Positions 1 through 64,000 of a stretch of 64,000 nucleotides of DNA are shown piece by piece. A program made the translations under genes and the position numbers. Source of the DNA: a virus. The stretch is from the IMG/VR virus record IMGVR_UViG_3300043399_000633, positions 1-64,000 of that record; one strand, written 5' to 3'. The notes under the pieces were generated by a model, which saw only the letters and a program-made list of their open reading frames with translations, was not told the origin of the DNA and ran no database searches. Every line of letters starts with the position of its first letter. The first letter of the stretch is position 1.

Positions 1-2
1 CA

Positions 3-608
3 CTAAAAGCAAAATTTGTTGCTGAAAGTGCAAAAAAAGTAAGCGGCGCTGTTGCTAATCATCTAAGGGGTGAGTTATCACAACTTAAAGAAGATATTCA
101 AGCAGCACGTGAAAATAATTTTGGACGCAAAATTTTTGAAAGTTTTGCAAGCGAATTTTCTGTTACACATCTTAACGAGAAAGCAGAAACACGCAAGTTA
201 ATATCACAGCTACAAGAAAAAGATCAACAGTTAGCAGAAGCTAAACAAATTTTGGATAATGCTAAAAGATTAGTTGAAAGTAAAGACCGCGAGGTCCGAA
301 TCATTAAAGAGTCTAACCTACGTGAAAAGACAATGGCAGAATTGCTAGCTCCATTGAATGAGGAAAAGGCTAATGTGATGAAAAATTTACTAGAAAGCGT
401 ACAGACTCCAAAGCTAAAGTCTGCTTTCGACAAGTATTTACCAGCAGTTCTTAATACAGGTTCTGAAAAGAAAGTTGCTGCAAAGCAATCATTATCAGAA
501 TCAAAAATGATTAGTGAAATTACTGGTGATAAAGCTGCCAAGAAACAAACTGAAGTAGAAGAAGGTAATGATAACCTTATCGACTTTAAGCGTTTGGCAG
601 GGCTATAA
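3..608 (+). CDS. 22: prohead core scaffolding protein (gp22-like), 3' part
   Basis: The gene enters from upstream; about 201 codons are visible, ending in TAA. The sequence is Lys/Glu/Gln/Ala-rich and predicted helical, with heptad-like stretches (about residues 20-110 of the visible part) as expected for a phage core scaffold. Position decides the call: it lies 25 bp before a clear gp23, which is the T4 order 22-23. The function would be to form the internal core on which the capsid assembles before proteolysis. A Met at 252 is an internal residue, not the start. No catalytic motif is seen. The family is inferred from context more than from specific residues. Confidence 0.8.
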   Translation, partial: LKAKFVAESAKKVSGAVANHLRGELSQLKEDIQAARENNFGRKIFESFASEFSVTHLNEKAETRKLISQLQEKDQQLAEAKQILDNAKRLVESKDREVRIIKESNLREKTMAELLAPLNEEKANVMKNLLESVQTPKLKSAFDKYLPAVLNTGSEKKVAAKQSLSESKMISEITGDKAAKKQTEVEEGNDNLIDFKRLAGL

Positions 609-633
609 ACGACATATATAGGAGAAAGATAAA

Positions 634-1830
634 ATGTCAAAAGTTCTATTAGAAAGCCGTTGGGACGAGACCAAAGAGGCCCTGTTAGAAGGCTTAAAGG
701 GCACTCGCCGCTCAACAATGGGTGTTATTCTAGAAAACACCAAAAAAGCTCTGTTGAAGGAATCTTCAGCAGGCACAACTACAGCAGGTAACATTGCTAC
801 ACTTAACCGTGTTATTCTTCCAGTTATCCGTCGTGTAATGCCAACAGTTATTGCTAACGAGTTGGTAGGCGTTCAGCCAATGACAGGTCCAGTTGGTCAG
901 ATTCACACATTACGTGTTCGTTATGCTCAGTCATTGACAGACAACAGTGCCGCACAGACAAGCGTAACAGCAGGTGAAGAAGCACTAAGTCCGTTCAAGA
1001 TTGCACAGGCATACTCACGTGTACCTCAGAATACCGGATCAACCAACTTCTATACTGCTAATGATACTGCAGCTCTTGAAGGCAACGGTGGTAAGCAAAT
1101 TAGCGTACAGATTCTACGTCAAGCTGTTGAAGCTAAGTCACGTAAGTTACAAGCACGTTGGACATTCGAAGCTGCTCAAGACGCACAAAGTCAGCATGGC
1201 ATTGACGTCGAAGCAGAAATCATGGCCGCTTTAGCACAAGAAATTACTGCTGAAATCGACCAAGAAATTCTATTGTCTCTACGTACTCTAGCAAGCACAG
1301 AGTTCACATACAACCAAGCAACTGTTTCCGGTACTGCTACATATGTTGGTGATGAACATGCTGCTCTAGCAGTTCTAATCAACCGTGTTGCTAACTTGAT
1401 TGCTCAACGCACTCGCCGTGGTGCAGGTAACTGGGCAGTTGTTTCAAGCGCAGCGTTGACAGTACTACAAAGTGCTACAACTTCTGCATTTGCACGTACA
1501 ACAGAAGGTACATTTGAAGCTCCAACAAATACTAAGTTTGTTGGTACATTGAACGGTGCAATGCGCGTGTTCGTTGACTCTTATGCTCCTGACACAACAC
1601 CTGTGTTAGTTGGTTATAAGGGTTCTAGCGAAACTGACGCAGCAGCATTCTATTGCCCATACATTCCATTGATGAGCAGTGGTGTTGTTCTAGATCCATC
1701 AACATTCGAACCAGTCGTATCGTTCATGACACGTTATGGCTACATCGAATTAACAAACACAGCATCATCATTCGGTAATGCTGCTGACTATGTTGGTGAG
1801 ATTGCCGTACAGAACCTCACCTTCCAGTGA
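634..1830 (+). CDS. 23: major capsid protein gp23
   Basis: 398 residues. The stretch ELVGVQPMTGPVG (about residues 76-88) is the hallmark of T4-type gp23, and the HK97-fold core follows. It forms the hexameric capsid shell. A good ribosome site (AGGAG) lies about 10 bp before the ATG. The protein is short against T4 gp23 (521 residues), probably because surface insertions are missing. The N-terminal region of about 60 residues resembles the propeptide that is removed in T4. It is followed by a strong terminator, so gp22-gp23 end a late transcription unit. Confidence 0.97.
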   Translation: MSKVLLESRWDETKEALLEGLKGTRRSTMGVILENTKKALLKESSAGTTTAGNIATLNRVILPVIRRVMPTVIANELVGVQPMTGPVGQIHTLRVRYAQSLTDNSAAQTSVTAGEEALSPFKIAQAYSRVPQNTGSTNFYTANDTAALEGNGGKQISVQILRQAVEAKSRKLQARWTFEAAQDAQSQHGIDVEAEIMAALAQEITAEIDQEILLSLRTLASTEFTYNQATVSGTATYVGDEHAALAVLINRVANLIAQRTRRGAGNWAVVSSAALTVLQSATTSAFARTTEGTFEAPTNTKFVGTLNGAMRVFVDSYAPDTTPVLVGYKGSSETDAAAFYCPYIPLMSSGVVLDPSTFEPVVSFMTRYGYIELTNTASSFGNAADYVGEIAVQNLTFQ

Positions 1831-1869
1831 AATTCAGTACATTTTAATATCTTTACAGATATTAACAAC

Positions 1870-1899
1870 ACAAAAGGGGCACTTAAGTGCCCCTTTTGT
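1870..1899 (+). terminator. rho-independent terminator after gp23
   Basis: A perfect inverted repeat, CAAAAGGGGCACTT followed by its complement, ends in a T run. Both strands carry A and T tracts, so it may work in either direction. Confidence 0.9.
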
Positions 1900-1978
1900 T
1901 GGGTATGTTTTTAGTTTGAGCAGTCAACACGAAAAGATATCCTTAGTGCTTTTTTCCTTAAATCTATTTGATTGGTTT

Positions 1979-1990
1979 AGATAAATATAT
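1979..1990 (+). promoter_or_regulatory. late promoter motif before the fibre gene
   Basis: GATAAATAT contains the ATAAATA core (1981-1987) used by T4-like late sigma factors (TATAAATA in T4). It lies 30 bp before the fibre start codon. Confidence 0.6.
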
Positions 1991-2016
1991 TATTGAGATA
2001 CATTCTAGGATAAAAT

Positions 2017-5000
2017 ATGGCATCTGAACCATTCAATTCTGCGGGTGGCTTTAGTGTAGGCATACCAGCTAACACTGTTATCGACGCAAACGGCAATGTC
2101 GTTACAAACGTAATGATACCTAACGGCAACGTAGTTGCTAATAACATATCTACTAACAATTTTGTTGTAACAGATAATGTTAATTTAGGTGACATTTTAA
2201 ATGTTACAATTTATGGTGGTGATAATGGCTATTTCTTGCAGACAGACGGAACAGGCAATTTAACTTGGGCCGCCGGCGGCAATGGTGGTGGTGGCAATGG
2301 AACACCCGGCGGATCGAATACTCAAGTACAGTTTAACGATGCAGGTGAGTTTGGTGGATTTGCCGGCTTTACTTTTGATAAAACAACTGGCAATTTAAAT
2401 GTACCTGGAAATGTTATTACCAATGGATTAGTGACATTTGATGCCACCGTAACAGGAGATTTGATAGCAAATACAATTACGTCTAGTGGTAATGTATATG
2501 CAGAATATTTCTATGGTGATGGTAGTAATTTAACAAACATATCAGGTATATCTGGTAGCTCTGGTAAATCAGGTTATAGTGGTCCTTCAGGATGGTCAGG
2601 TTTTTCAGGTCTATCTGGATTAAGTGGTCTATCTGGATTAAGTGGTTATTCTGGTTCAGGTATATCAGGATTTACAGGTATAAGTGGCACTTCAGGCATA
2701 TCAGGTTTTTCAGGATTGTCAGGTTTTTCAGGCAGATCGGGATTGTCGGGTTGGTCTGGCGCTAGTGGTTTAACAGGTGTATCGGGTAAATCAGGATTTA
2801 GTGGATTAGGATTAAGCGGGTTTTCAGGTGCATCTGGATTTAGTGGGTTTTCAGGTAAAGGTATTCAACTTGCAGGAAGCGTATTTGATTATACATTTCT
2901 TCCAAATGGACAACCACAAGGAGTGGTATTTATCATACTAAATGCAGGTGGAGGATACAATGCAGGTGACGGTGCAGTAAGTAACGGTAACAATACATGG
3001 TCTAACATAGGACCATTACAAGGACCTTCTGGCTTTAGTGGAACAAGTGGCTTTAGTGGTGAATCAGGTATCAGTGGCTTTACAGGTGAATCAGGTATCA
3101 GTGGGTTTAGTGGTACATCGGGTATATCGGGTGAATCTGGTATATCAGGTTTCAGTGGCACTTCAGGTATATCAGGTATAAGTGGTATAAGTGGATTCAC
3201 AGGAGTCAGTGGTTGGTCTGGTGTTTCGGGAACCAGTGGCATTTCAGGTACCAGCGGTACATCAGGTATTACAGGCGTAAGTGGCTGGTCTGGTATTTCG
3301 GGAATTAGTGGTACGTCGGGTGTTTCTGGTATATCTGGTATATCAGGATGGTCTGGTACTAGCGGCATTTCAGGTGTTAGCGGATTCACAGGAGTCAGTG
3401 GTTGGAGTGGTGTTTCGGGAACTAGTGGTACTTCTGGTACTTCAGGCACTAGTGGAACTTCAGGCACTAGTGGAACTTCAGGTTGGAGTGGTATTAGCGG
3501 TTGGAGTGGTACATCGGGTGCATCGGGAACTACAGGTGTAAGTGGATTTACTGGCATAAGTGGTTGGTCTGGTACCAGCGGTACATCAGGGGCAAGTGGA
3601 TTCAGTGGTACATCAGGGGCAAGTGGATTCAGCGGTGCATCAGGTACCTCAGGATTTAGTGGTATTAGTGGCACTACTGGTATTTCTGGTACGTCCGGTT
3701 GGTCTGGTACATCTGGTTGGTCTGGTACGTCCGGTTGGTCTGGTACATCTGGTTGGTCTGGTACCAGCGGTATATCAGGAGTAAGTGGATTCAGTGGAAC
3801 ATCAGGTACTACAGGTGTAAGTGGATTTAGTGGATCAGGTGTAAGTGGATTCAGTGGAACATCAGGTACTACAGGTGTAAGTGGATTCAGTGGAACATCA
3901 GGTACTACAGGTGTAAGTGGATTTACAGGTGTAAGTGGATTTAGCGGAACATCAGGTGTAAGTGGATTCAGCGGTGCCAGTGGTATAGCAGGTGTCTCAT
4001 CAACTATATTTGAATATTTTGCTGATACGACTGCTACTTCAGGTGATCCTGGTAATGGAGATATATTATGGAATAATGCGACACAAACCAGTGCCACAGC
4101 AATTAATGTAAGTATGATTACCAACGATGGTATTGATATTGACATTTACTTAGCATTATTAGACAAAACAGAAGTCATTACATTACAAGATAAGATTCAG
4201 AGTAATAATTTTCAACGTTGGGAAATCAATGGAACCCCTACAAATCAGACAGGATATTGGATTTTTCCTGTAACGCTATTATCTTCAGGTGGCACTGGAA
4301 CTACTGGATTTACTAATGGAACTGAATTGATTCTTGCTCTAGTGCAAGGCGTAAGCGGAGCGTCAGGTATTAGTGGCACATCAGGTATTAGTGGCTTCAG
4401 TGGTAGATCGGGTTGGAGTGGTACGTCCGGATTCACTGGTATAAGTGGATTCAGTGGCACTACTGGTACAACAGGTGTAAGTGGATTTAGTGGTACTACA
4501 GGTGTAAGTGGATTTAGTGGTACTACAGGTGTAAGTGGATTTAGTGGTACTACAGGTGTAAGTGGATTTAGTGGTACTACAGGTGTAAGTGGATTTAGTG
4601 GCACTACTGGTATAAGTGGATTTAGTGGCACAAGCGGTACAACAGGTGTAAGTGGATTCAGTGGTGCAAGTGGTACTACTGGCGTAAGTGGATTCAGTGG
4701 TACATCAGGTATTTCAGGAACATCAGGTGTAAGTGGATTCAGTGGTACATCAGGTATTTCAGGAACATCAGGTATTTCAGGAACATCAGGTATTTCAGGA
4801 ACATCAGGTTGGAGTGGATTCAGTGGTACATCAGGTATTTCAGGAACATCAGGTATTTCAGGAACATCAGGAACCACAGGTATAAGTGGTTGGAGTGGTA
4901 CAAGTGGTGTATCGGGATGGAGTGGTGTATCAGGATGGAGTGGTGTATCGGGTATTTCAGGAACATCAGGTACTACTGGTATAAGCGGTTGGAGTGGCAC

Positions 5001-8000
5001 ATCTGGTACATCAGGTATTTCAGGAACATCAGGAACCACAGGTATAAGTGGTTGGAGTGGTACATCGGGTGCATCGGGAACTACAGGTGTAAGCGGGTTT
5101 AGTGGCACAAGTGGTACTACTGGCTTAAGTGGATTCACTGGTGTAAGTGGATTCACTGGTGTAAGTGGCATATCCGGAACTACTGGTATAAGCGGATTCA
5201 GTGGCACTACTGGTATAAGTGGTACATCAGGCACTACTGGTGTAAGTGGATTCAGTGGCACTACTGGTATAAGCGGATTTAGTGGCTCTGGTATAAGCGG
5301 ATTCAGCGGCGCCAGTGGTACATCAGGTACTAGTGGTTTTTCAGGAAAATCTATTAATATTGCAGGCAGCGTAGCATCATATACTTTGTTACCCAATGGT
5401 ACACCAGCTGGCACCGTTTATATCGTTCAAACTTCCGGTGGAGGATATAATGCAGGTGATGGTGCATTGAGCAATGGCGATAATACATGGACTAATATAG
5501 GACCATTGCAAGGACCTTCAGGATTTAGTGGTGTTAGTGGGTCAGGTATTAGTGGATTTAGTGGATTTAGTGGATCAGGCATTAGTGGATTTAGTGGAAC
5601 TACTGGTGTAAGCGGTACATCAGGTACATCAGGTATAAGTGGATTTAGTGGAACTAGTGGTACAACAGGTGTAAGTGGATTTAGCGGAACTAGTGGTACA
5701 ACAGGTATGAGTGGCTTTAGTGGAACATCAGGAATTTCTGGAGCTACAGGTGTAAGTGGATATAGTGGTACAACAGGTGTAAGTGGATTTAGTGGTACAA
5801 GCGGTACATCAGGATGGAGTGGCACCAGTGGTACTACTGGTGTTTCTGGTGTAAGTGGCTGGTCTGGAACTAGTGGTGCAAGTGGCACTACAGGTGTCAG
5901 TGGATTTAGTGGAACATCAGGAATTTCAGGAGCTACAGGTGTAAGTGGTTGGTCGGGTGTTTCAGGTATAAGTGGCACATCAGGTACTAGTGGTTGGTCG
6001 GGTGTTTCAGGTATAAGTGGCACATCAGGTACTAGTGGTTGGTCGGGTGTTTCAGGTATAAGTGGCTTCAGTGGTACAAGTGGTATTACTGGTGTAAGCG
6101 GATTCAGTGGTACTACAGGTGTAAGCGGATTCAGTGGTACAAGTGGTACATCAGGTATTTCAGGTATAAGTGGCTTCAGTGGTACAAGTGGTATTACTGG
6201 TGTAAGTGGCTTTAGCGGCACATCAGGTATTTCTGGAACTACTGGTGTAAGCGGATTCAGTGGTACTACAGGTGTAAGCGGTTGGAGCGGTGTAAGTGGA
6301 ATTTCTGGTTCTAGTGGTTTTTCGGGAACATCAGGATGGTCTGGTGTTAGTGGCCAATCAGGAGTAAGTGGATTTAGTGGCCAATCAGGCGTAAGTGGAT
6401 TTAGTGGTCAATCAGGTATATCAGGTACAAGCGGTACATCAGGTATTTCTGGAACTACTGGTGTAAGTGGATTCAGTGGTGCAAGCGGTACTACAGGCGT
6501 AAGCGGCTGGAGTGGAACTAGTGGTGCTTCAGGAATATCAGGTACGTCTGGATTCACAGGTGTGAGTGGTTGGAGCGGTGTGAGTGGTACATCAGGCGTA
6601 AGCGGTGCATCAGGCACTAGCGGTTGGTCAGGCACTAGCGGTGCATCAGGCACTAGCGGTTGGTCAGGCATTAGCGGTGCATCAGGCACTAGCGGTATCT
6701 CGGGTATAAGTGGTGTAAGTGGATTTAGTGGCACTACTGGTGTTTCTGGTACTACAGGTATTAGTGGATTTAGTGGTACATCAGGAATATCAGGGTATAG
6801 TGGCACTACTGGAGTCAGTGGCTTCAGTGGTACTTCAGGATGGTCAGGCACCACTGGTGTAAGTGGTTTTAGTGGTGCAAGTGGTATAACAGGTGTAAGT
6901 GGATTTAGCGGTGCTTCAGGCACTACAGGCGTAAGTGGTTGGAGTGGTGTAAGTGGTTGGAGTGGTGTAAGTGGTACGTCAGGAGCAAGCGGTACAACTG
7001 GTGTAAGTGGCTGGTCTGGAACTAGTGGTGCTTCAGGTACAACTGGTGTAAGTGGCTGGTCTGGAACTAGTGGTGCTTCAGGTACAACTGGTGTAAGTGG
7101 CTGGTCTGGTGTTTCGGGAACTAGCGGTATTAGCGGAACTTCAGGTACCACTGGTGTAAGTGGCTGGTCTGGAACTAGCGGTGCTTCAGGTACCACTGGT
7201 GTAAGTGGCTGGTCTGGAACTAGTGGTGCTTCAGGTACCACTGGTGTAAGTGGTTTTAGTGGTGCAAGTGGTACAACAGGTGTAAGTGGATTTAGCGGCG
7301 CCTCAGGTACTACTGGTGTAAGTGGATTTAGTGGTGCATCAGGTACCTCAGGATTTAGTGGCTTCAGTGGATCAGGTGTAAGTGGCTTCAGTGGTACATC
7401 GGGTGTAAGTGGTACGTCAGGAGCTAGCGGTACAACTGGTGTAAGTGGCTGGTCTGGAACTAGTGGTGCTTCAGGTACAACTGGTGTAAGTGGCTGGTCT
7501 GGAACTAGCGGTGCTTCAGGTACCACTGGTGTAAGTGGTTTTAGTGGTACATCAGGTATTTCTGGAACTACTGGTTTAAGTGGATTCAGCGGAACATCAG
7601 GTACTACAGGTGTAAGTGGATTCAGCGGAACATCAGGTACTACAGGTGTAAGTGGATTCAGTGGCACAAGTGGTACTACAGGTGTAAGTGGATTTAGTGG
7701 AAGATCAGGATGGAGTGGTACTTCAGGATTTTCAGGTGCCAGTGGTATAGCAGGTGTCTCATCAACTATATTTGAATATTTTGCTGATACGACTGCTACT
7801 TCAGGTGATCCTGGTAATGGAGATATATTATGGAATAATGCGACACAAACCAGTGCCACACAACTAAATGTTAGTTCTACTACTAATGATGGTATAAACA
7901 TTAACATATATCTTGCATTATTACAACAAACAGAAATTATTACTTTGCAAGACAAAGCACAGAGTAATAATTTTCAACGTTGGGAAATCAATGGAACCCC

Positions 8001-10536
8001 TACAAATCAAACAACCTATTGGACTATTCCTATAACATTAACGTCTTCAGGTGGCGCTGGAACTACTGGATTTACTAATGGAACTGAATTGATTCTTGCT
8101 CTAGTGCAAGGCGTAAGCGGAGCGTCAGGTATTAGTGGCACATCAGGTATTAGTGGCACATCAGGTATTAGTGGCTTCAGTGGTAGATCGGGTTGGAGTG
8201 GTACGTCCGGATTTACTGGTATAAGTGGATTCAGTGGCACTACTGGTGTAAGTGGATTTAGTGGTACAAGTGGTACCACTGGTATAAGTGGATTCAGTGG
8301 CACAAGTGGTACAACAGGTGTAAGTGGATTCAGTGGTACTACTGGTGTAAGTGGATTCAGTGGCATTAGTGGTACAACAGGTGTCAGTGGATTCAGTGGC
8401 ATTAGTGGTACAACAGGTGTCAGTGGATTCAGTGGCACAAGTGGTACAACAGGTGTAAGCGGCTTTAGTGGTACATCAGGTATTTCTGGAACTACTGGCG
8501 TAAGTGGATTTAGTGGCACAAGTGGTACAACAGGTGTAAGTGGATTCAGTGGTAGATCAGGATGGAGTGGCTTTAGTGGCTTTAGTGGTATTAGCGGATT
8601 TAGTGGTACAACAGGTATAAGTGGATTTAGTGGCACAAGTGGTACAACAGGTGTAAGTGGCTTTAGTGGTGCCTCAGGTACTACAGGTATATCAGGTGTA
8701 TCAGGTTGGTCTGGCATAAGCGGGATATCAGGCGTATCAGGTTGGAGCGGAACAACAGGTGTCTCAGGCACATCAGGCGTATCAGGTTGGAGTGGAATAT
8801 CAGGCGTATCAGGTTGGAGCGGAACAACAGGTGTCTCAGGCACATCAGGCGTATCAGGTTGGAGCGGAACAACAGGTGTCTCAGGCACATCAGGTGTATC
8901 AGGTTGGAGTGGTACTTCAGGCACATCAGGTGTATCAGGTTGGAGTGGTACTTCAGGCACATCAGGTGTATCAGGTTGGAGTGGTACTTCAGGATTTAGC
9001 GGTTCAGGAGTAAGTGGTTGGAGTGGTGCTTCAGGTACAACTGGTATAAGTGGATTCAGTGGTACATCAGGTACTACAGGTGTCTCAGGTTGGAGTGGTG
9101 CTTCAGGTACAACTGGTATAAGTGGATTCAGTGGTACATCAGGTACTACAGGTGTCTCAGGTTGGAGTGGTGCTTCAGGTACAACTGGTATAAGTGGATT
9201 CAGTGGTAGATCAGGATGGAGTGGTACTAGTGGCTTTAGCGGTACAAGTGGTACAACAGGTGTAAGTGGATTCAGTGGTACATCAGGTACTACAGGTGTC
9301 TCAGGTTGGAGTGGTACGAGTGGTATTTCTGGAACTACTGGTATAAGTGGATTCAGTGGTACATCAGGTACTACAGGTGTAAGCGGCTTCAGTGGTACGA
9401 GTGGTATTTCTGGAACTACTGGTGTAAGTGGATTTAGTGGTACAAGTGGTACTACTGGTATAAGCGGCTGGAGTGGTGCAACAGGAATCTCTGGCACTTC
9501 GGGTACATCAGGGTTTACTGGTGTAAGCGGCTGGAGTGGTACTTCTGGTATTTCAGGTACATCAGGAACTACTGGTGTAAGTGGCTGGAGCGGCACATCA
9601 GGAACTACTGGTGTAAGTGGTTGGTCAGGTGCATCGGGTACTACTGGAGTGAGTGGTATATCAGGATGGAGTGGTACTAGTGGCTTTAGCGGTACAAGTG
9701 GTACAACAGGTGTAAGCGGCTTTAGTGGTACATCAGGTATTTCTGGAACTACTGGCGTAAGTGGATTCAGTGGCACAAGTGGTACAACTGGTATAAGTGG
9801 ATTCAGTGGTACATCAGGTACTACAGGTGTCTCAGGTTGGAGTGGTGCTTCAGGTACAACTGGTATAAGTGGATTCAGTGGTACATCAGGTATTTCTGGA
9901 ACTACTGGCGTAAGTGGATTTAGTGGCACAAGTGGTACAACAGGTGTAAGTGGATTCAGTGGTAGATCAGGATGGAGTGGCTTTAGTGGCTTTAGTGGTA
10001 TTAGCGGATTTAGTGGTACAACAGGTATAAGTGGATTTAGTGGTACATCTGGACAAGCAGGACCAAGTACAGTAATTAATGCAACAGATGATAATAGTAC
10101 TGCTACATTGTATCCAGTTATGGTCGGCGCCGCAGGTTCGGCGCAGACTCCTAAAGTAGATGCATCGACAACTCCGTTGGTATATAACGCTTCAACAGGT
10201 ACGTTGCAAGTTCCGGGTTATTTAGATACAGGTGTAACTGATTCTATAACTGCTGCCGGCACCGTACAAGGCAATGCTACAGTATTAACCACAGAAATTA
10301 ATAATGTTACAACTGTTGCAGCAGGAACAGGAGTTATATTACCACTTGCAATTGGAGGTTTGCGTGTTACTGTACGAAACGGAGGAGCAAATACACTCAA
10401 CGTTTATCCAAATACATCGGATCAAATTAATGCTGCAGCAGTTAACGTCGCTTATTCATTGGTGGTTGGTGGTTGTGTAGAGTTCATTGCAATGAATGCT
10501 ACAAATTGGTATACATTGAACGCAACTTATGTCTAA
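2017..10536 (+). CDS. giant collagen-like fibre protein (Gly-X-Ser/Thr repeats)
   Basis: 2839 residues. The N-terminal 175 or so residues form a structural head. From about residue 178 to 2680, Gly recurs every third residue in units such as [13 protein letters not shown], so Ser or Thr fills the Y position and Pro is nearly absent. Four globular inserts interrupt the repeat: type A at about 282-337 and 1110-1167 (GGGYNAGDG...NTW core), and type B at about 658-777 and 1913-2032 (STIFEYFAD start). A 160-residue C-terminal domain is non-repetitive. The order A-repeat-B-repeat occurs twice, so the gene doubled. It is probably a tail or head fibre used in adsorption. Sugar and methyl transferase genes follow directly. 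Confidence 0.85.
2861..3027 (+). repeat. fibre insert A, copy 1
   Basis: Encodes a non-repeat domain with LPNG and GGGYNAGDG motifs. It is paralogous to 5344-5517 and often looks like a trimerisation or adapter insert between triple-helix segments (inference). Confidence 0.6.
3991..4347 (+). repeat. fibre insert B, copy 1
   Basis: About 119 residues beginning STIFEYFAD. Its first 110 bp or so and a block near 4197-4244 are near-identical to copy 2 at 7753-8110, while the DNA between them differs. This is a mosaic pattern typical of recombination or gene conversion. Confidence 0.65.
5344..5517 (+). repeat. fibre insert A, copy 2
   Basis: Paralogue of 2861-3027, with the same order of [13 protein letters not shown] and NTW motifs but diverged codons. 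Confidence 0.6.
7753..8110 (+). repeat. fibre insert B, copy 2
   Basis: Second copy of the 3991-4347 domain. Both ends are near-identical to copy 1 and the middle has diverged, so large-scale duplication was followed by partial homogenisation. Confidence 0.65.
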
Positions 10537-10537
10537 A

Positions 10538-10585
10538 ATTTAATGCCCGATTACTATAATCATAAGTAGTATGAGGGCATTAAAT
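10538..10585 (+). promoter_or_regulatory. hairpin over the start of the first glycosyltransferase
   Basis: An 11-bp perfect inverted repeat (10538-10548 with 10575-10585) has a 26-nt loop. Its 3' arm covers the region just before the ATG at 10584 and includes AT of that codon. No Shine-Dalgarno is visible. A TATAAT hexamer lies in the loop at 10555-10560. It may gate translation or serve as a terminator for the fibre transcript. Confidence 0.45.
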
Positions 10586-11339
10586 GAAATACAGTATCAT
10601 TATTCCTACCTACAACAATTGCGAAAAATTTTTAAAACCCTGTATTGAAGCGTTATTGAGATATTCACACCTTGATGACATTGAATTAGTATTAAGCGCC
10701 AACGGTTGTATCGATAATACACGCGATTTTTTGGATAAATTGCGTGAAAGTTTTGATTATTTAGGTAAAAATGAACACCTAAAGATAGTTTGGCATGATG
10801 AAGCATTGGGATACGCTAGAGCTACAAACGCAGGTATACGTATAGCATCTTGTGATAAATTGGTAATGCTTAACAATGATGCCATATTGTTACCACAGCA
10901 TCGCGGCGATTGGCTAAAATTACTACATAGAGGTTTTGATGAAAATCCTAACTGTGGCATTACTTGTTCATTGAAAAAGTATTCCCCCATTACTAAAATG
11001 AACTTTGGTGTTTTCTTCTGTGTTATGATAGATAGAAAAGTAATAGATAAAGTGGGATTATTGGATGAACGATATGAAAAAGGCGGCAATGAAGATATAG
11101 ATTTTTGTGCTGCTGCACAACTATTAGGTTACGAAATTGTTCAACCCGTACCATTAGTTTGGAGTGAAGAAGCACAAATACATGTGGGAACGTTTCCTCT
11201 TTGGCATCAAGGTGAAGGAACAGTACACAATCCTGAATTAGTTAGTGATTGGGAAAAAACATTTCGTAGAAATGAATTAAAACTAGCACTCAAATATAAT
11301 AATATGGAATGGTACGAAAAATATAAGCACACAGCATAA
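10584..11339 (+). CDS. family 2 glycosyltransferase
   Basis: 251 residues with the GT-A start YSIIIPTYNN, a nucleotide-binding region and an NND metal motif (about residue 97). GGNEDIDF (about 170) is the usual acceptor-side ED motif. It transfers a sugar from a nucleotide sugar to an unknown acceptor in the cytoplasm. It is 48 bp downstream of the fibre gene and 9 bp before a paralogue, so it belongs to the same operon. The acceptor could be the Ser/Thr-rich fibre or a host glycan; the sequence does not decide this. Confidence 0.85.
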   Translation: MKYSIIIPTYNNCEKFLKPCIEALLRYSHLDDIELVLSANGCIDNTRDFLDKLRESFDYLGKNEHLKIVWHDEALGYARATNAGIRIASCDKLVMLNNDAILLPQHRGDWLKLLHRGFDENPNCGITCSLKKYSPITKMNFGVFFCVMIDRKVIDKVGLLDERYEKGGNEDIDFCAAAQLLGYEIVQPVPLVWSEEAQIHVGTFPLWHQGEGTVHNPELVSDWEKTFRRNELKLALKYNNMEWYEKYKHTA

Positions 11340-11348
11340 AGGTAAAGA

Positions 11349-13475
11349 ATGAAATATAGCGTAATAATACCAACTTACAATCATTGTGATGATTTGTTAA
11401 AACCGTGTATAGAATCTATCTACAAATATAGCAATGTTACTGATATTGAACTTATCATCAGTGCAAATGGTTGCGTAGACAACACAAGAGCATACCTAGA
11501 TTCATTAAAAGAAAAATATGACTTGTTAGGGATATCAAAAAATCTTAAAATAGTTTGGAATGATGATCCACTTGGATATTCACGGGCATGTAACGCCGGT
11601 ATCAAAGTTGCATCATGTCCGTTGATTGTGTTACTAAACAACGACACCGTATTACTAGAACAATCAAAAAATCGATGGCTAGAACAACTAGCAGGCCCTT
11701 TTAACTCAAATGAAAAGTGTGGTATATCGTGTTTGATTAAGAGTTTTTCAGACCCAGCAGGGCATGATTTTGCTATTTTCTTCTGTGTCATGATTCATCG
11801 AAAAGTTTTTGATAAGATAGGATTGTTAAGTTTAGATTATGGCGCCGGCGGAGGAGAAGATACTGAATTTAGTATTGAGTGTGAACGCGCAGGATTTGAA
11901 GTATGTGAATGTGTAGGTAAAGTTTGGAACGCTGAATTAGGAATGTATTGTGGTGATTTTCCTATATATCATAAAGGAGAAGGAACAGTACATGATAAAA
12001 ACTTAGTTCCTGAATGGGATAACATTTTTATTGAGAACTCAAAAACGCTAGCCAGAAAATATAATGTGAATTGGTTAGTAAAAAATGGATTTACCGAGAA
12101 GGATATATCTTATTTAAAAAAGCAACATGAAGGTTTTTATAAGGAAATCGTAGAAGAAAATTACTATGAGTTTACTAAAGAAACTATTGAAAACAAAATA
12201 GTCGTAGACATCGGAGCAAATGTAGGAGTAGCATCATTGTATGCGGCTTCTTTAGGTGCCAAACGAGTTATAAGTATAGAGCCAACAAAATCTATCTACA
12301 ATAAATTAGTCAATAATATATTGATGTCAAAATATTCGAACATTATTCCATTGCAACGAGCAGTAAGCAATGTAACGGGAAATACAGTAAAAATAAGTCA
12401 CAATGAAAATGATGGCGCTAATGGGATACATAATGTTAAATCTGAGTATGAAGAAGTAAAGACTATTAATCTTGCTGATATCTTAAAATTGACTGGTAAT
12501 TCTGAAGTAATATTAAAACTAGACTGTGAAGGTGCAGAGTTTGACATTCTCATGAATGCAACTAGTGAAGATTTAAAAATGGTCAGTACCATTGCATTAG
12601 AAGTTCATTCAAATTTACACCCTGTTTATAAAGATAGACAACTATTAGAAGATAAACTACGCAGTTTAGGCTTTAACCCTACTAACATTCAACCTATGTA
12701 TTACTGGGAATTTGATAATGAAGGACGACTCATCAACCAAACTGAATTGCCTTTTTCTAAACAGCGTTGGGTGAAATCAGTTGTTACTGAAAAAATTAAC
12801 CTAGATTTTTTAAAGGAACAAGATCCTGCAATGCACAGGGAAGTTATAGAAGCTAATCAATATCATTTATCCAAAGAAAAGGTCAAAGATAGAATTGTTG
12901 TTGATATTGGAGCAAACATAGGTGCATTTTCATTGTATGCAGCTATGTTAGGAGCAAAAAAAGTAATAGCAGTAGAACCAATAAGTGCATCTTATAATAC
13001 GTTCTTGAAAAATATACATAGATTGGGATTAAAGAACATCACTACCTACAAAAATATCGTAGCAGAAAAGGGCAATCAATTTTTACCAGTCAGTTTGAAT
13101 TCTAATGCAGGTGCCAATAGTATGTACAATGTATCAAATAATTACGAAGTGGTAGAGACTACTACTTTTGCTAACATTATGAATCAAATTGAAGGTAATA
13201 ATATATTGTTGAAGCTGGATTGTGAAGGCGGTGAATATGATGTGATAATGAATTCATTCCCTGAAGATTTTATTAGAATAAATGAAATCATGATGGAAAT
13301 ACATACAGACTTACATCCTAAATACAAAGGTAAACAGATTATTGAAGAAAAACTAAAGGAATATGGGTTTGAATTGGTAGACAACACTCAAATTTATTAT
13401 TGGGATTATGATTCTAATGGTAATGCCATAAATCATCGTGAAGCTCCCTTCGTTAATCAACATTGGAAAAAATGA
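11349..13475 (+). CDS. fusion: GT2 glycosyltransferase plus two FkbM-like methyltransferase domains
   Basis: 708 residues. Residues 1-240 are a GT2 domain closely related to the preceding gene (same start, NND, GGGEDTEF). Two tandem FkbM-type SAM methyltransferase domains follow, each opening with VVDIGAN (about 283 and 515) and carrying LKLDCEG(A/G)E. FkbM enzymes O-methylate hydroxyl groups, often on sugars. The two methyltransferase domains resemble each other, so they arose by duplication inside the gene. One polypeptide could add a sugar and cap it with methyl groups. The TGA stop overlaps the next ATG. Confidence 0.85.
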   Translation: MKYSVIIPTYNHCDDLLKPCIESIYKYSNVTDIELIISANGCVDNTRAYLDSLKEKYDLLGISKNLKIVWNDDPLGYSRACNAGIKVASCPLIVLLNNDTVLLEQSKNRWLEQLAGPFNSNEKCGISCLIKSFSDPAGHDFAIFFCVMIHRKVFDKIGLLSLDYGAGGGEDTEFSIECERAGFEVCECVGKVWNAELGMYCGDFPIYHKGEGTVHDKNLVPEWDNIFIENSKTLARKYNVNWLVKNGFTEKDISYLKKQHEGFYKEIVEENYYEFTKETIENKIVVDIGANVGVASLYAASLGAKRVISIEPTKSIYNKLVNNILMSKYSNIIPLQRAVSNVTGNTVKISHNENDGANGIHNVKSEYEEVKTINLADILKLTGNSEVILKLDCEGAEFDILMNATSEDLKMVSTIALEVHSNLHPVYKDRQLLEDKLRSLGFNPTNIQPMYYWEFDNEGRLINQTELPFSKQRWVKSVVTEKINLDFLKEQDPAMHREVIEANQYHLSKEKVKDRIVVDIGANIGAFSLYAAMLGAKKVIAVEPISASYNTFLKNIHRLGLKNITTYKNIVAEKGNQFLPVSLNSNAGANSMYNVSNNYEVVETTTFANIMNQIEGNNILLKLDCEGGEYDVIMNSFPEDFIRINEIMMEIHTDLHPKYKGKQIIEEKLKEYGFELVDNTQIYYWDYDSNGNAINHREAPFVNQHWKK

Positions 13476-14452
13476 AGAAAGAAATACTTTGCTCAATATC
13501 TACAAGAGGTAGGTACGATACCACATTGCCAATGGCAATATCATCAGTAATTACACAAACAAAAAGACCAGATTATTTGATTATTCAGGATGATAACGAT
13601 CCTCCCAGAGATGTGCGTGAAATGCAACATTATACTTACTTGATGCAAATATTAAGTGAGTCTGGTGTAGCATGGGAGTGGTTGTACGCTGAGAAAAAAG
13701 GACAGCATTATAATCATCAACGTGCTAATCATATGGGATATAAGTGGGTTTGGAGATTAGACGACGATACTATTCCTGAATGTAATGTTCTAGAAAATTT
13801 ATACAGACATGCTACGGAAACAGATAATGTAGGAGCTGTAGGTGGTTCGGTACTTACACCACCTAGTATGCCTGAAATCACAGACGTAACAGGAAAGATC
13901 GAAAACATCTATAAAGAAGCCAATATGCAGTGGGGAAGAATATCTGAAAAGAAACAAGTAGACCATTTGCATTGTTCTTTCCTTTATAGGGCCGGCGTAG
14001 CTGATTATTGTTTGAGCCTTTCTAGAATAGCACATAGAGAAGAAACGCTCTTTACATATGAGTTAGTGAAGAAAGGTTACAAAAACTATGTTATTCCCAA
14101 TACTATCACATGGCACTTAAAAAATAAAGAAGGTGGGATACGTGATGGTATCCGTGAAATGTTTGAGCATGACGAACAAATATTTCAAAATATAATGCAA
14201 TTTAAAGATCAAACAATTGTTATACTAGACTGTGGTATGGGCGATCATATCGTATTCAAAAAAGTATTGCCATACATAAAGAATCCAGTGCTTTTTACGT
14301 GCTATCCTGAAATTATCCCTGGTCGTAGTATTGCAGAAGCACAGGCATTATTTGGAGATATACACAACTATAACGTATATGCACACATGGATCGGTGGAA
14401 TTGGAAAGGCTCACTTGAAGATGCCTTTAGAAAATTTTATAATGTAGTATGA
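13472..14452 (+). CDS. glycosyltransferase with GT9-like C-terminal part
   Basis: I choose the ATG at 13472, which overlaps the upstream TGA as ATGA, over a TTG at 13463. About 326 residues. The N-terminal 230 are GT2-like, with RLDDDTIPE carrying the acidic triad. The C-terminal 90 contain ILDCGMGDHIVFKKVLP, which resembles the N-terminal Rossmann start of GT9 heptosyltransferases. The matching GT9 C-terminal half is in the gene at 14937. Function is likely glycan assembly; the donor is unknown. Confidence 0.75.
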   Translation: MKKEILCSISTRGRYDTTLPMAISSVITQTKRPDYLIIQDDNDPPRDVREMQHYTYLMQILSESGVAWEWLYAEKKGQHYNHQRANHMGYKWVWRLDDDTIPECNVLENLYRHATETDNVGAVGGSVLTPPSMPEITDVTGKIENIYKEANMQWGRISEKKQVDHLHCSFLYRAGVADYCLSLSRIAHREETLFTYELVKKGYKNYVIPNTITWHLKNKEGGIRDGIREMFEHDEQIFQNIMQFKDQTIVILDCGMGDHIVFKKVLPYIKNPVLFTCYPEIIPGRSIAEAQALFGDIHNYNVYAHMDRWNWKGSLEDAFRKFYNVV

Positions 14453-14940
14453 TTAAATTAAATTTAGGTAGTGGTGGAGATTACATCGATGGGTTTGTAA
14501 ATATAGACCTATATGCTGAACGTGCTGATGAAAGATTTGACATTGCAAAATTACCTTATTCTAATAATTCGATTGATGAGATTAGAGCATATCATGTCAT
14601 AGAGCATTTTAATTATTTACATGCACATGATGTGTTAAAAGAATGGCATAGGGTATTAAAGCCTGGATCTAAAATTAAAATCGAAACTCCTGACTTTTTG
14701 GAATCATGTAAAGAATTCATCAAAGCAGACCAGGATGGTCGTTGGAATTTGTATGGGCATTTCTTCTCAACAGCCTGGGTCAACGAAGGACTAATTCATA
14801 AATTTTTGTATACAGAATACGAGTTACGAAAAACCATGACATGGGCAGGATTTCAAAATATTATAAGATGTGAACCCAATTCAGGATATGTAACTCCAAA
14901 TACTAAAAACATATTTTTAAATTTAGAAGCGACAAAATGA
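14449..14940 (+). CDS. class I SAM-dependent methyltransferase
   Basis: 163 residues. The motif LNLGSGGDYIDGFVNIDL binds SAM, and HVIEH with HRVLKPGSKIKIETPD is typical of the Methyltransf_11-like group used on sugars and small molecules. It overlaps both neighbours by 4 bp (ATGA), so it is translationally coupled in the sugar operon. It sits between the two halves of a GT9-like enzyme. Substrate unknown. Confidence 0.8.
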   Translation: MIKLNLGSGGDYIDGFVNIDLYAERADERFDIAKLPYSNNSIDEIRAYHVIEHFNYLHAHDVLKEWHRVLKPGSKIKIETPDFLESCKEFIKADQDGRWNLYGHFFSTAWVNEGLIHKFLYTEYELRKTMTWAGFQNIIRCEPNSGYVTPNTKNIFLNLEATK

Positions 14941-15392
14941 TTATTATTTCACCCTATGCTAAGTTCATGCGTAATGGACAGAAACATCCTAAAAATTATC
15001 CTTTTTGGCAAGAAGTTATAAATCACATTGCTGAGCCCATTGTTCAAGTGGGAGTAGAAGGTGAACTACCATTAGTCAGCGATTTTAGAAAAAATTTACC
15101 CTTAAGTGAATTAGCTGAGTTAGTCAAATCATGTAACACTTGGATAAGCTGTGATAGTTTTTTTCAACATTTCTGTTGGGATTTAGGAAAGCCGGGCATT
15201 GTTATTTTTTCGCAATCAGATCCTAACATTTTTGGTCACCCCGAAAACGTAAATTTGCTCAAAGATAGAAAATATTTGCGTGAGAAACAATTTTGGATAT
15301 GGGAACAAGCAGAATATAACGAAGAATCGTTTGTACATCCTCAAGTTATACTACATTCTTTAGCTGTGAGATTTAACGTAGAACTAAAATAA
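14937..15392 (+). CDS. GT9 (heptosyltransferase)-like C-terminal half
   Basis: 151 residues, about half the normal GT9 length. LPLSELAELVKSCNTWISCDSF then HFCWDLGKPGIVIFSQSDP matches the GT9 donor-binding C-terminal domain, where ADP-heptose is the usual donor. The N-terminal Rossmann half is missing here and may be supplied by the C-terminus of 13472-14452. An ADP-heptose-type gene set lies 20 kb downstream. It could be a working split enzyme or a remnant. Confidence 0.6.
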   Translation: MIIISPYAKFMRNGQKHPKNYPFWQEVINHIAEPIVQVGVEGELPLVSDFRKNLPLSELAELVKSCNTWISCDSFFQHFCWDLGKPGIVIFSQSDPNIFGHPENVNLLKDRKYLREKQFWIWEQAEYNEESFVHPQVILHSLAVRFNVELK

Positions 15393-15838
15393 TGCACAAC
15401 ATCTTTCAAAACTCATATGATGTTATATTAAAAAATTGGTATAATCTACGACAATCACTAGAATCTAAAGACATAGCTACTAAATGTATTGAAGTAGACA
15501 AATGGTGGCAACAAGCACCAATGGTAAATCATTACCTGCATACTGACTTTGTAGTTGAATGGCCCAATCCATGGGAACTTATATACGAGAATCACTATTG
15601 CCATATCGCACGTGGTTTGGGTATGTTTTACACATTGCATTTGTTGGGAATACAGGATGTTGAATTTGCTCAAGCAACCGATTATAATAATGAAGAAGTT
15701 GCATTGGTTATGGTCGAAAACGCAAAATATATACTTAATTACTGGCCGTGCACGGTAGTAAATAACAATCTACAAGATTTTAAAATTGTCAAGCGTATTG
15801 ACACAATACCACTCATCATAAAAATAGGTCTAAAATGA
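15392..15838 (+). CDS. hypothetical protein in sugar operon
   Basis: 148 residues that I do not recognise. It is rich in aromatic residues (WYNL, KWWQQAP, WPNPWELIYENHY), soluble, and has no signal peptide or P-loop. It starts at the stop of the GT9-like gene (TAATG) and overlaps nrdA by 4 bp, so it is in the same transcription unit. A role in glycan work or nucleotide metabolism is possible only by position. Confidence 0.6.
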   Translation: MHNIFQNSYDVILKNWYNLRQSLESKDIATKCIEVDKWWQQAPMVNHYLHTDFVVEWPNPWELIYENHYCHIARGLGMFYTLHLLGIQDVEFAQATDYNNEEVALVMVENAKYILNYWPCTVVNNNLQDFKIVKRIDTIPLIIKIGLK

Positions 15839-18150
15839 AAATATATGTAACGAAAAGATCAGGACAAAAAGAAATACTCACACTAGAAAAATGGCAAGCA
15901 CAGATAGCAAAAATATGCAGGGGCATAGCAGATGTAAGCCAATCCATGATAGAAATTAAAGCCCAACCACATTTTTACGATGGTATCACTACTAAAGAAA
16001 TTGACGAAATCACACTTAGGGCGATTGTTGATTTAATCGATGTAGAAGCTAATCCTGATTTAGGTCATACGAATTACCAATTTGTAGCAGGCAAACAAAG
16101 ACTTTCTATGCTGCGGAAAGATGTGTATGGTGATTATACTCCTCCTAGATTGTACGAAATTGTCAAGAAAAATATTAGTGTAGGTCTTTATACAGAAGAT
16201 TTGCTCAAGTGGTACACTGAAGAAGAATGGGACAAGATGGATACATTTATCGACCATTCTAAAGATGAGGCTTATAGCTATGCTGCCATTGAGCAATTGA
16301 TAGAAAAATATCTTGTGCGTAACCGCAGCACAAAAGAAATTTATGAGACTCCGCAAGTACGATATATGGTTGCGGCCGCCACAGTATTTCACAAAGAAGA
16401 ACCCCTTTCTGCTAGAATGCGTTACATAAAGGAATATTACAATGCCGCATCCGATGGTCTTTTTACTCTCGCTACTCCTGTCCTCGCTGGTCTTGGTACT
16501 CCCACCAAGCAGTTTTCATCTTGTGTCCTTATACGTAGTGATGACGATCTTGATAGTATATTTGCTAGTGGCGAAATGATGGCAAAATATGCCAGCAAAC
16601 GCGCTGGCATTGGACTTGAAGTTGGGCGTCTACGTCCATTAGGAAGTCCTATTCGCGGCGGTGAAATCATGCACACCGGCTTGATTCCTTTTTTAAAGAA
16701 GTGGTTCGGTGATTTACGCAGTTGCTCACAAGGGGGAATTCGAAATGCTAGTGCTACTGTATTTTATCCAATTTGGCATCATCAGTTTGACGATCTTATC
16801 GTTCTTAAGAACAATCAAGGAACAGAGGAAACCCGAGTCCGTCATATGGATTATGGGGTTGTGCTTTCCAGTTTTTTCTGGCGAAGATTCAAAAACAAAG
16901 AAAACATAACGTTTTTTGATCCTAACGAAGTGCCTGACCTATATGAGGCATTCTACAAGGATACGAAACTTTTTGAAGAATTGTATGTAAAGTATGAGAA
17001 AGCTTCAGGACTGCGCAAAAAGACTATGAGTGCTGAAGAAGTATTTAAAGGCGGTATACTAAAAGAAAGAACAGACACTGGTAGAATCTATCTAGTATTC
17101 ATTGATAATGTGATGAATCAGGGTCCGTTTGATCCTGAGTTCCATACCATTTATCAAAGTAATCTTTGCTTAGAAATTTTGTTGCCTACTAAACCGTTTA
17201 AGAGATTAGATGATCTCACCGGGCGTATAGCTCTTTGCACACTCGGTAGCATGAATTGGGGGTTATTCCGTAATCCGGAAGATATGCGCCGTGCATGCCG
17301 TATACTACATCGCAGCCTTAATAATATTCTTGATTATCAAGATTTCCTAAGCATACAGAGTAAGTTGTCAAATGATGAGATTCGTCCACTGGGAATTGGT
17401 GTCACAAATCTTGCATACTGGCATGCTAAACGTGGACTTAAGTATGGTGAGAAAGACGCACTACAAGAAGTTAAATCTTGGATAGAACATCAGATGTACT
17501 ATCTAACAGAAGCAAGCGTGGAACTTGCTAAAGAACGAGGCAAATGCTTGGATAGCGATAAAACTTGGTATGGTCGTGGCATCTTTCCTTGGGAACGCCG
17601 TGCTAAAGGTGTCAATGAATTGGCAGACTTTAATCCTGAATTAGATTGGGAAACACTCAGACAAGAAATGAAGCAGTATGGTGTTAGAAATGCTACAAAC
17701 GGTGCTATTGCACCTGTAGAATCTAGTTCAGTGGTTATCAATTCTACTAATGGTATTGAAATGCCAATGTCATTGATTTCTACAAAGGAAAGTAAAGCAG
17801 GAAGCTTTACTCAAGTAGTTCCTGAGTATCAAAAATTAAAGAACAAATATCAACTAATGTGGGATCAAAAAGATTGTACGCCGTATCTAAAAACAGCGGC
17901 AGTACTGCAAGCATATATTGATCAATCTATCAGTACAAACACATTCTACAATCCTGCTCATTTCTCAGAAAGAAAAGTACCCACAACAACCATAGTTAAA
18001 AACTTAATGCAGGCACAGATATGGGGAATCAAAACCTTCTATTACAGCCTCATCAACAAACAGGGATCAAAAGCTACCGAACAAGTAGACGTACCACAAC
18101 AAGTTGTAGTAGAAGAATTAGAAGATGATTGCGAAGCTTGCAAACTATAA
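15835..18150 (+). CDS. nrdA: ribonucleoside-diphosphate reductase alpha subunit, class Ia
   Basis: 771 residues. An ATP-cone lies at the N-terminus (about 1-95). Catalytic residues are all visible: C230 in FSSC, N443-x-C445-x-E447 in NLCLE, C468 in ALCTLGS, and the paired Tyr in KTFYYS. The C-terminal CEAC pair accepts electrons from glutaredoxin. It reduces NDPs to dNDPs for phage DNA synthesis, working with the NrdB and glutaredoxin encoded next. A complete allosteric cone suggests normal dATP/ATP control. Confidence 0.98.
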   Translation: MKIYVTKRSGQKEILTLEKWQAQIAKICRGIADVSQSMIEIKAQPHFYDGITTKEIDEITLRAIVDLIDVEANPDLGHTNYQFVAGKQRLSMLRKDVYGDYTPPRLYEIVKKNISVGLYTEDLLKWYTEEEWDKMDTFIDHSKDEAYSYAAIEQLIEKYLVRNRSTKEIYETPQVRYMVAAATVFHKEEPLSARMRYIKEYYNAASDGLFTLATPVLAGLGTPTKQFSSCVLIRSDDDLDSIFASGEMMAKYASKRAGIGLEVGRLRPLGSPIRGGEIMHTGLIPFLKKWFGDLRSCSQGGIRNASATVFYPIWHHQFDDLIVLKNNQGTEETRVRHMDYGVVLSSFFWRRFKNKENITFFDPNEVPDLYEAFYKDTKLFEELYVKYEKASGLRKKTMSAEEVFKGGILKERTDTGRIYLVFIDNVMNQGPFDPEFHTIYQSNLCLEILLPTKPFKRLDDLTGRIALCTLGSMNWGLFRNPEDMRRACRILHRSLNNILDYQDFLSIQSKLSNDEIRPLGIGVTNLAYWHAKRGLKYGEKDALQEVKSWIEHQMYYLTEASVELAKERGKCLDSDKTWYGRGIFPWERRAKGVNELADFNPELDWETLRQEMKQYGVRNATNGAIAPVESSSVVINSTNGIEMPMSLISTKESKAGSFTQVVPEYQKLKNKYQLMWDQKDCTPYLKTAAVLQAYIDQSISTNTFYNPAHFSERKVPTTTIVKNLMQAQIWGIKTFYYSLINKQGSKATEQVDVPQQVVVEELEDDCEACKL

Positions 18151-18162
18151 CGAGATAAAGAA

Positions 18163-19272
18163 ATGAGTAACCAACAATATAATTTAAAAACTAAAACAGA
18201 TTACCTATCCAGAAAGATGTTTTTGGACCCTGACGGTCCTGTAACCATTCAACGTTTTGAAGAAGTAAAATATAAAAAGATTGCTGATTTTGAACAAACT
18301 GCTAGGGGTTTCTTTTGGGTCCCTGAAGAAATCAGTTTAACGAAAGATGCACAAGATTTTAAAGATGCTAGTGATACTGTAAAACATATTTTTACTAGTA
18401 ATCTATTGCGTCAAACCGCATTGGATAGCTTGCAAGGTCGTGGTCCAAGTCAAATTTTTACTCCAGTTATTAGCTTACCAGAACTAGAAGCACTAGTATA
18501 TAATTGGACATTCTTTGAGACTAATATTCATAGTCGGTCGTACAGTCATATCATTCGTAATATCTATAATGTTCCTAAAGAAGTGTTCAATACTATTCAT
18601 GACACTAAGGAAATTGTTGAGATGGCAAGTAGTGTTGGTAAGTACTACGATAACTTACACAGATTAAACTGTATCAAAGAAATAGATGATGACCCAAATA
18701 ACTGCCCAGAAGAATCGCACGTCAAAGCTATATGGCTAGCATTGAACGCAAGTTATGCATTAGAAGCATTTCGTTTCATGGTATCATTTGCTACAAGTTT
18801 AGCAATGGTTGAAAACAAAATCTTTATCGGCAACGGCAACATCATCAGTCTAATTCTACAAGATGAGTTGTTACATAAAGGTTGGACTGCATTCTTGATC
18901 AATCAAGTAGTAAAGGAAGATCCACGCTTTGCAAAAATTGCATTAGAATGTCATGATGAAGTATTGCAGATTTACAAAGACGTTATCCGTGAGGAAAAAG
19001 AGTGGGCAGACTATTTGTTTAAGTATGGCCCTGTTATCGGACTTAATGCAAACATTCTAAAAGATTTCGTAGATTATACAGCAGTAGGTGCATTGAAAGA
19101 TATTGGAATTAAATATTGGAATCCTGCGCCTAAAACAACTCCTATACCATGGTTCAATAAACATAGCGATACAAGTAAGAAACAAACGGCATTGCAAGAA
19201 AACGAATCTACTAATTATGTTATCGGAGTAATGAGCGACAGTATAGATTACGAACAACTACCAGCAATTTAA
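18163..19272 (+). CDS. nrdB: ribonucleoside-diphosphate reductase beta subunit, class Ia
   Basis: 369 residues. The di-iron and radical site is visible: ETNIHSRSY holds the Glu, His and radical Tyr in the same spacing as E. coli E115/H118/Y122. Further ligands are in EAFRF and in DELLHK. The C-terminal tail would dock on NrdA. It lies 12 bp after nrdA with an RBS (GATAAAG), then glutaredoxin, forming a tight nrdA-nrdB-grx operon. Confidence 0.98.
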   Translation: MSNQQYNLKTKTDYLSRKMFLDPDGPVTIQRFEEVKYKKIADFEQTARGFFWVPEEISLTKDAQDFKDASDTVKHIFTSNLLRQTALDSLQGRGPSQIFTPVISLPELEALVYNWTFFETNIHSRSYSHIIRNIYNVPKEVFNTIHDTKEIVEMASSVGKYYDNLHRLNCIKEIDDDPNNCPEESHVKAIWLALNASYALEAFRFMVSFATSLAMVENKIFIGNGNIISLILQDELLHKGWTAFLINQVVKEDPRFAKIALECHDEVLQIYKDVIREEKEWADYLFKYGPVIGLNANILKDFVDYTAVGALKDIGIKYWNPAPKTTPIPWFNKHSDTSKKQTALQENESTNYVIGVMSDSIDYEQLPAI

Positions 19273-19281
19273 GGAGAAAAT

Positions 19282-19512
19282 ATGAAAGCTATAATTTGGA
19301 GTAAGTATCATTGCACATTTTGTGATCAAGCAAAAAAGTTGCTTGAACAAAACCAAATTCCATACGAAGAAAAAAAAATCGGAGATGGATACACAAAAGA
19401 AGAATTATTAGAAGCAGTACCTAACGCACGTACTGTTCCGCAAATCTTTTTGGACGACAAACTAATCGGTGGTTATACCGAACTTAAACAATTTTTATCA
19501 AAGGCAGCATAA
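19282..19512 (+). CDS. grx: glutaredoxin
   Basis: 76 residues with the thioredoxin fold. The active site CTFC is at residues 12-15, TVPQIF carries the cis-Pro, and IGGY is the glutathione-contact motif. It is the likely electron donor to NrdA, from which it is separated only by nrdB. An RBS, AAGGAG, lies 8 bp upstream. It is the functional equivalent of T4 NrdC. Confidence 0.95.
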   Translation: MKAIIWSKYHCTFCDQAKKLLEQNQIPYEEKKIGDGYTKEELLEAVPNARTVPQIFLDDKLIGGYTELKQFLSKAA

Positions 19513-19808
19513 TGACATTAGAAATAGGCAAAGTATTCACATTCAAGATGAACAGTGGAGAAGAATTAATAGCAAAAATCGTTGATGTAGGTACGGAAAT
19601 TACCGTTACCGATCCCGTTAGTATCGCTCCGGGCCCACAAGGTATGGGGTTGGTCCCTAGTATGTTTACCGCAGAAACTGGTAAAAACGTGATGATAAAT
19701 ACTAATAGTATTTCTATGTACGCAGAAACTGAAGACAATGTAAAGATGAAATATCTTGAAGCTACAACAGGAATAAAAGTACCTAGTAAGAAAATAGTAT
19801 TGGGGTAA
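19512..19808 (+). CDS. small beta-rich conserved phage protein
   Basis: 98 residues starting on the stop of grx (TAATG). FKMNSGEELIAKIVD and the following strands look like a small beta-barrel (Sm-like or SH3-like, weak impression). It is acidic and has no membrane segment. It sits between grx and the PAAR protein. Function unknown; such genes are common in T4-like environmental phages. Confidence 0.7.
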   Translation: MTLEIGKVFTFKMNSGEELIAKIVDVGTEITVTDPVSIAPGPQGMGLVPSMFTAETGKNVMINTNSISMYAETEDNVKMKYLEATTGIKVPSKKIVLG

Positions 19809-19811
19809 TGA

Positions 19812-20108
19812 ATGCCAGCGGTTGCAAGACAAGGGGATAGTTTCAGCACAGGACACGGTTGTACCGGTGAATCGTTTCTTGCCGGTTCATCTAGTGATGT
19901 CTTTGTAGATGGAATAGGGATTGAACGTCAGGGTGATCCCTGTGTTGAGCATACTATTAAAAGTGGAAGAAGATGTTCACCACATGTTGTTACTATATCA
20001 AGTGGTAGCGGATCAGTATTTGTCAATGGTAGACCCATCGCTAGAGTAGGTGATTCAATAGATGCAGGTTCAATAACAAGCGGATCATCAACTGTATTTG
20101 CAGGATAA
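19812..20108 (+). CDS. PAAR-domain spike tip protein
   Basis: 98 residues with PAAR repeats: PAVARQGDSFSTGH at the start, then RQGDPC, VFVNGRPIARVGDSIDAG. His and Cys residues would bind the tip metal. PAAR proteins sharpen the central baseplate spike (T4 gp5.4 role) and help membrane piercing. The two structural genes that follow support a virion role. Confidence 0.9.
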   Translation: MPAVARQGDSFSTGHGCTGESFLAGSSSDVFVDGIGIERQGDPCVEHTIKSGRRCSPHVVTISSGSGSVFVNGRPIARVGDSIDAGSITSGSSTVFAG

Positions 20109-20116
20109 CAGATATT

Positions 20117-21430
20117 GTGACAACACCAAAACAAACACCGTTAGGTATTAATGTACAAGGTTCTCTATTGCAGAACTTAGGAATAAACATTAATCCTATC
20201 AATCAAGCTTATATTGGCGTTAGTAAAATTAACACCACGTATACCTTTGGTTCAGTTGTTAATAATACTTGTTTAAAGTTATTGACTTACGCTATCAATG
20301 ATGCATATGTTAGGGGTTTGGTAACCAAAACACCCGCAGGATCTAGCATTTATGATGCTCTAATATCTATCGGAGAGGGTTACTGTCCTGCATTAGGAAA
20401 TTCTAAACCCCCTACATATGAGGCAGTAGATCCCAGTGGTCAATGGACAGGTGCCGGAACGCCAGCCACAACAGGGTATGCTAATGATGTTAATCCTGAT
20501 TACCCTAACAATGACCAAGGTCAAGGGCAAGAAGCAAGTTGGTTGCCGTACAATACAACTAATCCAAACAGTGCAGTTACACAATGGGGATTTTTAAGAA
20601 ATTATGCGTTGCAAGCTTGGAATGAATTTAACTATAACGGATCTAGCCCTAATAGTTCGTCCGTAAGTTATAAAGATTTTCTCAGTTCATTCTTAGCTGC
20701 TAAAGGATTTATAGATAACACAAATGTTTCAATTCATGCTATGTCTAATAGTGAAACCTTTTTAAAGGGAACATATAGCAACATGAATGACTTGACTAGT
20801 GCAGATGTAACTGGAGTAAATTTAGCAACATCTGAATTTGGACAAGATTGTGTTATAGCAGGTAAAGTTATTGACTTAACTAAATTAGATAAATTTGGAT
20901 TGCCTTCTGTATTATTGCAAACAATTAAAAAGTATAATGCTATTTCACAGTCATTGACTCTGGCATTACTTTCAGCCGGATTAAGTCCAGATGAAGTAGA
21001 AAGTATTGCGAACAACACTGCTCCTTATATATCTAAACAACAAGAACAACAAATATATGGTGCATTTTTAGTTGTAGTAGGAACTGATTTACAAGATATT
21101 CTAGTGCCATTGAATTGCAAAACCAAAGGACTAACTTCGTTAGCAGACTTGTTAAACGTACAAAAATTATTTCCTAATAGTTTTAGGTCACTGACTGTTC
21201 CTGTTTATAATGTTACACAAGGTCCTACAAATAGTAAAACTTATTATCCTATATATGAAAACAATGGTTTAAGTCCTAGATTAAAAAGCCCTACAATTGC
21301 CAATCAGATTGGAGAGGTAATTATACCAGGTGTCCCGCCTGTTATCGAAACTACTACAATTTTAACAGTAGAAAATACATCATCATATTTAGATGATAGT
21401 AGCAATCCTGTAAATGGGCAAGGAATTTAA
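20117..21430 (+). CDS. putative virion structural protein
   Basis: 437 residues from a GTG start; no in-frame ATG fits better. It is Asn/Thr/Ser-rich with few charged residues, as in tail or baseplate proteins, and has no enzymatic motif. It lies 8 bp after the PAAR gene and 2 bp before another structural gene. Probably baseplate or tail associated; the exact part is unknown. Confidence 0.65.
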   Translation: MTTPKQTPLGINVQGSLLQNLGININPINQAYIGVSKINTTYTFGSVVNNTCLKLLTYAINDAYVRGLVTKTPAGSSIYDALISIGEGYCPALGNSKPPTYEAVDPSGQWTGAGTPATTGYANDVNPDYPNNDQGQGQEASWLPYNTTNPNSAVTQWGFLRNYALQAWNEFNYNGSSPNSSSVSYKDFLSSFLAAKGFIDNTNVSIHAMSNSETFLKGTYSNMNDLTSADVTGVNLATSEFGQDCVIAGKVIDLTKLDKFGLPSVLLQTIKKYNAISQSLTLALLSAGLSPDEVESIANNTAPYISKQQEQQIYGAFLVVVGTDLQDILVPLNCKTKGLTSLADLLNVQKLFPNSFRSLTVPVYNVTQGPTNSKTYYPIYENNGLSPRLKSPTIANQIGEVIIPGVPPVIETTTILTVENTSSYLDDSSNPVNGQGI

Positions 21431-21432
21431 TA

Positions 21433-23286
21433 ATGGCAGATCAACCAAACTTTCAAATTCCTCCGGTGGGTTTTGGATCATATTTACAAAACATTTTACC
21501 TGAAGATGTTGCAATTGCAGCCGGAGCGTTTTCATCGTCCATGCAGCAAATAAGGAACATTCAAAATGTAAATTTTGAAGAATTCGCACAAGTGGTGTCT
21601 TCTATTGAAGCTACTACTAAAAATCTGGATATGATAAACGGTACTGATGTACCTACTGATATTACATTGGCAAATGCAGGAAAAAATATATTAGCCTTAG
21701 GTAGTGGACCAAACGGTACATATACTGCTAGCGATTTGTTTGGGTGTATGTCGGGCTTGCCTTATAGTTGGAAAGAGTTACAAACTAATATTCAAACGTT
21801 GCAAACTACTAAATTGTCCAATGTATACAATCAACTTTATTTGGCAACAACATGGGAAGCCGCAACTGTTTCAGTACAATATACAACAAATCCAGGACCT
21901 ACTTATACAATCACAGGAATAACAATTACTAATTCGGGTGGGGGTTATGGTCGTGGCGGTGCTGTAGCACCTATTATAACTATATCAGGTGGTTCAGGAG
22001 CTACAGCAATTTGTACTATAGGAATAGATGACACCAATGTAGGATCAAATGGTAACGGTACATTCGGTAGATTAACATCTGTAACATTAACCTCAGCAGG
22101 TATAACTACTGGAACTATACCCACAGCAACTATTGAATGTCCGCCCATAGCATCATTACCGATTGCTATTGATGGGAGCATATCTACTAGTGGAATAAAC
22201 ACAGTAAGTGGAACTGCAGGCTGGCCCGGAATGAACACTGTTGTTAGTGATTACATAGCACAAGCGAATGCAGAAATACAAAATATAGTATCTACTAAAC
22301 CTGCACAGGTTAAAATATGCAATACTGTATATAATACTGCTGGTAGACAATTGATGATAGAACAACGTGCAAGATATAATGCTTTAGCACCTGTTCCTCC
22401 TGAACTAGATACCTATATCAATCAATATTTAGGCACTGTAATTACTTTTACAGATGCATTAGGTACCTTAGCAAAAAATACATACCCACATATGTATGCA
22501 CAAACATTAGAAGCTATAGCAGATTTGTCTACTACTGGTGGGCAGAGTATAGTGGGCTTAATGCGTCAGGAAAGAAATGCAGAAAGATTAAGGGAAATAG
22601 GTATAGAGTTAGATACTGGGATACCTGGAAATATTGGTGAAAATACATGTCCAGTTTTAATATCAAATAATACTATACCCACAGCAGAAGTAGGTATAGA
22701 TGTAACTGGTATCAATGGAAACCCCGAAGATCCAATAACAACATATACAATTCCTTCTATGTTATTACAACGAACAGATGAATTGATAGCACCAAACCCA
22801 TATGGTTATTACGATCCAAACACGAACGAATATATAAGAGTAAGTAATACAACCAATATCGAACAAATTCCACCAATTCAAGGTATTTTAAACGTTGAAA
22901 ATACCGTAATAAACAATACAAATTTACTAGGACCCTATGACAATGGAACAGGGCCTGCTATTCCATTGTCATTAATTTCATCAACTAACGTCGCAGAATT
23001 ACAATCTGGGGTGACGGACACTTCAATAGGTGGAAGTGCATCGATACAAACTCAACCTATTGCTGTCGTTATAGCAGGAGCGAGAATTCCCACAGGTCAA
23101 GGCATTCCTTTGGATGTGGGTAAACCAGAATTTTTGGGTAGCCTAGCCGGGTCGTTTGCTACTAATATAATACCTTGCACATTAAATTCTTCATATACAT
23201 CTTCTGTTCTATTACCGAATCAGTTGTCAGTACAAGAAGCAATTGATGAAGTGATTAAATGTAATTGCACCTGCTGGACAGATTAA
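21433..23286 (+). CDS. putative virion structural protein with Gly-rich beta insert
   Basis: 617 residues. The centre (about 165-235) contains NSGGGYGRGG and ISGGSGATA followed by valine/threonine strands, a repeat-like beta domain seen in phage tail proteins. The N-terminus shares the style of the upstream gene (aromatic-poor, Asn/Thr-rich), so the two may form one complex. The Cys cluster CNCTC near the C-terminus is unusual and could bind metal. No known catalytic site. Confidence 0.65.
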   Translation: MADQPNFQIPPVGFGSYLQNILPEDVAIAAGAFSSSMQQIRNIQNVNFEEFAQVVSSIEATTKNLDMINGTDVPTDITLANAGKNILALGSGPNGTYTASDLFGCMSGLPYSWKELQTNIQTLQTTKLSNVYNQLYLATTWEAATVSVQYTTNPGPTYTITGITITNSGGGYGRGGAVAPIITISGGSGATAICTIGIDDTNVGSNGNGTFGRLTSVTLTSAGITTGTIPTATIECPPIASLPIAIDGSISTSGINTVSGTAGWPGMNTVVSDYIAQANAEIQNIVSTKPAQVKICNTVYNTAGRQLMIEQRARYNALAPVPPELDTYINQYLGTVITFTDALGTLAKNTYPHMYAQTLEAIADLSTTGGQSIVGLMRQERNAERLREIGIELDTGIPGNIGENTCPVLISNNTIPTAEVGIDVTGINGNPEDPITTYTIPSMLLQRTDELIAPNPYGYYDPNTNEYIRVSNTTNIEQIPPIQGILNVENTVINNTNLLGPYDNGTGPAIPLSLISSTNVAELQSGVTDTSIGGSASIQTQPIAVVIAGARIPTGQGIPLDVGKPEFLGSLAGSFATNIIPCTLNSSYTSSVLLPNQLSVQEAIDEVIKCNCTCWTD

Positions 23287-23292
23287 TAATCC

Positions 23293-23345
23293 GTTTTTCT
23301 TGAGTATTATTACCTAACGTAGTATACTTGGTAACGTTAGTTATT
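23293..23345 (+). terminator. possible hairpin between structural genes and lysin
   Basis: CTAACG ... CGTTAG forms a 6-bp stem with a 15-nt loop in the 100-bp gap. No long T run follows, so termination is uncertain. Confidence 0.3.
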
Positions 23346-23387
23346 TGCCTAATTTTGGGTAATGTTAATTTTGAAAGGAAGTTGAAA

Positions 23388-23945
23388 ATGGAAACAACTA
23401 TAAAAACATTTAATAAACTTTTGGGTTTATTTGCAATCTATATGTTGGTTACTTTTGTAACGTCATATAAGATAAATGGAAACTTCAATGCTGAAACTTT
23501 TGATTTGACCAAATCTGCAAAATCATATGTATCAGCAAAAACAGTGGATAAAACACTAGAATGCTTGGCAATCAATATCTACAAAGAAGCTGGAAATGAA
23601 AGTTTTGAAGGTAAAGTAGCTGTAGCTCAAGTAACATTAAATAGGGTAGATCATCCGCAATTTCCAAAAGAAGTATGCGGTGTAGTATATCAAAAAAATG
23701 TATTCATGGAAAAAGTCGTATGTCAATTTAGTTGGTATTGTGATGCAATCCATAGAACTAGACCAGTTAATAAAGAAGTATATGCAGAAAGTTATGCAGT
23801 TGCTAAGAAAGTTCTTCTCGAGGGATTTAGATTAGATTCACTTAATGATGCTCTGTATTATCATGCAGATTATGTAAATCCTAGATGGCCCTATGAAAGA
23901 GTGGCTAAAGTAGGGCGACATATTTTTTACAGGAGCAAAACATGA
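23388..23945 (+). CDS. SleB-like cell wall hydrolase (probable endolysin)
   Basis: 185 residues from the ATG at 23388, which has an RBS (AAAGGAAG); an upstream TTG is less likely. A hydrophobic segment at residues 9-27 looks like a signal-anchor, as in SAR endolysins. The hydrolase domain follows: LECLAINIYKEAGNESFEGKVAVAQVTLNRV holds the catalytic Glu region, with QFSWYCD downstream. It would cleave peptidoglycan from the periplasm. It overlaps the next membrane protein gene by 4 bp. Confidence 0.85.
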   Translation: METTIKTFNKLLGLFAIYMLVTFVTSYKINGNFNAETFDLTKSAKSYVSAKTVDKTLECLAINIYKEAGNESFEGKVAVAQVTLNRVDHPQFPKEVCGVVYQKNVFMEKVVCQFSWYCDAIHRTRPVNKEVYAESYAVAKKVLLEGFRLDSLNDALYYHADYVNPRWPYERVAKVGRHIFYRSKT

Positions 23946-24253
23946 ACTATATGGATAAAATACTAGAATTAGTAAAAGATTTTTTCTACAACAAACTTGG
24001 AAAAATGTCATCTGAAACGTTAGGCTGGTTGGCAAATATTTCATTACACTGTGCAACCATACCTTCATTTTTCGCATTGATGACTGGAATTACAGATAAG
24101 CCACCGGCAGTTGACTTAGTTTTAATGATTTGGGCAACTCTTGGCTTGTTGTTTTTTAAAGCAGTTTTGATAAAAGACTTGTTGAATATCGTGACGATTG
24201 GGGTAGGCTTTATCGTACAAGCAGCAGTAATGGCTTTGATATTTTTCAAGTAA
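23942..24253 (+). CDS. small membrane protein, candidate holin
   Basis: 103 residues with three hydrophobic segments (about 27-45, 55-75, 80-102) and a charged N-terminus. It is translationally coupled (ATGA) to the SleB-like lysin. Position, size and topology suit a class I holin, which would make the lethal membrane lesion or release a SAR lysin. No family motif is recognised, so the call rests on context. Confidence 0.55.
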   Translation: MNYMDKILELVKDFFYNKLGKMSSETLGWLANISLHCATIPSFFALMTGITDKPPAVDLVLMIWATLGLLFFKAVLIKDLLNIVTIGVGFIVQAAVMALIFFK

Positions 24254-24289
24254 CAACTGTTATAGTAAATACTCTACTTAAGGAAATTT

Positions 24290-25390
24290 ATGAGTTACCT
24301 ATTTACGAGTGAAAGTGTCAGCGAAGGTCATCCCGACAAAATAGCTGATGCAATTAGTGATGCAATATTAGATTTACTAATGGTTAGTGAAGATTCATCA
24401 TTAAGGTGTGCATGTGAAACTCTTGTTACCACAAATAAAGTTATCATAGCAGGTGAATATAAGGGTTTCTTACATGAACTTCAAGTAGATAGTACGGTAA
24501 GAAAAGTCGTAAAGTTGTTGGGATATGAACAAGATGGGTTTGATTGGAGAAAACTTCAAGTATTAAATTTCATGCATGGCCAAAGTGCTGATATAGCACT
24601 CGGCTCTGATACGTTTGGTGCCGGAGATCAGGGATTGATGTTTGGTTATGCTTGTAACGAAACATCAGCTTACATGCCCAGTGCTATATATTGGTCACAT
24701 CGAATCGTAGAAAAATTGGCTGAATTGCGCAAGAACAAAGTCATGACCTGTTTAGGTCCAGATGCAAAAAGCCAAGTAACATTCGAATATGACGAAAACA
24801 ATAAGCCAATTAGAATTGCCAAAGTAGTTTGCTCTACACAACACACAGAAGATACTGAAATTAATTCATTGCGTAAGGCAGTGGAAGAAGTTATTCGTGC
24901 AATTTTACCCAGGGAATATTTAGATAATGGCACTGAGTTTTTTATTAATCCTACTGGCCGTTTTGTTATCGGTGGCCCTGATGGTGATACGGGTCTCACA
25001 GGTCGTAAGATTATTGTTGATACTTATGGTGGGTATAGCCCTCATGGGGGCGGGGCTTTCAGCGGGAAAGATCCCACAAAGGTGGACCGTAGTGCTGCAT
25101 ACATGATGCGTTACATTGCTAAAAACATTGTAGCTAGTGGTAAAGCAGATTGGGCAACGTGTCAAATTAGTTATGCCATTGGTTTAAAAGACCCTATGAG
25201 TTTCTATATAGAAACGGCTGATACTGCAAAAGCGAGACAATTAACCAAATGGGTACAAGACAACGTTGACCTAACACCTAAAGGCATCATTGATAAATTT
25301 AAACTATTCAGACCAATTTATAGTAAGACTACAAATTATGGTCATTTTGGTAAACCTGACCTCCCTTGGGAAGAAGTAAATTTATTCTAA
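24290..25390 (+). CDS. metK: S-adenosylmethionine synthetase
   Basis: 366 residues. SESVSEGHPDKIADAISDAILD (residues 6-27), GAGDQGLMFGYA and GGGAFSGKDPTKVDRS are the three MetK signatures, including the ATP and K+/Mg2+ sites. It makes SAM from Met and ATP. SAM would feed at least five methyltransferases and three radical SAM enzymes in this window. An RBS (AAGGA) precedes the ATG. It is intact, slightly shorter than bacterial MetK (about 384). Confidence 0.97.
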   Translation: MSYLFTSESVSEGHPDKIADAISDAILDLLMVSEDSSLRCACETLVTTNKVIIAGEYKGFLHELQVDSTVRKVVKLLGYEQDGFDWRKLQVLNFMHGQSADIALGSDTFGAGDQGLMFGYACNETSAYMPSAIYWSHRIVEKLAELRKNKVMTCLGPDAKSQVTFEYDENNKPIRIAKVVCSTQHTEDTEINSLRKAVEEVIRAILPREYLDNGTEFFINPTGRFVIGGPDGDTGLTGRKIIVDTYGGYSPHGGGAFSGKDPTKVDRSAAYMMRYIAKNIVASGKADWATCQISYAIGLKDPMSFYIETADTAKARQLTKWVQDNVDLTPKGIIDKFKLFRPIYSKTTNYGHFGKPDLPWEEVNLF

Positions 25391-25587
25391 TGGATGAAGA
25401 AAAAAGCAATCTTGCGAAAGGTCGAGATAGCTTTGATGCTACGGTGGGCGATAGCCTTATCCAATTTTTTAATAGAAACGTGACCTCTTACCCTACGGAA
25501 GCAGGGGGGCCAAAGTTTGATCTTGTTCCTGTTACCAAACAAAAGGATATAATGGTCAATGTTGCACGTTTACATGCGCAACAATAA
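25390..25587 (+). CDS. DUF2452-like protein, N-terminal part (interrupted gene)
   Basis: 65 residues from an ATG overlapping the metK stop (TAATG). GRDSFDATVGDSL and the SYPTEAGGPKFDLVPV stretch resemble the N-terminus of DUF2452 proteins. The reading frame continues after the TAA at 25585-25587 into the next gene with no frame change (YDRIM...). One ochre codon therefore splits what should be a single protein of about 162 residues. Function of the family is unknown. Confidence 0.65.
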   Translation: MDEEKSNLAKGRDSFDATVGDSLIQFFNRNVTSYPTEAGGPKFDLVPVTKQKDIMVNVARLHAQQ

Positions 25588-25599
25588 TATGATAGAATA

Positions 25600-25878
25600 A
25601 TGCAGTTAGTTGAAGTGTTACAAAAACAGGCTCAACAAATAAAACGTAGGCTTGATTTGACAGATATGGTCAATAAAGCTAAATATGAGTTTCAAACATA
25701 CCATGGTCAATTTTATTGGCTAGTATATGATCATAGGAAGAATTATTCTAGATTAACACTAACTGGACCTAAAGATTGGTGTACTGGTAAACCCGAAGAA
25801 TATGAATATTTGTGTCGCATAAAATGGTTAGGTGATTATACGTGGTTAGAAGTTGACGATAATGGGAATGCAATATGA
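25600..25878 (+). CDS. DUF2452-like protein, C-terminal part (interrupted gene)
   Basis: 92 residues in the same frame as the preceding gene, after a TAA and four sense codons. A coiled helix (QLVEVLQKQAQQIKRRLDL) is followed by a domain with FYWLVYDH, LTLTGPKDW and LGDYTWLEV, the conserved C-terminal pattern of DUF2452. Reinitiation at the ATG 12 bp after the stop could make this half separately. It overlaps the next gene by 4 bp. Confidence 0.65.
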   Translation: MQLVEVLQKQAQQIKRRLDLTDMVNKAKYEFQTYHGQFYWLVYDHRKNYSRLTLTGPKDWCTGKPEEYEYLCRIKWLGDYTWLEVDDNGNAI

Positions 25879-26390
25879 TATCTAAAAGTCCAAAACGTGG
25901 AACCTTTCAACAAGAAAGGTCTGAAAGAAGTTTAAATGATCCTAGTATACCATTAGAAGAACGACAACATTTATTAGACCTGATTAACCTATATGGAGAA
26001 TTACAACAACAATCCGCTGCCAGAGAATTAGATCCAAACTGGCAAAAAGATAACATGGAATATGACTTGCGTACTACTTCTTGGATATTAGAAAAAGTAC
26101 GAACAAGTGATACGTATGCACAAAACCTGTATGCTGCTATGTGTAATAACGACTTCATTAAAAATGATGTAATTCCTATTTTAAAAGAACAAAAATGGAG
26201 CTGTTCTTGGAGATATGCAGGTGGAATAATCGCTGACATGAGGCAAGAAGGTGATTATATTGATTGGTATTGTTCTGGAATCGGAGGTAAGTCAGATTAT
26301 ATGTCTGAAGGTATAGTTACCGAAGAAATCAGAGCTGACCTATTTAAATTAGGTTGGATTGTAGTTGATGATGACAATATAGGTGTATAA
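25875..26390 (+). CDS. hypothetical protein
   Basis: 171 residues, not recognised. It is charged and soluble. The C-terminal half (about 95-165) alternates strands and helices, with WSCSWRYAGGIIADMRQEGDYIDWYCSGI. The N-terminus is rich in Arg, Ser and Leu. It is coupled (ATGA) to the DUF2452-like gene, so they form one short operon after metK. Confidence 0.6.
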   Translation: MISKSPKRGTFQQERSERSLNDPSIPLEERQHLLDLINLYGELQQQSAARELDPNWQKDNMEYDLRTTSWILEKVRTSDTYAQNLYAAMCNNDFIKNDVIPILKEQKWSCSWRYAGGIIADMRQEGDYIDWYCSGIGGKSDYMSEGIVTEEIRADLFKLGWIVVDDDNIGV

Positions 26391-26401
26391 GTCTCACTAG
26401 C

Positions 26402-26408
26402 ATAAATA
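26402..26408 (+). promoter_or_regulatory. late promoter motif before iscU
   Basis: ATAAATA core in GCATAAATAAC, 50 bp upstream of the iscU start. Confidence 0.55.
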
Positions 26409-26457
26409 ACTATATTAAAGTAACTAAAAATACTAAACAAAGTATCAGGAAAATACA

Positions 26458-26838
26458 ATGGCCTATTCAGATAAAGTATTGGATCACTATAATAATCCCC
26501 GCAATGTAGGTTCATATAAAAAAACTGATGAAGATGTTGGGGTAGGTCTTGTAGGAGCCCCTGCATGTGGGGATGTCCTTCAGTTAAGTATTAAAGTAAA
26601 TAAAGAAACGGGGTTGATAGAAGATGCTAGATTTAAAACGTATGGGTGCGGGTCGGCGATTGCTGCATCAAGTCTTGTCACAGAATGGGTTAAAGGGAAA
26701 TCGCTCGATGAAGCCGCAACAATCCGAAATACTGAAATCGCACAAGAACTCGCACTTCCCCCAGTCAAAATCCACTGCTCAATTTTAGCAGAAGATGCAA
26801 TCAAAGCTGCCATTGATGATTACCGAAAAAAACATTAA
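26458..26838 (+). CDS. iscU: IscU-like Fe-S cluster scaffold
   Basis: 126 residues, full length. All cluster ligands are present: C37 and D39 in GAPACGDV, C64 in YGCGSA, H106-C107 in KIHCS. LPPVK at about 100-104 is the HscA chaperone-binding motif. It assembles [2Fe-2S] and [4Fe-4S] clusters with sulfur from host IscS. Its own late promoter motif lies upstream, and the DUF1289 gene overlaps its end. Likely clients are the radical SAM and Rieske enzymes in this window (inference). Confidence 0.95.
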   Translation: MAYSDKVLDHYNNPRNVGSYKKTDEDVGVGLVGAPACGDVLQLSIKVNKETGLIEDARFKTYGCGSAIAASSLVTEWVKGKSLDEAATIRNTEIAQELALPPVKIHCSILAEDAIKAAIDDYRKKH

Positions 26839-26980
26839 AAGCCCCTGCATAAATTTATGCAGATTAGATGAATTTAATGTTTGTATAGGGTGTAAAAGGC
26901 ATCTTGATGAGATTGCTGAATGGTCAAGAATGGGATATGAGGAAAAATTAAAAATAGTTCAACGTACACAAAATGCCTAA
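26816..26980 (+). CDS. DUF1289 small cysteine protein
   Basis: 54 residues from the ATG inside the iscU end. SPCINLCRLDEFNVCIGCKRHLDEIAEW is cut here to its key points: four Cys in C-x3-C...C-x2-C arrangement, then a helical IxEW, the DUF1289 pattern of proteobacteria. The cysteines probably bind Fe-S or zinc. Overlap with iscU supports joint work in iron-sulfur handling; the function of the family is not established. Confidence 0.8.
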   Translation: MITEKNIKSPCINLCRLDEFNVCIGCKRHLDEIAEWSRMGYEEKLKIVQRTQNA

Positions 26981-27443
26981 AGCCTATATCTTAATCGGAG
27001 TTCCCGGATCAGGAAAATCTACATGGATAGCAAAAGCACCTGTAGATTGGAACAACACAGTAGTTGCAAGCACAGACAACTATGTTGAACAAGAAGCCAA
27101 AAAACAGGGAAAAACCTATAGCGAAGTCTTTAATGATGTAATGCCAGCAGCAGTAAATCATATGGCTACGACCGTGGTTAATGCAGTTAAAAACAAGCAA
27201 AATATAATTTGGGATCAAACCAGTACAACCAGACACACACGTGCCAAAAAAATTAGAATGCTACCTACTGATTATGAAATCATTGCCGTAGTATTCCCTA
27301 CTCCAGATCAGAAAGAATTATCTAGGAGACTTGCTGGTCGTCCCGGCAAAACAATACCGCCGGATGTTATCAAGTCAATGATCAATAGGTGGGAAGAACC
27401 CACTGAAGATGAGGGATTCGACAAAATTATATACGTAAAATAA
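26973..27443 (+). CDS. P-loop kinase, polynucleotide-kinase/zeta-like
   Basis: 156 residues. Walker A is GVPGSGKST (9-17), STDNY (33-37) matches the acceptor Asp region, and IIWDQTSTTRHTR carries the Arg-rich lid of the Pnk-type AAA kinases. It could phosphorylate nucleic-acid 5' ends or a small molecule. In T4-like phages this fold often repairs cleaved tRNA, which is of interest because of the large tRNA set here. No 3'-phosphatase domain is attached. Confidence 0.8.
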   Translation: MPKAYILIGVPGSGKSTWIAKAPVDWNNTVVASTDNYVEQEAKKQGKTYSEVFNDVMPAAVNHMATTVVNAVKNKQNIIWDQTSTTRHTRAKKIRMLPTDYEIIAVVFPTPDQKELSRRLAGRPGKTIPPDVIKSMINRWEEPTEDEGFDKIIYVK

Positions 27444-27444
27444 T

Positions 27445-27747
27445 ATGGATCACGAAGAACTTAAAAGAAAAAACTCTACACGCCGTCACCGAGACGAAGT
27501 TGCAGTAAAAAAACAAGTACGCATTGCTAAAGAACATAATATGTCGGAGCCTGGCAAATTTTTAGAAAACGCACATCGTTATCATAAGCGACATGCAATG
27601 GATTGTGGAAATCCTCAATGTTATCTGTGTGGCAATCCTAGAAAAACGCATAAAGATAAATTGACACTGCAAGAAAAAAGATTGTTTCAGGACGCCGATG
27701 CTACGAACGATAAGCATAGTAATGGATTGCCTCCTGCTGAAGAATGA
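27445..27747 (+). CDS. conserved phage protein with Cys cluster
   Basis: 100 residues, very basic, with HRYHKRHAMDCGNPQCYLCGNP. Three cysteines (C-x4-C-x2-C) with nearby His could bind zinc. It starts 2 bp after the kinase and overlaps the next gene by 4 bp. Similar small proteins are widespread in T4-like environmental phages with no known role. Confidence 0.65.
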   Translation: MDHEELKRKNSTRRHRDEVAVKKQVRIAKEHNMSEPGKFLENAHRYHKRHAMDCGNPQCYLCGNPRKTHKDKLTLQEKRLFQDADATNDKHSNGLPPAEE

Positions 27748-28646
27748 AAGTTTTACTTTTAGGTAGCGCTGGCTATATAGGCTCGTTGTTTTCAAAAAAA
27801 ACAAAGTTCTCAATTCAAAACGTAGATTTGTGTTTATTTAAAAAACCAATTGACTCCGATATAACGATAGAAAACTATAATAATGTAGATATCAGTGAAG
27901 CTGATGTAATTATTTGTTTAGCCGGACATAGTAGTGTGCAAATGTGTGAACATAGTCCTAGCCGTTCATGGACGAACAACGTTCAATATTTTAGAAATTT
28001 ATGTGAACGTTTACTGAAACATCAAAAATTAATATACGCATCTAGTGCCAGTGTCTATGGCAAAACACTATCTATATCTACTGAAGATAGCGATATTAAC
28101 TTCAATGTATTAAATCATTACGATCTTCAAAAAATTACCATTGACTTGATAGCCAATAAATATATCGCTGAAGGAAAAAACATCATAGGATTAAGATTTG
28201 GCACGGTAAATGGGGCTAGCCCAAATACCAGAAGTGATCTAATGATAAATTCTATGGTGAAGTCTGCTATAGATACGGGATGTTTAAATGTAAAAAACTC
28301 AAGTATTCGCAGGGCAATTTTAGGAATTAACGATGCTTGCCGAGCGATAGAGTTACTAGTAGAAGAAAAGGTTGAATCAGGGCAATACAATTTAGCTTCT
28401 TTTAACAGTAATGTCGGTGATATAGCTAATGCAGTATCAGAGATTACGAAAGCAGATGTTATCAAACACCAAGATGATCTAATAGCATACGACTTTGAAT
28501 TGAGTACACAAAAATTTATTAATGCTACTGGATTCACATTTAAAGATAATTTAGAAACATTGGTTCAGGGATTACGAGAATATAGTTCGGTAATAAATTT
28601 TGATGTGAGAGATAATGATAGATACTTTGAACATTACATGTCTTGA
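27744..28646 (+). CDS. NAD-dependent sugar epimerase/dehydratase (extended SDR)
   Basis: 300 residues. The Rossmann motif LLGSAGYIG is at the N-terminus, ASSASVYG gives the Ser triad member and HYDLQK the Tyr-x3-Lys. It acts on a nucleotide sugar. The next genes are a C-methyltransferase and a glycosyltransferase, a combination typical of deoxysugar pathways. The substrate cannot be fixed from sequence. Confidence 0.85.
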   Translation: MKVLLLGSAGYIGSLFSKKTKFSIQNVDLCLFKKPIDSDITIENYNNVDISEADVIICLAGHSSVQMCEHSPSRSWTNNVQYFRNLCERLLKHQKLIYASSASVYGKTLSISTEDSDINFNVLNHYDLQKITIDLIANKYIAEGKNIIGLRFGTVNGASPNTRSDLMINSMVKSAIDTGCLNVKNSSIRRAILGINDACRAIELLVEEKVESGQYNLASFNSNVGDIANAVSEITKADVIKHQDDLIAYDFELSTQKFINATGFTFKDNLETLVQGLREYSSVINFDVRDNDRYFEHYMS

Positions 28647-29823
28647 TAAATGTCTTTGTTGTCAAAGTGATAATCTCACGACCGTATTAGACTTGCAAAC
28701 ACAACCTTTAGCTAATTCATATCTTGGTGATAGCTATGAAAAAGAATTTAACTATCCATTGGCATTAAACTACTGCAACAATTGCGGTCATTTGCAATTA
28801 ACACATGCAGTAAATCCTGACCTTCTTTTTAAAAATTACCTATATGTAAGTGGTACTACGCAAACATTGCGTGACTATTTCAATAAGTTTGTCAAAACAA
28901 TAAGTATGTATCTACCTAAGTCTGAACCATATCATGTATTAGATATAGCATGTAATGACGGTTCACAATTGGATGCATTTAAAAAATACGGCCACTATAC
29001 ATATGGCATAGATCCTGCAGAAAATCTATATCACTTGAGTAGTAAAAATCATACAGTAGTATGTGATTACTTTAATCAACAGTCGATAGAAAAAATAGGT
29101 GTACCAAACTTTGATGTCATCATAGCTCAAAACGTTTTTGCACATAACTCTTATCCTGAAGAATTTTTAAATGTTTGCAGGTCTAAACTCAGTATTAATG
29201 GTAGGTTATTTGTACAAACTAGTCAAGCAGATATGGTAAAGTACGGTCAATTCGATACGATATACCATGAACATATTTCATTCTTTAATGTACATTCAAT
29301 GTATCATTTAGCAAAGCGTACAGGAATGTATTTAGAGGATGTATTTAAAACAGACATTCATGGTACTAGTTATGTCTTTGTGCTAACGTCTGATTGCAAA
29401 TATGACAATTCTGATTTATTGTTAAAGAATGAACCTAAACAAACATTCCAAGACGTACAACTTTTTGCTGAAAAGGCAATATTAACTGTTAATAGTCTAA
29501 AAGAAGAATTGAAAAACTACGAAGATTGTTATATTGTAGGGTATGGCGCCGCAGCAAAAGGAAACACATTACTTAATTTTGGTAACATCAATTTGGATTA
29601 CATCGTAGATGATAATCCATTAAAACACGGTATGTATACTCCTGGTAGAAAAATAAAAATCGTGTCTTTAGATACTATGCTTGAATTAGCCGGTAATCGT
29701 GAGATAGTATGGGTTCCATTGTCATGGAACTTCTTTGATGAAATACTAAACCGTGTGAAAAACAAATACGATAAGCCTACAACTTTTATCAAGTATTTTC
29801 CTAAATTAGAAATTATAAAATGA
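28615..29823 (+). CDS. sugar C-methyltransferase, NovU/TylCIII-like
   Basis: 402 residues. The N-terminal zinc domain has C-x-CC and CNNCGHLQL, with TQPLANSY, which is characteristic. The central SAM domain has VLDIACNDGSQLDAF (about 110-125), and the C-terminal Methyltransf_14-like domain has YGAAAKGNTLLNF. These enzymes C-methylate a keto-deoxysugar nucleotide. The gene overlaps the epimerase by 32 bp and the next transferase by 4 bp. Confidence 0.88.
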   Translation: MIDTLNITCLDKCLCCQSDNLTTVLDLQTQPLANSYLGDSYEKEFNYPLALNYCNNCGHLQLTHAVNPDLLFKNYLYVSGTTQTLRDYFNKFVKTISMYLPKSEPYHVLDIACNDGSQLDAFKKYGHYTYGIDPAENLYHLSSKNHTVVCDYFNQQSIEKIGVPNFDVIIAQNVFAHNSYPEEFLNVCRSKLSINGRLFVQTSQADMVKYGQFDTIYHEHISFFNVHSMYHLAKRTGMYLEDVFKTDIHGTSYVFVLTSDCKYDNSDLLLKNEPKQTFQDVQLFAEKAILTVNSLKEELKNYEDCYIVGYGAAAKGNTLLNFGNINLDYIVDDNPLKHGMYTPGRKIKIVSLDTMLELAGNREIVWVPLSWNFFDEILNRVKNKYDKPTTFIKYFPKLEIIK

Positions 29824-30569
29824 AAACTGTCATCACGCATTTTTATAACGAAGAACACTTATTACCCTGGTGGCTTGAATACCATAAGAAAATTTTTGAT
29901 TTTGGTGTATTGATAAACTATCAAAGCACAGACCGTTCTGTAGAATTATGTAAAGAAATATGTCCACATTGGCAGGTTGTTTCTTCGATGCACACATATT
30001 TTGATGCTGAAAATTGTGACAACGAAGTAACCTTTTATGAAAATCAATTATCAGGTTGGAGAATCGCATTAACTACAACAGAGTTCTTAGTGGGCAATGT
30101 TAATAAATTGTGCAACAACAACCCTGCACATCAACAACATATTATACCGGGCATAAGATTTACTAAATGGGATCCATTAGGTTCACTTGATAGAAATAAA
30201 CAATTATGGGAACAAGTTACTACTGGGATATCGTATTATGATAATTACATTGCACATCAAGGTAGAAGCTTGCATAATTACACTGGATTGAAGTATCCCA
30301 CTGGTCGTCACTTTGGACCATACACCACAGAAGAAGCTTTAATATTTCATTACGCACATGCAATTGTTGGTAAAGAAATGATACAACGGAGACTACAGTT
30401 TCAATATAAAATTAGTGACAGGGATAAAGAACGTGGTATAGGAAATCATCATTATGTAAATAAAAATGGACTCACGTTTAATGGACTCTATGAAATGCAT
30501 ACACATTTTATATCACAAGGTCAAACTGATTGTTCCGTTTTTATTGAAAAAATGTTCGGGAAACAATAA
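29820..30569 (+). CDS. glycosyltransferase (GT2/GT92-like)
   Basis: 249 residues beginning TVITHFYNEEHLLPWWLEYHKK, the signature of this glycosyltransferase clan (an INYQSTD region replaces the usual DxSTD). His-rich later motifs (YAHA, HTH) follow. It is coupled (ATGA) to the C-methyltransferase, so it probably transfers the modified sugar. Acceptor unknown. Confidence 0.75.
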   Translation: MKTVITHFYNEEHLLPWWLEYHKKIFDFGVLINYQSTDRSVELCKEICPHWQVVSSMHTYFDAENCDNEVTFYENQLSGWRIALTTTEFLVGNVNKLCNNNPAHQQHIIPGIRFTKWDPLGSLDRNKQLWEQVTTGISYYDNYIAHQGRSLHNYTGLKYPTGRHFGPYTTEEALIFHYAHAIVGKEMIQRRLQFQYKISDRDKERGIGNHHYVNKNGLTFNGLYEMHTHFISQGQTDCSVFIEKMFGKQ

Positions 30570-30579
30570 AATGCATCAT

Positions 30580-30654
30580 GCGCTTGTAGTTTAGTGGCAG
30601 AATCAGGGTCTCTAAAGCCCACAGGCATGGGTTCGAATCCCATCGAGCGCACCA
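30580..30654 (+). tRNA. suppressor tRNA, anticodon CUA (reads UAG)
   Basis: 75-nt cloverleaf. Acceptor GCGCTTG pairs with CGAGCGC, the D arm is GTTT/GAAT, the anticodon loop CTCTAAA puts CTA at 30612-30614 after U33, the T arm is ATGGG/CCCAT with TTCGAAT, and A73-CCA is encoded. The outermost anticodon-stem pair is A-A and the innermost is a wobble. It is 27 kb away from the main tRNA array and directly upstream of a gene with an in-frame UAG. The amino acid charged cannot be told. Confidence 0.88.
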
Positions 30655-30657
30655 ATC

Positions 30658-30664
30658 ATAAATA
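30658..30664 (+). promoter_or_regulatory. late promoter motif between suppressor tRNA and amber gene
   Basis: ATAAATA starts 4 bp after the tRNA CCA end and 19 bp before the ATG at 30683. The downstream gene can therefore be transcribed late on its own. Confidence 0.55.
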
Positions 30665-30682
30665 CATTTTTAGGAGAAAATA

Positions 30683-31246
30683 ATGTCGTAGATTGAATAT
30701 GCTTGTAAAGATATAGTCTTCCACTTCAACAAGAAGCATTTAGAAGACGAGACCATTCCCATGTGGGTTTTAAAATTTCATGGTGAAACGTATTATGTGA
30801 ATCATGTGGAATGCAATATTCCCTGGTCTACCAAAGAGACACCCGATAATTCACATACTAAAGGCAGTATCAAAGTCAAAGACTGTTTATTACAGATTGA
30901 CGAGAACAACGAAGCCAAAATACTACCCATTACTATCATAGATAAAGCACGAATCCATAATGCCAAGAAAGGTATTACACGTATAGTTATTAGCGAGAAG
31001 AACTTTGGTGGAAATAAACTACGCAATATTTTACAAGAGCGCAATATTAAACATGGACCAATCAAAAGCATAGGTGGAGCCTGCACAACAACTTTTTACG
31101 TAACTGATATATACAACCAATCTGATGTCGTATATCTTGCATTGATGCTGAGTGATACAGATTTTAGAAAACTCATGCCCAATGAAGGATACTATAAAAT
31201 GTATGATGATCCTAAATACAGTGCTGATATCGATTTGGATATATGA
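30683..31246 (+). CDS. conserved phage protein with in-frame amber at codon 3
   Basis: The real start is ATG 30683: AGGAG at 30672-30676 is ideally spaced and the frame runs ATG-TCG-TAG-ATT and onward to 31246 (187 codons). If UAG is read, the protein is full length. If not, only an ATG at 30761 without RBS remains (161 residues). Residues before 30761 (VFHFNKKHLEDETIP) look like genuine coding sequence. The protein is alpha/beta with no known motif. The stop is a double TGA. Confidence 0.75.
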
Positions 31247-31283
31247 TGACGATTAAATGCAGATAAAATCCTTAAAATAATCA

Positions 31284-31291
31284 TATAAATA
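31284..31291 (+). promoter_or_regulatory. late promoter motif TATAAATA
   Basis: Exact T4-type late element 24 bp before the ATG of the small secreted protein. An RBS, AAGGAG, follows. Confidence 0.65.
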
Positions 31292-31314
31292 AATTTTTAA
31301 GGAGATTAGCCACA

Positions 31315-31608
31315 ATGAAAAAAATAATAGTGGCGTTCCTATCCTGCTTATATGGCACTATAGCTAACGCACAAACAGATTTTGTAACAATACCTAAACA
31401 GGTTACATGTGGGCCGTTACAACATATTATCTCGGCACTAATGTCTTCTGATATCAATGAAAAACCTGTTTTAGTAGGCAAAGACGATAATGAAAAAAGT
31501 GACTATGCAATTTTTCTTAATGCGGAAACTAAGACATTCACCATTGTTCAAATAATTAAAGCAACAGGTTGTATATTAGGATCTGGGAAAATCATTCCAA
31601 CAATGTAA
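31315..31608 (+). CDS. small secreted protein of unknown function
   Basis: 97 residues. A Sec signal peptide (KK, hydrophobic core, cleavage after IANA at about residue 19) leads a mature part of about 78 residues with two Cys (C-37 region and C near 88) that could form a disulfide in the periplasm. It lies just upstream of pstS under its own late promoter motif. No family recognised. Confidence 0.65.
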   Translation: MKKIIVAFLSCLYGTIANAQTDFVTIPKQVTCGPLQHIISALMSSDINEKPVLVGKDDNEKSDYAIFLNAETKTFTIVQIIKATGCILGSGKIIPTM

Positions 31609-31611
31609 CAT

Positions 31612-31629
31612 TTGTCATCATTTTGTCAT
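31612..31629 (+). promoter_or_regulatory. PhoB box upstream of pstS
   Basis: Two TTGTCAT heptamers separated by CATT form the exact 7+4+7 layout of a Pho box. An ATAATA hexamer about 11 bp further (31641-31646) can serve as the -10. The host PhoR/PhoB system would therefore switch on phage pstS under phosphate starvation, as known in cyanophages. Confidence 0.8.
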
Positions 31630-31677
31630 ATTAAAATGCAATAATAAGTTTAAATATTCATATACAAAGGAGAAAGT

Positions 31678-32691
31678 ATGAAAAAATTTATTATTGGTTT
31701 ATTTACACTATTTGCGTTAACTTCATTGAATGCAGCAGACATCACCGGCGCCGGTGCAACATTTCCTTATCCAGTTTATGCCAAATGGGCAGAACTGTAT
31801 AAAAAAGAAACAGGCGTAGGTCTTAACTACCAAAGCATTGGGAGTTCCGGTGGAATACGCCAAATCAATGCAAGAACTGTTGTATTTGGTGCAACTGATG
31901 CACCAGTAAAAGGTGAAGACCTAGATAAAAACGGGCAAGTACAATTTCCGGCTATTATTGGTGGAACTGTTCCTATCATCAATTTAGAAGGCTTTAGGCC
32001 AGGTGAATTACGTATTACAGGTCCAGTACTTGCAGAAGTTTTTATGGGAACGATAACTCGTTGGAATGATCCGAAACTGGTTGCACTCAATCCGGGAAAA
32101 AGACTTCCTAATCAAAATATCACTGTGGTTCATCGAGCAGATGGTAGCGGTACTACATTCAACTGGACTGATTATTTAACAGTAGTTAGTCCAGAATGGG
32201 CTCAGCGAGTAGGACGCGGCCCAGCAGTCAAATGGCCTGCAGCAAGTTCAGTGGGTGGTAAAGGTAACGAAGGTGTTGCAGCTATTGTTGAAAGAATTAA
32301 AGGTAGCATAGGATATGTTGAATATGCTTATGTAAAGAAAAATAATCTAGTGTTCATGCAGTTACAGAATAAAAACGGCAGATATGTAAACCCCGACGAT
32401 GTTACCTTTGCTGCTGCAGCAGCAGGTGCAGACTGGTTTAGTGTACCCGGTATGGGACTAAGTATAGTAGATCAACGCGGTGATAACGTATGGCCTATAA
32501 CTACAGCTAGTTTTATCATCATGTACAAGAATCCAGAAAACAAAGTAGCTAGTCAAGAAGTCTTAAAGTTTTTTGATTGGGCATTTAAGAATGGTAAAAA
32601 AGCAGCAGTAGAATTAGATTATGTACCATTACCTGATAGTTTAGTACAACAGATTCGACAGCGTGTTTGGACTCAAATAAATAACAAGTAA
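31678..32691 (+). CDS. pstS: phosphate-binding protein PstS
   Basis: 337 residues, with a signal peptide cut near LNA (19). ITGAGATFPYPVYAKWA, the IGSSGGIRQI loop, and VHRADGSGTTFNWTDYL form the phosphate site. It captures phosphate in the periplasm for the host PstCAB transporter. It is preceded by a PhoB box and followed by a strong terminator structure, so it is an independently regulated unit. It is an auxiliary metabolic gene known from marine T4-like phages. Confidence 0.97.
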   Translation: MKKFIIGLFTLFALTSLNAADITGAGATFPYPVYAKWAELYKKETGVGLNYQSIGSSGGIRQINARTVVFGATDAPVKGEDLDKNGQVQFPAIIGGTVPIINLEGFRPGELRITGPVLAEVFMGTITRWNDPKLVALNPGKRLPNQNITVVHRADGSGTTFNWTDYLTVVSPEWAQRVGRGPAVKWPAASSVGGKGNEGVAAIVERIKGSIGYVEYAYVKKNNLVFMQLQNKNGRYVNPDDVTFAAAAAGADWFSVPGMGLSIVDQRGDNVWPITTASFIIMYKNPENKVASQEVLKFFDWAFKNGKKAAVELDYVPLPDSLVQQIRQRVWTQINNK

Positions 32692-32774
32692 ATCGCCTAC
32701 AAAGATAGAGTAGGGCTGGAATTCGTAACCAGCAAGGGTCACATGACCCTTTTTTCTTTTATTATAGGCGATTT
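32690..32774 (+). terminator. nested inverted repeat with rho-independent terminator after pstS
   Basis: A 10-bp outer stem (32690-32699 with 32765-32774) encloses two hairpins: GGCTGG/CCAGC (32714-32733) and AAGGGTCA/TGACCCTT followed by TTTTTT (32734-32757). The second is a clear terminator; the enclosing stem is unusual. Confidence 0.8.
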
Positions 32775-32782
32775 TAAGCTAA

Positions 32783-32867
32783 TATAAATAGCTATGAAGC
32801 AGGGTGCTTCAACCAACACTCTTTAAATGTTAGGTACTTAGAGTGTGTACCGTAAAAGGAGATAAAA
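32783..32867 (+). promoter_or_regulatory. late promoter TATAAATA and structured leader
   Basis: TATAAATA at 32783-32790 is followed by hairpins GAAGCA/TGCTTC and ACACTCT/AGAGTGT, then the RBS AAAGGAGA. The leader of about 70 nt is longer than most here and could regulate translation or stabilise the mRNA. Confidence 0.55.
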
Positions 32868-33695
32868 GTGATGTATCAAAACAAGCTGGTGGCCAGCCTA
32901 AAAGCCAATGGTAAAATCCTTCGTGAATTCAAGGATACTGTTTACTGCCCATTCGGAGCAGAATACTCAATCTTACTCAAGAACCTAAATACAGTTCGTG
33001 CAGTTGTCAATGTTTACATTGATGGTGAAGATATGTTGCCAGGAGGTCTTGTTCTAAACGCAGGACAAGAAGTTGACCTAGAGCGTTCGATTAAAAACGG
33101 TAACTTGATGGAGGGTAATCGTTTTAAGTTCATTGAGCGTACTAGTGCAATCGAACAATTCCGTGGTGTCAAACTAGAAGATGGTTTGATTCGTATAGAA
33201 TTTCAATTTGAAATGCCTAAGATAACAACATATATCAACGATACTTGGCAAAACAAAGAATGGATGCCAGGTCATTGGCGTGATAAACCATATTATGTAG
33301 GTGGAATATTGCGTAGTGTTGACTATAGTGCAGGGGAAAATACTAGAATCTCTGCAACTTCTGCAATGAATTCTACACTACAACTCATGAATCTTAGTGC
33401 TAAGGCAGAAGTTCATGATGGAATGGCTACTATGGATTGGTGTGCGAATGAAACTGGTATTACTGTACCGGGTAGCAAAAGTGAGCAGAAGTTCCAAACA
33501 ACTACGATCAGTGCTTTAGATCCACAAAAGTATAGTATAATTCTTAAGCTACTAGGTGAAACACCAAATAATGAACCGATACGCACACCAATCACCACTA
33601 AATATAAACCTAAGTGCGTAACATGTGGTAAACAAAATAAAGCTAATGCTAAATTTTGTACTGAGTGCGGCACTGCACTAGAAATATTTGCGTAA
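32868..33695 (+). CDS. conserved protein with C-terminal zinc ribbon
   Basis: 275 residues. The N-terminal two thirds are a beta-rich domain (YSILLKNLNTVRAVVNVYIDGED, RFKFIE, GLIRIEFQF) seen in several phages and bacteria. The C-terminus has C-x2-C (CVTCGKQN) and C-x2-C (FCTECG), a rubredoxin-like zinc ribbon. It could be a virion accessory or scaffold protein; it has its own late promoter. Function unknown. Confidence 0.7.
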   Translation: MMYQNKLVASLKANGKILREFKDTVYCPFGAEYSILLKNLNTVRAVVNVYIDGEDMLPGGLVLNAGQEVDLERSIKNGNLMEGNRFKFIERTSAIEQFRGVKLEDGLIRIEFQFEMPKITTYINDTWQNKEWMPGHWRDKPYYVGGILRSVDYSAGENTRISATSAMNSTLQLMNLSAKAEVHDGMATMDWCANETGITVPGSKSEQKFQTTTISALDPQKYSIILKLLGETPNNEPIRTPITTKYKPKCVTCGKQNKANAKFCTECGTALEIFA

Positions 33696-33750
33696 AGATA
33701 CACAAAGTAAATAATAGATCATTATATACACACAGAAAAGGAGCTTATAA

Positions 33751-34317
33751 ATGAAAACAGTTGGTAATAAATTAGAAGCATTTGTCGTAACAGGCGTCAA
33801 TCCCGGTAGCGATCAATTCTTTGACATTACGGAAAAGAGTTTTGAAGGTAAGTGGAAAGTAATTGTCTTTTACCCAAAAGATTTTACTTTCGTATGTCCA
33901 ACCGAAATTGTTGCATATGACAAGTTGTTCCAAGACTTTGCAGATCGTGATGCAGTACTGTTAACTGGTAGTACAGATAATGAATTCTGCAAGTTGGCTT
34001 GGCAAAGTGCTCATCCTGATTTAAAGAAGATTAGGCATATTCAATTTGCCGATACACAACGTGGTCATTGGAAAGGCGATACATTTGTAAACTTGAGCTT
34101 GTCAGAAAATTTAGGTATTTTCAGTCCCAAACACGGTGCGGTACTTCGTGCAACATTCATTGTTGATCCAGACAATGTGATTCAACATGTTACTGTTAAT
34201 AACCTAGATGTTGGTCGTAGCCCAGAAGAAACATTGCGTGTTCTAGATGCTCTACAAACTGGGGAACTTTGTCCTTGCAGCCGTCCCGTTGGCGGAGACA
34301 CTTTGAGAACCGCATAA
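33751..34317 (+). CDS. ahpC: peroxiredoxin, AhpC type
   Basis: 188 residues. FYPKDFTFVCPTEI holds the peroxidatic Cys at about 49 with its Thr. C-terminal ELCPCSRPVGG has resolving cysteines. It reduces H2O2 and organic peroxides. It resembles the AhpC class that partners with AhpD rather than AhpF, and an AhpD-like gene lies 4 kb downstream, which supports a phage-encoded pair. RBS AAAGGAG. Confidence 0.93.
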   Translation: MKTVGNKLEAFVVTGVNPGSDQFFDITEKSFEGKWKVIVFYPKDFTFVCPTEIVAYDKLFQDFADRDAVLLTGSTDNEFCKLAWQSAHPDLKKIRHIQFADTQRGHWKGDTFVNLSLSENLGIFSPKHGAVLRATFIVDPDNVIQHVTVNNLDVGRSPEETLRVLDALQTGELCPCSRPVGGDTLRTA

Positions 34318-34325
34318 AATAGTAA

Positions 34326-34964
34326 ATGGCACATTTAATAGCAAATTTGCCACCTATACATTCTTTTGTTCGTCGTGAATTTTTGTATGATTTTACTAAA
34401 GGTCATAACGAATATGAACCTTGTGTTTGGGTAAGTATCAAAAGTTTACGTGGTCAGGCATTTAGAATAGAGGCATATTTGCCGCAGTACGGCGCGTTAT
34501 ATGATAAATTGCCGTTGAACGCTTTTGTTAGTAGAAACAACAATCTAAATCCAGAAAATTTTCTGGATTTAGATGTATTACAAATCTGGGATTGTTTTAG
34601 TTATGATTTCACAATCATACAAAAAGCATTTCTTAGGAACTTGAGTTGCAAATTTTACGCAAAGGATAAAAATTTTTACATGGGAAATTATTTGTTTACG
34701 GTAGATCACTGCGCCCCGGATTTAAATATAATCGATACTAGCTACGCTGAGTGGCCCGAAGATCATAAAAGTTTCAATTTTATCGAACTAGACAACGGAC
34801 AATATGCAGCACAGCCAAACAATCGTTGTATATTTTTAGATGCCTCGAGTAATCCAACAGAATTAAAATTTCCCGATTTTAAGGTATGTACAAAAAAGTA
34901 TGTCGTAGAGACTAATCCTAAATGGGCGCTCGGAGATACTGATACAGTCATGTACACTAAGTAA
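34326..34964 (+). CDS. conserved hypothetical phage protein
   Basis: 212 residues, not recognised. It is a mixed alpha/beta acidic protein with many aromatic residues (HNEYEPCVWV, CKFYAKDKNFYMGNYLFTVDHCAPD). It has five Cys, several near His, so a metal site is possible but unproven. It lies 8 bp after ahpC and 26 bp before the aldolase gene, within the same run of genes. Confidence 0.6.
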   Translation: MAHLIANLPPIHSFVRREFLYDFTKGHNEYEPCVWVSIKSLRGQAFRIEAYLPQYGALYDKLPLNAFVSRNNNLNPENFLDLDVLQIWDCFSYDFTIIQKAFLRNLSCKFYAKDKNFYMGNYLFTVDHCAPDLNIIDTSYAEWPEDHKSFNFIELDNGQYAAQPNNRCIFLDASSNPTELKFPDFKVCTKKYVVETNPKWALGDTDTVMYTK

Positions 34965-34990
34965 CACATTATAAAATTTAAGGTAATAAA

Positions 34991-35605
34991 ATGCTTGAAA
35001 CAATTGGCGAGCTTTTTCAAGAAGCATATAAACGAAATTGGATTACTGCTAGAGATGGCAATGCTAGTATCCGCTGGCATGACCGTGATCATTTCTATGT
35101 AACACCAAGCGGCGTTCGCAAACAGATGTTACAACCGGAAATGTTCAAAAAAATGAGTTTAGATGGGCTTACCAGTATGTCATATACTGAAATTAGCTCT
35201 AATCTAAGGCCTAGTGGTGAATTACCCATGCACATGGCACTTCAGAGCAAGATTGATACTGAGGTTAGAGTTGTATTGCACTTTCATCCTACGTATACTG
35301 TGGCTGCTATGTATGCTGGAATTCAGCTTCCTGATCTATTAAAAGAGTTTCCAGAACTAAGCCGGTATACAACAGTGGCACCTAATGTTCCATTGATCCC
35401 GCCGATTACTAAAGAGTTGGCCGATGCTTGTGTTAAAAATATTGGCTATCATCCAGTAACTGGTAAAGTCAAATACAACATTGTTGGTATGGATAGGCAT
35501 GGAGTAGTAGCGGTTGACACTAGTCCGTGGAGAGCATTTGAACATATTGAACGATTAGAACATATTTGCAAAATAGTTTTAACTAGTGGAAAAGTAAATG
35601 TCTAA
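34991..35605 (+). CDS. class II aldolase/adducin family protein
   Basis: 204 residues. GNASIRW, the SGELPMH Glu region, the HFHP zinc His pair (about 97-99) and DRHG (about 169) give the zinc site of class II aldolases (FucA, AraD, MtnB). It cleaves or dehydrates a sugar phosphate. It heads a sugar-activation run (nucleotidyltransferase, kinase, cupin, HAD, epimerase). It overlaps the next gene by 8 bp. Confidence 0.85.
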   Translation: MLETIGELFQEAYKRNWITARDGNASIRWHDRDHFYVTPSGVRKQMLQPEMFKKMSLDGLTSMSYTEISSNLRPSGELPMHMALQSKIDTEVRVVLHFHPTYTVAAMYAGIQLPDLLKEFPELSRYTTVAPNVPLIPPITKELADACVKNIGYHPVTGKVKYNIVGMDRHGVVAVDTSPWRAFEHIERLEHICKIVLTSGKVNV

Positions 35606-35990
35606 AATTTTTGTCAACGGTACGTTCGATGTATTACATGTAGGTCACATTTATTTGTTAAACTTTGCAAAGAGTTTAGGAAAACACTTGACAGTAGCAA
35701 TTGACTCTGATGAACGTGTTACTAGATTGAAGGGGGCAAACAGGCCTATCAATAACGTGTATGAACGTAGCGTCATGCTACAAAATTTAAAGGCTGTAGA
35801 TGACGTTAAAGTTTTTGACACAGATGAAGATTTAATTGATATCATAAAAACCTGTGATATAATGGTCAAAGGTGGAGATTATAGTAACCTACCTATTATA
35901 GGTAATGAACATATTGAAGTGATTTTGTTCGAAAGAATACATGGATATTCCAGCACACAAAAGATTCAAGATATTATTAATCGGGGATAA
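35598..35990 (+). CDS. sugar-phosphate nucleotidyltransferase (HldE C-terminal-like)
   Basis: 130 residues. GTFDVLHVGH gives the HxGH motif and GYSSTQKI the ISSTK-type motif of the cytidylyltransferase superfamily. Length and sequence match the ADP-heptose synthase domain of HldE (RfaE2). It would adenylylate heptose-1-phosphate. Its kinase partner is the next gene, in reverse order to bacterial HldE fusions. Confidence 0.85.
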   Translation: MSKIFVNGTFDVLHVGHIYLLNFAKSLGKHLTVAIDSDERVTRLKGANRPINNVYERSVMLQNLKAVDDVKVFDTDEDLIDIIKTCDIMVKGGDYSNLPIIGNEHIEVILFERIHGYSSTQKIQDIINRG

Positions 35991-36708
35991 TTGTAAGGAT
36001 ACATATGTTTACGGAAACGTAAACCGTTTAAGTCCAGAAGCTCCTGTTCCGATATTTCAACCTAATTCAGAAATTGTGTTAGAGGGTATGGCTGGAAATG
36101 TCCGTAAGAACCTCGAAGCACTGCATTGTGAAGTAAGGTTTTATCACAGTGAAATTAGTGAAAAGAAAAGGTTAATCGACCAGCGCAGCAAACAGCATCT
36201 AATTAGAATAGACAATGATGCTAAATGTACTCCGATATTGGGTGCATTCATTGAAACTGCAGAGTTGAATACATATCAAGCAGTGGTTGTCAGTGATTAT
36301 AATAAAGGTACGGTACCTACATCTCTTATTGAATGGCTGCGAAAAGAGTACAACGGTCCTATCTTTATAGATACTAAAAAAACAGACTTACAACGATTTA
36401 ACGGATGTTATATCAAAATTAATCAACTAGAAAGAAGTTTAGCAAAAACGTTACCTGATGATGAATGGTTGATAGTTACTAAAGGTGAAAAGGGCGCAGA
36501 ATATTTAGGATATACCATTGCACCTGACGTAAGTGACGATGTTATTGATGTTTGTGGAGCCGGAGATACATTTCTAGCAGCATTAGTTTACAGGTATTTA
36601 GACACTAAAGACATTCGTAAATCTATTATTTTTGCTAATAAAGCAGCAGGCATTACAGTACAACACGTAGGAGTATATGCTCCTAAACTAGAGGAATTAA
36701 TACCATGA
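35941..36708 (+). CDS. PfkB-family heptose kinase (HldE N-terminal-like)
   Basis: 255 residues. RLSPEAPVPIFQP and the EGMAGNVRKNLEAL loop match HldE/RfaE1 kinases, and CGAGDTF holds the catalytic Asp. It would phosphorylate heptose-7-phosphate at C1. It overlaps the nucleotidyltransferase by 50 bp in another frame. It is shorter than the usual 310-residue domain; a section between about 70 and 110 seems reduced. Confidence 0.85.
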   Translation: MDIPAHKRFKILLIGDNCKDTYVYGNVNRLSPEAPVPIFQPNSEIVLEGMAGNVRKNLEALHCEVRFYHSEISEKKRLIDQRSKQHLIRIDNDAKCTPILGAFIETAELNTYQAVVVSDYNKGTVPTSLIEWLRKEYNGPIFIDTKKTDLQRFNGCYIKINQLERSLAKTLPDDEWLIVTKGEKGAEYLGYTIAPDVSDDVIDVCGAGDTFLAALVYRYLDTKDIRKSIIFANKAAGITVQHVGVYAPKLEELIP

Positions 36709-37064
36709 GTAGATTAGAAGGTTATGTAGAAAAAGGCTGGGGTCATGAATTTATATTTGCAACTAATGACAAATATTGCGGAAAGATTCTCAAGTTCAAC
36801 AAAGACGCAAAGTTCAGTATGCATTTTCATGCAGAAAAAGACGAGACATGGTTTGTACTACATGGTAAATTTATTGTCAAATACATAGACACTAATACAG
36901 CTACTGAACACCAACAAGAATTAAATCCAAATGATGTATGGAGAAATTTACCATTGTTCCCACACCAAGTTATTTGTTTAGAAGAAGGTGTTATAATTGA
37001 AGTATCTACACCGGATAGTGTAGAAGATAATTATAGGATAGCAAAAGGGGACAGTCAAAAATGA
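36705..37064 (+). CDS. cupin protein of sugar metabolism
   Basis: 119 residues. HFHAEKDETWFVLHGKF gives the HxH...E cupin motif and FPHQVICLEEGVIIEVSTPD the second. It is like the C-terminal domain of mannose-6-phosphate isomerase/GMP proteins. It probably isomerises or epimerises a sugar phosphate and could replace the missing GmhA step (speculation). It is coupled by ATGA on both sides. Confidence 0.75.
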   Translation: MSRLEGYVEKGWGHEFIFATNDKYCGKILKFNKDAKFSMHFHAEKDETWFVLHGKFIVKYIDTNTATEHQQELNPNDVWRNLPLFPHQVICLEEGVIIEVSTPDSVEDNYRIAKGDSQK

Positions 37065-37357
37065 GTGTTTATATGGTTGATATAGATAACACTATTTGTA
37101 TTAGTAAAGGTAGTGATTATGCTAACAGTGAACCAATAACCAATCGGATTAAACAAGTCAATGAATTATATGATGCAGGGCATAAAATAATATATTGGAC
37201 AGCCAGAGGTGGTAACAGTGGTATAGATTGGACTGATACAACTCATAATCAATTAGCAGCTTGGGGCTGCAAATATAATGAAATACGCATGGGCAAACCT
37301 GTGTATGATATTTGGATTGATGATAAAGCTATTAATTCTGACGATTTTTTTAAATGA
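37061..37357 (+). CDS. small HAD-family phosphatase
   Basis: 98 residues. DIDNT (7-11) is HAD motif I, WTARG motif II, and DIWIDDKA motif IV; no cap domain. Small HADs of this type occur in sugar nucleotide clusters and could perform the GmhB step (heptose bisphosphate phosphatase). It lies between the cupin and the epimerase with 4-bp overlaps. Confidence 0.8.
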   Translation: MSVYMVDIDNTICISKGSDYANSEPITNRIKQVNELYDAGHKIIYWTARGGNSGIDWTDTTHNQLAAWGCKYNEIRMGKPVYDIWIDDKAINSDDFFK

Positions 37358-38145
37358 AAATTTTACTTACAGGTCACAGGGGTTTTATTGGGTCAAACAT
37401 GCTAAAGACTTTAGCAGGCCACGATGTAACTACATTTGAATGGGGAGACACATTGCCTAATGTTAGTGGGCACGATTGGGTAATTCATATGGGAGCAAAT
37501 AGTTCTACAGTTGAACGCAACATCGAAAAAATTATGATGCAAAATGTTGACTTCAGTGTATGGTTACTTAAACAATGCATAGAAAATGGTATCGATTTTC
37601 AATATTCTAGCAGTGCTAGCGTATATGGACTACGTAAAAATAACTTCAAGGAAGACGCACCAGTAGATCCTAGAAATCCATATGCATGGACTAAGTATCT
37701 ATTTGAGCGGCACGTTAACAATATAACACCCAAAGCATTAAAAGGAATACGTGTACAGGGTTTTAGATATTTCAACGTATATGGACCTAATGAAGATCAT
37801 AAGCAAGATCAAGCAAGTCCATATCATAAGTTTACCAAGCAATTTCGTGAAACAGGTAAAATAAAACTATTTGAAAACAGCGACAAGTATTACAGAGATT
37901 TTGTACCCGTCGAGCAAGTATGTCAGACACATATTGATTTTTTTGATGTAAGAGAATCCGGTGTATGGAATGTCGGTACAGGAACCCCTAAAAGCTTTTT
38001 AGATGTTGCATTAAGCATAGCACCTGCAGACTGCATTGAGTACATTCCCATGCCTGATATATTACGCGATAACTATCAAGAATACACATGTGCAGACATG
38101 ACAAAAACACTAGAGAGTCTTAGAAACAAAGGAGAAAAATTATGA
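37354..38145 (+). CDS. NAD-dependent epimerase, HldD-like
   Basis: 263 residues. TGHRGFIGSNM binds NAD. GANSSTVERN and SSSASVYG carry the Ser/Thr, and YAWTKY the Tyr-x3-Lys. QASPYHKFTKQ and RDFVPVEQV match ADP-heptose 6-epimerase (HldD/GmhD), although the protein is short (E. coli 310). It completes a heptose-activation run. It overlaps the AhpD-like gene by 4 bp. Confidence 0.85.
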   Translation: MKILLTGHRGFIGSNMLKTLAGHDVTTFEWGDTLPNVSGHDWVIHMGANSSTVERNIEKIMMQNVDFSVWLLKQCIENGIDFQYSSSASVYGLRKNNFKEDAPVDPRNPYAWTKYLFERHVNNITPKALKGIRVQGFRYFNVYGPNEDHKQDQASPYHKFTKQFRETGKIKLFENSDKYYRDFVPVEQVCQTHIDFFDVRESGVWNVGTGTPKSFLDVALSIAPADCIEYIPMPDILRDNYQEYTCADMTKTLESLRNKGEKL

Positions 38146-38699
38146 CAACGGTAACAAGTATGCCACCTGTAACAATAGGTGGCAATTGGCTAGAGCAGGT
38201 TAAGGCAAGTATTCCTGATCATGCTAAAGATATTAAGCTTAACTTAGATGCAGTTATTAATCGCAGTGGCCTAGATCCGGTAGATACACATGCTATTGCA
38301 TATGCGTCTGCAATTGCTGCGGGCAATGGTGGTTTGGCATTTGAAATCGAACACAATGGTCCACTATTTACTGCTGAAAAAGAACGCGAAGCAGCTAAAA
38401 CAGCAGCAGCACTTATGGGTATGAATAATATATACTATCCATTTGTAGAAATGACACAAGATCCAGACTTAAAAGGACTACCACCCGGACTGCGTATGAA
38501 TGCATATGCTACACACGGTGGAGTTTCAAAAAAGAAATTTGAAATGTATGCACTAGCTGCAAGTATTGTCGGTAAATGTCATTTCTGTGTTAAGAACCAC
38601 TACGATGTTCTTAAGAAGGAAGGCATGACTGTGCAAGAATTACAGATGGTTGGTAAAATTGCTAGCGTTATTAATGCAGTCGGTAAAATTGCCATATAA
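38142..38699 (+). CDS. ahpD: AhpD-like alkylhydroperoxidase
   Basis: 185 residues. GKCHFCVKNHYDVLKKEG holds the C-x2-C and distal His of the AhpD family; the all-helical composition fits. AhpD reduces AhpC disulfide or acts as a weak peroxidase. With the AhpC at 33751 it forms a plausible peroxide-defence pair. It is located within the sugar operon, coupled to the epimerase. Confidence 0.9.
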   Translation: MTTVTSMPPVTIGGNWLEQVKASIPDHAKDIKLNLDAVINRSGLDPVDTHAIAYASAIAAGNGGLAFEIEHNGPLFTAEKEREAAKTAAALMGMNNIYYPFVEMTQDPDLKGLPPGLRMNAYATHGGVSKKKFEMYALAASIVGKCHFCVKNHYDVLKKEGMTVQELQMVGKIASVINAVGKIAI

Positions 38700-39314
38700 A
38701 TGAATACTCAATACGCCGTGCAATTGCCCATTGTAATACAATGGATGAATGCATTACGAAAAATTCCTGCTGCTGATAGAGAAAGAGCACTAGAAGGATT
38801 TTGGGACACACAACTAACTAGTAAGTGTTGGATAATCAATACTATTCTAGAGCATAACTTAAACGCTAAGTGTGTTTATGTGTTTGGTGGCTGGACCGGC
38901 GTATTGAGTAGTTTACTTTTATCTAACGAAAATTTAAAAGTAGATAAAGCATATAGCATTGATATTGATCCGTGGTGCAGACCTATAGCTAAAAATATGT
39001 GTGATAATAATATAAGATTTGCTGCTGTAACTGCTGACATGGGAACATATAAATACTCCACTAATCCTACATTAGTTATAAATACGAGTACTGAACATGT
39101 TAGTCAAGAAGTTTATGACCAGTGGTATGACAATATACCCGATTCTACTACAGTATTGATACAAGGTAACAATTTCTTTTCATGCCCCGAGCATGTTCGT
39201 TGTACAAACTCACTTGATGAATTTTTGAAAATAAATAAAGCATTCGATGTAGTGTATGCAGGCTCATTGGTTAATCCGCAGTACACTAGATATATGTCAA
39301 TATTTAAAAAGTAA
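38700..39314 (+). CDS. SAM methyltransferase-like protein
   Basis: 204 residues. VYVFGGWTGVLSSLLL resembles motif I, AYSIDIDPWCRPIAKNMC motif II (acidic SDID) and LVINTSTEHV motif IV of class I methyltransferases. Motif I has lost the usual DxGxG start, so activity is uncertain. It begins on the base after the ahpD stop. Related uncharacterised proteins occur in T4-like phages. Confidence 0.65.
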   Translation: MNTQYAVQLPIVIQWMNALRKIPAADRERALEGFWDTQLTSKCWIINTILEHNLNAKCVYVFGGWTGVLSSLLLSNENLKVDKAYSIDIDPWCRPIAKNMCDNNIRFAAVTADMGTYKYSTNPTLVINTSTEHVSQEVYDQWYDNIPDSTTVLIQGNNFFSCPEHVRCTNSLDEFLKINKAFDVVYAGSLVNPQYTRYMSIFKK

Positions 39315-39316
39315 CT

Positions 39317-40165
39317 ATGACGGTGTGGAGTTTTTGTCCCGATCAAATTAAAGATACACTATCCAAAGTAATTCAAAAAAATAAAGGTGACTATGACGAT
39401 TTAATCGCATATCGCAATAATTGGATTGATTGGATACATAACTTTAGTGGGTGTGAGAATAAAAAACAGTGGGCTGTATGCAATGGTATTCATGATGCGC
39501 TTATCAATCAAGTAAGCTATAAACATAAATCTGTTAACAAGTTTTATGCATTCATCACTGACTATAGATTTTATCACGCGATATTACGACCCTATAATCA
39601 TCAATTAATACTTCCACAACACATTAACAAAATTGAACCTAATAGTTATGTGTTGGTGAGTCAACCCAATCATGAGGGTAAAATTACAGACTGGTTTCCA
39701 CTACTAGTAGAACATTGCAAAAAGGTAAATACGTCTATATTTTTAGATTGCGCTTTTTATGGAACCACCTTTGACACACTCGACACTAGTGATTATATTT
39801 TTGATTCAGTAGCATTTAGTCTCAGTAAGAATTTTTTACTAGGTGGATTGAGGGCAGGAATTGTGTTTAGTGATAGTCTAGCTGAAACGCTTACGATACC
39901 TATTAGTACTCATTTTACTTATAACTATTTTAATAGTCAGGCTGTGCTTTCAGCAAATGCTATTTTACCTAAATATAAATCATCCTATATTACTGAATTT
40001 GCTAAACCTAGACAATTACAATATTGCGCACAGAACAACTTAAAACCAGCAGACATCTGGATGTGGGCTTTTGATTGTAATGGTCGTAAAATATGTATTA
40101 CTGAACATATCAAACAAGAAATTCAACTAGATTTAAACAATAGGTACCCGATCCTTATCGACTGA
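39317..40165 (+). CDS. PLP-dependent aminotransferase-like enzyme
   Basis: 282 residues, short for fold type I. VSQPNHEGKITDW, FLDCAFYG (cofactor Asp and Tyr) and AFSLSKNFLLGGLRAG (Lys for the Schiff base followed by the conserved Arg) fit class I/II aminotransferases. It would transaminate or decarboxylate an amino substrate. It opens the tailoring-enzyme island. The 3' end overlaps the convergent gene on the other strand by 33 bp. Confidence 0.75.
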   Translation: MTVWSFCPDQIKDTLSKVIQKNKGDYDDLIAYRNNWIDWIHNFSGCENKKQWAVCNGIHDALINQVSYKHKSVNKFYAFITDYRFYHAILRPYNHQLILPQHINKIEPNSYVLVSQPNHEGKITDWFPLLVEHCKKVNTSIFLDCAFYGTTFDTLDTSDYIFDSVAFSLSKNFLLGGLRAGIVFSDSLAETLTIPISTHFTYNYFNSQAVLSANAILPKYKSSYITEFAKPRQLQYCAQNNLKPADIWMWAFDCNGRKICITEHIKQEIQLDLNNRYPILID

Positions 40166-40633
40166 TCCCATTAAATGTAGTCGATGTTCGTCAGAGCAAT
40201 TCATAAAAGTGTGTTGTTTAGTAGTGTCAACATAATACACAAGACCTTTAGGTAAATGTTGTATGGTTCCGGCACGAAACACAAAATAACATTCAGGATT
40301 GGTGATTATTGGTATGTGTATTCTAGGAGTAGAATCTCTATGCATACTATAACAAGACCACGGTGATACCATCATTAAACGAGTTCTTTTTAATTGAAAT
40401 TTATCAATAAGGTTTTCAACGATAGTTCCGGTAAAAAATTCATTTAATATATTGAATTCTAAGTCAGATCCATAACCTTTGCCCAGCCCACTAGTGTTTT
40501 TATCGTCACCCAACTTGTATTGAATACTTACTTGTTTACCTTTACCGTAATCTACCCATATTAATTCATCTTTAACTGACTCATAATATTTTAGTAACGT
40601 ATCAACTTCTATTCTATCAATTATTTTGATCAT
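40133..40633 (-). CDS. small 2OG-Fe(II) oxygenase-like protein 1
   Basis: 166 residues. H98-R-D100 (MHRD), H141 and R151 fit the iron facial triad and 2-oxoglutarate Arg of the beta-helix dioxygenases, in the aspartyl/asparaginyl hydroxylase style. It may hydroxylate a peptide or small molecule. It overlaps its upstream neighbour by 17 bp. It is one of eight similar proteins in this island. Confidence 0.75.
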   Translation of the reverse strand: MIKIIDRIEVDTLLKYYESVKDELIWVDYGKGKQVSIQYKLGDDKNTSGLGKGYGSDLEFNILNEFFTGTIVENLIDKFQLKRTRLMMVSPWSCYSMHRDSTPRIHIPIITNPECYFVFRAGTIQHLPKGLVYYVDTTKQHTFMNCSDEHRLHLMGSVDKDRVPIV

Positions 40634-41255
40634 TTTTGTCTATCCTAAATCGTAAAGAAATACCTGTCTTTTCACCAGTGAAATTGGAGGTTGCATGTAA
40701 TTTTCTACAATCAAATACTATGATGCTTCCGATTTCAAATGGGTATGCGTTTCCATTCAATCCAAACAATGTATGTTCTGGATATTGCGGCAAGTAACTA
40801 CGTAGCTCTGGGTCTATCTGTTTGCCGGTTAATTTTTTTACTGGATACTCATAAGGGCATCCTTTTACTCCTATGTTTATTTCGAAACTTTGAACACGAT
40901 ATTGCATACACCACGTTGTGCTATCAAGATGCCACTCTTGATCAAACACAATTAAATATGGCAAAGATTGTGTATACTCTAAAGGTATAACAACATTTAT
41001 TTCATTTTTTAAATGTGGTTTGTAGTCTGTATGAGGTAAGTAAGGAATCGAATGTTTGTAAAAATTTCCAGTGCAATAGGTAATGTTATAATCAAATAGA
41101 CTCTGAACATAAGGAACTAACATTTTTAAACATTCGTTAGGTCCTGCTTTGTTCATTGTAACAGTGTCATATTTTTCTTTATTTTTATACTCGATAAGGC
41201 ATTGTTGTATGACATCATTTGGTATAAAATTATGTTTTTGAAAGCTGGGTATCAT
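40617..41255 (-). CDS. small 2OG-Fe(II) oxygenase-like protein 2
   Basis: 212 residues. H75-T-D77 (PHTD), a distal His in RKLHATSNF and Arg in ISLRFRI complete the H-x-D...H...R set. QEWHLDS lies in an insert. Its promoter motif TATAAATA lies only 6 bp before the ATG on this strand, so the mRNA may be leaderless. Substrate unknown. Confidence 0.75.
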   Translation of the reverse strand: MIPSFQKHNFIPNDVIQQCLIEYKNKEKYDTVTMNKAGPNECLKMLVPYVQSLFDYNITYCTGNFYKHSIPYLPHTDYKPHLKNEINVVIPLEYTQSLPYLIVFDQEWHLDSTTWCMQYRVQSFEINIGVKGCPYEYPVKKLTGKQIDPELRSYLPQYPEHTLFGLNGNAYPFEIGSIIVFDCRKLHATSNFTGEKTGISLRFRIDKNDQNN

Positions 41256-41275
41256 AAATATTATTTATACACTAA
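41251..41275. promoter_or_regulatory. divergent late promoter region
   Basis: ATAAATA on the plus strand (41254-41260) and TATAAATA on the minus strand (about 41265-41272) share 20 bp between divergent genes. The minus element is 6 bp from its start codon. Confidence 0.55.
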
Positions 41276-41286
41276 ACTTTACTCTA

Positions 41287-42303
41287 ATGAAATGTATCTG
41301 GATTGAAAATAGAATAAGTATCGAAACTGATGGGTACACAAGACCATGTTGTTTAGAAACCGATAATCTTGCACGTATCGACAAGATAGATAATGGAATT
41401 CTGCATAGCTTCAACCACTCAAAATTATTATCGCTAAGAGAAAATTTAAAAGATGGTTATGGACCACTAACTAAACGTTATTGCCATAGATGTGAAGATT
41501 TAGAAACAAAAGGACAACCTAGTCTAAGAACAATAAGCGGCAATGCAGAAGGTCCGAGAAAACTCAAATATATACAGTTTAAGTTAAGCAATCAATGTCA
41601 GTTGGCTTGTGTTCATTGTGCCAGTGGCCGTAGCAGCACATGGGCAAAACTTAATGGTGAATCGCCCCATGTTAAGAAGGCATTTCAAATTACCGATGCC
41701 TTCATTGATGAACTGAAAATGCTGTTACCTGATATCGAAACATTGAAATTTTCGGGTGGCGAACCTTTTCTTCAACCTGAACATTGGAAACTCTTAGAAG
41801 TATTAAAATCAGAGAATCGTAGTCATTGCAAGTTAGAGTACATAACTAACGGGATTAGTCCAATACGACCTGATCTTTGGGAAGGATGGAAATCAATAGA
41901 TTGTTCTATAAGTGCAGATGGATTTGAGGATACGTATGAATGGTTTAGACGAGGTAGTAGTTGGTCAGAGTTACTAAGTAATATTAAAATCATTGAGCAA
42001 TACAGTAATGTGTCTATAAATTTTGCAGTCACACCCTACACTGTTAGCGACTATTTACAGTCTAAAGAATTTTGGTCTGATAAGTATCACTTTAGTGAAT
42101 TCCCTGTCGTCTATCCGGCATATTGCAGTATGCTCAAATTCCCAACAGAATATATACAACAGTTAGATAGGTATACTGAAATTCCATTCACTAGTGGATG
42201 CAGTCCAACAGGTGATATAAATATTTTTCGAAATTGGGCTAACAAAATTGATACAATGTGGAATACTGTTGGAAAAGCAAAACAATTATTTTGGTGGATG
42301 TAG
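41287..42303 (+). CDS. radical SAM enzyme 1
   Basis: 338 residues. C104-x3-C108-x2-C111 (CQLACVHC) binds the [4Fe-4S] cluster, and FSGGEPFLQ is the SAM-binding GGE motif. Extra N-terminal cysteines (C21, C22, C66, C69) suggest a second cluster, as in twitch/SPASM proteins that act on peptides or small molecules. The stop is TAG followed at once by TAA, the only TAG stop among metabolic genes here. Confidence 0.9.
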   Translation: MKCIWIENRISIETDGYTRPCCLETDNLARIDKIDNGILHSFNHSKLLSLRENLKDGYGPLTKRYCHRCEDLETKGQPSLRTISGNAEGPRKLKYIQFKLSNQCQLACVHCASGRSSTWAKLNGESPHVKKAFQITDAFIDELKMLLPDIETLKFSGGEPFLQPEHWKLLEVLKSENRSHCKLEYITNGISPIRPDLWEGWKSIDCSISADGFEDTYEWFRRGSSWSELLSNIKIIEQYSNVSINFAVTPYTVSDYLQSKEFWSDKYHFSEFPVVYPAYCSMLKFPTEYIQQLDRYTEIPFTSGCSPTGDINIFRNWANKIDTMWNTVGKAKQLFWWM

Positions 42304-42310
42304 TAAAAAC

Positions 42311-43513
42311 ATGAATGAAACCTTTTGCATATTGCCCTGGTTACATCTCTATGTACACACCGATGGTAATGTTTTTCCTTGCTGTACTAGTTGGGCAGGA
42401 AAAGATTCAGCAGTATTGGGTAGTATAAAATCAGAATCATTAGAACACATATTCAATACAGATAAAATAAAGCAGTTAAGGTTAGATATGTTATCTAACA
42501 AACACCGCAATGATGTATGCTTTAAGTGCTATACTCAAGAAAAACATGGTTATAATAGTCCTAGAATCGCACATAATCAACGTTTTCAGCATCTAACGAA
42601 AAATTTAATTAGTAGTACAGCAACTAATGGAGAAGTTTCTCCTAACATAAAATCTATTGATATTAGACTTACCAATACATGCAACTTAAAATGCAGAAAG
42701 TGTAATCCACAATTGAGTTCAGCTATCGAGGCTGAGCAAAAAAATAAAACCATATTAATACAAGATGAAACATCTATCGAGATTTTAGAAGAACAATATC
42801 CTAACATAGAACACATATACTTTGCCGGCGGGGAACCTAGTCTAATGAAATATCAGTATGATATTTTAGTAAAATTAATAGATTTGGGCAGAGCCCACGA
42901 AGTATCTCTTGATTATAATATCAATGGAACAAACTTAAAATACAAATCTCTTGACCTATTGTCACTTTGGTCTAAATTTAAAAGAGTTAATGTACTAGTA
43001 AGTATTGATGGGATAGACGAACATGCAGAATACATTAGACATGGGTTCAAGTGGCAATTGATATTAAAAAATATTCATAAGTTAATGGAATATCAAAAAA
43101 CATCTAACAATTTTCATTTGGGATATTTTTGTACAGTTGATATACTAAATGTACACCATATCATTGATCTAACAGAGTACTTCAAAAATACTGGATTAAT
43201 TACAGATGACATCAATATGTCATACCATATTTTGATGTTGCCTAGATATTACAACATAGATATATTACCGGCAAAAATTAAACTAGATTTGGTTACCAAA
43301 ATAAATACCTATGTTGATACTAACAAAACAACTAACAATTTAAGTTTTTTTGAAACACTAAAATTGCAGCTCATGAAAAATCATGACAAAGATTTTAGTA
43401 ATGAACTTAAAGAGTTCAAAAAAGTCACTATGAATTTAGACAGGATAAGAGGTGAGAATTTTTGCAATACGTTCCCGTATTATAAAGAGATGTGGGATAA
43501 TATTACCATTTAA
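42311..43513 (+). CDS. radical SAM enzyme 2 (twitch-type)
   Basis: 400 residues from ATG 42311; an upstream ATG at 42248 would overlap the previous gene by 56 bp. FCILPWLHLYVHTDGNVFPCC is shortened here to its point: an N-terminal CC plus VCFKC form an auxiliary-cluster domain. The core CNLKCRKC is the radical SAM site and YFAGGEPSL the GGE motif. It is paralogous in layout to the previous gene, so the two may act in sequence. Confidence 0.9.
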   Translation: MNETFCILPWLHLYVHTDGNVFPCCTSWAGKDSAVLGSIKSESLEHIFNTDKIKQLRLDMLSNKHRNDVCFKCYTQEKHGYNSPRIAHNQRFQHLTKNLISSTATNGEVSPNIKSIDIRLTNTCNLKCRKCNPQLSSAIEAEQKNKTILIQDETSIEILEEQYPNIEHIYFAGGEPSLMKYQYDILVKLIDLGRAHEVSLDYNINGTNLKYKSLDLLSLWSKFKRVNVLVSIDGIDEHAEYIRHGFKWQLILKNIHKLMEYQKTSNNFHLGYFCTVDILNVHHIIDLTEYFKNTGLITDDINMSYHILMLPRYYNIDILPAKIKLDLVTKINTYVDTNKTTNNLSFFETLKLQLMKNHDKDFSNELKEFKKVTMNLDRIRGENFCNTFPYYKEMWDNITI

Positions 43514-43525
43514 TGTATATACCAA

Positions 43526-44092
43526 ATGAAATTTGCTTATTTAAACCTTCCTAAGTTACCAGAAGAATATGTTCAGTTGTGTCTAGACAAAGTACCATTG
43601 GCCTGGTCTGATCCAAAATTGATAGAACTAAACAAAAAAGAAGGTATAAGTCATAGCATATCATATCTACCCAGTGAAGTAATAGTTTGGTTGATGCGCA
43701 ACATTGTTCCTCTTATTGATCCCGTAAATGAACATCCTGAACTAAGATCAAAAATGATGTTACATATCAATGAATACATAGAGCATGAAGAAGGCAACGG
43801 TGTGCACCCTATGCATTTGGATTATGGTAGAAAATACGCATTTAACTATGTACTAACTCCAGGCGCAGATATATTACCTACTACGACATGGTACGAAAAC
43901 GATAAGAAAACGATTATAGAACAACATCAAATTGAAGCAAAACGTTGGCATATTATCGCAGTTAATCCAGTATGGCATGGGGTAAAGGGGCAAGAAAAAG
44001 ACAAATTGAGAACAATAGTTAGTTTATGTTATGATCCTATAGATTTAAATACGTTCGACATACGACAACATTTTGGACATTTAATTCAATGA
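43526..44092 (+). CDS. small 2OG-Fe(II) oxygenase-like protein 3
   Basis: 188 residues. H97-L-D99 (PMHLDYGR), H151 (VWHGVKG) and R162 (KLRTIVS) form the expected iron and cosubstrate ligands. WYEND lies in the variable loop. It follows the radical SAM pair by 12 bp and is coupled (ATGA) to another family member. Confidence 0.75.
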   Translation: MKFAYLNLPKLPEEYVQLCLDKVPLAWSDPKLIELNKKEGISHSISYLPSEVIVWLMRNIVPLIDPVNEHPELRSKMMLHINEYIEHEEGNGVHPMHLDYGRKYAFNYVLTPGADILPTTTWYENDKKTIIEQHQIEAKRWHIIAVNPVWHGVKGQEKDKLRTIVSLCYDPIDLNTFDIRQHFGHLIQ

Positions 44093-44604
44093 GATACTAC
44101 AAATTGAATACAGTTTCAACTGTAAGTAATCTGTTACTAGAGTACACTATCCATTCTAAAGAATGGGAAAACAAAAACAGTTTTGATCTTATCACAGTGC
44201 CCTACGAGTTGATTAAAACTGATATTACTCTAGACTACTTTTATCGTATATTAAAGGCATATCCAGTAATACTTAGGATGGAGCCATATAGTTTCTATAG
44301 GTTTCATATTGACGAAAAGCGTAAATGTGCAATAAACATGTTACTAGATGGATTTGACAGTCACTGTTATTTTGCCGATCCCACAGACTCTGAAGATGTG
44401 TTCAACAATGTTGAAGAATTAGTATATGAGCCTAATACGTATTACTTATTGAACACTACAAAGAAACATGCAGTGATGAATCGTAGTAAAACGAGATACA
44501 TGTTTAGTATGGGTACTACTGCCCTCGATCATTCAATAGTTATGAATTTTTATGAAAAACTTCACTCTGCTTTAATTGACACCCAATCGAAATCCCAATC
44601 GTAA
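44089..44604 (+). CDS. small 2OG-Fe(II) oxygenase-like protein 4
   Basis: 171 residues. H73-I-D75 (RFHIDEKRK), H127 (KKHAVMNRS) and R136 are placed as in the others. The HAVMN motif is shared with proteins 1 and 5, where it reads HTFMN and HSVMN, so these are a lineage of paralogues. The 3' end overlaps the convergent GNAT-like gene by 43 bp. Confidence 0.75.
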   Translation: MRYYKLNTVSTVSNLLLEYTIHSKEWENKNSFDLITVPYELIKTDITLDYFYRILKAYPVILRMEPYSFYRFHIDEKRKCAINMLLDGFDSHCYFADPTDSEDVFNNVEELVYEPNTYYLLNTTKKHAVMNRSKTRYMFSMGTTALDHSIVMNFYEKLHSALIDTQSKSQS

Positions 44605-45164
44605 AATTTTTCATAGATTCCCCATTGTTTCGTATGCTGTATAATTATAGGGAAATCAATTTCTAACAAACCGTTATAAAACAAATGATGCGGTTGTCTG
44701 GTAGAAATGCGATCATACATTTCACCCAATCTTCTACGTTTAAATACTTGAATTAGATTTTTGTTGTAGTCATTGAATGACAACATCATCAATTTCATTT
44801 GATTTTGTATAGCCCAACGTTTACATGAAGGTAGTAAACTTTCTCTGAGAATGGACAAATGTCTATACTTTTCGTCAGTCCATGTTCTCACTCCTCCTAT
44901 TGCTACATAGTTATTAAACTCACTCCTATACACTCCACCGCATGCTATAATTTTTGAATCTTCGAATAAGATTTGGTATTCACCGTTGATTCCATTAAAA
45001 CGATCAGTTTTTTCTAGTATATACGGCAATGTGTGCTTTTCTTTTGGCCAGTCATCGTTCCACATATTTTGATATGATAATCTATTAGACGATATTTCCT
45101 TAAGGTACTTGAAAAAAGTTACTCTTTCGGGCTCTGACAATAAATGATACGTTTTAAATTCCAT
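44562..45164 (-). CDS. GNAT-like acyltransferase
   Basis: 200 residues. A beta-rich core with ILFEDSKIIACGGVYR, then RTWTDEKYRHLSILRESLLP (the acyl-CoA pyrophosphate loop region, here degenerate) and YNKNLIQVFKRRRLGEMY suggests an N-acetyltransferase fold. The classical R/Q-x2-G-x-G/A loop is not clear, so function is tentative. It ends in TGA and overlaps the next minus-strand gene by 1 bp. Confidence 0.6.
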   Translation of the reverse strand: MEFKTYHLLSEPERVTFFKYLKEISSNRLSYQNMWNDDWPKEKHTLPYILEKTDRFNGINGEYQILFEDSKIIACGGVYRSEFNNYVAIGGVRTWTDEKYRHLSILRESLLPSCKRWAIQNQMKLMMLSFNDYNKNLIQVFKRRRLGEMYDRISTRQPHHLFYNGLLEIDFPIIIQHTKQWGIYEKFYDWDFDWVSIKAE

Positions 45165-45685
45165 TATGAAATGTCGGTATTGAACAACTTATTCTTAGAA
45201 TGTAAATCCATTAGTTCAGTGTATGTATGTGTTTTTATCCCTATACTTAACATGATTCTATGTGAATTAGTAGTTTTATTCATTACTGAGTGAGGTTCAG
45301 ACACATTTAGAATAGTAAATTGATTTTTTACGTAGTTAACTACATGCTGGTTGAATTTTTTTTCTCGAAGATTTATTTCATATACTGACGTTATAAAGTT
45401 TTCATTTGGCTCAACCATTAACATGTTTAAAGCCACTATCCTAAAAGTATCTTTATGAGTAGGATATTGTGACTTGGGGAAATTTTTTAAGAATCCGGCA
45501 TCCGATATCGGGACGTTGATAAATTTGGTAAAAAAACTTTTCAGAAAGGGACTTACGTCGCAACGAAATACCGGTGGCACTGCAGGGCTCCAATAGTAAT
45601 TTTTTTCTACTTGCGATTCTAAGTACAGTTGATCCAATATTTTTTCAGGTTGGATTCCGGTATTGTAAAACAAATTGGAAGTCAT
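45164..45685 (-). CDS. small 2OG-Fe(II) oxygenase-like protein 5
   Basis: 173 residues. H77-K-D79 (PTHKDTFR), H132 (EPHSVMNK) and R143 complete the set. It is coupled to the GNAT-like gene. Its start lies 6 bp after a late promoter element, so it is probably read from a leaderless message. Confidence 0.75.
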   Translation of the reverse strand: MTSNLFYNTGIQPEKILDQLYLESQVEKNYYWSPAVPPVFRCDVSPFLKSFFTKFINVPISDAGFLKNFPKSQYPTHKDTFRIVALNMLMVEPNENFITSVYEINLREKKFNQHVVNYVKNQFTILNVSEPHSVMNKTTNSHRIMLSIGIKTHTYTELMDLHSKNKLFNTDIS

Positions 45686-45690
45686 CTTTT

Positions 45691-45702
45691 ATTTATAAAT
45701 AC
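45691..45702. promoter_or_regulatory. bidirectional late promoter, palindromic TATTTATAAATA-type
   Basis: The palindrome gives a TATAAATA element on the plus strand (45694-45701) and a TATAAAT element on the minus strand. Start codons lie 5-6 bp away on each side, at 45706 and 45685. Confidence 0.6.
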
Positions 45703-45705
45703 ATA

Positions 45706-46257
45706 ATGATTTACTATCAAAAATTAGATATTGAAAATTTTGAAGTAATAATAGATGAAATTTTGAGATTTGCTGCTCCTAAGATTCCTCTGACTCAGAG
45801 GTATTTGGATGCAAATCCATTAGATATTTATAGATACACACCAAAATTATTTTGTTTTCTTCGTGAAAATTTTCACAAATTTCCTATACTATTTAGGTTC
45901 TATAATAGCCCTCCGTATTACCAAATGCCACCTCATATTGACAATCATCCGGAAGCTGAGAATAAAATTGGGTTTAACATTCCATTGCTAGGTACAAAAG
46001 ACACCACGATGAATTACTATTCAACCCCGGATGACAATTTAAGACTCACGTATACAGGATTTGCTAACATGCCAGCGCAAACGTTGAAAGACTATAGTAA
46101 ACTAACCCTTTTAGCTAGCTTTGAACTTGATAAACCTACATTAGTCAGAACAGATATAATTCATGACATCGTTAATCAAAAAGATTCAAACAGACTGATT
46201 TTGGGTATGAAATGTTTAGGCACTACCTTCGAAGAAGTATATAAATTTAAATCATGA
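45706..46257 (+). CDS. small 2OG-Fe(II) oxygenase-like protein 6
   Basis: 183 residues from ATG 45706; a much earlier ATG would overlap the divergent gene. H77-I-D79 (PPHIDNHPE), H153 (DIIHDIVNQ) and R163 (SNRLILG) fit. The next gene, a desaturase, overlaps by 4 bp. Two divergent family members share one promoter. Confidence 0.78.
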   Translation: MIYYQKLDIENFEVIIDEILRFAAPKIPLTQRYLDANPLDIYRYTPKLFCFLRENFHKFPILFRFYNSPPYYQMPPHIDNHPEAENKIGFNIPLLGTKDTTMNYYSTPDDNLRLTYTGFANMPAQTLKDYSKLTLLASFELDKPTLVRTDIIHDIVNQKDSNRLILGMKCLGTTFEEVYKFKS

Positions 46258-47018
46258 ATAACTATTTTTCAGCCACTCCAAAGTCTTTATTTATCCTACA
46301 ACTAGTTTCGATGATGATACTAGTATTAGGAACTCCCCATGTAGATTTAAATTGGGTATACGTTATTTTATCTGTCATATTTTTTTATTTATACAGTATC
46401 ATAGGCGTAAGTATGATGTTACACCGATATTATAGTCACAAAAGTTTTAATCTCAATTTTTATCTTAAATGGGTATTGACTATTTTTGCATTACTGGCGA
46501 GCCGTGGAAGTCCATTGGGTTGGGTATATATACATAGAATTCACCACGCTACTAGTGATACTGAAAAAGATCCACATAGCCCACATTGTGACAATTTCAG
46601 GTTTATAGGGTTCAGCCCAAATTATGACGATACCAAAAAAATAAACTATTTTATCGTCAAAGACCTATTAACACCTGCGCACATAAACATTGACAAATAT
46701 TACATGTTAATCATAATTGGATTCTTGCTAATGTTGGGTTTGATAAACTACAATCTAGTAGTTTACATATGGGCATTGCCTGTGCTTATGGTTAGCATAA
46801 GTCAAACAGCATTTAATTATTTTGCACACATGCACGGTTATAGAAATTTTGAGACCAGAGATCGTAGTACAAACAATGTTTACTTGTGGCCATTTATACT
46901 AGGTGATGCCTGGCATAATAATCATCATGCTCATGCAGAAAAATTGTCTACTAAAGTAAAACCATATGAACTAGATCCATTGGCTAGTATAATTACTTGG
47001 TTCAAGCTTGATAAATAA
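46254..47018 (+). CDS. membrane fatty acid desaturase 1
   Basis: 254 residues with three to four membrane segments. The three His boxes are HRYYSH (57-62), HRIHH (94-98) and HNNHH (about 222), the stearoyl-CoA/acyl-lipid Delta9 type with a di-iron centre. SRGSPLGW is also typical. It inserts a double bond in acy-lipid chains in the host membrane. A second desaturase follows. Confidence 0.92.
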   Translation: MNNYFSATPKSLFILQLVSMMILVLGTPHVDLNWVYVILSVIFFYLYSIIGVSMMLHRYYSHKSFNLNFYLKWVLTIFALLASRGSPLGWVYIHRIHHATSDTEKDPHSPHCDNFRFIGFSPNYDDTKKINYFIVKDLLTPAHINIDKYYMLIIIGFLLMLGLINYNLVVYIWALPVLMVSISQTAFNYFAHMHGYRNFETRDRSTNNVYLWPFILGDAWHNNHHAHAEKLSTKVKPYELDPLASIITWFKLDK

Positions 47019-47022
47019 CATC

Positions 47023-47796
47023 ATGATAAAATATATGGCCAGCAGCACAAAAGGTGCACAACTGTTTCAAATTACTGCATTAGTGGGTACCCTTATAGCG
47101 ATTGCATTATATGGGCTATCGATTCAGTCTATATTGCTAATACTATTGGGTTACTTCCTATACGGTTGTCTGGGAATAGTAATAACATTTCATCGATACT
47201 TAACTCACAGAAGTTATGAAACTCATCCATGGCTAATAAAGATTTTTAGCCTATTGGGTTGTTTTTCGGTTACCGGTAGTCCATTAGCTTGGGTAGCGAT
47301 ACATATCAATCATCATTTAAAGAGTGACAAACCCGATGATCCGCATAGCCCATTATACAAGGGTTGGAAAATTTTCACACTTGATTATGTCACACAAGTA
47401 GATAAAGATACTAAATGGCGAATGCGTGGACTAGTAACTGACAAGTATCAACAGTTTTTGCACCGTTATTACTTTCTACTAAACCTGTTGTATAGTTTAA
47501 TGTTGTTTTTGATAGGTGGATTTTATCTTATGGTTTTCCTACACTGGGCTCCTGCTATAGTTACTGCGTTAATGAGCAACGTTGTAAACTATGTAGGGCA
47601 TAAACCAAATTGGATCGGTGGATTCAGAACTTACAATTTACAAGATCAAAGCTCCAACAACTGGATATGGGCGATTCCTAGTTGGGGCGAGTCATGGCAC
47701 AACAATCATCATAGATATCCTAAACGTTCATTTTTTGGAGAAAAATGGTATCAATTAGATATATCTGGTCTAATAATCAAACTTATTAAACAGTAA
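47023..47796 (+). CDS. membrane fatty acid desaturase 2
   Basis: 257 residues from the ATG at 47023; a TTG 15 bp earlier would overlap the previous gene. His boxes are HRYLTH, HINHH and HNNHH, with TGSPLAWVAIH between. It is a paralogue of desaturase 1 with different regions between boxes, so the two may differ in position or substrate. Confidence 0.92.
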   Translation: MIKYMASSTKGAQLFQITALVGTLIAIALYGLSIQSILLILLGYFLYGCLGIVITFHRYLTHRSYETHPWLIKIFSLLGCFSVTGSPLAWVAIHINHHLKSDKPDDPHSPLYKGWKIFTLDYVTQVDKDTKWRMRGLVTDKYQQFLHRYYFLLNLLYSLMLFLIGGFYLMVFLHWAPAIVTALMSNVVNYVGHKPNWIGGFRTYNLQDQSSNNWIWAIPSWGESWHNNHHRYPKRSFFGEKWYQLDISGLIIKLIKQ

Positions 47797-47820
47797 TACT
47801 GTAAAACAAAACTCAATTCT

Positions 47821-48636
47821 ATGTTTTTAGCTCATAAAAATTCCATTGGACAAAATTCTTATCATGTGTTGAATCAATATGATAAGAAAAAAGTCCTTGT
47901 CAAATCAGAAAACTTTTCTCTAGTATCAAACATATGTCCACACCAACAAAGTTTACTATCTGTAAAAAATGGAACAGGTAATCGAGTGTGTCCTTACCAT
48001 AATTGGTCATTCACTATAGGTGGAAGTCCTATTACTAGCGGAAGAACTGGGTACTATTGTCAAAACAATACTGCATTAAAAACAGAACAAGTTTATGAAT
48101 GGAATAGTTTATTGTTTTCCACCGACGTCGATTTTAAATGTGACCACGATTTTAGTAAATTGATATTGATGGAACATAGGATCGACAGTGTAAAAGCAGA
48201 TTATAGAAACATTATGGACTTGTTTCTAGATGTAGATCATATTCCTACTGTACACGCAGGTGTTTATGATATGATAGGTATAACTGATACTAACGTGAAT
48301 TGGCAATTCTATCATAACGGTAGTATTCAAACTGTAGCCCAAGGCGCGTCTTGGATTGCATTGTATCCAAATACTATGATTGAATGGCAAAAGGGTTCAC
48401 TTTTTGTTACCGTTGCATTACCGATTGACAATAATTTGTCAAAAGTTTGTGTCTATAAATATATGGATTACACCTATTCCACATTGTGGAATATAAACGA
48501 AAAAGTCTGGGAAACTGCTTGGGCTCAAGACAAAGCACAAGCCGAATTGATAACTAAGTTTTCAGAAAACTTAAGCAACTTAGAGCCCCAAAAAATACAC
48601 TACAGAGATTTTTTACGATCACATGGAACTAATTAA
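47821..48636 (+). CDS. compact Rieske non-heme iron oxygenase
   Basis: 271 residues. The Rieske [2Fe-2S] site is C39-P-H41 and C57-P-Y-H60. The catalytic iron motif is DVDH(140)IPTVH(145), spaced H-x4-H as in ring and amine oxygenases. The full protein is shorter than usual alpha subunits (about 350-450). It hydroxylates or demethylates an unknown substrate with electrons from a reductase not encoded here. It overlaps the PP-loop gene by 14 bp. Confidence 0.88.
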   Translation: MFLAHKNSIGQNSYHVLNQYDKKKVLVKSENFSLVSNICPHQQSLLSVKNGTGNRVCPYHNWSFTIGGSPITSGRTGYYCQNNTALKTEQVYEWNSLLFSTDVDFKCDHDFSKLILMEHRIDSVKADYRNIMDLFLDVDHIPTVHAGVYDMIGITDTNVNWQFYHNGSIQTVAQGASWIALYPNTMIEWQKGSLFVTVALPIDNNLSKVCVYKYMDYTYSTLWNINEKVWETAWAQDKAQAELITKFSENLSNLEPQKIHYRDFLRSHGTN

Positions 48637-49531
48637 AGATAACTATTTATATGGTACTGGGCACGGTGATACGTGGCATGTAAATATTGATCCACCAAAA
48701 AGACAAGTAAAAACCTATTTTGAAGAAACGCTAGAAGCAGTTGAATATGTATATGCTAATAAAACTGGAAAATTTCAAGTACTTTACAGTGGTGGTATAG
48801 ATAGTCAGTATGTCTGTGAAGTTTTGCTGCATTTGGGTATAGTGTTTGATCCTGTAATTATTGAATTGAAAAACTCAAATGGTGAGGTACTTAATATGCA
48901 TGATATAAAATATGCATATGAGTTTTGCCAATCTAAAAATTTAACCCCGACAATTTATGATTTTGATTTTACTAAATTTTTGGATAGCGGAAAAAATGTT
49001 GAAATCGCTGAATCCGTGACATGTTGTTCATTTGCATTACCTGCAACTATGTATGTTGCTAGTCAATTAGACGGATTTACTTTGTTAGGAAATGATCCTC
49101 CCTACATGAGATTAGAACCAAACAATGTTTGGGTTTTAGAAGAATTAGAGTACATTCATAGTCTATTAAGATTTTATAAAAAATATAAAGTTAACGGATG
49201 TCCGTTTTTACTATCATATACCCCCGAAATGATGTTATCGTTTCTGATGGACCCCAGTATTGTTGCATTGGGTACTGGTAAGATGCCAGGCAAGAAAGGC
49301 ACAAACTCTACGAAGGCACAAGTTTTTAACAATGGCTCTAATTTTAATATACCTTCGTATGATTTTGTATCTAAAACACGTGTTAAACAAACCGGGTATG
49401 AACAAATCTATCATTCAGAATTGCGCGAACATCCTAATATGAAAATATTTGAGGAGTTCAAAACTAAATGGAACGGAGAATATCTAGAACCATATGTTGA
49501 TGTAGTGAAACGTTTATCGGTAAACCAATGA
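48623..49531 (+). CDS. PP-loop ATPase 1
   Basis: 302 residues. LYSGGIDSQY (56-61 is the SGGxDS P-loop) defines the N-type ATP pyrophosphatase group (asparagine synthetase, QueC, NAD synthetase). Such enzymes adenylate a carboxyl or carbonyl and then form an amide or similar bond. No glutaminase or tRNA-binding domain is seen. It is the first of three PP-loop genes in the island. Confidence 0.8.
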   Translation: MELIKDNYLYGTGHGDTWHVNIDPPKRQVKTYFEETLEAVEYVYANKTGKFQVLYSGGIDSQYVCEVLLHLGIVFDPVIIELKNSNGEVLNMHDIKYAYEFCQSKNLTPTIYDFDFTKFLDSGKNVEIAESVTCCSFALPATMYVASQLDGFTLLGNDPPYMRLEPNNVWVLEELEYIHSLLRFYKKYKVNGCPFLLSYTPEMMLSFLMDPSIVALGTGKMPGKKGTNSTKAQVFNNGSNFNIPSYDFVSKTRVKQTGYEQIYHSELREHPNMKIFEEFKTKWNGEYLEPYVDVVKRLSVNQ

Positions 49532-49965
49532 ATCATTTAGAAATCTTAGACACATACAAAAATTATCAATACGTGTACATGGACAATTGCGAAGAATTGT
49601 CTAAAGAATATGACAGAATGTATGGTATCATTAAAGCTAGTGGTCATGCATTGGCTTCAGACGCATGGCCACTAGATGGTGGAATCTTATTGAAAAATGA
49701 CAACGAAGTCATTGCCGGCGCATTCTTTAACTTATCTAAAAGTCGTGGATCACTATTAATACATATTATCTTTGTTGAAGAACAACATAGAAAACAAGGT
49801 ATATACATTAAAATGCATTCTTTGATAGACCAAATTGGTAAAAAATTGGATCGTTCATCTATCTATTCATATATACACGCAGATAATGAAGTTATGCAAA
49901 ACCATATCATTACAAAAGTAGGATACAAAACAGTTATGCAATTGGTAAAAAGAGAAATCAAATGA
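49528..49965 (+). CDS. GNAT family acetyltransferase
   Basis: 145 residues. IHIIFVEEQHRKQGIYIKMHSLI fits motif A, with the (R/Q)-x2-G-x loop as RKQGIY, which binds acyl-CoA. ENEVMQ...KVGYK-like ends (MQNHIITKVGYKT) are also typical. It acylates an amine. Coupled by ATGA on both sides between a PP-loop gene and an oxygenase. Confidence 0.75.
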   Translation: MNHLEILDTYKNYQYVYMDNCEELSKEYDRMYGIIKASGHALASDAWPLDGGILLKNDNEVIAGAFFNLSKSRGSLLIHIIFVEEQHRKQGIYIKMHSLIDQIGKKLDRSSIYSYIHADNEVMQNHIITKVGYKTVMQLVKREIK

Positions 49966-50474
49966 CTGATGAACTATTTTATAAAATAGAGCAAGATGTA
50001 ATTTTCTTAGACAAAGTGCGAGAATTTGCATCTACTGCTGAGTGGAAATGGGTACCATTCATGCATATCTCTCCCAACTTTCAAAAAACTTTGGGATTAG
50101 AATTGACCAAGCAAGATTCTTTATTAAGCAAATTGCAAAACAAATTTAACAGTACATTGCGTTTATATATGTTTCCTAGCATGACAGTATATAATTGGCA
50201 CAGAGATGCTGAAATGGGATGCTCATTAAATCTAGTTATGGAAGACTATGACTCACATACCTTGTTTAACCCAAGCGACAACAAAGAAATTATAGATAAT
50301 GTGATTGAATTAAAATATGAAAAAAACAAATGGCATTTATTCAACTCGCAGATTTTACATACTGTTTTGAATTTGGGATCTAATAATAGAATATTATTGA
50401 CTGTTACGTTCCCCAAACAAGTTAAATATCAAGAAGTACTTGAATATCTTAAAATAGAAGGATTAGTACCATGA
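49962..50474 (+). CDS. small 2OG-Fe(II) oxygenase-like protein 7
   Basis: 170 residues. H80-R-D82 (NWHRDAEMG), H133 (LHTVLNLG) and R143 (NNRILLTV) are in place. It resembles protein 4 (DYDSHTLFNPSD against GFDSHCYFADPTD). It is coupled to a PP-loop gene. Confidence 0.78.
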   Translation: MTDELFYKIEQDVIFLDKVREFASTAEWKWVPFMHISPNFQKTLGLELTKQDSLLSKLQNKFNSTLRLYMFPSMTVYNWHRDAEMGCSLNLVMEDYDSHTLFNPSDNKEIIDNVIELKYEKNKWHLFNSQILHTVLNLGSNNRILLTVTFPKQVKYQEVLEYLKIEGLVP

Positions 50475-51697
50475 ATACTAAATTAGGTTATTACAAAGTA
50501 GGTCACCATGTATTCTACAACAAGCTACAAGCTATATTGTACGCCAATCCTAGTAAAGCAGACATCACCTGGCATTTTAACAATGAAATATTCGACAGTT
50601 ATGATTGGACTAATGAACCTCCTATGTCTTTAGACATTATTTACGCAGAACGTGCTAAACAGATAAGAGAACAGTTTGACTACCTTATAATTATGGCTAG
50701 CGGCGGCGCGGATAGTACTAATGTCATCTACAGTTTTTTAAACAATAATATTATTGTTGATGAAATTATTGCAGCCGCGCCAATGAGCGGTTTAAAAAAT
50801 TGGCATATTGATCTATCCGACAAGTCTGCAAATAATACTGTTACAGAAACACTAGTAACGCAGCTTCCTTTAATGGATAAAATATCCAAAACACATCCCG
50901 GCATAAAATTAACACTGCATGATTATTTTGATGACATTCTTAAGATGAAAACTGATGAATGGATTTATGAATCATCTGCACATTGGATTCATTTTTCAGG
51001 ATCAACACGACATTCACTAGATAAGTTTTCACATATTAAAGATATGGCTGAGGCAGGTAAAAGGATAGGTGTTATATATGGAATAGACAAGCCCATTATA
51101 TGCAGAGCAGAATCAGGTAACTTGTATACGGTAGTAATGGATCCGGTTGTCAACGTAGTGACACCGCATTTTAAAGATAGATACCCCAATGTCGAATCTG
51201 TGTTGTTTTATTATTCTCCCGACATGCCAGAACTGATGATCAAACAGGCTCATGAAGTATGCAGGTGGATATATCGACCTGAAAACTCCTACGCCAAATC
51301 TGTGTTATGGGATAAATCAAAATCATTCGAATTCAATACTAATATCGAGAGAGGAAGTAACTGGCAACGTGCTATAATTCCTTGTATTTACCCTTCTATC
51401 AGAAGTCAACACGGTGTTTGGCAAGCAGCAAAACAGGGATTAGGATTTAGAGGTGGGTTTCAATTAGATCAATGGATATTAAAATTATATGGACAGGAAA
51501 AATTTGTACAAATGGTTGAAAGCGACTTGAAACTGTTTATTAAAAAAATAGATATGAAATATATAATTAGCGACAACAAAGCGGACGGATTTATTCGCTT
51601 TTACCACTATTGGAAAATTGGTCATGAGCGTGAATTTTATCCCACATCGATAGACGATATAAATATCAACTATGCTAACTTTAAGGAAAAGATATGA
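50471..51697 (+). CDS. PP-loop ATPase 2
   Basis: 408 residues. IMASGGADSTNVIYSFL (SGGxDS at 77-82) is the ATP site. The N-terminus (WTNEPPMSLDIIYAERAKQIREQFDY) is shared with the minus-strand gene at 55158 (WKNESPLSLKTLYKDRAEQLRSKYDF), so these two are paralogues. It overlaps a Bug-type receptor gene by 4 bp, the same partner as its paralogue has. Confidence 0.82.
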   Translation: MNTKLGYYKVGHHVFYNKLQAILYANPSKADITWHFNNEIFDSYDWTNEPPMSLDIIYAERAKQIREQFDYLIIMASGGADSTNVIYSFLNNNIIVDEIIAAAPMSGLKNWHIDLSDKSANNTVTETLVTQLPLMDKISKTHPGIKLTLHDYFDDILKMKTDEWIYESSAHWIHFSGSTRHSLDKFSHIKDMAEAGKRIGVIYGIDKPIICRAESGNLYTVVMDPVVNVVTPHFKDRYPNVESVLFYYSPDMPELMIKQAHEVCRWIYRPENSYAKSVLWDKSKSFEFNTNIERGSNWQRAIIPCIYPSIRSQHGVWQAAKQGLGFRGGFQLDQWILKLYGQEKFVQMVESDLKLFIKKIDMKYIISDNKADGFIRFYHYWKIGHEREFYPTSIDDININYANFKEKI

Positions 51698-52587
51698 AAA
51701 AAATATTGGCACTAATGGCTTTGATGATAGGATCTATTGCTAATGCAGGAATAACTGTTCCAGTATACTGGCCGTTTGCGGCCGGCAGCTCGCAAGCAAA
51801 CATGGTTAGATCAATGATCGATAACGCAAATACACAGCAAAATAAATATCAGTTTATATTTGTACACAAACCCGGTGCAGGAGGCTCAGTAGCAGCTAAC
51901 TCTGTTTTGGAATCAAAAGATTTAGCTATTCTAGCGTCTACCAGTAGTTTCTATATTAGACCAATGTTGTTTAAAGAAAGTCACAACATAGATGATTTTA
52001 ATATGGTTTCTTTAGTTTGTACTGCTCAACCGTTGGCTATATACTCTAAGAAGATTAGTCGCCTTTCAGATGTTCAGGGCAGAGAAATTTCGTTAGGTGT
52101 CATTCCCGGCTCTATCACTACATTAGTTACGAGAGCAATCAAACGAGAGAATCCAGACATTAGAATATTAGAGGTGCCATACAAAGGAACACCAGAAGCT
52201 ACAAGTGACATGTTGGGAGGACATATCGACGGAAGTGTTGATTTTATTGGTACTTCAGTGACTGCACGATTTAGTAATGATATTAAAGTTTTAGGCATTA
52301 CGGGTAGAAGAAACATAAACAATTATCCTACCTTTCAGTCATTAAAAGTTAATGGACTAGAAAATATTACGAATGACTATTTTTATTTTGTTAGTAAATC
52401 AATAGATAGGTCAACTAGACAGGAATTAAATAGAATTTTAAACAATGCTTACACTGAAAGAACAAAGTTTTTATGTGAAGATGATTTCGGGGAACTAGTT
52501 AAATCCCCGTTCAATCAAATAGACATCATACATCAGGCTAATAAGTCCCGTTGGGAAAAGTTAACAGATGGGTTCAATAAAGAGTAA
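51694..52587 (+). CDS. Bug/TctC-type periplasmic solute receptor 1
   Basis: 297 residues with a signal peptide cut near IANA (18). HKPGAGGSVAAN, VPYKGTPEATSDMLGGHIDG and LGITGRRNINNYPTF are hallmarks of the tripartite tricarboxylate receptor (Bug) family of Betaproteobacteria. It binds a carboxylated solute in the periplasm. No transporter membrane subunit is encoded here. It is an unusual cargo for a phage. Confidence 0.92.
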   Translation: MKKILALMALMIGSIANAGITVPVYWPFAAGSSQANMVRSMIDNANTQQNKYQFIFVHKPGAGGSVAANSVLESKDLAILASTSSFYIRPMLFKESHNIDDFNMVSLVCTAQPLAIYSKKISRLSDVQGREISLGVIPGSITTLVTRAIKRENPDIRILEVPYKGTPEATSDMLGGHIDGSVDFIGTSVTARFSNDIKVLGITGRRNINNYPTFQSLKVNGLENITNDYFYFVSKSIDRSTRQELNRILNNAYTERTKFLCEDDFGELVKSPFNQIDIIHQANKSRWEKLTDGFNKE

Positions 52588-52593
52588 TAAATA
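52587..52593 (+). promoter_or_regulatory. late promoter motif
   Basis: ATAAATA overlapping the end of the receptor gene, 28 bp before the ATG at 52621. RBS AGAGGAG. Confidence 0.5.
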
Positions 52594-52620
52594 CTACAAT
52601 AACCTAGAGGAGTAAAGAAA

Positions 52621-52905
52621 ATGCCAATAGAAATAACATTAGTTTTTATTAGACCTTCTGCGGCAGTGCCGTGGTTTCATGAAACATGGCCCCCTTCGCA
52701 TGCAGAGTACATTAAAACTCATTATAAAGATACTGGAAAATTTGAAGGGTCAAGTGAACAAATCGGCGAAACAACACTAATTAACACTTTTCGTTTTGCT
52801 AGTCCGGAAGCTATGGAAGAATTCATCAGTGATCCTTATTTAGTATCGATGAAAGAAGCTAGAGATATCTATAACCGTACTAATAATATAGAACTATTGG
52901 GGTAA
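52621..52905 (+). CDS. small ferredoxin-like alpha/beta-barrel protein
   Basis: 94 residues. The pattern of two beta-alpha-beta halves (EITLVFIRPS, TTLINTFRFASPEAMEEFISDPYL) resembles dimeric ABM/Dabb monooxygenase-like domains; no cofactor is required in that family. It could be a small oxygenase or cyclase of the island. It has its own late promoter motif and RBS. It faces the minus-strand radical SAM gene, 22 bp away. Confidence 0.6.
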   Translation: MPIEITLVFIRPSAAVPWFHETWPPSHAEYIKTHYKDTGKFEGSSEQIGETTLINTFRFASPEAMEEFISDPYLVSMKEARDIYNRTNNIELLG

Positions 52906-52927
52906 TATGGACGTCATTTTGAGTTGA

Positions 52928-54556
52928 TTAAATACTACTATATAGTTCCGTATTGACAAATTCTAAATTTTTTTTAGTCCACTCATATACCGAAATTAAT
53001 CTATTTGATTCTAACATACCTATACTACTAAACTTTTGATAGTATAAGTAACTACAATCGATTAAGTTTTGTACTTTATGTTTATTTTTAAATAGATTTC
53101 TTTCAGTGTTGTATGTGACCTGGTATGAATTTCTACTGTTGTAGATGTAAAATAATATCATTCCTTCATACCATTCACGTTCATTCATTGAATATGTGCT
53201 CACTACAGCTTTGGGTATTACCCAATTTTTTTGAATTTGATTATTAAATGCTTCTCCATGTCCTACGATTTCTATTTTTTTAATTACTAATTTAAATTTG
53301 TCAATATAAGACTGATTTGCGGCAGGGGTATTAGGTAAAATTTCAAATGGCAAATGGTGAGCAAACATGTCCAACGTACCTGCTTCTGCCATATTATTCT
53401 CTAAATTTTTCAATGTTTGTCCTGGTAACCCCCAAATAAAAGTAAGTCTATTGGTATATTTTATGTGTGAAATATTCCCATACTTGTTTTTAATATTAAT
53501 AATTAACTGTTTGTGGTCTGGCCACGGTACCTCTGGTCTGTTGATATTTTCGAGTACAGTTTTATCTAAATCTTGAAGATCAAATTTATATCCTTTAGTG
53601 ACTTCGGCTTCTATCATCTTATCAAGTAAATAGAATACTTTTTGCTTATTCAATTTACTCCACTGGGGATTGAAAATCTCAGGACCTTTATTGTTATTAT
53701 TTATTTTTTTCTCGCACCAATACTCTATGATGTGTTCGTCTTGAGGCGTTAATCCAACGTTTGGATTAGTCCAATACACAAAAGATAAATTCCATTCAAA
53801 AAAAAGGTCTATTTCTTTTCTCCATAATGGTTCTAATTCATCCTTACCCCATATTCTTACTTTGTTGTGTAACCCGGAACTCCAATCACAAAAACTACAT
53901 GCATATGGGCATCCTTTTGTCGTTTCCCAAACTATTAGTAATTTGTGATCAATATTATCTACGGGAAAATAGGTTTTAAAATACTCTTTAATATCTTCCA
54001 AAAAAGAGAAAATTTCATTCTTATATTCAATATAAGGACTCTTACTAAGTGTTTTTTTATTAACGAACACCTCATGAGGGTAAACTGTTGTACTATCAGC
54101 CGCATTTATAAGTTTTACATCATGCCCGGCTAAAAAATCTAGTATTTTAGTAAATGCATCTTCACCGTCACCGTATACGGCAAAATCTATGTAATAGTTA
54201 TCTACAAAAAAACTTGAATTTTTATGAGCATCTATCTCGGGTCCTCCCACAATGATTATTAAATTCTCAAATAGTGACTTTAACTGTTTTGCTAGACTAA
54301 AGAAAAATTCACGATTCCATACATAAACACTAAATGCTAAAATGTCAATTTTTTCTTTGATAATCAGATCAGTTAGTATTTTTAAATTGTCTTCAATATG
54401 ATTCAGTAAAAACAATGGAGAAGTCCAAATATATTGATTTTTAGATAACCCCGTTGTTTGATGATTTATTTTCAAAAACCAATGTATTGGTGACACATAA
54501 TACTGAAGCGTCGCCGGACATGAGCTTGTAATTGTTTTTATTTTTTTCATGATCAA
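52928..54556 (-). CDS. B12-binding-type radical SAM enzyme 3
   Basis: 542 residues. The N-terminal domain (VVGGPEIDAH, GDGEDAFTKIL) is the B12-binding-like fold, followed by the radical SAM site CPYACSFC (about 218-225). FLWGLPGQT-like and LPFEILPNTPAA segments close the barrel. Such enzymes often methylate unreactive carbons or rearrange. B12 itself may not bind, since the DxHxxG motif is not clear. It overlaps oxygenase 8 by 4 bp. Confidence 0.88.
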   Translation of the reverse strand: MIMKKIKTITSSCPATLQYYVSPIHWFLKINHQTTGLSKNQYIWTSPLFLLNHIEDNLKILTDLIIKEKIDILAFSVYVWNREFFFSLAKQLKSLFENLIIIVGGPEIDAHKNSSFFVDNYYIDFAVYGDGEDAFTKILDFLAGHDVKLINAADSTTVYPHEVFVNKKTLSKSPYIEYKNEIFSFLEDIKEYFKTYFPVDNIDHKLLIVWETTKGCPYACSFCDWSSGLHNKVRIWGKDELEPLWRKEIDLFFEWNLSFVYWTNPNVGLTPQDEHIIEYWCEKKINNNNKGPEIFNPQWSKLNKQKVFYLLDKMIEAEVTKGYKFDLQDLDKTVLENINRPEVPWPDHKQLIINIKNKYGNISHIKYTNRLTFIWGLPGQTLKNLENNMAEAGTLDMFAHHLPFEILPNTPAANQSYIDKFKLVIKKIEIVGHGEAFNNQIQKNWVIPKAVVSTYSMNEREWYEGMILFYIYNSRNSYQVTYNTERNLFKNKHKVQNLIDCSYLYYQKFSSIGMLESNRLISVYEWTKKNLEFVNTELYSSI

Positions 54557-55149
54557 GTAAGCAAGTGTGGGTATTTTTTAACGAAGTCATGAAAAGTCAA
54601 ATTAAAGAAAGAAAGAGTAAAGATTATTCGTGTATTTTCAATATTTTCAATGCTGTGTGCCTGCCTAACACTCAAAGCATACCATTTATTGATTTCTAAA
54701 TGATACTCTTTGTCTACTGTCAAATCTTCATATTTAAATACATTTCCTGTACCTGGCCCGGATTTAAAATCTCCATGTGTAGTGTACATTACAGTTTTAA
54801 CATCTTTCCCTCCATCTTTGATATAAAAATTCAATGCAAAAATCCTTACCCGATCTGCATGCGGAGGCCAACATGCATATTGAAATTCTTCTTCTCTTAT
54901 GTTTTTAATTACACCGACTGCTGCTTTGAAATCCTCTTCGAAGAAATTTTCAAATTCTTTCTTTGCTAAGTAATTTAACTCCATGTCATCTTCAACAAAT
55001 TTTCTAGAAACACTGTTTTTTTTGTAATCTTGTATTTTGTCATGCATTGCCTTTAACTCTAACTCTAATGGAGCAGAGTTAGCGATTCGGTACGCTGCAT
55101 TTATAATATCCTCTGAGGGCATTGGAATATTTTTTAATTCTATAATCAT
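54553..55149 (-). CDS. small 2OG-Fe(II) oxygenase-like protein 8
   Basis: 198 residues. H97-A-D99 (PPHADRVR), H165 (QAHSIENI) and R174 (NTRIIFT) complete the ligand set. It lies between a PP-loop gene and a radical SAM gene on the minus strand, a mirror of the plus-strand order of the same families. Confidence 0.78.
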   Translation of the reverse strand: MIIELKNIPMPSEDIINAAYRIANSAPLELELKAMHDKIQDYKKNSVSRKFVEDDMELNYLAKKEFENFFEEDFKAAVGVIKNIREEEFQYACWPPHADRVRIFALNFYIKDGGKDVKTVMYTTHGDFKSGPGTGNVFKYEDLTVDKEYHLEINKWYALSVRQAHSIENIENTRIIFTLSFFNLTFHDFVKKYPHLLT

Positions 55150-55157
55150 GTCAATAT

Positions 55158-56360
55158 TTATGTCATCGGGATAGGCTTACTATGCATTTCTATAAATTTT
55201 AATGGTTTGCCGGTCGAATCGTAGTTAATAAATTTGGGGTTAATGCCATGGATCATCTCCATTACCTGTCCATAATGAAAATCTCTTTCTTTTTGTGATA
55301 CCAGTGGGCTTTTGAAAAACCAATTACTATGCTCTTGGAAAAAATATCCTGATGGTTTTTCAGCTTGGAAAATAAATTCTGACCATTGTTCGTATAATAT
55401 TTTTTTAAAGAATATGTCATGGACGAGAAAAGCATCTGCTCCGCTAGGAGTTTTGACCGTAATTTTGTCATAAAAATCACATTTAATTTCTCGATTACAT
55501 ATAGGTTCCATTATCCTTTTTAAAATAAAACACTGCTTTTGCCACAATTCCGGCATGTCTACTGTATAATAAAAATGCTCTGTTTTTGGCTTAAATCCAG
55601 CAAAAGCAGCACTGTTGTAATTTCCCCAAACAGTAGTGACGTCATCAAAATATACATAGAATTTTTTATTACCTGGATAAAAAGCCATCCTTGGTTTATC
55701 ACACCCTGTTAATAATGCGGTACTACCTTTATCATTATATTTTCTCAGTAGTTCTCCTATCAAGTTGTGACCTGCCAAGCTGGGGGATGCTCCTAGTCCT
55801 GAAACCGGAAGTGTATGTAATTTGTTTTGCAGAATTAAATCAATAGCATGGGTAGTGTGATCTAAACATGATATTTTAATTTTTGGAAATTTGTTGGCAA
55901 TTTCTTTAAGTTTAGGTTCGGCGGCCTCGCTGTATTCAAATATCAAATTAGATGCTTTTCTATTAGTTCTATCAAAATAAGGTTTTAATTTTTCTATGGC
56001 CTGTATGGGATAGGTCGTTACAATCTCATCAATGTGAATACCATTGTCTAAAAAACTATCTATAACATTGTTACTATCAGCTCCGCCGCTGTACGCAACG
56101 ACAATGAAATCATACTTACTTCTTAACTGCTCTGCTCTATCTTTATACAATGTTTTTAGTGATAGCGGGCTTTCATTTTTCCAATTTAAAGAAGAATAAA
56201 AAGAGTCAAAATAATGGTATTTGACTTCTATACTATTACAAGAAGATGCATATCGCAAACATTCAGCTTTATCGAAAAAGTAGTGGTTATTGGAGCTCCA
56301 ATAACCACTACTAGTTTGTAAAGCAATATTTTCTGCTTCGAAAACGTTCGTCAGCATCAT
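55158..56360 (-). CDS. PP-loop ATPase 3
   Basis: 400 residues. VVAYSGGADSNNVIDSFL (SGGxDS at 91-96). It is a paralogue of 50471-51697 over the whole length, with the same FYYxxDMPELxxKQ stretch (FYYTVDMPELWQKQ here, FYYSPDMPELMIKQ there). Its upstream neighbour is a Bug-type receptor with a 4-bp overlap. Confidence 0.82.
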   Translation of the reverse strand: MMLTNVFEAENIALQTSSGYWSSNNHYFFDKAECLRYASSCNSIEVKYHYFDSFYSSLNWKNESPLSLKTLYKDRAEQLRSKYDFIVVAYSGGADSNNVIDSFLDNGIHIDEIVTTYPIQAIEKLKPYFDRTNRKASNLIFEYSEAAEPKLKEIANKFPKIKISCLDHTTHAIDLILQNKLHTLPVSGLGASPSLAGHNLIGELLRKYNDKGSTALLTGCDKPRMAFYPGNKKFYVYFDDVTTVWGNYNSAAFAGFKPKTEHFYYTVDMPELWQKQCFILKRIMEPICNREIKCDFYDKITVKTPSGADAFLVHDIFFKKILYEQWSEFIFQAEKPSGYFFQEHSNWFFKSPLVSQKERDFHYGQVMEMIHGINPKFINYDSTGKPLKFIEMHSKPIPMT

Positions 56361-57193
56361 AGACCGTATTTTTTCATTGTTTCGACATACAATTCCAAAG
56401 CCTCTTCTTTTTCTTTTCCTTGCAATTGAACTGGACCAGCACCCATGGCTTTTAGTTCTTCAGTCCAACCTGAATGTTTAATTGCAGTTTCTAAGCAACT
56501 AATTGCTTTTTGTTTTTGTTCCGGTGTTGCATTTTTGTGTATAAATGCTCCATTGAAACTTACGCTTTGTAATTTTACATTTCCTCTTACGTAAGGTTTG
56601 TTAAATTCAACTCTAAACAGTTCTTTGATTTCTTTAAATTGATTTAACCAATTTAAACCACTAGTGGCACTAATAAAATATACATCTAAATCTCCATTCA
56701 TGATTAAAGGTAATGCTTTAGCATCACCTCCAGTGGGAATAATTTGTATGTTAGGGTTTTGTTCTTTTAATTGAAGGGCCATGATATGATGTGAAGTTCC
56801 TAATCCCGGAATTCCTATATTAATTTTTTGTGTTAATAACGCATCCCAGTCTATAGCCTCCTTCTTTGCTAATGCAAGAACAGGCGCAGCTATCAAAATC
56901 TTATATAGTTCAATCGGTGGATTTTTTACTGGGCTTTTGTTACCAAATAAAACAGGTGAGCCCAAATATATCATGTTAGGAAAATCTCCTATAAAATTGA
57001 CAGCAGGCACTGACATTCCTCCTGGTCTATAGAATACTTGAAATTCAGAATTATATTTTTGTAATAATCTTGCATATCTATCAGATGTGCCTCCGGGAGG
57101 GAAATCTATAACGACACCGCATCCATGTGTTTGTTGTGCATGACTGCTCATAGTTGCCCATAACAATACAAAAATTGCTAAAATTTTCTTCAT
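56357..57193 (-). CDS. Bug/TctC-type periplasmic receptor 2
   Basis: 278 residues with a signal peptide cut near SSHA (19). DFPPGGTSDRYARLLQKY is the Bug-family solute loop, with IGIPGLGTSHHI and ATPEQKQKAI further on. It is diverged from receptor 1, so it should bind another ligand. It is first in the minus-strand unit receptor, PP-loop, oxygenase, radical SAM, which mirrors the plus-strand module. RBS AAGGAAG. Confidence 0.88.
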   Translation of the reverse strand: MKKILAIFVLLWATMSSHAQQTHGCGVVIDFPPGGTSDRYARLLQKYNSEFQVFYRPGGMSVPAVNFIGDFPNMIYLGSPVLFGNKSPVKNPPIELYKILIAAPVLALAKKEAIDWDALLTQKINIGIPGLGTSHHIMALQLKEQNPNIQIIPTGGDAKALPLIMNGDLDVYFISATSGLNWLNQFKEIKELFRVEFNKPYVRGNVKLQSVSFNGAFIHKNATPEQKQKAISCLETAIKHSGWTEELKAMGAGPVQLQGKEKEEALELYVETMKKYGL

Positions 57194-57205
57194 AAAAACT
57201 TCCTT

Positions 57206-57222
57206 TAAAACTTTATTTATTT
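57206..57222 (-). promoter_or_regulatory. late promoter motif for the minus-strand unit
   Basis: On the minus strand the sequence reads AAATAAATAAAG and holds an ATAAATA core about 20 bp before the receptor start codon. Confidence 0.45.
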
Positions 57223-57263
57223 GGTACCAACAGTTGAATTAAAAAAAACGGGTAAACAAAAAG

Positions 57264-57292
57264 TTGACAAATATCGAAAACAATGCTATTGT
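57264..57292 (+). promoter_or_regulatory. sigma70 promoter, rightward
   Basis: TTGACA (57264-57269), 17-bp spacer, TATTGT (57287-57292). First of the host-type promoters that mark the RNA region. Confidence 0.6.
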
Positions 57293-57330
57293 TTCAACGT
57301 AATTTTTTACCAGGACTAAATAAAGATACT

Positions 57331-57471
57331 ATGAATAACTTTACTTGTAACAATATACTAAAACATGAAGGATTATGGTTTATTGCAGCCATGACAACCT
57401 TTGCGCCGGTATATCCTACAAGTATCCGTGGCTCAGAGGATAACCAAAGAGGTAGCCCGGGGACTAGGTAA
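57331..57471 (+). CDS. possible short peptide before a terminator
   Basis: 46 codons between a sigma70 promoter and a strong terminator. No good ribosome site and no recognisable family. The product has a short hydrophobic part (LWFIAAMTTFAPVY). The transcript may instead be a non-coding RNA of about 230 nt; I cannot decide. Confidence 0.25.
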   Translation: MNNFTCNNILKHEGLWFIAAMTTFAPVYPTSIRGSEDNQRGSPGTR

Positions 57472-57495
57472 AGTCTAACATAGAAAAGATTTATC

Positions 57496-57533
57496 TAACC
57501 CCTGGGAAACTAAAAAGTCCCAGGGGTTTTTAG
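57496..57533 (+). terminator. rho-independent terminator
   Basis: ACCCCTGGGA ... TCCCAGGGGTTTTTAG: a 9-10-bp GC-rich stem, an A-rich loop of about 14 nt and a T5 tail. It ends the short unit that begins at 57264. Confidence 0.9.
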
Positions 57534-57539
57534 TTTGTG

Positions 57540-57568
57540 TTGACAATAAATGGAGAATAGACTAGAAT
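57540..57568 (+). promoter_or_regulatory. tandem sigma70 promoter P1
   Basis: TTGACA, 17 bp, TAGAAT. The first of three nearly identical promoters spaced 84-85 bp apart. The shared spacer begins ATAAATGGAGAA. Confidence 0.75.
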
Positions 57569-57583
57569 ATGGAAAGTTGACAG

Positions 57584-57599
57584 TCACACTTAAGTGTGA
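57584..57599 (+). promoter_or_regulatory. 16-bp perfect palindrome after P1
   Basis: TCACACTTAAGTGTGA lies 16-31 bp past the P1 -10, near the transcript start. It is either a repressor operator or an initial hairpin. At the same place after P2 there is an imperfect ACAGAT...ATCTGT repeat. Confidence 0.5.
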
Positions 57600-57624
57600 A
57601 TGGCAAAAAGGTAAAAAGAAAAAT

Positions 57625-57653
57625 TTGACAATAAATGGAGAACAGAATAGAAT
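57625..57653 (+). promoter_or_regulatory. tandem sigma70 promoter P2
   Basis: TTGACA, 17 bp, TAGAAT, with the same spacer start as P1. Followed by a TTGACAGAT stretch like the one after P1. Confidence 0.75.
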
Positions 57654-57708
57654 ATGGATCGTTGACAGATACAAATTCGAATCTGTTCAAAAAGATAGAA
57701 AAAAACTC

Positions 57709-57737
57709 TTGACAAAAAATGGAGAAAAGATTAGAAT
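57709..57737 (+). promoter_or_regulatory. tandem sigma70 promoter P3
   Basis: TTGACA, 17 bp, TAGAAT. It reads into the structured leader at 57778 and then the tRNA genes. Confidence 0.75.
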
Positions 57738-57777
57738 ACAAAACTTACAAATTTACAGATTGGTCCAAGCATCTATA

Positions 57778-58020
57778 TCTAACGGAACAGCAACGCAAGC
57801 AATTGATCGCTGAGAAGTTAGAAAGAGCAAGGATTCAATATCTCGCTACGCAAAGGTCACCTCATAAAGTGGCTCAGTAGCAAAGTGTGAATGGGAAACG
57901 TGGTCCCGAGGCGCACTTAAAACATGTCTCAAACGGGCGGACTGTAGGATGAAGCCTCTTGTGTGAGGTGAAAAATTACAGGCTAGGGTATAACCCTAGC
58001 ATAGCGTAGAAATACGCTAT
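57778..58020 (+). ncRNA. structured leader of the tRNA array
   Basis: A chain of hairpins with no ORF: TCTAAC/GTTAGA (57778-57822), GCTAC/GTAGC with inner GTCAC/GTGGC (57845-57881), AAGTGTG/CGCACTT (57883-57918), CTGTA/TACAG (57942-57981), an 8-bp GCTAGGGT hairpin (57982-58000) and an 8-bp hairpin with GAAA tetraloop (58001-58020). Whether it is one RNA or several is not known. Confidence 0.5.
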
Positions 58021-58093
58021 TCTATAGTGTACTGAACGAACAATGCCCCATGCTTTTGGCGCATGGATCGGCCCTCAGTGTACTATAGAATAG
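58017..58093 (+). ncRNA. long-stem RNA element 1
   Basis: A 19-bp stem (58017-58035 with 58075-58093, two G-U pairs) closes a 39-nt core with hairpin CCATGC/GCATGG. It ends 7 bp before a tRNA. The 3' arm contains AGTGTAC, close to the AGTGTG of later elements. Confidence 0.6.
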
Positions 58094-58100
58094 TGTATAT

Positions 58101-58175
58101 AGGGGGTTCGCCAAGTGGTAAGGCATCTGATTTTGATTCAGACATTCGGTGGTTCGATCCCATCACCCTCTGCCA
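58101..58175 (+). tRNA. tRNA-Gln(UUG)
   Basis: Anticodon loop TTTTGAT (anticodon TTG), D arm GCCAAGTGGTAAGGC, T loop TTCGATC, G73 and CCA encoded. Confidence 0.93.
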
Positions 58176-58176
58176 A

Positions 58177-58316
58177 TCTAATATATTCTAGCACTTAGAG
58201 AATGACTGCACGGGACTGTGGAGCAAAGCAGGAACCCGGCGGCAATAATTGGGTGGTAGCTTGAACCCTACTTCTTGATTCTCATTCTGGTTCACTGAGT
58301 GCTAGAATATATTAGA
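58177..58316 (+). ncRNA. long-stem RNA element 2 with pseudoknot
   Basis: A 22-bp stem (58177-58198 with 58295-58316, one G-U) fills the whole gap between two tRNAs. Inside, CTGC/GCAG (58206-58209, 58228-58231) and CGGG/CCCG (58211-58214, 58235-58238) can form an H-type pseudoknot, and GTAG/CTAC a hairpin. Confidence 0.65.
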
Positions 58317-58321
58317 TACAA

Positions 58322-58396
58322 GCCTGGTTAGCTCAGCGGTAGAGCAGCGTCTTGATAAGGCGTTGGTCGGTGGTTCGACCCCACCACTAGGCACCA
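58322..58396 (+). tRNA. tRNA-Ile(GAU)
   Basis: Anticodon loop TTGATAA, acceptor GCCTGGT/ACTAGGC, A73 and CCA encoded. Confidence 0.93.
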
Positions 58397-58404
58397 CAAA
58401 TTAT

Positions 58405-58481
58405 GGGCCATTAGTTCAGTTGGTAGAACGCCTGCCTTGCAAGTAGGATGTCGTGGGTTCGATTCCCACATGTGTCCACCA
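58405..58481 (+). tRNA. tRNA-Ala(UGC)
   Basis: Anticodon loop CTTGCAA on a CCTGC/GTAGG stem. The 3' acceptor strand is one base too long (ATGTGTCC against GGGCCAT), giving a bulged T. CCA encoded. Confidence 0.88.
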
Positions 58482-58484
58482 AAA

Positions 58485-58580
58485 ACAAACTGGGATTATT
58501 GTCAGTCAGGTCAGACGGCTCAGTTCGAAGTAACCGTTCAACATTCTTCGTTTGTGATAAATACATCAAGGAGAATAAGT
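58485..58580 (+). promoter_or_regulatory. leader of the first HNH gene with late promoter motif
   Basis: ACAAAC/GTTTGT (58485-58555) encloses a CGAAG/CTTCG hairpin. ATAAATA (58557-58563) follows and the RBS CAAGGAG precedes the ATG at 58581. Confidence 0.45.
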
Positions 58581-59045
58581 ATGTTACTTCAATCATCTAA
58601 AATCAAGTGCAGGCACTGTGAGAAATTAATTTTTCCGCATAGTGTCACCAGGCACGATGCGGTGTGTCATCTTCACCCGGACAATATAAGACTATGTAAG
58701 ATATGTAACGAGCCAATTTTTAATTGGCGAGAATCAAAGGGAACATGTTCACATGCATGTGCTAATAAGCTGTTCAGAACAGGTGAAAATCATGGGAATT
58801 GGAAACCAGAACGGTATCAAACTACTTGTTTTGAACACCATGAAAGAAAATGTGTAGTATGTGGGGAAGATAAAGTAGTTGCGGTCCATCATCTAGACCA
58901 TAGCAAGAAAAATAATCACCCTTCAAACCTGATTCCAATGTGCCCGACGCATCACCAATATTGGCATAGTAAGTATAGAACATTAATTGAGGATAAGGTT
59001 CTATCTTACATAGAATCTTGGAAGAAAAAGAATAACTCTCTATAG
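58581..59045 (+). CDS. HNH endonuclease with zinc fingers, in tRNA array
   Basis: 154 residues from ATG 58581 (RBS AAGGAG); ATGs upstream lie in tRNA-Ala. Two N-terminal Cys pairs (CRHC, CKIC) suggest zinc fingers, then CVVCGEDKVVAVHHLDH, NLIPMCPTHH is the HNH core with metal His. It is probably a free-standing homing nuclease. Its TAG stop (59043-59045) lies inside the 5' end of tRNA-Pro. Confidence 0.88.
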   Translation: MLLQSSKIKCRHCEKLIFPHSVTRHDAVCHLHPDNIRLCKICNEPIFNWRESKGTCSHACANKLFRTGENHGNWKPERYQTTCFEHHERKCVVCGEDKVVAVHHLDHSKKNNHPSNLIPMCPTHHQYWHSKYRTLIEDKVLSYIESWKKKNNSL

Positions 59046-59111
59046 CGTAACCAGGTAGCGTTCCTGATTTGGGGTCAGGAGGTCGGGGTTCGAATCCTCG
59101 TAGGGAGACCA
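59036..59111 (+). tRNA. tRNA-Pro(UGG)
   Basis: Acceptor CTCTCTA/TAGGGAG, anticodon loop TTTGGGG (TGG), T loop TTCGAAT, CCA encoded. The first ten bases also encode the end of the HNH gene. Confidence 0.92.
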
Positions 59112-59117
59112 AACATT

Positions 59118-59212
59118 GGAAAGTAATGCAGGCATATTGGTGTGCCGACTAGTTTCGAAAGCTAGGTTCCCATGTGACATGGGATGGGGTTCGATTCCTC
59201 TGCTTTCCGCCA
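59118..59212 (+). tRNA. tRNA-Ser(CGA)
   Basis: Class II with a 7-bp variable arm TCCCATG/CATGGGA. Anticodon loop TTCGAAA, G73, CCA encoded. Confidence 0.9.
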
Positions 59213-59217
59213 GTTTT

Positions 59218-59277
59218 AGGATGCTAACAGCAAATTTTAACATCAAACTGCTAATTTGAAACGTTAAAACGCATCCT
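59218..59277 (+). ncRNA. small closed pseudoknot RNA between tRNAs
   Basis: Outer stem GGATGC/GCATCC (59219-59224, 59271-59276). Inside, CAAATT/AATTTG (59231-59236, 59253-59258) and TTAAC/GTTAA (59237-59241, 59263-59267) interlock as an H-type pseudoknot. It lies between tRNA-Ser and the second tRNA-Gln. Confidence 0.6.
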
Positions 59278-59290
59278 GTGATATATCTGT

Positions 59291-59367
59291 TGGGGTGACA
59301 TACGACGGGAAGTATACTGGGCTTTGAACTCAGGTCTTAGTCGGTTCGAATCCGACCACCCTTGCCA
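59291..59367 (+). tRNA. tRNA-Gln(UUG), second copy
   Basis: Anticodon loop CTTTGAA on CTGGG/CTCAG, T arm GTCGG/CCGAC, G73 and CCA. The first acceptor pair is T-T, and weak 1-72 pairs are normal for Gln. Confidence 0.85.
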
Positions 59368-59404
59368 AATTTTTTGTCAGCATAGTTTGTCACTAAATAG
59401 TGAT

Positions 59405-60229
59405 ATGAATATTTCCTATGCTGATAATGGATGGACTGTGTTCATCAACGATGATCTAACCACATTGTCTAACGACGAAATAAAGCAAGTTGCTAAATTC
59501 GTTGTTACAAATATGGTTGTTGTGTTCAAAAAACAAAACCTTACTCCAGAACAGGAATTAAAATTCTGTAGAGTGATAGGCAATCACCAGTACTACCCTG
59601 CTTCGTATGAACGAGGAAAGCATATCAGATTGAATGACGGTATACTTAGGGTGACTGGTAAAAAAAATGAATATGGCGAACCTGGACTTTTTGGCCATAC
59701 TTCTGCACTTGATTGGCATGCCAATCAACCTAGTAACAAAGAACGTAAGCCATTGATTTGGTTGTACGGTGCAGAAGGGACTAAGGGTTCAAGAACAAGC
59801 TGGCTCAACAATATTGCTAGCTATCAGGATTTGCCCACTGATCTCAAAAATGAAATTGATAGTCTACAAGTTTTTTGTGGATACGCAAAAGGCAAGTATT
59901 CTAATAGTTCTTATTTTGTAGAACATGTCAATGAGTCTAATCCCATTGATCTTGTTCAAACAAACAAAGAAGGTAAGAAGGGATTGTTTTTTCCATTCTT
60001 ACAAATATTCGGCTTTAAAGATAAAGACGAACAGTATTTCAACAAAATAATGCAACAATTGATCGATCATGTCGTTCAAGAAAAGTACATGTATCATCAT
60101 GATTGGGATGACGGAGATGTTGTCATTTCAGAACAAATATTAAGCATCCACAAACGTTGGGCTTTTGATGATATGGAAAATCGTGTGTTGCATAGAATTG
60201 CGTTTGACTATTCAAACGTATACAAATAA
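59405..60229 (+). CDS. TauD/TfdA-like 2OG-Fe(II) dioxygenase
   Basis: 274 residues from ATG 59405. VVVFKKQNLTPEQELKFCRVIG is abridged: it is the N-terminal TauD pattern. GHTSALDWHANQPS holds the first iron His, but the usual Asp is Asn (H-x-N), and SIHKRWAFDD plus RVLHRIAFDY give the distal His and the cosubstrate Arg. It differs from the eight small oxygenases. The Asn may lower activity or allow halogenation-like chemistry (speculation). It lies alone between tRNA genes. Confidence 0.82.
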   Translation: MNISYADNGWTVFINDDLTTLSNDEIKQVAKFVVTNMVVVFKKQNLTPEQELKFCRVIGNHQYYPASYERGKHIRLNDGILRVTGKKNEYGEPGLFGHTSALDWHANQPSNKERKPLIWLYGAEGTKGSRTSWLNNIASYQDLPTDLKNEIDSLQVFCGYAKGKYSNSSYFVEHVNESNPIDLVQTNKEGKKGLFFPFLQIFGFKDKDEQYFNKIMQQLIDHVVQEKYMYHHDWDDGDVVISEQILSIHKRWAFDDMENRVLHRIAFDYSNVYK

Positions 60230-60234
60230 TCATT

Positions 60235-60309
60235 GCTCGGTTCGTCTATCGGTTAGGACGCTGGCCTTTCACGCCGGAAAGAGGGGTTCGACTCCCCTAC
60301 CGAGTACCA
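60235..60309 (+). tRNA. tRNA-Glu(UUC)
   Basis: Anticodon loop CTTTCAC on CTGGC/GCCGG, acceptor GCTCGGT/ACCGAGT, CCA encoded. Confidence 0.93.
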
Positions 60310-60318
60310 AACAATTTT

Positions 60319-60394
60319 GCCGCTTTAGCTGATGTGGTCATAGCAACGGTTTGAAGCATCGTGGAACTAGGTTCGATCCCTAGAGGCGGCACCA
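60319..60394 (+). tRNA. tRNA-Phe(GAA)
   Basis: Anticodon loop TTGAAGC on ACGGT/ATCGT, acceptor GCCGCTT/AGGCGGC, A73 and CCA. Confidence 0.92.
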
Positions 60395-60400
60395 AACATT

Positions 60401-60476
60401 GCCCGCGAAGTATTAGCTGGTGGTATGCCGCCTTCGTAACGCGGAGGATTCAGTTCGAGGCTGAACGCGGGCACCA
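60401..60476 (+). tRNA. tRNA-Thr(CGU)
   Basis: Acceptor GCCCGCG/CGCGGGC, loop TTCGTAA (CGT). The innermost anticodon-stem pair is C-C. T arm TTCAG/CTGAA, CCA encoded. Confidence 0.87.
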
Positions 60477-60478
60477 AT

Positions 60479-60567
60479 AGTGAGATGCCAGAGTTGGTCT
60501 ATTGGCACTGATTGGAAATCAGTTGGTCGGAAACGGCACAAGGGTTCGAATCCCTTTCTCACTGCCA
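60479..60567 (+). tRNA. tRNA-Ser(GGA)
   Basis: Class II. Acceptor AGTGAGA/TCTCACT, loop TTGGAAA, long variable arm, G73 and CCA. Confidence 0.92.
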
Positions 60568-60570
60568 AAT

Positions 60571-60642
60571 TTGACAACAAATGCACTTGGTGATATACTA
60601 TGTGCATACGCTGAGAAATCAGCGACGATCTTTAAAAAGTTG
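60571..60642 (+). promoter_or_regulatory. sigma70 promoter with rrn-like leader (boxB-like hairpin and boxA)
   Basis: TTGACA (60571-60576), 17 bp, TATACT (60594-60599). About 10 bp on, CGCTGA-GAAA-TCAGCG (60609-60624) forms a GNRA hairpin, followed by GATCTTTAAAAAG, which resembles rRNA-operon boxA. The layout repeats at 61185. Confidence 0.7.
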
Positions 60643-60823
60643 TGTTCTTAAGGCTGATGACGGCAATCGTCAGAAGGCTTTAATCCAACCCCGAGCAGAG
60701 TAGCTTTGCCGAGCGAAGTGTTAGGGAGTCTCTATCATTTAGCGGATAGGATACCGGCTCATCGAGCGGGTCACGGTGGGTTCGAATCCCCCTAGAGTTT
60801 ATTGGACGTCAGCCTTAAGAACA
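60643..60823 (+). ncRNA. long-stem RNA element 3 enclosing a tRNA-like sequence
   Basis: A 15-bp perfect stem (60643-60657 with 60809-60823) encloses 150 nt. This holds a GACG/CGTC hairpin, AAGGCT/AGCTTT and the tRNA-like segment at 60728-60801. Confidence 0.6.
60728..60801 (+). tRNA. degenerate tRNA-like sequence
   Basis: T arm with TTCGAAT, D-like arm TTTAGCGGATAGGAT and acceptor CTCTA/TAGAG are present, but there is no CCA and the anticodon arm folds two ways (CGA with GGCTC/GGGTC stem, or CAT). Probably not an active tRNA. Confidence 0.4.
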
Positions 60824-60831
60824 TATAGTAT

Positions 60832-60906
60832 ACACCGTGAGGCAGCTGGAGTGGCCGATAGTCCTTCAAACTATTGAGATGGGATCAAAACCCATACGGT
60901 GTACCA
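60832..60906 (+). tRNA. atypical tRNA, anticodon UUC with C33 and A54
   Basis: Acceptor ACACCGT/ACGGTGT, stem ATAGT/ACTAT with loop CCTTCAA (C33 instead of U33), and T loop ATCAAAA (A54 instead of T54). CCA encoded. Reads as Glu by anticodon, but both changes are rare. Confidence 0.65.
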
Positions 60907-60913
60907 ATCACAT

Positions 60914-60989
60914 GCCGTAGAGTCCACCTGGGGGTGATACTTCACTGTCTATGAAGCAGCGGCGGGTTCGATTCCCGTCTACGGCGCCA
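60914..60989 (+). tRNA. tRNA-Asp(GUC)
   Basis: Acceptor GCCGTAG/CTACGGC, loop CTGTCTA on CTTCA/TGAAG, G73 and CCA. Confidence 0.93.
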
Positions 60990-61057
60990 AAATTGAGAAC
61001 TTCAATGAACACGAGGAGTTTAATTCATGAAGCGTCCTTCATGGTCTCATTCAATTT
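60990..61057 (+). ncRNA. closed pseudoknot RNA between tRNA-Asp and tRNA-Asn
   Basis: Outer stem AAATTGA/TCAATTT. Inside, CTTCAaTGAA/TTCATGAAG (9 bp with a bulge) and loop GAGGA with downstream TCCTT form a pseudoknot. Confidence 0.5.
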
Positions 61058-61061
61058 CTAT

Positions 61062-61140
61062 TCCGCGGAATCCGAGCGTGGTGCACGGACTTGACTGTTA
61101 ATCAATGACTAGCTGGGATCGTCACCCAGACGCGGAGCCA
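61062..61140 (+). tRNA. tRNA-Asn(GUU)
   Basis: Loop CTGTTAA, G73, CCA encoded. The T loop is ATCGTCA, again with A54. One mismatch each in acceptor and anticodon stems. Confidence 0.82.
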
Positions 61141-61146
61141 AACATT

Positions 61147-61174
61147 AAGACTTTAAATAATCATACTTAAAGTC
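61147..61174 (+). terminator. 9-bp hairpin after tRNA-Asn
   Basis: AGACTTTAA/TTAAAGTCT with a 10-nt loop and no T run. It may be a processing or weak termination signal before the next promoter. Confidence 0.4.
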
Positions 61175-61184
61175 TGACTAATGG

Positions 61185-61256
61185 TTGACAATAATTCGTG
61201 CAGGTGCTACAATACATGCATGAGTTGAGAAATCAACTAGTTCTTTATACAATTTA
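61185..61256 (+). promoter_or_regulatory. second sigma70 promoter with rrn-like leader
   Basis: TTGACA (61185-61190), 17 bp, TACAAT (61208-61213), then GTTGA-GAAA-TCAAC (61224-61237) and TTCTTTATACAATTTA (61240-61255), close to the rrn boxA region CTCTTTAACAATTTA. The hairpin stem covaries with the copy at 60610. Confidence 0.72.
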
Positions 61257-61266
61257 ACGGTTTCAA

Positions 61267-61325
61267 GGTATTACGTTAAAGAGACACTGGGTTTTCACTA
61301 GTGTTCGTTGACGTAACGTGATACC
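61267..61325 (+). ncRNA. stem-closed RNA element 4
   Basis: A 12-bp stem GGTATTACGTTA with its partner (one G-U) closes an ACACT/AGTGT hairpin. Its last bases overlap the 5' arm of the next element. Confidence 0.5.
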
Positions 61326-61424
61326 ATATTTCAACGCATTAGTGGAGGTTTGCTCAGTAATAGCAACCTTTAAATGAGATGGCTCTGATCTTATCACGCC
61401 AATAGTGTGTTGAAATATGGTATC
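61320..61424 (+). ncRNA. long-stem RNA element 5
   Basis: A 22-bp stem (61320-61341 with 61403-61424, two G-U) bears CGCATTA/TAGTGTG next to the core. The core holds AGGTT/AACCT and a possible CTCA/TGAG pseudoknot (weak). It ends directly at tRNA-Tyr. Confidence 0.65.
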
Positions 61425-61425
61425 G

Positions 61426-61509
61426 GGAGGTTTGGCAGAGCGGTCGATTGCGCCTGACTGTAAATCAGGTCTTAACAGCACGGTGGTTCGAATCCATCAG
61501 CCTCCACCA
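61426..61509 (+). tRNA. tRNA-Tyr(GUA)
   Basis: Class II. Acceptor GGAGGTT/AGCCTCC, loop CTGTAAA on CCTGA/TCAGG, long variable arm, CCA encoded. Confidence 0.92.
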
Positions 61510-61515
61510 ATTATC

Positions 61516-61614
61516 GGGCACGTAAGCATCTAGCGGAAGATGCTACTCGCTGTGTTGCCATGAATACAGCAAATAAGGAGGAGAGTGCAGGTTCGAGTCC
61601 TGTCGTGTCCACCA
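61516..61614 (+). tRNA. atypical tRNA-like, possibly Gly(GCC), with enlarged loops
   Basis: Acceptor GGGCACG/CGTGTCC and T arm GCAGG/CCTGT are normal and CCA is encoded. The D stem has 6 bp, the anticodon stem CTGTG/TACAG carries a 10-nt loop TTGCCATGAA, and about 14 unpaired bases precede the T stem. It may be a decoy or an inactive tRNA. Confidence 0.5.
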
Positions 61615-61621
61615 AAACAAT

Positions 61622-61692
61622 CCTTGAGTTTGACTGGTCTGCGCGCGGCTTGTTAATAGTTGGGAATGTCACTTTCGACAGTGACCTCAAGG
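61622..61692 (+). ncRNA. stem-closed RNA element 6
   Basis: CCTTGAG/CTCAAGG (61622-61628, 61686-61692) closes a core with a GTCACT/AGTGAC hairpin. Confidence 0.45.
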
Positions 61693-61740
61693 GCCCCAAG
61701 TTATGGAGATAGAAACTGACAGATTGAATTAAGTCCTCGT

Positions 61741-61820
61741 GGAGGCGGATACTGGTTCAATGGTCAGCGGATAACGTGGACGGCGTATGGGTCATGCCTA
61801 TACGCAGGCGGTCTCCACCA
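61741..61820 (+). tRNA. tRNA-like molecule with CAU loop but no T arm
   Basis: Acceptor GGAGGC/GTCTCC and encoded CCA. One arm (CTGG...TCAG) and an 8-bp anticodon-type stem (61783-61790 with 61798-61805) with loop GTCATGC (CAT after U33). No T arm is found between it and the acceptor. Confidence 0.45.
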
Positions 61821-61825
61821 AGATA

Positions 61826-61902
61826 TAGGCTTTAGAGTGATTGGAAATCCTATCTCTTTCATGAGGAGATGTTGCGAGGTTTGAATCCTCGATAGCCCAC
61901 AC
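61826..61902 (+). tRNA. degenerate tRNA-like with CAU loop and T arm
   Basis: T arm CGAGG/CCTCG with TTTGAAT, anticodon-type stem ATCTCT/GGAGAT with loop TTCATGA (CAT). The acceptor is only GGCT/AGCC and there is no CCA. Confidence 0.4.
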
Positions 61903-61907
61903 AAGTA

Positions 61908-61988
61908 TCCCACACACATCGAATGGTGCGGTAAGGAATCAAGAGATTCTGTCGTGGGAAGTCTAGCAAAAAGCCGTGACGGCTAGAC
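61908..61988 (+). ncRNA. two stem-closed RNA hairpins (element 7)
   Basis: TCCCAC/GTGGGA (61908-61913, 61954-61959) encloses CAC/GTG and GAATC/GATTC hairpins. GTCTAGC/GCTAGAC (61961-61967, 61982-61988) encloses GCC/GGC. Confidence 0.45.
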
Positions 61989-62065
61989 ACCATAGTTCAG
62001 CACATTTTGAAGAAACCCGAGGTCTTCTACGACGGGACGGGGCTCTTAGTGTGCTGAACTATGGT
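61989..62065 (+). ncRNA. long-stem RNA element 8 with pseudoknot
   Basis: An 18-bp stem beginning ACCATAGTTCAGCACATT with its partner ending ATGGT. Core: GAAGA/TCTTC (62009-62013, 62023-62027) interlocked with CCCG/CGGG (62016-62019, 62033-62036). Confidence 0.7.
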
Positions 62066-62090
62066 AAAGGAGTAATTAACCTCAACCATA

Positions 62091-62109
62091 CTCGGAAGTC
62101 ATGACTCCG
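62091..62109 (+). ncRNA. CTCGG hairpin
   Basis: CTCGGaAGTC-AT-GACTCCGAG, 9 bp with one bulge, directly before an arm-lacking tRNA-like sequence. Confidence 0.35.
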
Positions 62110-62171
62110 AGGACCCGTGGTAGTTTAATGGCAAAATGAGAGAGATGATGGGTTCGTGACCCATCCGTCCT
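62110..62171 (+). tRNA. tRNA-like without anticodon arm (copy 1)
   Basis: AGGAC/GTCCT ends, a tRNA-type D arm (TAGTTTAATGGCAAAATG) and a perfect T arm ATGGG-TTCGTGA-CCCAT, joined by only about 10 nt where the anticodon arm should be. No CCA. Confidence 0.45.
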
Positions 62172-62173
62172 TA

Positions 62174-62232
62174 GTCGGGGCGTAGGTTAAGTGTAAACCG
62201 CAGACAGATGAGGGTTTCGAAACCCCTCCCAC
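62174..62232 (+). tRNA. tRNA-like without anticodon arm (copy 2)
   Basis: GTCGGGG/CTCCCAC acceptor with one mismatch, D stem GGTT/AACC, T-like GGGTTTCGAAACCC, with 10 nt between. Followed by CAATGGGTTA, as is copy 3. Confidence 0.45.
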
Positions 62233-62257
62233 AATGGGTTAATATTCAAATTGCTAA

Positions 62258-62320
62258 AGTAAAATGCTAAAAACCTCAAGTAAATGATAAATAGTTACAC
62301 AACTACTATAGCATTTTACT
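62258..62320 (+). promoter_or_regulatory. inverted repeat with late promoter in its loop, before HNH 2
   Basis: A 12-bp perfect stem (62258-62269 with 62309-62320) whose 3' arm ends at the ATG. ATAAATA lies in the loop (62287-62293). Read-through RNA would hide the start; RNA begun at the late promoter lacks the 5' arm and would be open. Confidence 0.6.
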
Positions 62321-63025
62321 ATGAATTACAAGAACATTTACCATACTCTGATTACTAGAGGCAAAGAAAGAAAGATTGAATCTGAATATAAGGAAATACA
62401 CCATATTATTCCTCGTTGTTTGGGTGGATCAGATGAGATAGAGAATCTGGTCGAACTAACTCCAGAAGAACATTATGTTGCCCATCAACTCTTGATAAAA
62501 ATCTATCCAGATAATCATTCTTTAATTTACGCAGCAAGGATGATGATTGTCAATCGTCCATCAAATAAATTGTATGGCTGGCTTAGAAGAAAATACGCCG
62601 AAGCGGTGTCAATAAATCAAACTGCCGAAGGGAATTCTCAACACGGAACTAAATGGATAACAAATTTACAGGGCGAACAAAAGAAAATAGAAAAAAGTTT
62701 GGTAATTCCCGAAGGATGGGTTGCAGGTAGAAAAAAATTGAGCACTTGTAAATATTGTAACGCATCGTATCTAAAAATTACTAATACAATATTTTGTTCA
62801 GTGATTTGTAAATCATCTTATACTCAGGAAATATTGAGTACTCGGATGAGTAGTAATAACCCAATGAAGGACCCATCTGTTGCTAAAAAGCAAGCAGATA
62901 AGGTAAGAGGTAAGAAAAAGAGCCCACACAAGAGAAAACGAACAGAGGATCACAATCAAAAATTATCGGTTGCGTCGAAGTTGGTCTGGGAAAAAAGAAA
63001 ACAATCTAAAGTGGCGGTAGACTAA
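62321..63025 (+). CDS. HNH homing endonuclease with DNA-binding tail
   Basis: 234 residues. KEIHHIIPRCLGGSDEIENLVELTPEEHYVAHQLL is abridged: HH, the loop with N and EEHYVAHQLL are the HNH metal site at about 28-60. A zinc-like motif CKYCNASY...CSVICKSS (about 145-165) follows. NUMOD-like basic repeats (NPMKDPSVAKKQAD, HKRKRTEDHNQKLS) would bind DNA. Its stop (63023-63025) lies inside a tRNA-like D arm. It probably spreads the surrounding tRNA locus. Confidence 0.9.
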   Translation: MNYKNIYHTLITRGKERKIESEYKEIHHIIPRCLGGSDEIENLVELTPEEHYVAHQLLIKIYPDNHSLIYAARMMIVNRPSNKLYGWLRRKYAEAVSINQTAEGNSQHGTKWITNLQGEQKKIEKSLVIPEGWVAGRKKLSTCKYCNASYLKITNTIFCSVICKSSYTQEILSTRMSSNNPMKDPSVAKKQADKVRGKKKSPHKRKRTEDHNQKLSVASKLVWEKRKQSKVAVD

Positions 63026-63069
63026 TTGGATAAGTCGCGGCGAAATGGTGGTTTCGAAGTCCACCCCAC
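63011..63069 (+). tRNA. tRNA-like without anticodon arm (copy 3)
   Basis: GTGG/CCAC ends, D arm GACT-AATTGGATA-AGTC, ten linking bases, T-like arm GGTGG-TTTCGAAGT-CCACC. Followed by the same CAATGGGTTA as copy 2. Its first 15 bases are the end of the HNH gene. Confidence 0.45.
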
Positions 63070-63075
63070 AATGGG

Positions 63076-63179
63076 TTATTATATTTCAGCGCATTAGCAC
63101 TGGCTGCTACCACAGTCAGACGTATTGGTAGATATGCTGGGCAACAACGCCGCCCGGGTAGTGTGCTGAAATATGGTAA
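63076..63179 (+). ncRNA. long-stem RNA element 9 with pseudoknot
   Basis: A 21-bp stem (63076-63096 region with 63159-63179, several G-U). Core: ACTG/CAGT (63099-63102, 63113-63116) interlocked with CTACCA/TGGTAG (63107-63112, 63126-63131), plus a GGGC/GCCC hairpin. Confidence 0.7.
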
Positions 63180-63281
63180 GCCTTAATCCAACTGAGGAAC
63201 AAAAGATCGTCAGAGTCGCGTCTGGTAAAGATCAAGTAGTTCCAATTAGGTGACTCAAGGCTGGTTCCCGGCGGGGAGCCA
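63179..63281 (+). ncRNA. stem-closed RNA element 10
   Basis: AGCCTT/AAGGCT (63179-63184, 63258-63263) encloses GATC/GATC and CAGA/TCTG hairpins. A GGTTCCC hairpin (63264-63281) follows. It shares TTAATCCAAC with element 3. Confidence 0.5.
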
Positions 63282-63414
63282 TATTGAAGCACATTTCTTG
63301 GCTAGTAGCGGAAAGAATACTTAATCGGGTCAACGAGCCTTTACTCCTCCCGAAGAACGGTATCGTAAAGATATAAGGACCGTCTATGTATTGTGAAGTG
63401 TGTTTCAATATGGT
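63280..63414 (+). ncRNA. long-stem RNA element 11 with pseudoknot
   Basis: A 19-bp stem (63280-63298 with 63396-63414, two G-U). Core: GGCT/AGCC (63301-63304, 63337-63340) interlocked with CGGG/CCCG (63327-63330, 63350-63353), and an ACGG/CCGT hairpin. Confidence 0.68.
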
Positions 63415-63520
63415 ATGAGAGCCTCTTCAACGACCAGAGTGTCTATTATTGTTGTGGAGATAAAATAGTAGACCGATCTAGATTGGGCAGTGTCCACTAC
63501 TCATAATTTGCTCATACCAT
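63411..63520 (+). ncRNA. long-stem RNA element 12
   Basis: ATGGTATGAG/CTCATACCAT (63411-63420, 63511-63520), perfect, encloses a 9-bp GTCTATTAT hairpin. Its first four bases are shared with element 11, so the two stems compete. Confidence 0.55.
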
Positions 63521-63522
63521 TT

Positions 63523-63611
63523 ACCATATTAAAACACATTAGCCTACCTCCACCGAGAGGTAGTTAAAGATAATGACAAGCAACAGCCAGTGTGTTTCAT
63601 CGAGACATGGT
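63523..63611 (+). ncRNA. long-stem RNA element 13
   Basis: Starts ACCATATTAAAACACATTAG. AAACACATT/AGTGTGTTT and ACCAT/ATGGT pair with an asymmetric internal loop. Core hairpin CTACCT/AGGTAG. Confidence 0.55.
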
Positions 63612-63623
63612 CTTACTCAAGGA

Positions 63624-63700
63624 TCGCGGTGTTGGGAAGAACGGGAATACATAACCGTCTGTAAGCAATCCTGCACATTGAGAGGGGGTGGAATTCCCCC
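63624..63700 (+). ncRNA. stem-closed RNA element 14
   Basis: AGGAT/ATCCT encloses an ACGG/CCGT hairpin. GGGGG-TGGAATT-CCCCC follows, a 5-bp stem with 7-nt loop next to ACCA, reminiscent of a T arm with a CCA end. Confidence 0.4.
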
Positions 63701-63858
63701 ACCATATTAAAACACATTAGCCTACCCAAGGGCTTGTAGACAGTGGTTGGAAGGATCTACACAAGTGCTATCGCAAGAGGCAGGAACCATCCAGGTGGTG
63801 CTGGACCCTGCGGGGGCTTCGAAATCCTCAGATAAGCCGTAGTGTGTTTTAATATGAT
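63701..63858 (+). ncRNA. long-stem RNA element 15
   Basis: The first 26 bases repeat those of element 13. A 17-bp stem is formed with 63840-63856. The core has CTTGTAGA/TCTACACAAG, ACCA/TGGT and CAGG/CCTG helices. Confidence 0.6.
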
Positions 63859-63925
63859 AAGGATACATATGTTGTATGATATTTGATGGAACACCATGCT
63901 TTCTCATGTCATATAGCAAAAGTGG

Positions 63926-63960
63926 CAGGTTTGTAGCGTACCTGTTGTATAAAAACGCTA
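63926..63960 (+). ncRNA. pseudoknot RNA (element 16)
   Basis: CAGGT/ACCTG (63926-63930, 63940-63944) interlocked with TAGCGT/ACGCTA (63934-63939, 63955-63960), an H-type pseudoknot with directly stacked helices. Confidence 0.6.
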
Positions 63961-64000
63961 TGATCATATTGAAACACATTGATCCTAACGATTGTTTAGG
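63961..64000 (+). ncRNA. long-stem RNA element 17, 5' arm only
   Basis: GATCATATTGAAACACATT repeats the 5'-arm pattern of elements 11, 13 and 15. The 3' arm must lie beyond the window. Confidence 0.45.

What the first reader, a model, noticed from the sequence alone, without database searches (positions are those of the whole stretch)
30580..31246. Suppressor tRNA(CUA) directly upstream of a gene with UAG as codon 3
Seen: a cloverleaf with anticodon CTA, then 28 bp later an ATG with an ideal AGGAG site whose frame is ATG-TCG-TAG and then open for 184 codons. The first 26 codons after the stop codon look protein-coding. Known: phages can carry suppressor tRNAs that re-read UAG late in infection. 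Inference: the gene may be a sensor or target of the suppressor, made in full only when the tRNA is charged and abundant, which would be a self-contained timing switch.
Basis: partly seen in the sequence, partly recalled or inferred. Interest (0 to 1): 0.93.

Follow-up and report, generated by a model that had tools for sequence, protein, structure and literature searches.

The report
Phage gene locked by suppressor tRNA
Many unrelated bacterial viruses begin one translation-related gene with a stop signal and carry a matching transfer RNA that can read through it, so the protein can probably be made only once that tRNA is present; this gives a target to phage suppressor tRNAs whose purpose was unknown.

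Summary
The phage window has tRNA(CUA) at 30580-30654, then SD-ATG-TCG-TAG and 184 open codons (30683-31246). In 94 related phage loci, 92 have TAG (never TAA, TGA or a sense codon) at codon 3-10. Codons between the TAG and the first internal Met evolve as protein (pN 0.09, pS 0.74). tRNA(CUA) is on 90 of 94 records; the other four are contig edges or 11-kb fragments. In both exceptions the TAG sits instead at codon 3 of the operon's first gene, a PTH2-like (peptidyl-tRNA hydrolase) gene. PTH2-like genes of unrelated phages carry the same start-proximal UAG plus tRNA(CUA): XacN1, CBB, GAP32, ME3, Arash, pT24, Phosso and others. Atu_ph07 has UGA there and an opal tRNA(UCA): lock and key changed together. 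UAG remains an ordinary terminator elsewhere in the window's lineage, so this is not genome-wide recoding. Best reading: a natural suppressor-tRNA gate (coherent feed-forward switch) on a small translation-related operon. The gate is strongly supported; charging, timing and the protein's function are inferred. The paper library searched holds no description of it, but lacks most subscription journals. Limits: phages Summit and phiM19 carry suppressor tRNAs without a clear gated gene.

The parts
30544..30572 (+). promoter-like sequence before the tRNA (TTGAAA-17-TAAAAT)
   Evidence: Consensus scan, 10 of 12 matches; the number of such sites in the region equals the shuffle mean, so weak. No terminator-like site between tRNA and gene.
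30580..30654 (+). suppressor tRNA(CUA), encoded CCA end, A73, U31.G39 closing pair
   Evidence: ARAGORN; Rfam RF00005 59.2 bits; aligned with 33 other phage tRNA(CUA)
30672..30676 (+). Shine-Dalgarno AGGAG, 6 nt before the ATG
   Evidence: sequence; SD-like site before the ATG in the homologues
30683..31246 (+). UAG-gated gene: 187 codons with UAG read as a residue (P0001); function unknown, phage-only family
   Evidence: no Pfam hit; no relative in the genome-contig scan
30689..30691 (+). the conserved start-proximal UAG (codon 3)
   Evidence: TAG in 92 of 94 homologous loci, the other two have it in the upstream gene
30761..30763 (+). internal Met (codon 27), the mechanical ORF start, probably not the real start
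   Evidence: the 23 codons after the TAG are under purifying selection. The only clear BFVD relative, 160 aa, matches the length of a product from this Met

Best explanation
A nonsense-gated gene with its own key. The phage makes an mRNA whose good ribosome-binding site starts translation at ATG, but a UAG a few codons later normally ends it after a peptide of a few residues. Only when the phage's own tRNA(CUA) is transcribed, processed, charged and abundant enough to compete with host RF1 is the UAG read and the full protein made. Because tRNA and gene lie close together (28 nt apart here) and are probably co-transcribed, the layout is a coherent feed-forward loop: two outputs of the same infection programme are needed for one protein, which suppresses leak and delays expression. 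SHOWN by sequence: the conserved UAG, selection on the post-UAG frame, linkage to tRNA(CUA), the UGA/UCA pair in Atu_ph07, the same gate on PTH2-like genes, and UAG still used as terminator elsewhere in this lineage. INFERRED: actual decoding by this tRNA, its amino acid, the delay, and that the gated products act on tRNA or peptidyl-tRNA.
For: (1) 92 of 94 loci with TAG, none with TAA although TAA is the commonest stop in these genomes. The locus search used peptide patterns downstream of the TAG, so it was not selected for TAG. (2) Post-UAG codons 1-23: pN 0.094, pS 0.742; shifted frames lose the pattern. (3) tRNA(CUA) on 90 of 94 records. (4) L143 and L164 lack the UAG in this gene but have it at codon 3 of the preceding PTH2-like gene. 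(5) GIY-YIG-like homing-endonuclease ORFs inserted after the UAG start (L028, L127, L129 group) are followed each time by a rebuilt ATG..TAG start; in the L129 group the stranded remnant has TAA instead. (6) Start-proximal UAG plus tRNA(CUA) in CBB, GAP32, Kaldavass, XbC2, BF, SNUABM19, LR756511, ME3, Arash, XacN1, CM1, RAS14, Phosso, pT24, LR756500, LR756501, RHph_I1_18 and, with an ambiguous start, IkeLoa. (7) Atu_ph07: UGA in the PTH2 gene and tRNA(UCA) (tRNA also in PMC6102473). (8) PTH2-like genes without the stop, in RaK2, K64-1, RCIP0023 and Hallingskeid, lie in phages where no tRNA(CUA) was found. (9) TAG still ends homology-supported genes here, for example 2 of 54, 7 of 95, 16 of 111.
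Against: No protein or expression data. phiM19 has a tRNA(UUA) but no convincing UAA-gated gene. Phage Summit, a blind test, has a suppressor tRNA but only a short SD-ATG-AAG-TAG mini-ORF near it, no full gated gene. No tRNA(CUA) was verified for LR745206. The single UGA/UCA case is one event. IkeLoa has a possible GTG start directly after its TAG. Codons just after the UAG vary less at third positions, so an overlapping RNA signal is not excluded. A promoter and co-transcription are not demonstrated.
Confidence: 0.85

Rival explanations
1. Termination-only leader: the ATG-UAG is a minimal ORF that just terminates, and the real protein starts downstream (the AUU after the UAG, or the internal Met) by re-initiation. 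The stop tunes expression or sequesters tRNA.
For: ATT follows TAG in most homologues; the internal Met is conserved; in Mycobacterium phage IkeLoa a GTG follows the TAG and is the annotated start.
Against: TAA or TGA would terminate equally well but never occurs in the family. The codon after UAG is also ATA, ATC, AAC, AAT, GTT or ACT in other members. Codons before the internal Met are conserved as protein. Conserved sequence of the PTH2 genes of Phosso and Atu_ph07 continues upstream of the annotated start. Linkage to, and co-variation with, the suppressor tRNA is unexplained.
Confidence: 0.07
2. Genome-wide stop recoding (TAG read as an amino acid, as in code-15 phages); this gene is one of many.
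For: tRNA(CUA) present; TAG is a rare terminator in several of these genomes. LR756501 has a second in-frame TAG in its PTH2 gene and may be recoded.
Against: TAG terminates homology-supported genes in nine of the ten records examined. The N-terminal scan finds no other conserved family apart from the PTH2-like partner. In-frame TAGs elsewhere gave only shadow-frame-like matches with varying aligned residues (not a clean test).
Confidence: 0.04
3. Feedback rather than timing: the gated product (PTH2-like, or the partner family here) acts on aminoacyl- or peptidyl-tRNA, perhaps on the suppressor tRNA itself, so the UAG measures suppressor activity and holds it in check. The gate is the same as in the best explanation, the purpose differs.
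For: The gated genes are repeatedly PTH2-like, with Pfam PTH2 above cut-off in XacN1, LR756511 and Phosso. The window family shares operons with PTH2-like genes. Many PTH2-like members have lost the GK of the canonical motif (sequences), suggesting an altered activity.
Against: No activity data; the window family has no recognisable fold; whether a loop exists was not tested.
Confidence: 0.35
4. Pseudogene, assembly error or chance juxtaposition.
For: Single-gene view of the window only.
Against: Conserved in 92 of 94 loci from many assemblies, and the same gate in isolate genomes of cultured phages.
Confidence: 0.01

Closest known systems
Stop-codon recoding phages with suppressor tRNA (genetic code 15, e.g. 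crAss-like phages; PMC9523058)
   Same: phage-encoded tRNA(CUA) reads in-frame UAG during infection of a standard-code host
   Different: there many genes carry UAG; here one start-proximal UAG gates one operon, and UAG stays a terminator elsewhere
Engineered suppressor-tRNA coherent feed-forward loop ('leak dampener', Ho et al., PMC7969014)
   Same: suppressor tRNA and a gene with a nonsense codon controlled together; works with amber and opal versions
   Different: synthetic; the phage version is natural, conserved and uses dedicated tRNAs
RF2 (prfB) autoregulatory in-frame UGA (from general knowledge)
   Same: an early in-frame stop makes synthesis depend on the state of termination
   Different: RF2 uses +1 frameshifting and no suppressor tRNA
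Pyrrolysine and selenocysteine decoding (from general knowledge)
   Same: a dedicated tRNA for a stop codon in particular genes
   Different: those place a special residue in an active site; here the codon sits at the extreme N-terminus and the flanking residues vary
Phage suppressor tRNAs without known target (XacN1 PMC5852040, Summit PMC9022506, RsoM2USA PMC8504454, Atu_ph07 PMC6102473)
   Same: same tRNA class
   Different: XacN1 and Atu_ph07 receive a candidate target here (HD-PTH2 ORF364; the PTH2 gene); Summit and RsoM2USA do not

Membership tests
Genetic code 15 (TAG=Gln) phage | many genes with in-frame TAG | tested here: not met
   N-terminal scan: only this family and its PTH2-like partner recur; genes tile the window without TAG read-through. 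Internal TAG scan not clean
Genetic code 15 (TAG=Gln) phage | TAG not used as terminator | tested here: not met
   2 of 54 homology-supported genes end in TAG in this record, 7/95 and 16/111 in relatives
Genetic code 15 (TAG=Gln) phage | suppressor tRNA with anticodon CUA | tested here: met
Pyrrolysine system | PylS and pylBCD genes | not tested
   no search was made; 'tRNA-Pyl' is only ARAGORN's label for anticodon CUA
PTH2 (PF01981) for the gated partner genes | profile score above Pfam cut-off | tested here: met
   Phosso 60.6, LR756511 27.8, XacN1 25.3 against cut-off 23; L143, L164, CBB and ME3 fall below it (15.8-19.5)
PTH2 (PF01981) for the window's gene | profile or fold match | tested here: not met
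   no Pfam hit; no significant PDB fold match
Suppressor-tRNA coherent feed-forward loop | nonsense codon plus cognate suppressor tRNA in one unit | tested here: met
Suppressor-tRNA coherent feed-forward loop | output depends on the tRNA | not testable with these tools
   needs expression experiments

The most novel reading that the evidence does not exclude
Phages of at least three bacterial phyla keep a dedicated stop-codon lock and suppressor-tRNA key on a peptidyl-tRNA-hydrolase-like operon: a natural regulatory class in which a suppressor tRNA's main job is to license one gene, with lock and key able to switch together from UAG/CUA to UGA/UCA.
Probability: 0.7. Interest if true: 0.95.

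Novelty: new variant of a known kind. Interest (0 to 1): 0.93.

Why it matters
Suppressor tRNAs in standard-code phages have had no known target; the authors on XacN1 and Summit say so outright. A conserved gated gene gives candidate targets in more than a dozen cultured or huge phages and makes the question testable. It also shows that annotation pipelines truncate or miss such genes (unannotated in RHph_I1_18 and Serratia phage BF; started too late in XacN1, pT24, Phosso and Atu_ph07), and it is a natural version of a leak-proof switch engineered by synthetic biologists.

Tried and rejected
Genome-wide recoding: rejected, TAG ends supported genes. Internal Met or AUU start: disfavoured by selection on codons before the Met and by variable codons after the UAG. 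Fold search of the window protein: model pLDDT 84, pTM 0.59, no significant PDB match; the one strong BFVD match is an uncharacterized phage homologue. Bacterial homologues: none in the genome-contig scan. ARAGORN alone misses short-D-arm tRNA(CUA); Rfam and a covariance model recover them. First tRNA pattern was too strict by one base. Ochre-gated gene in phiM19: nothing convincing. Blind test on Summit: not cleanly met. Internal in-frame TAG scan: dominated by shadow frames, not informative. Borges et al. 2022 could not be read (not held).

Full report
OBSERVATION. The window is the first 64 kb of a 96,886-base phage record. ARAGORN and Rfam both find tRNA(CUA) at 30580-30654. The sequence then reads AGGAG (30672-30676), ATG 30683, TCG, TAG 30689-30691, and stays open to TGA 31244-31246.

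CONSERVATION OF THE STOP. A scan of viral contigs with the read-through protein returned 30 relatives; an alignment of 21 sequences (the window's and 20 of them) found 314, of which the best 80 were kept, giving 94 distinct loci. The second scan used peptide patterns that lie downstream of the TAG, so it does not favour genes with a TAG. In 92 of 94 the same gene has TAG at codon 3-10 after an ATG with a Shine-Dalgarno-like site, directly before I-E or a near variant. No locus has TAA or TGA there, although TAA is the favourite stop in these genomes. Of the 93 TAG-bearing sequences (window included), 69 remain after removal of near-duplicates (sequences entered that script by their TAG, so the unbiased count is the 92 of 94). 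The 23 codons between TAG and the first conserved Met have pN 0.094 and pS 0.742, and the pattern vanishes in the other two frames. So that stretch is translated, and translation starting at the ATG passes the TAG.

TWO EXCEPTIONS. L143 and L164 have no TAG in this gene. In both, the first gene of the operon is a PTH2-like gene, and it starts ATG-AAA-TAG or ATG-GCA-TAG. Homing-endonuclease-like ORFs have inserted behind the TAG start in L028, L127 and the L129 group; in each case the downstream gene has an ATG..TAG start of its own, and in the L129 group the stranded fragment now has TAA.

THE tRNA. tRNA(CUA) is on the same record in 90 of 94 loci: 70 by ARAGORN, 20 more by Rfam, by eye or by a covariance model. 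The four without are a contig edge next to the gene (L003), an edge that cuts a tRNA end identical to that of a known tRNA(CUA) (L023), and two 11-kb fragments (L011, L141). A clear signature separates these tRNAs from 425 other tRNAs in the loci held: the loop-closing pair 31-39 is Watson-Crick in 13% against 91% (mostly C.A), and 27-43 in 36% against 74%. A73 is found in 65 of 72, G1-C72/C2-G71 in most. Altered anticodon stems are known to favour stop-codon reading (PMC13092985), though mainly for pair 27-43. The amino acid is unknown.

BEYOND THIS FAMILY. Cultured Rhizobium phage RHph_I1_18 has an unannotated 82-codon version, MSEFM-UAG-NESC..., just before a tRNA(CUA). In Phosso and Atu_ph07 the same domain is the C-terminal part of a larger protein, without a stop, two genes behind a PTH2 gene. 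The true start of that PTH2 gene lies upstream of the annotated one: ATG-AAG-TAT-TAG in Phosso, which has two tRNA(CUA), and ATG-ATT-GGC-GAA-CAC-TTT-TGA in Atu_ph07, whose suppressor tRNA has anticodon UCA (the UCA tRNA is also reported in PMC6102473). Lock and key have changed together. This is one event, but it is the strongest single item.

PTH2-LIKE GENES OF OTHER PHAGES. Homologues of the L143 PTH2-like protein start MAQ-UAG-NEK (CBB, GAP32), MAH-UAG-NEK (Kaldavass, XbC2), MTH-UAG-NDK (Serratia BF, Erwinia SNUABM19), MTH-UAG-VET (LR756511), MT-UAG-IHE (Acinetobacter ME3) and ML-UAG-NKH (Salmonella Arash), and all these genomes carry tRNA(CUA). XacN1 ORF364, an HD-like (by eye) plus PTH2 fusion, really starts MK-UAG-TIKAM..., and its relatives CM1 and RAS14 start MK-UAG-TLNKL...; the XacN1 authors reported two tRNA(CUA) and could find no target (PMC5852040). 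Tenacibaculum phage pT24, huge phages LR756500 and LR756501, and Mycobacterium phage IkeLoa (ATG-TAG-GTG; start ambiguous) follow, with tRNA(CUA) found in each. LR745206 has a UAG in an HD-like gene, but no tRNA(CUA) was verified. RaK2, K64-1, RCIP0023 and Hallingskeid have PTH2-like genes without an early stop (the TAG upstream in RaK2-type phages is not preceded by a start codon in a plausible position) and no tRNA(CUA) was found among their model hits.

NOT GENOME-WIDE RECODING. Among genes supported by homology between records, TAG is a terminator in 2 of 54 (this phage), 7 of 95, 16 of 111, 9 of 163 and so on, and 0 of 60 in one record. TAG is scarce in several, as expected if a suppressor is present, but it is used.

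MECHANISM. The most economical reading is a licence: initiation at a good site, early termination by RF1 in the absence of the tRNA, full synthesis once tRNA(CUA) is made and charged. With tRNA and gene 28 nt apart, no terminator between them and only a weak promoter-like site before the tRNA, co-transcription is likely but not shown. The same circuit has been built artificially to remove leak (PMC7969014). Why phages want it is open: delay, leak-proofing, coupling a translation factor to the phage tRNA set, or feedback on suppression. The repeated choice of PTH2-like genes favours a role in tRNA or peptidyl-tRNA handling. The window's own protein has no recognisable family or fold.

LIMITS. 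All evidence is comparative. Two phages with suppressor tRNAs (Summit, phiM19) did not yield a clear gated gene, so the rule is not universal. The paper library lacks most subscription journals, including the main 2022 study of phage recoding, so novelty is provisional.

Noticed in passing
L029:5256-5714: GOLLD RNA (RF02032, 182 bits) with a tRNA-Arg(UCU) inside it, in a relative's contig
   Followed up: no
L022:2488-2568 (-); similar-looking sequence in L011 near 2900: freshwater-2 RNA motif (RF02980) close upstream of the UAG gene in L022; L022 and L011 also share a look-alike stretch directly upstream of the gene, seen by eye only
   Followed up: no
L028:2311-2980, L127 near 2329, L129 near 1576: GIY-YIG-like homing-endonuclease ORFs inserted exactly behind the UAG start, each with a rebuilt ATG..TAG start for the host gene
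   Followed up: partly
L263:1501-1576 (phiM19 104363-104438): ochre suppressor tRNA(UUA) with no identified target gene
   Followed up: partly
L345 near 2443 (Summit ~49443): mini-ORF SD-ATG-AAG-TAG-GTC-TAC-AAG-CCG-CCG-TAA upstream of gene 069 and of the suppressor tRNA; could be a leader peptide
   Followed up: partly
PTH2-like proteins in L143, L238, L302, L303, L305: the GK of the usual PTH2 motif is replaced (for example EQ, GQ, GY), suggesting a changed activity; read by eye
   Followed up: no
window 58101-61900 and the rest of G000: the record has 42 tRNA genes by ARAGORN; in the window the tRNA(CUA) sits some 27 kb apart from the main cluster
   Followed up: no
window 24290-25390, 26458-26838, 31678-32691, 33751-34317: phage-borne host-type genes by eye: MetK-like, IscU-like, PstS-like, peroxiredoxin-like
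   Followed up: no
L304 near 1290 (LR756501): second in-frame TAG within the PTH2 gene of a 735-kb phage, which may therefore be a truly recoded genome
   Followed up: no
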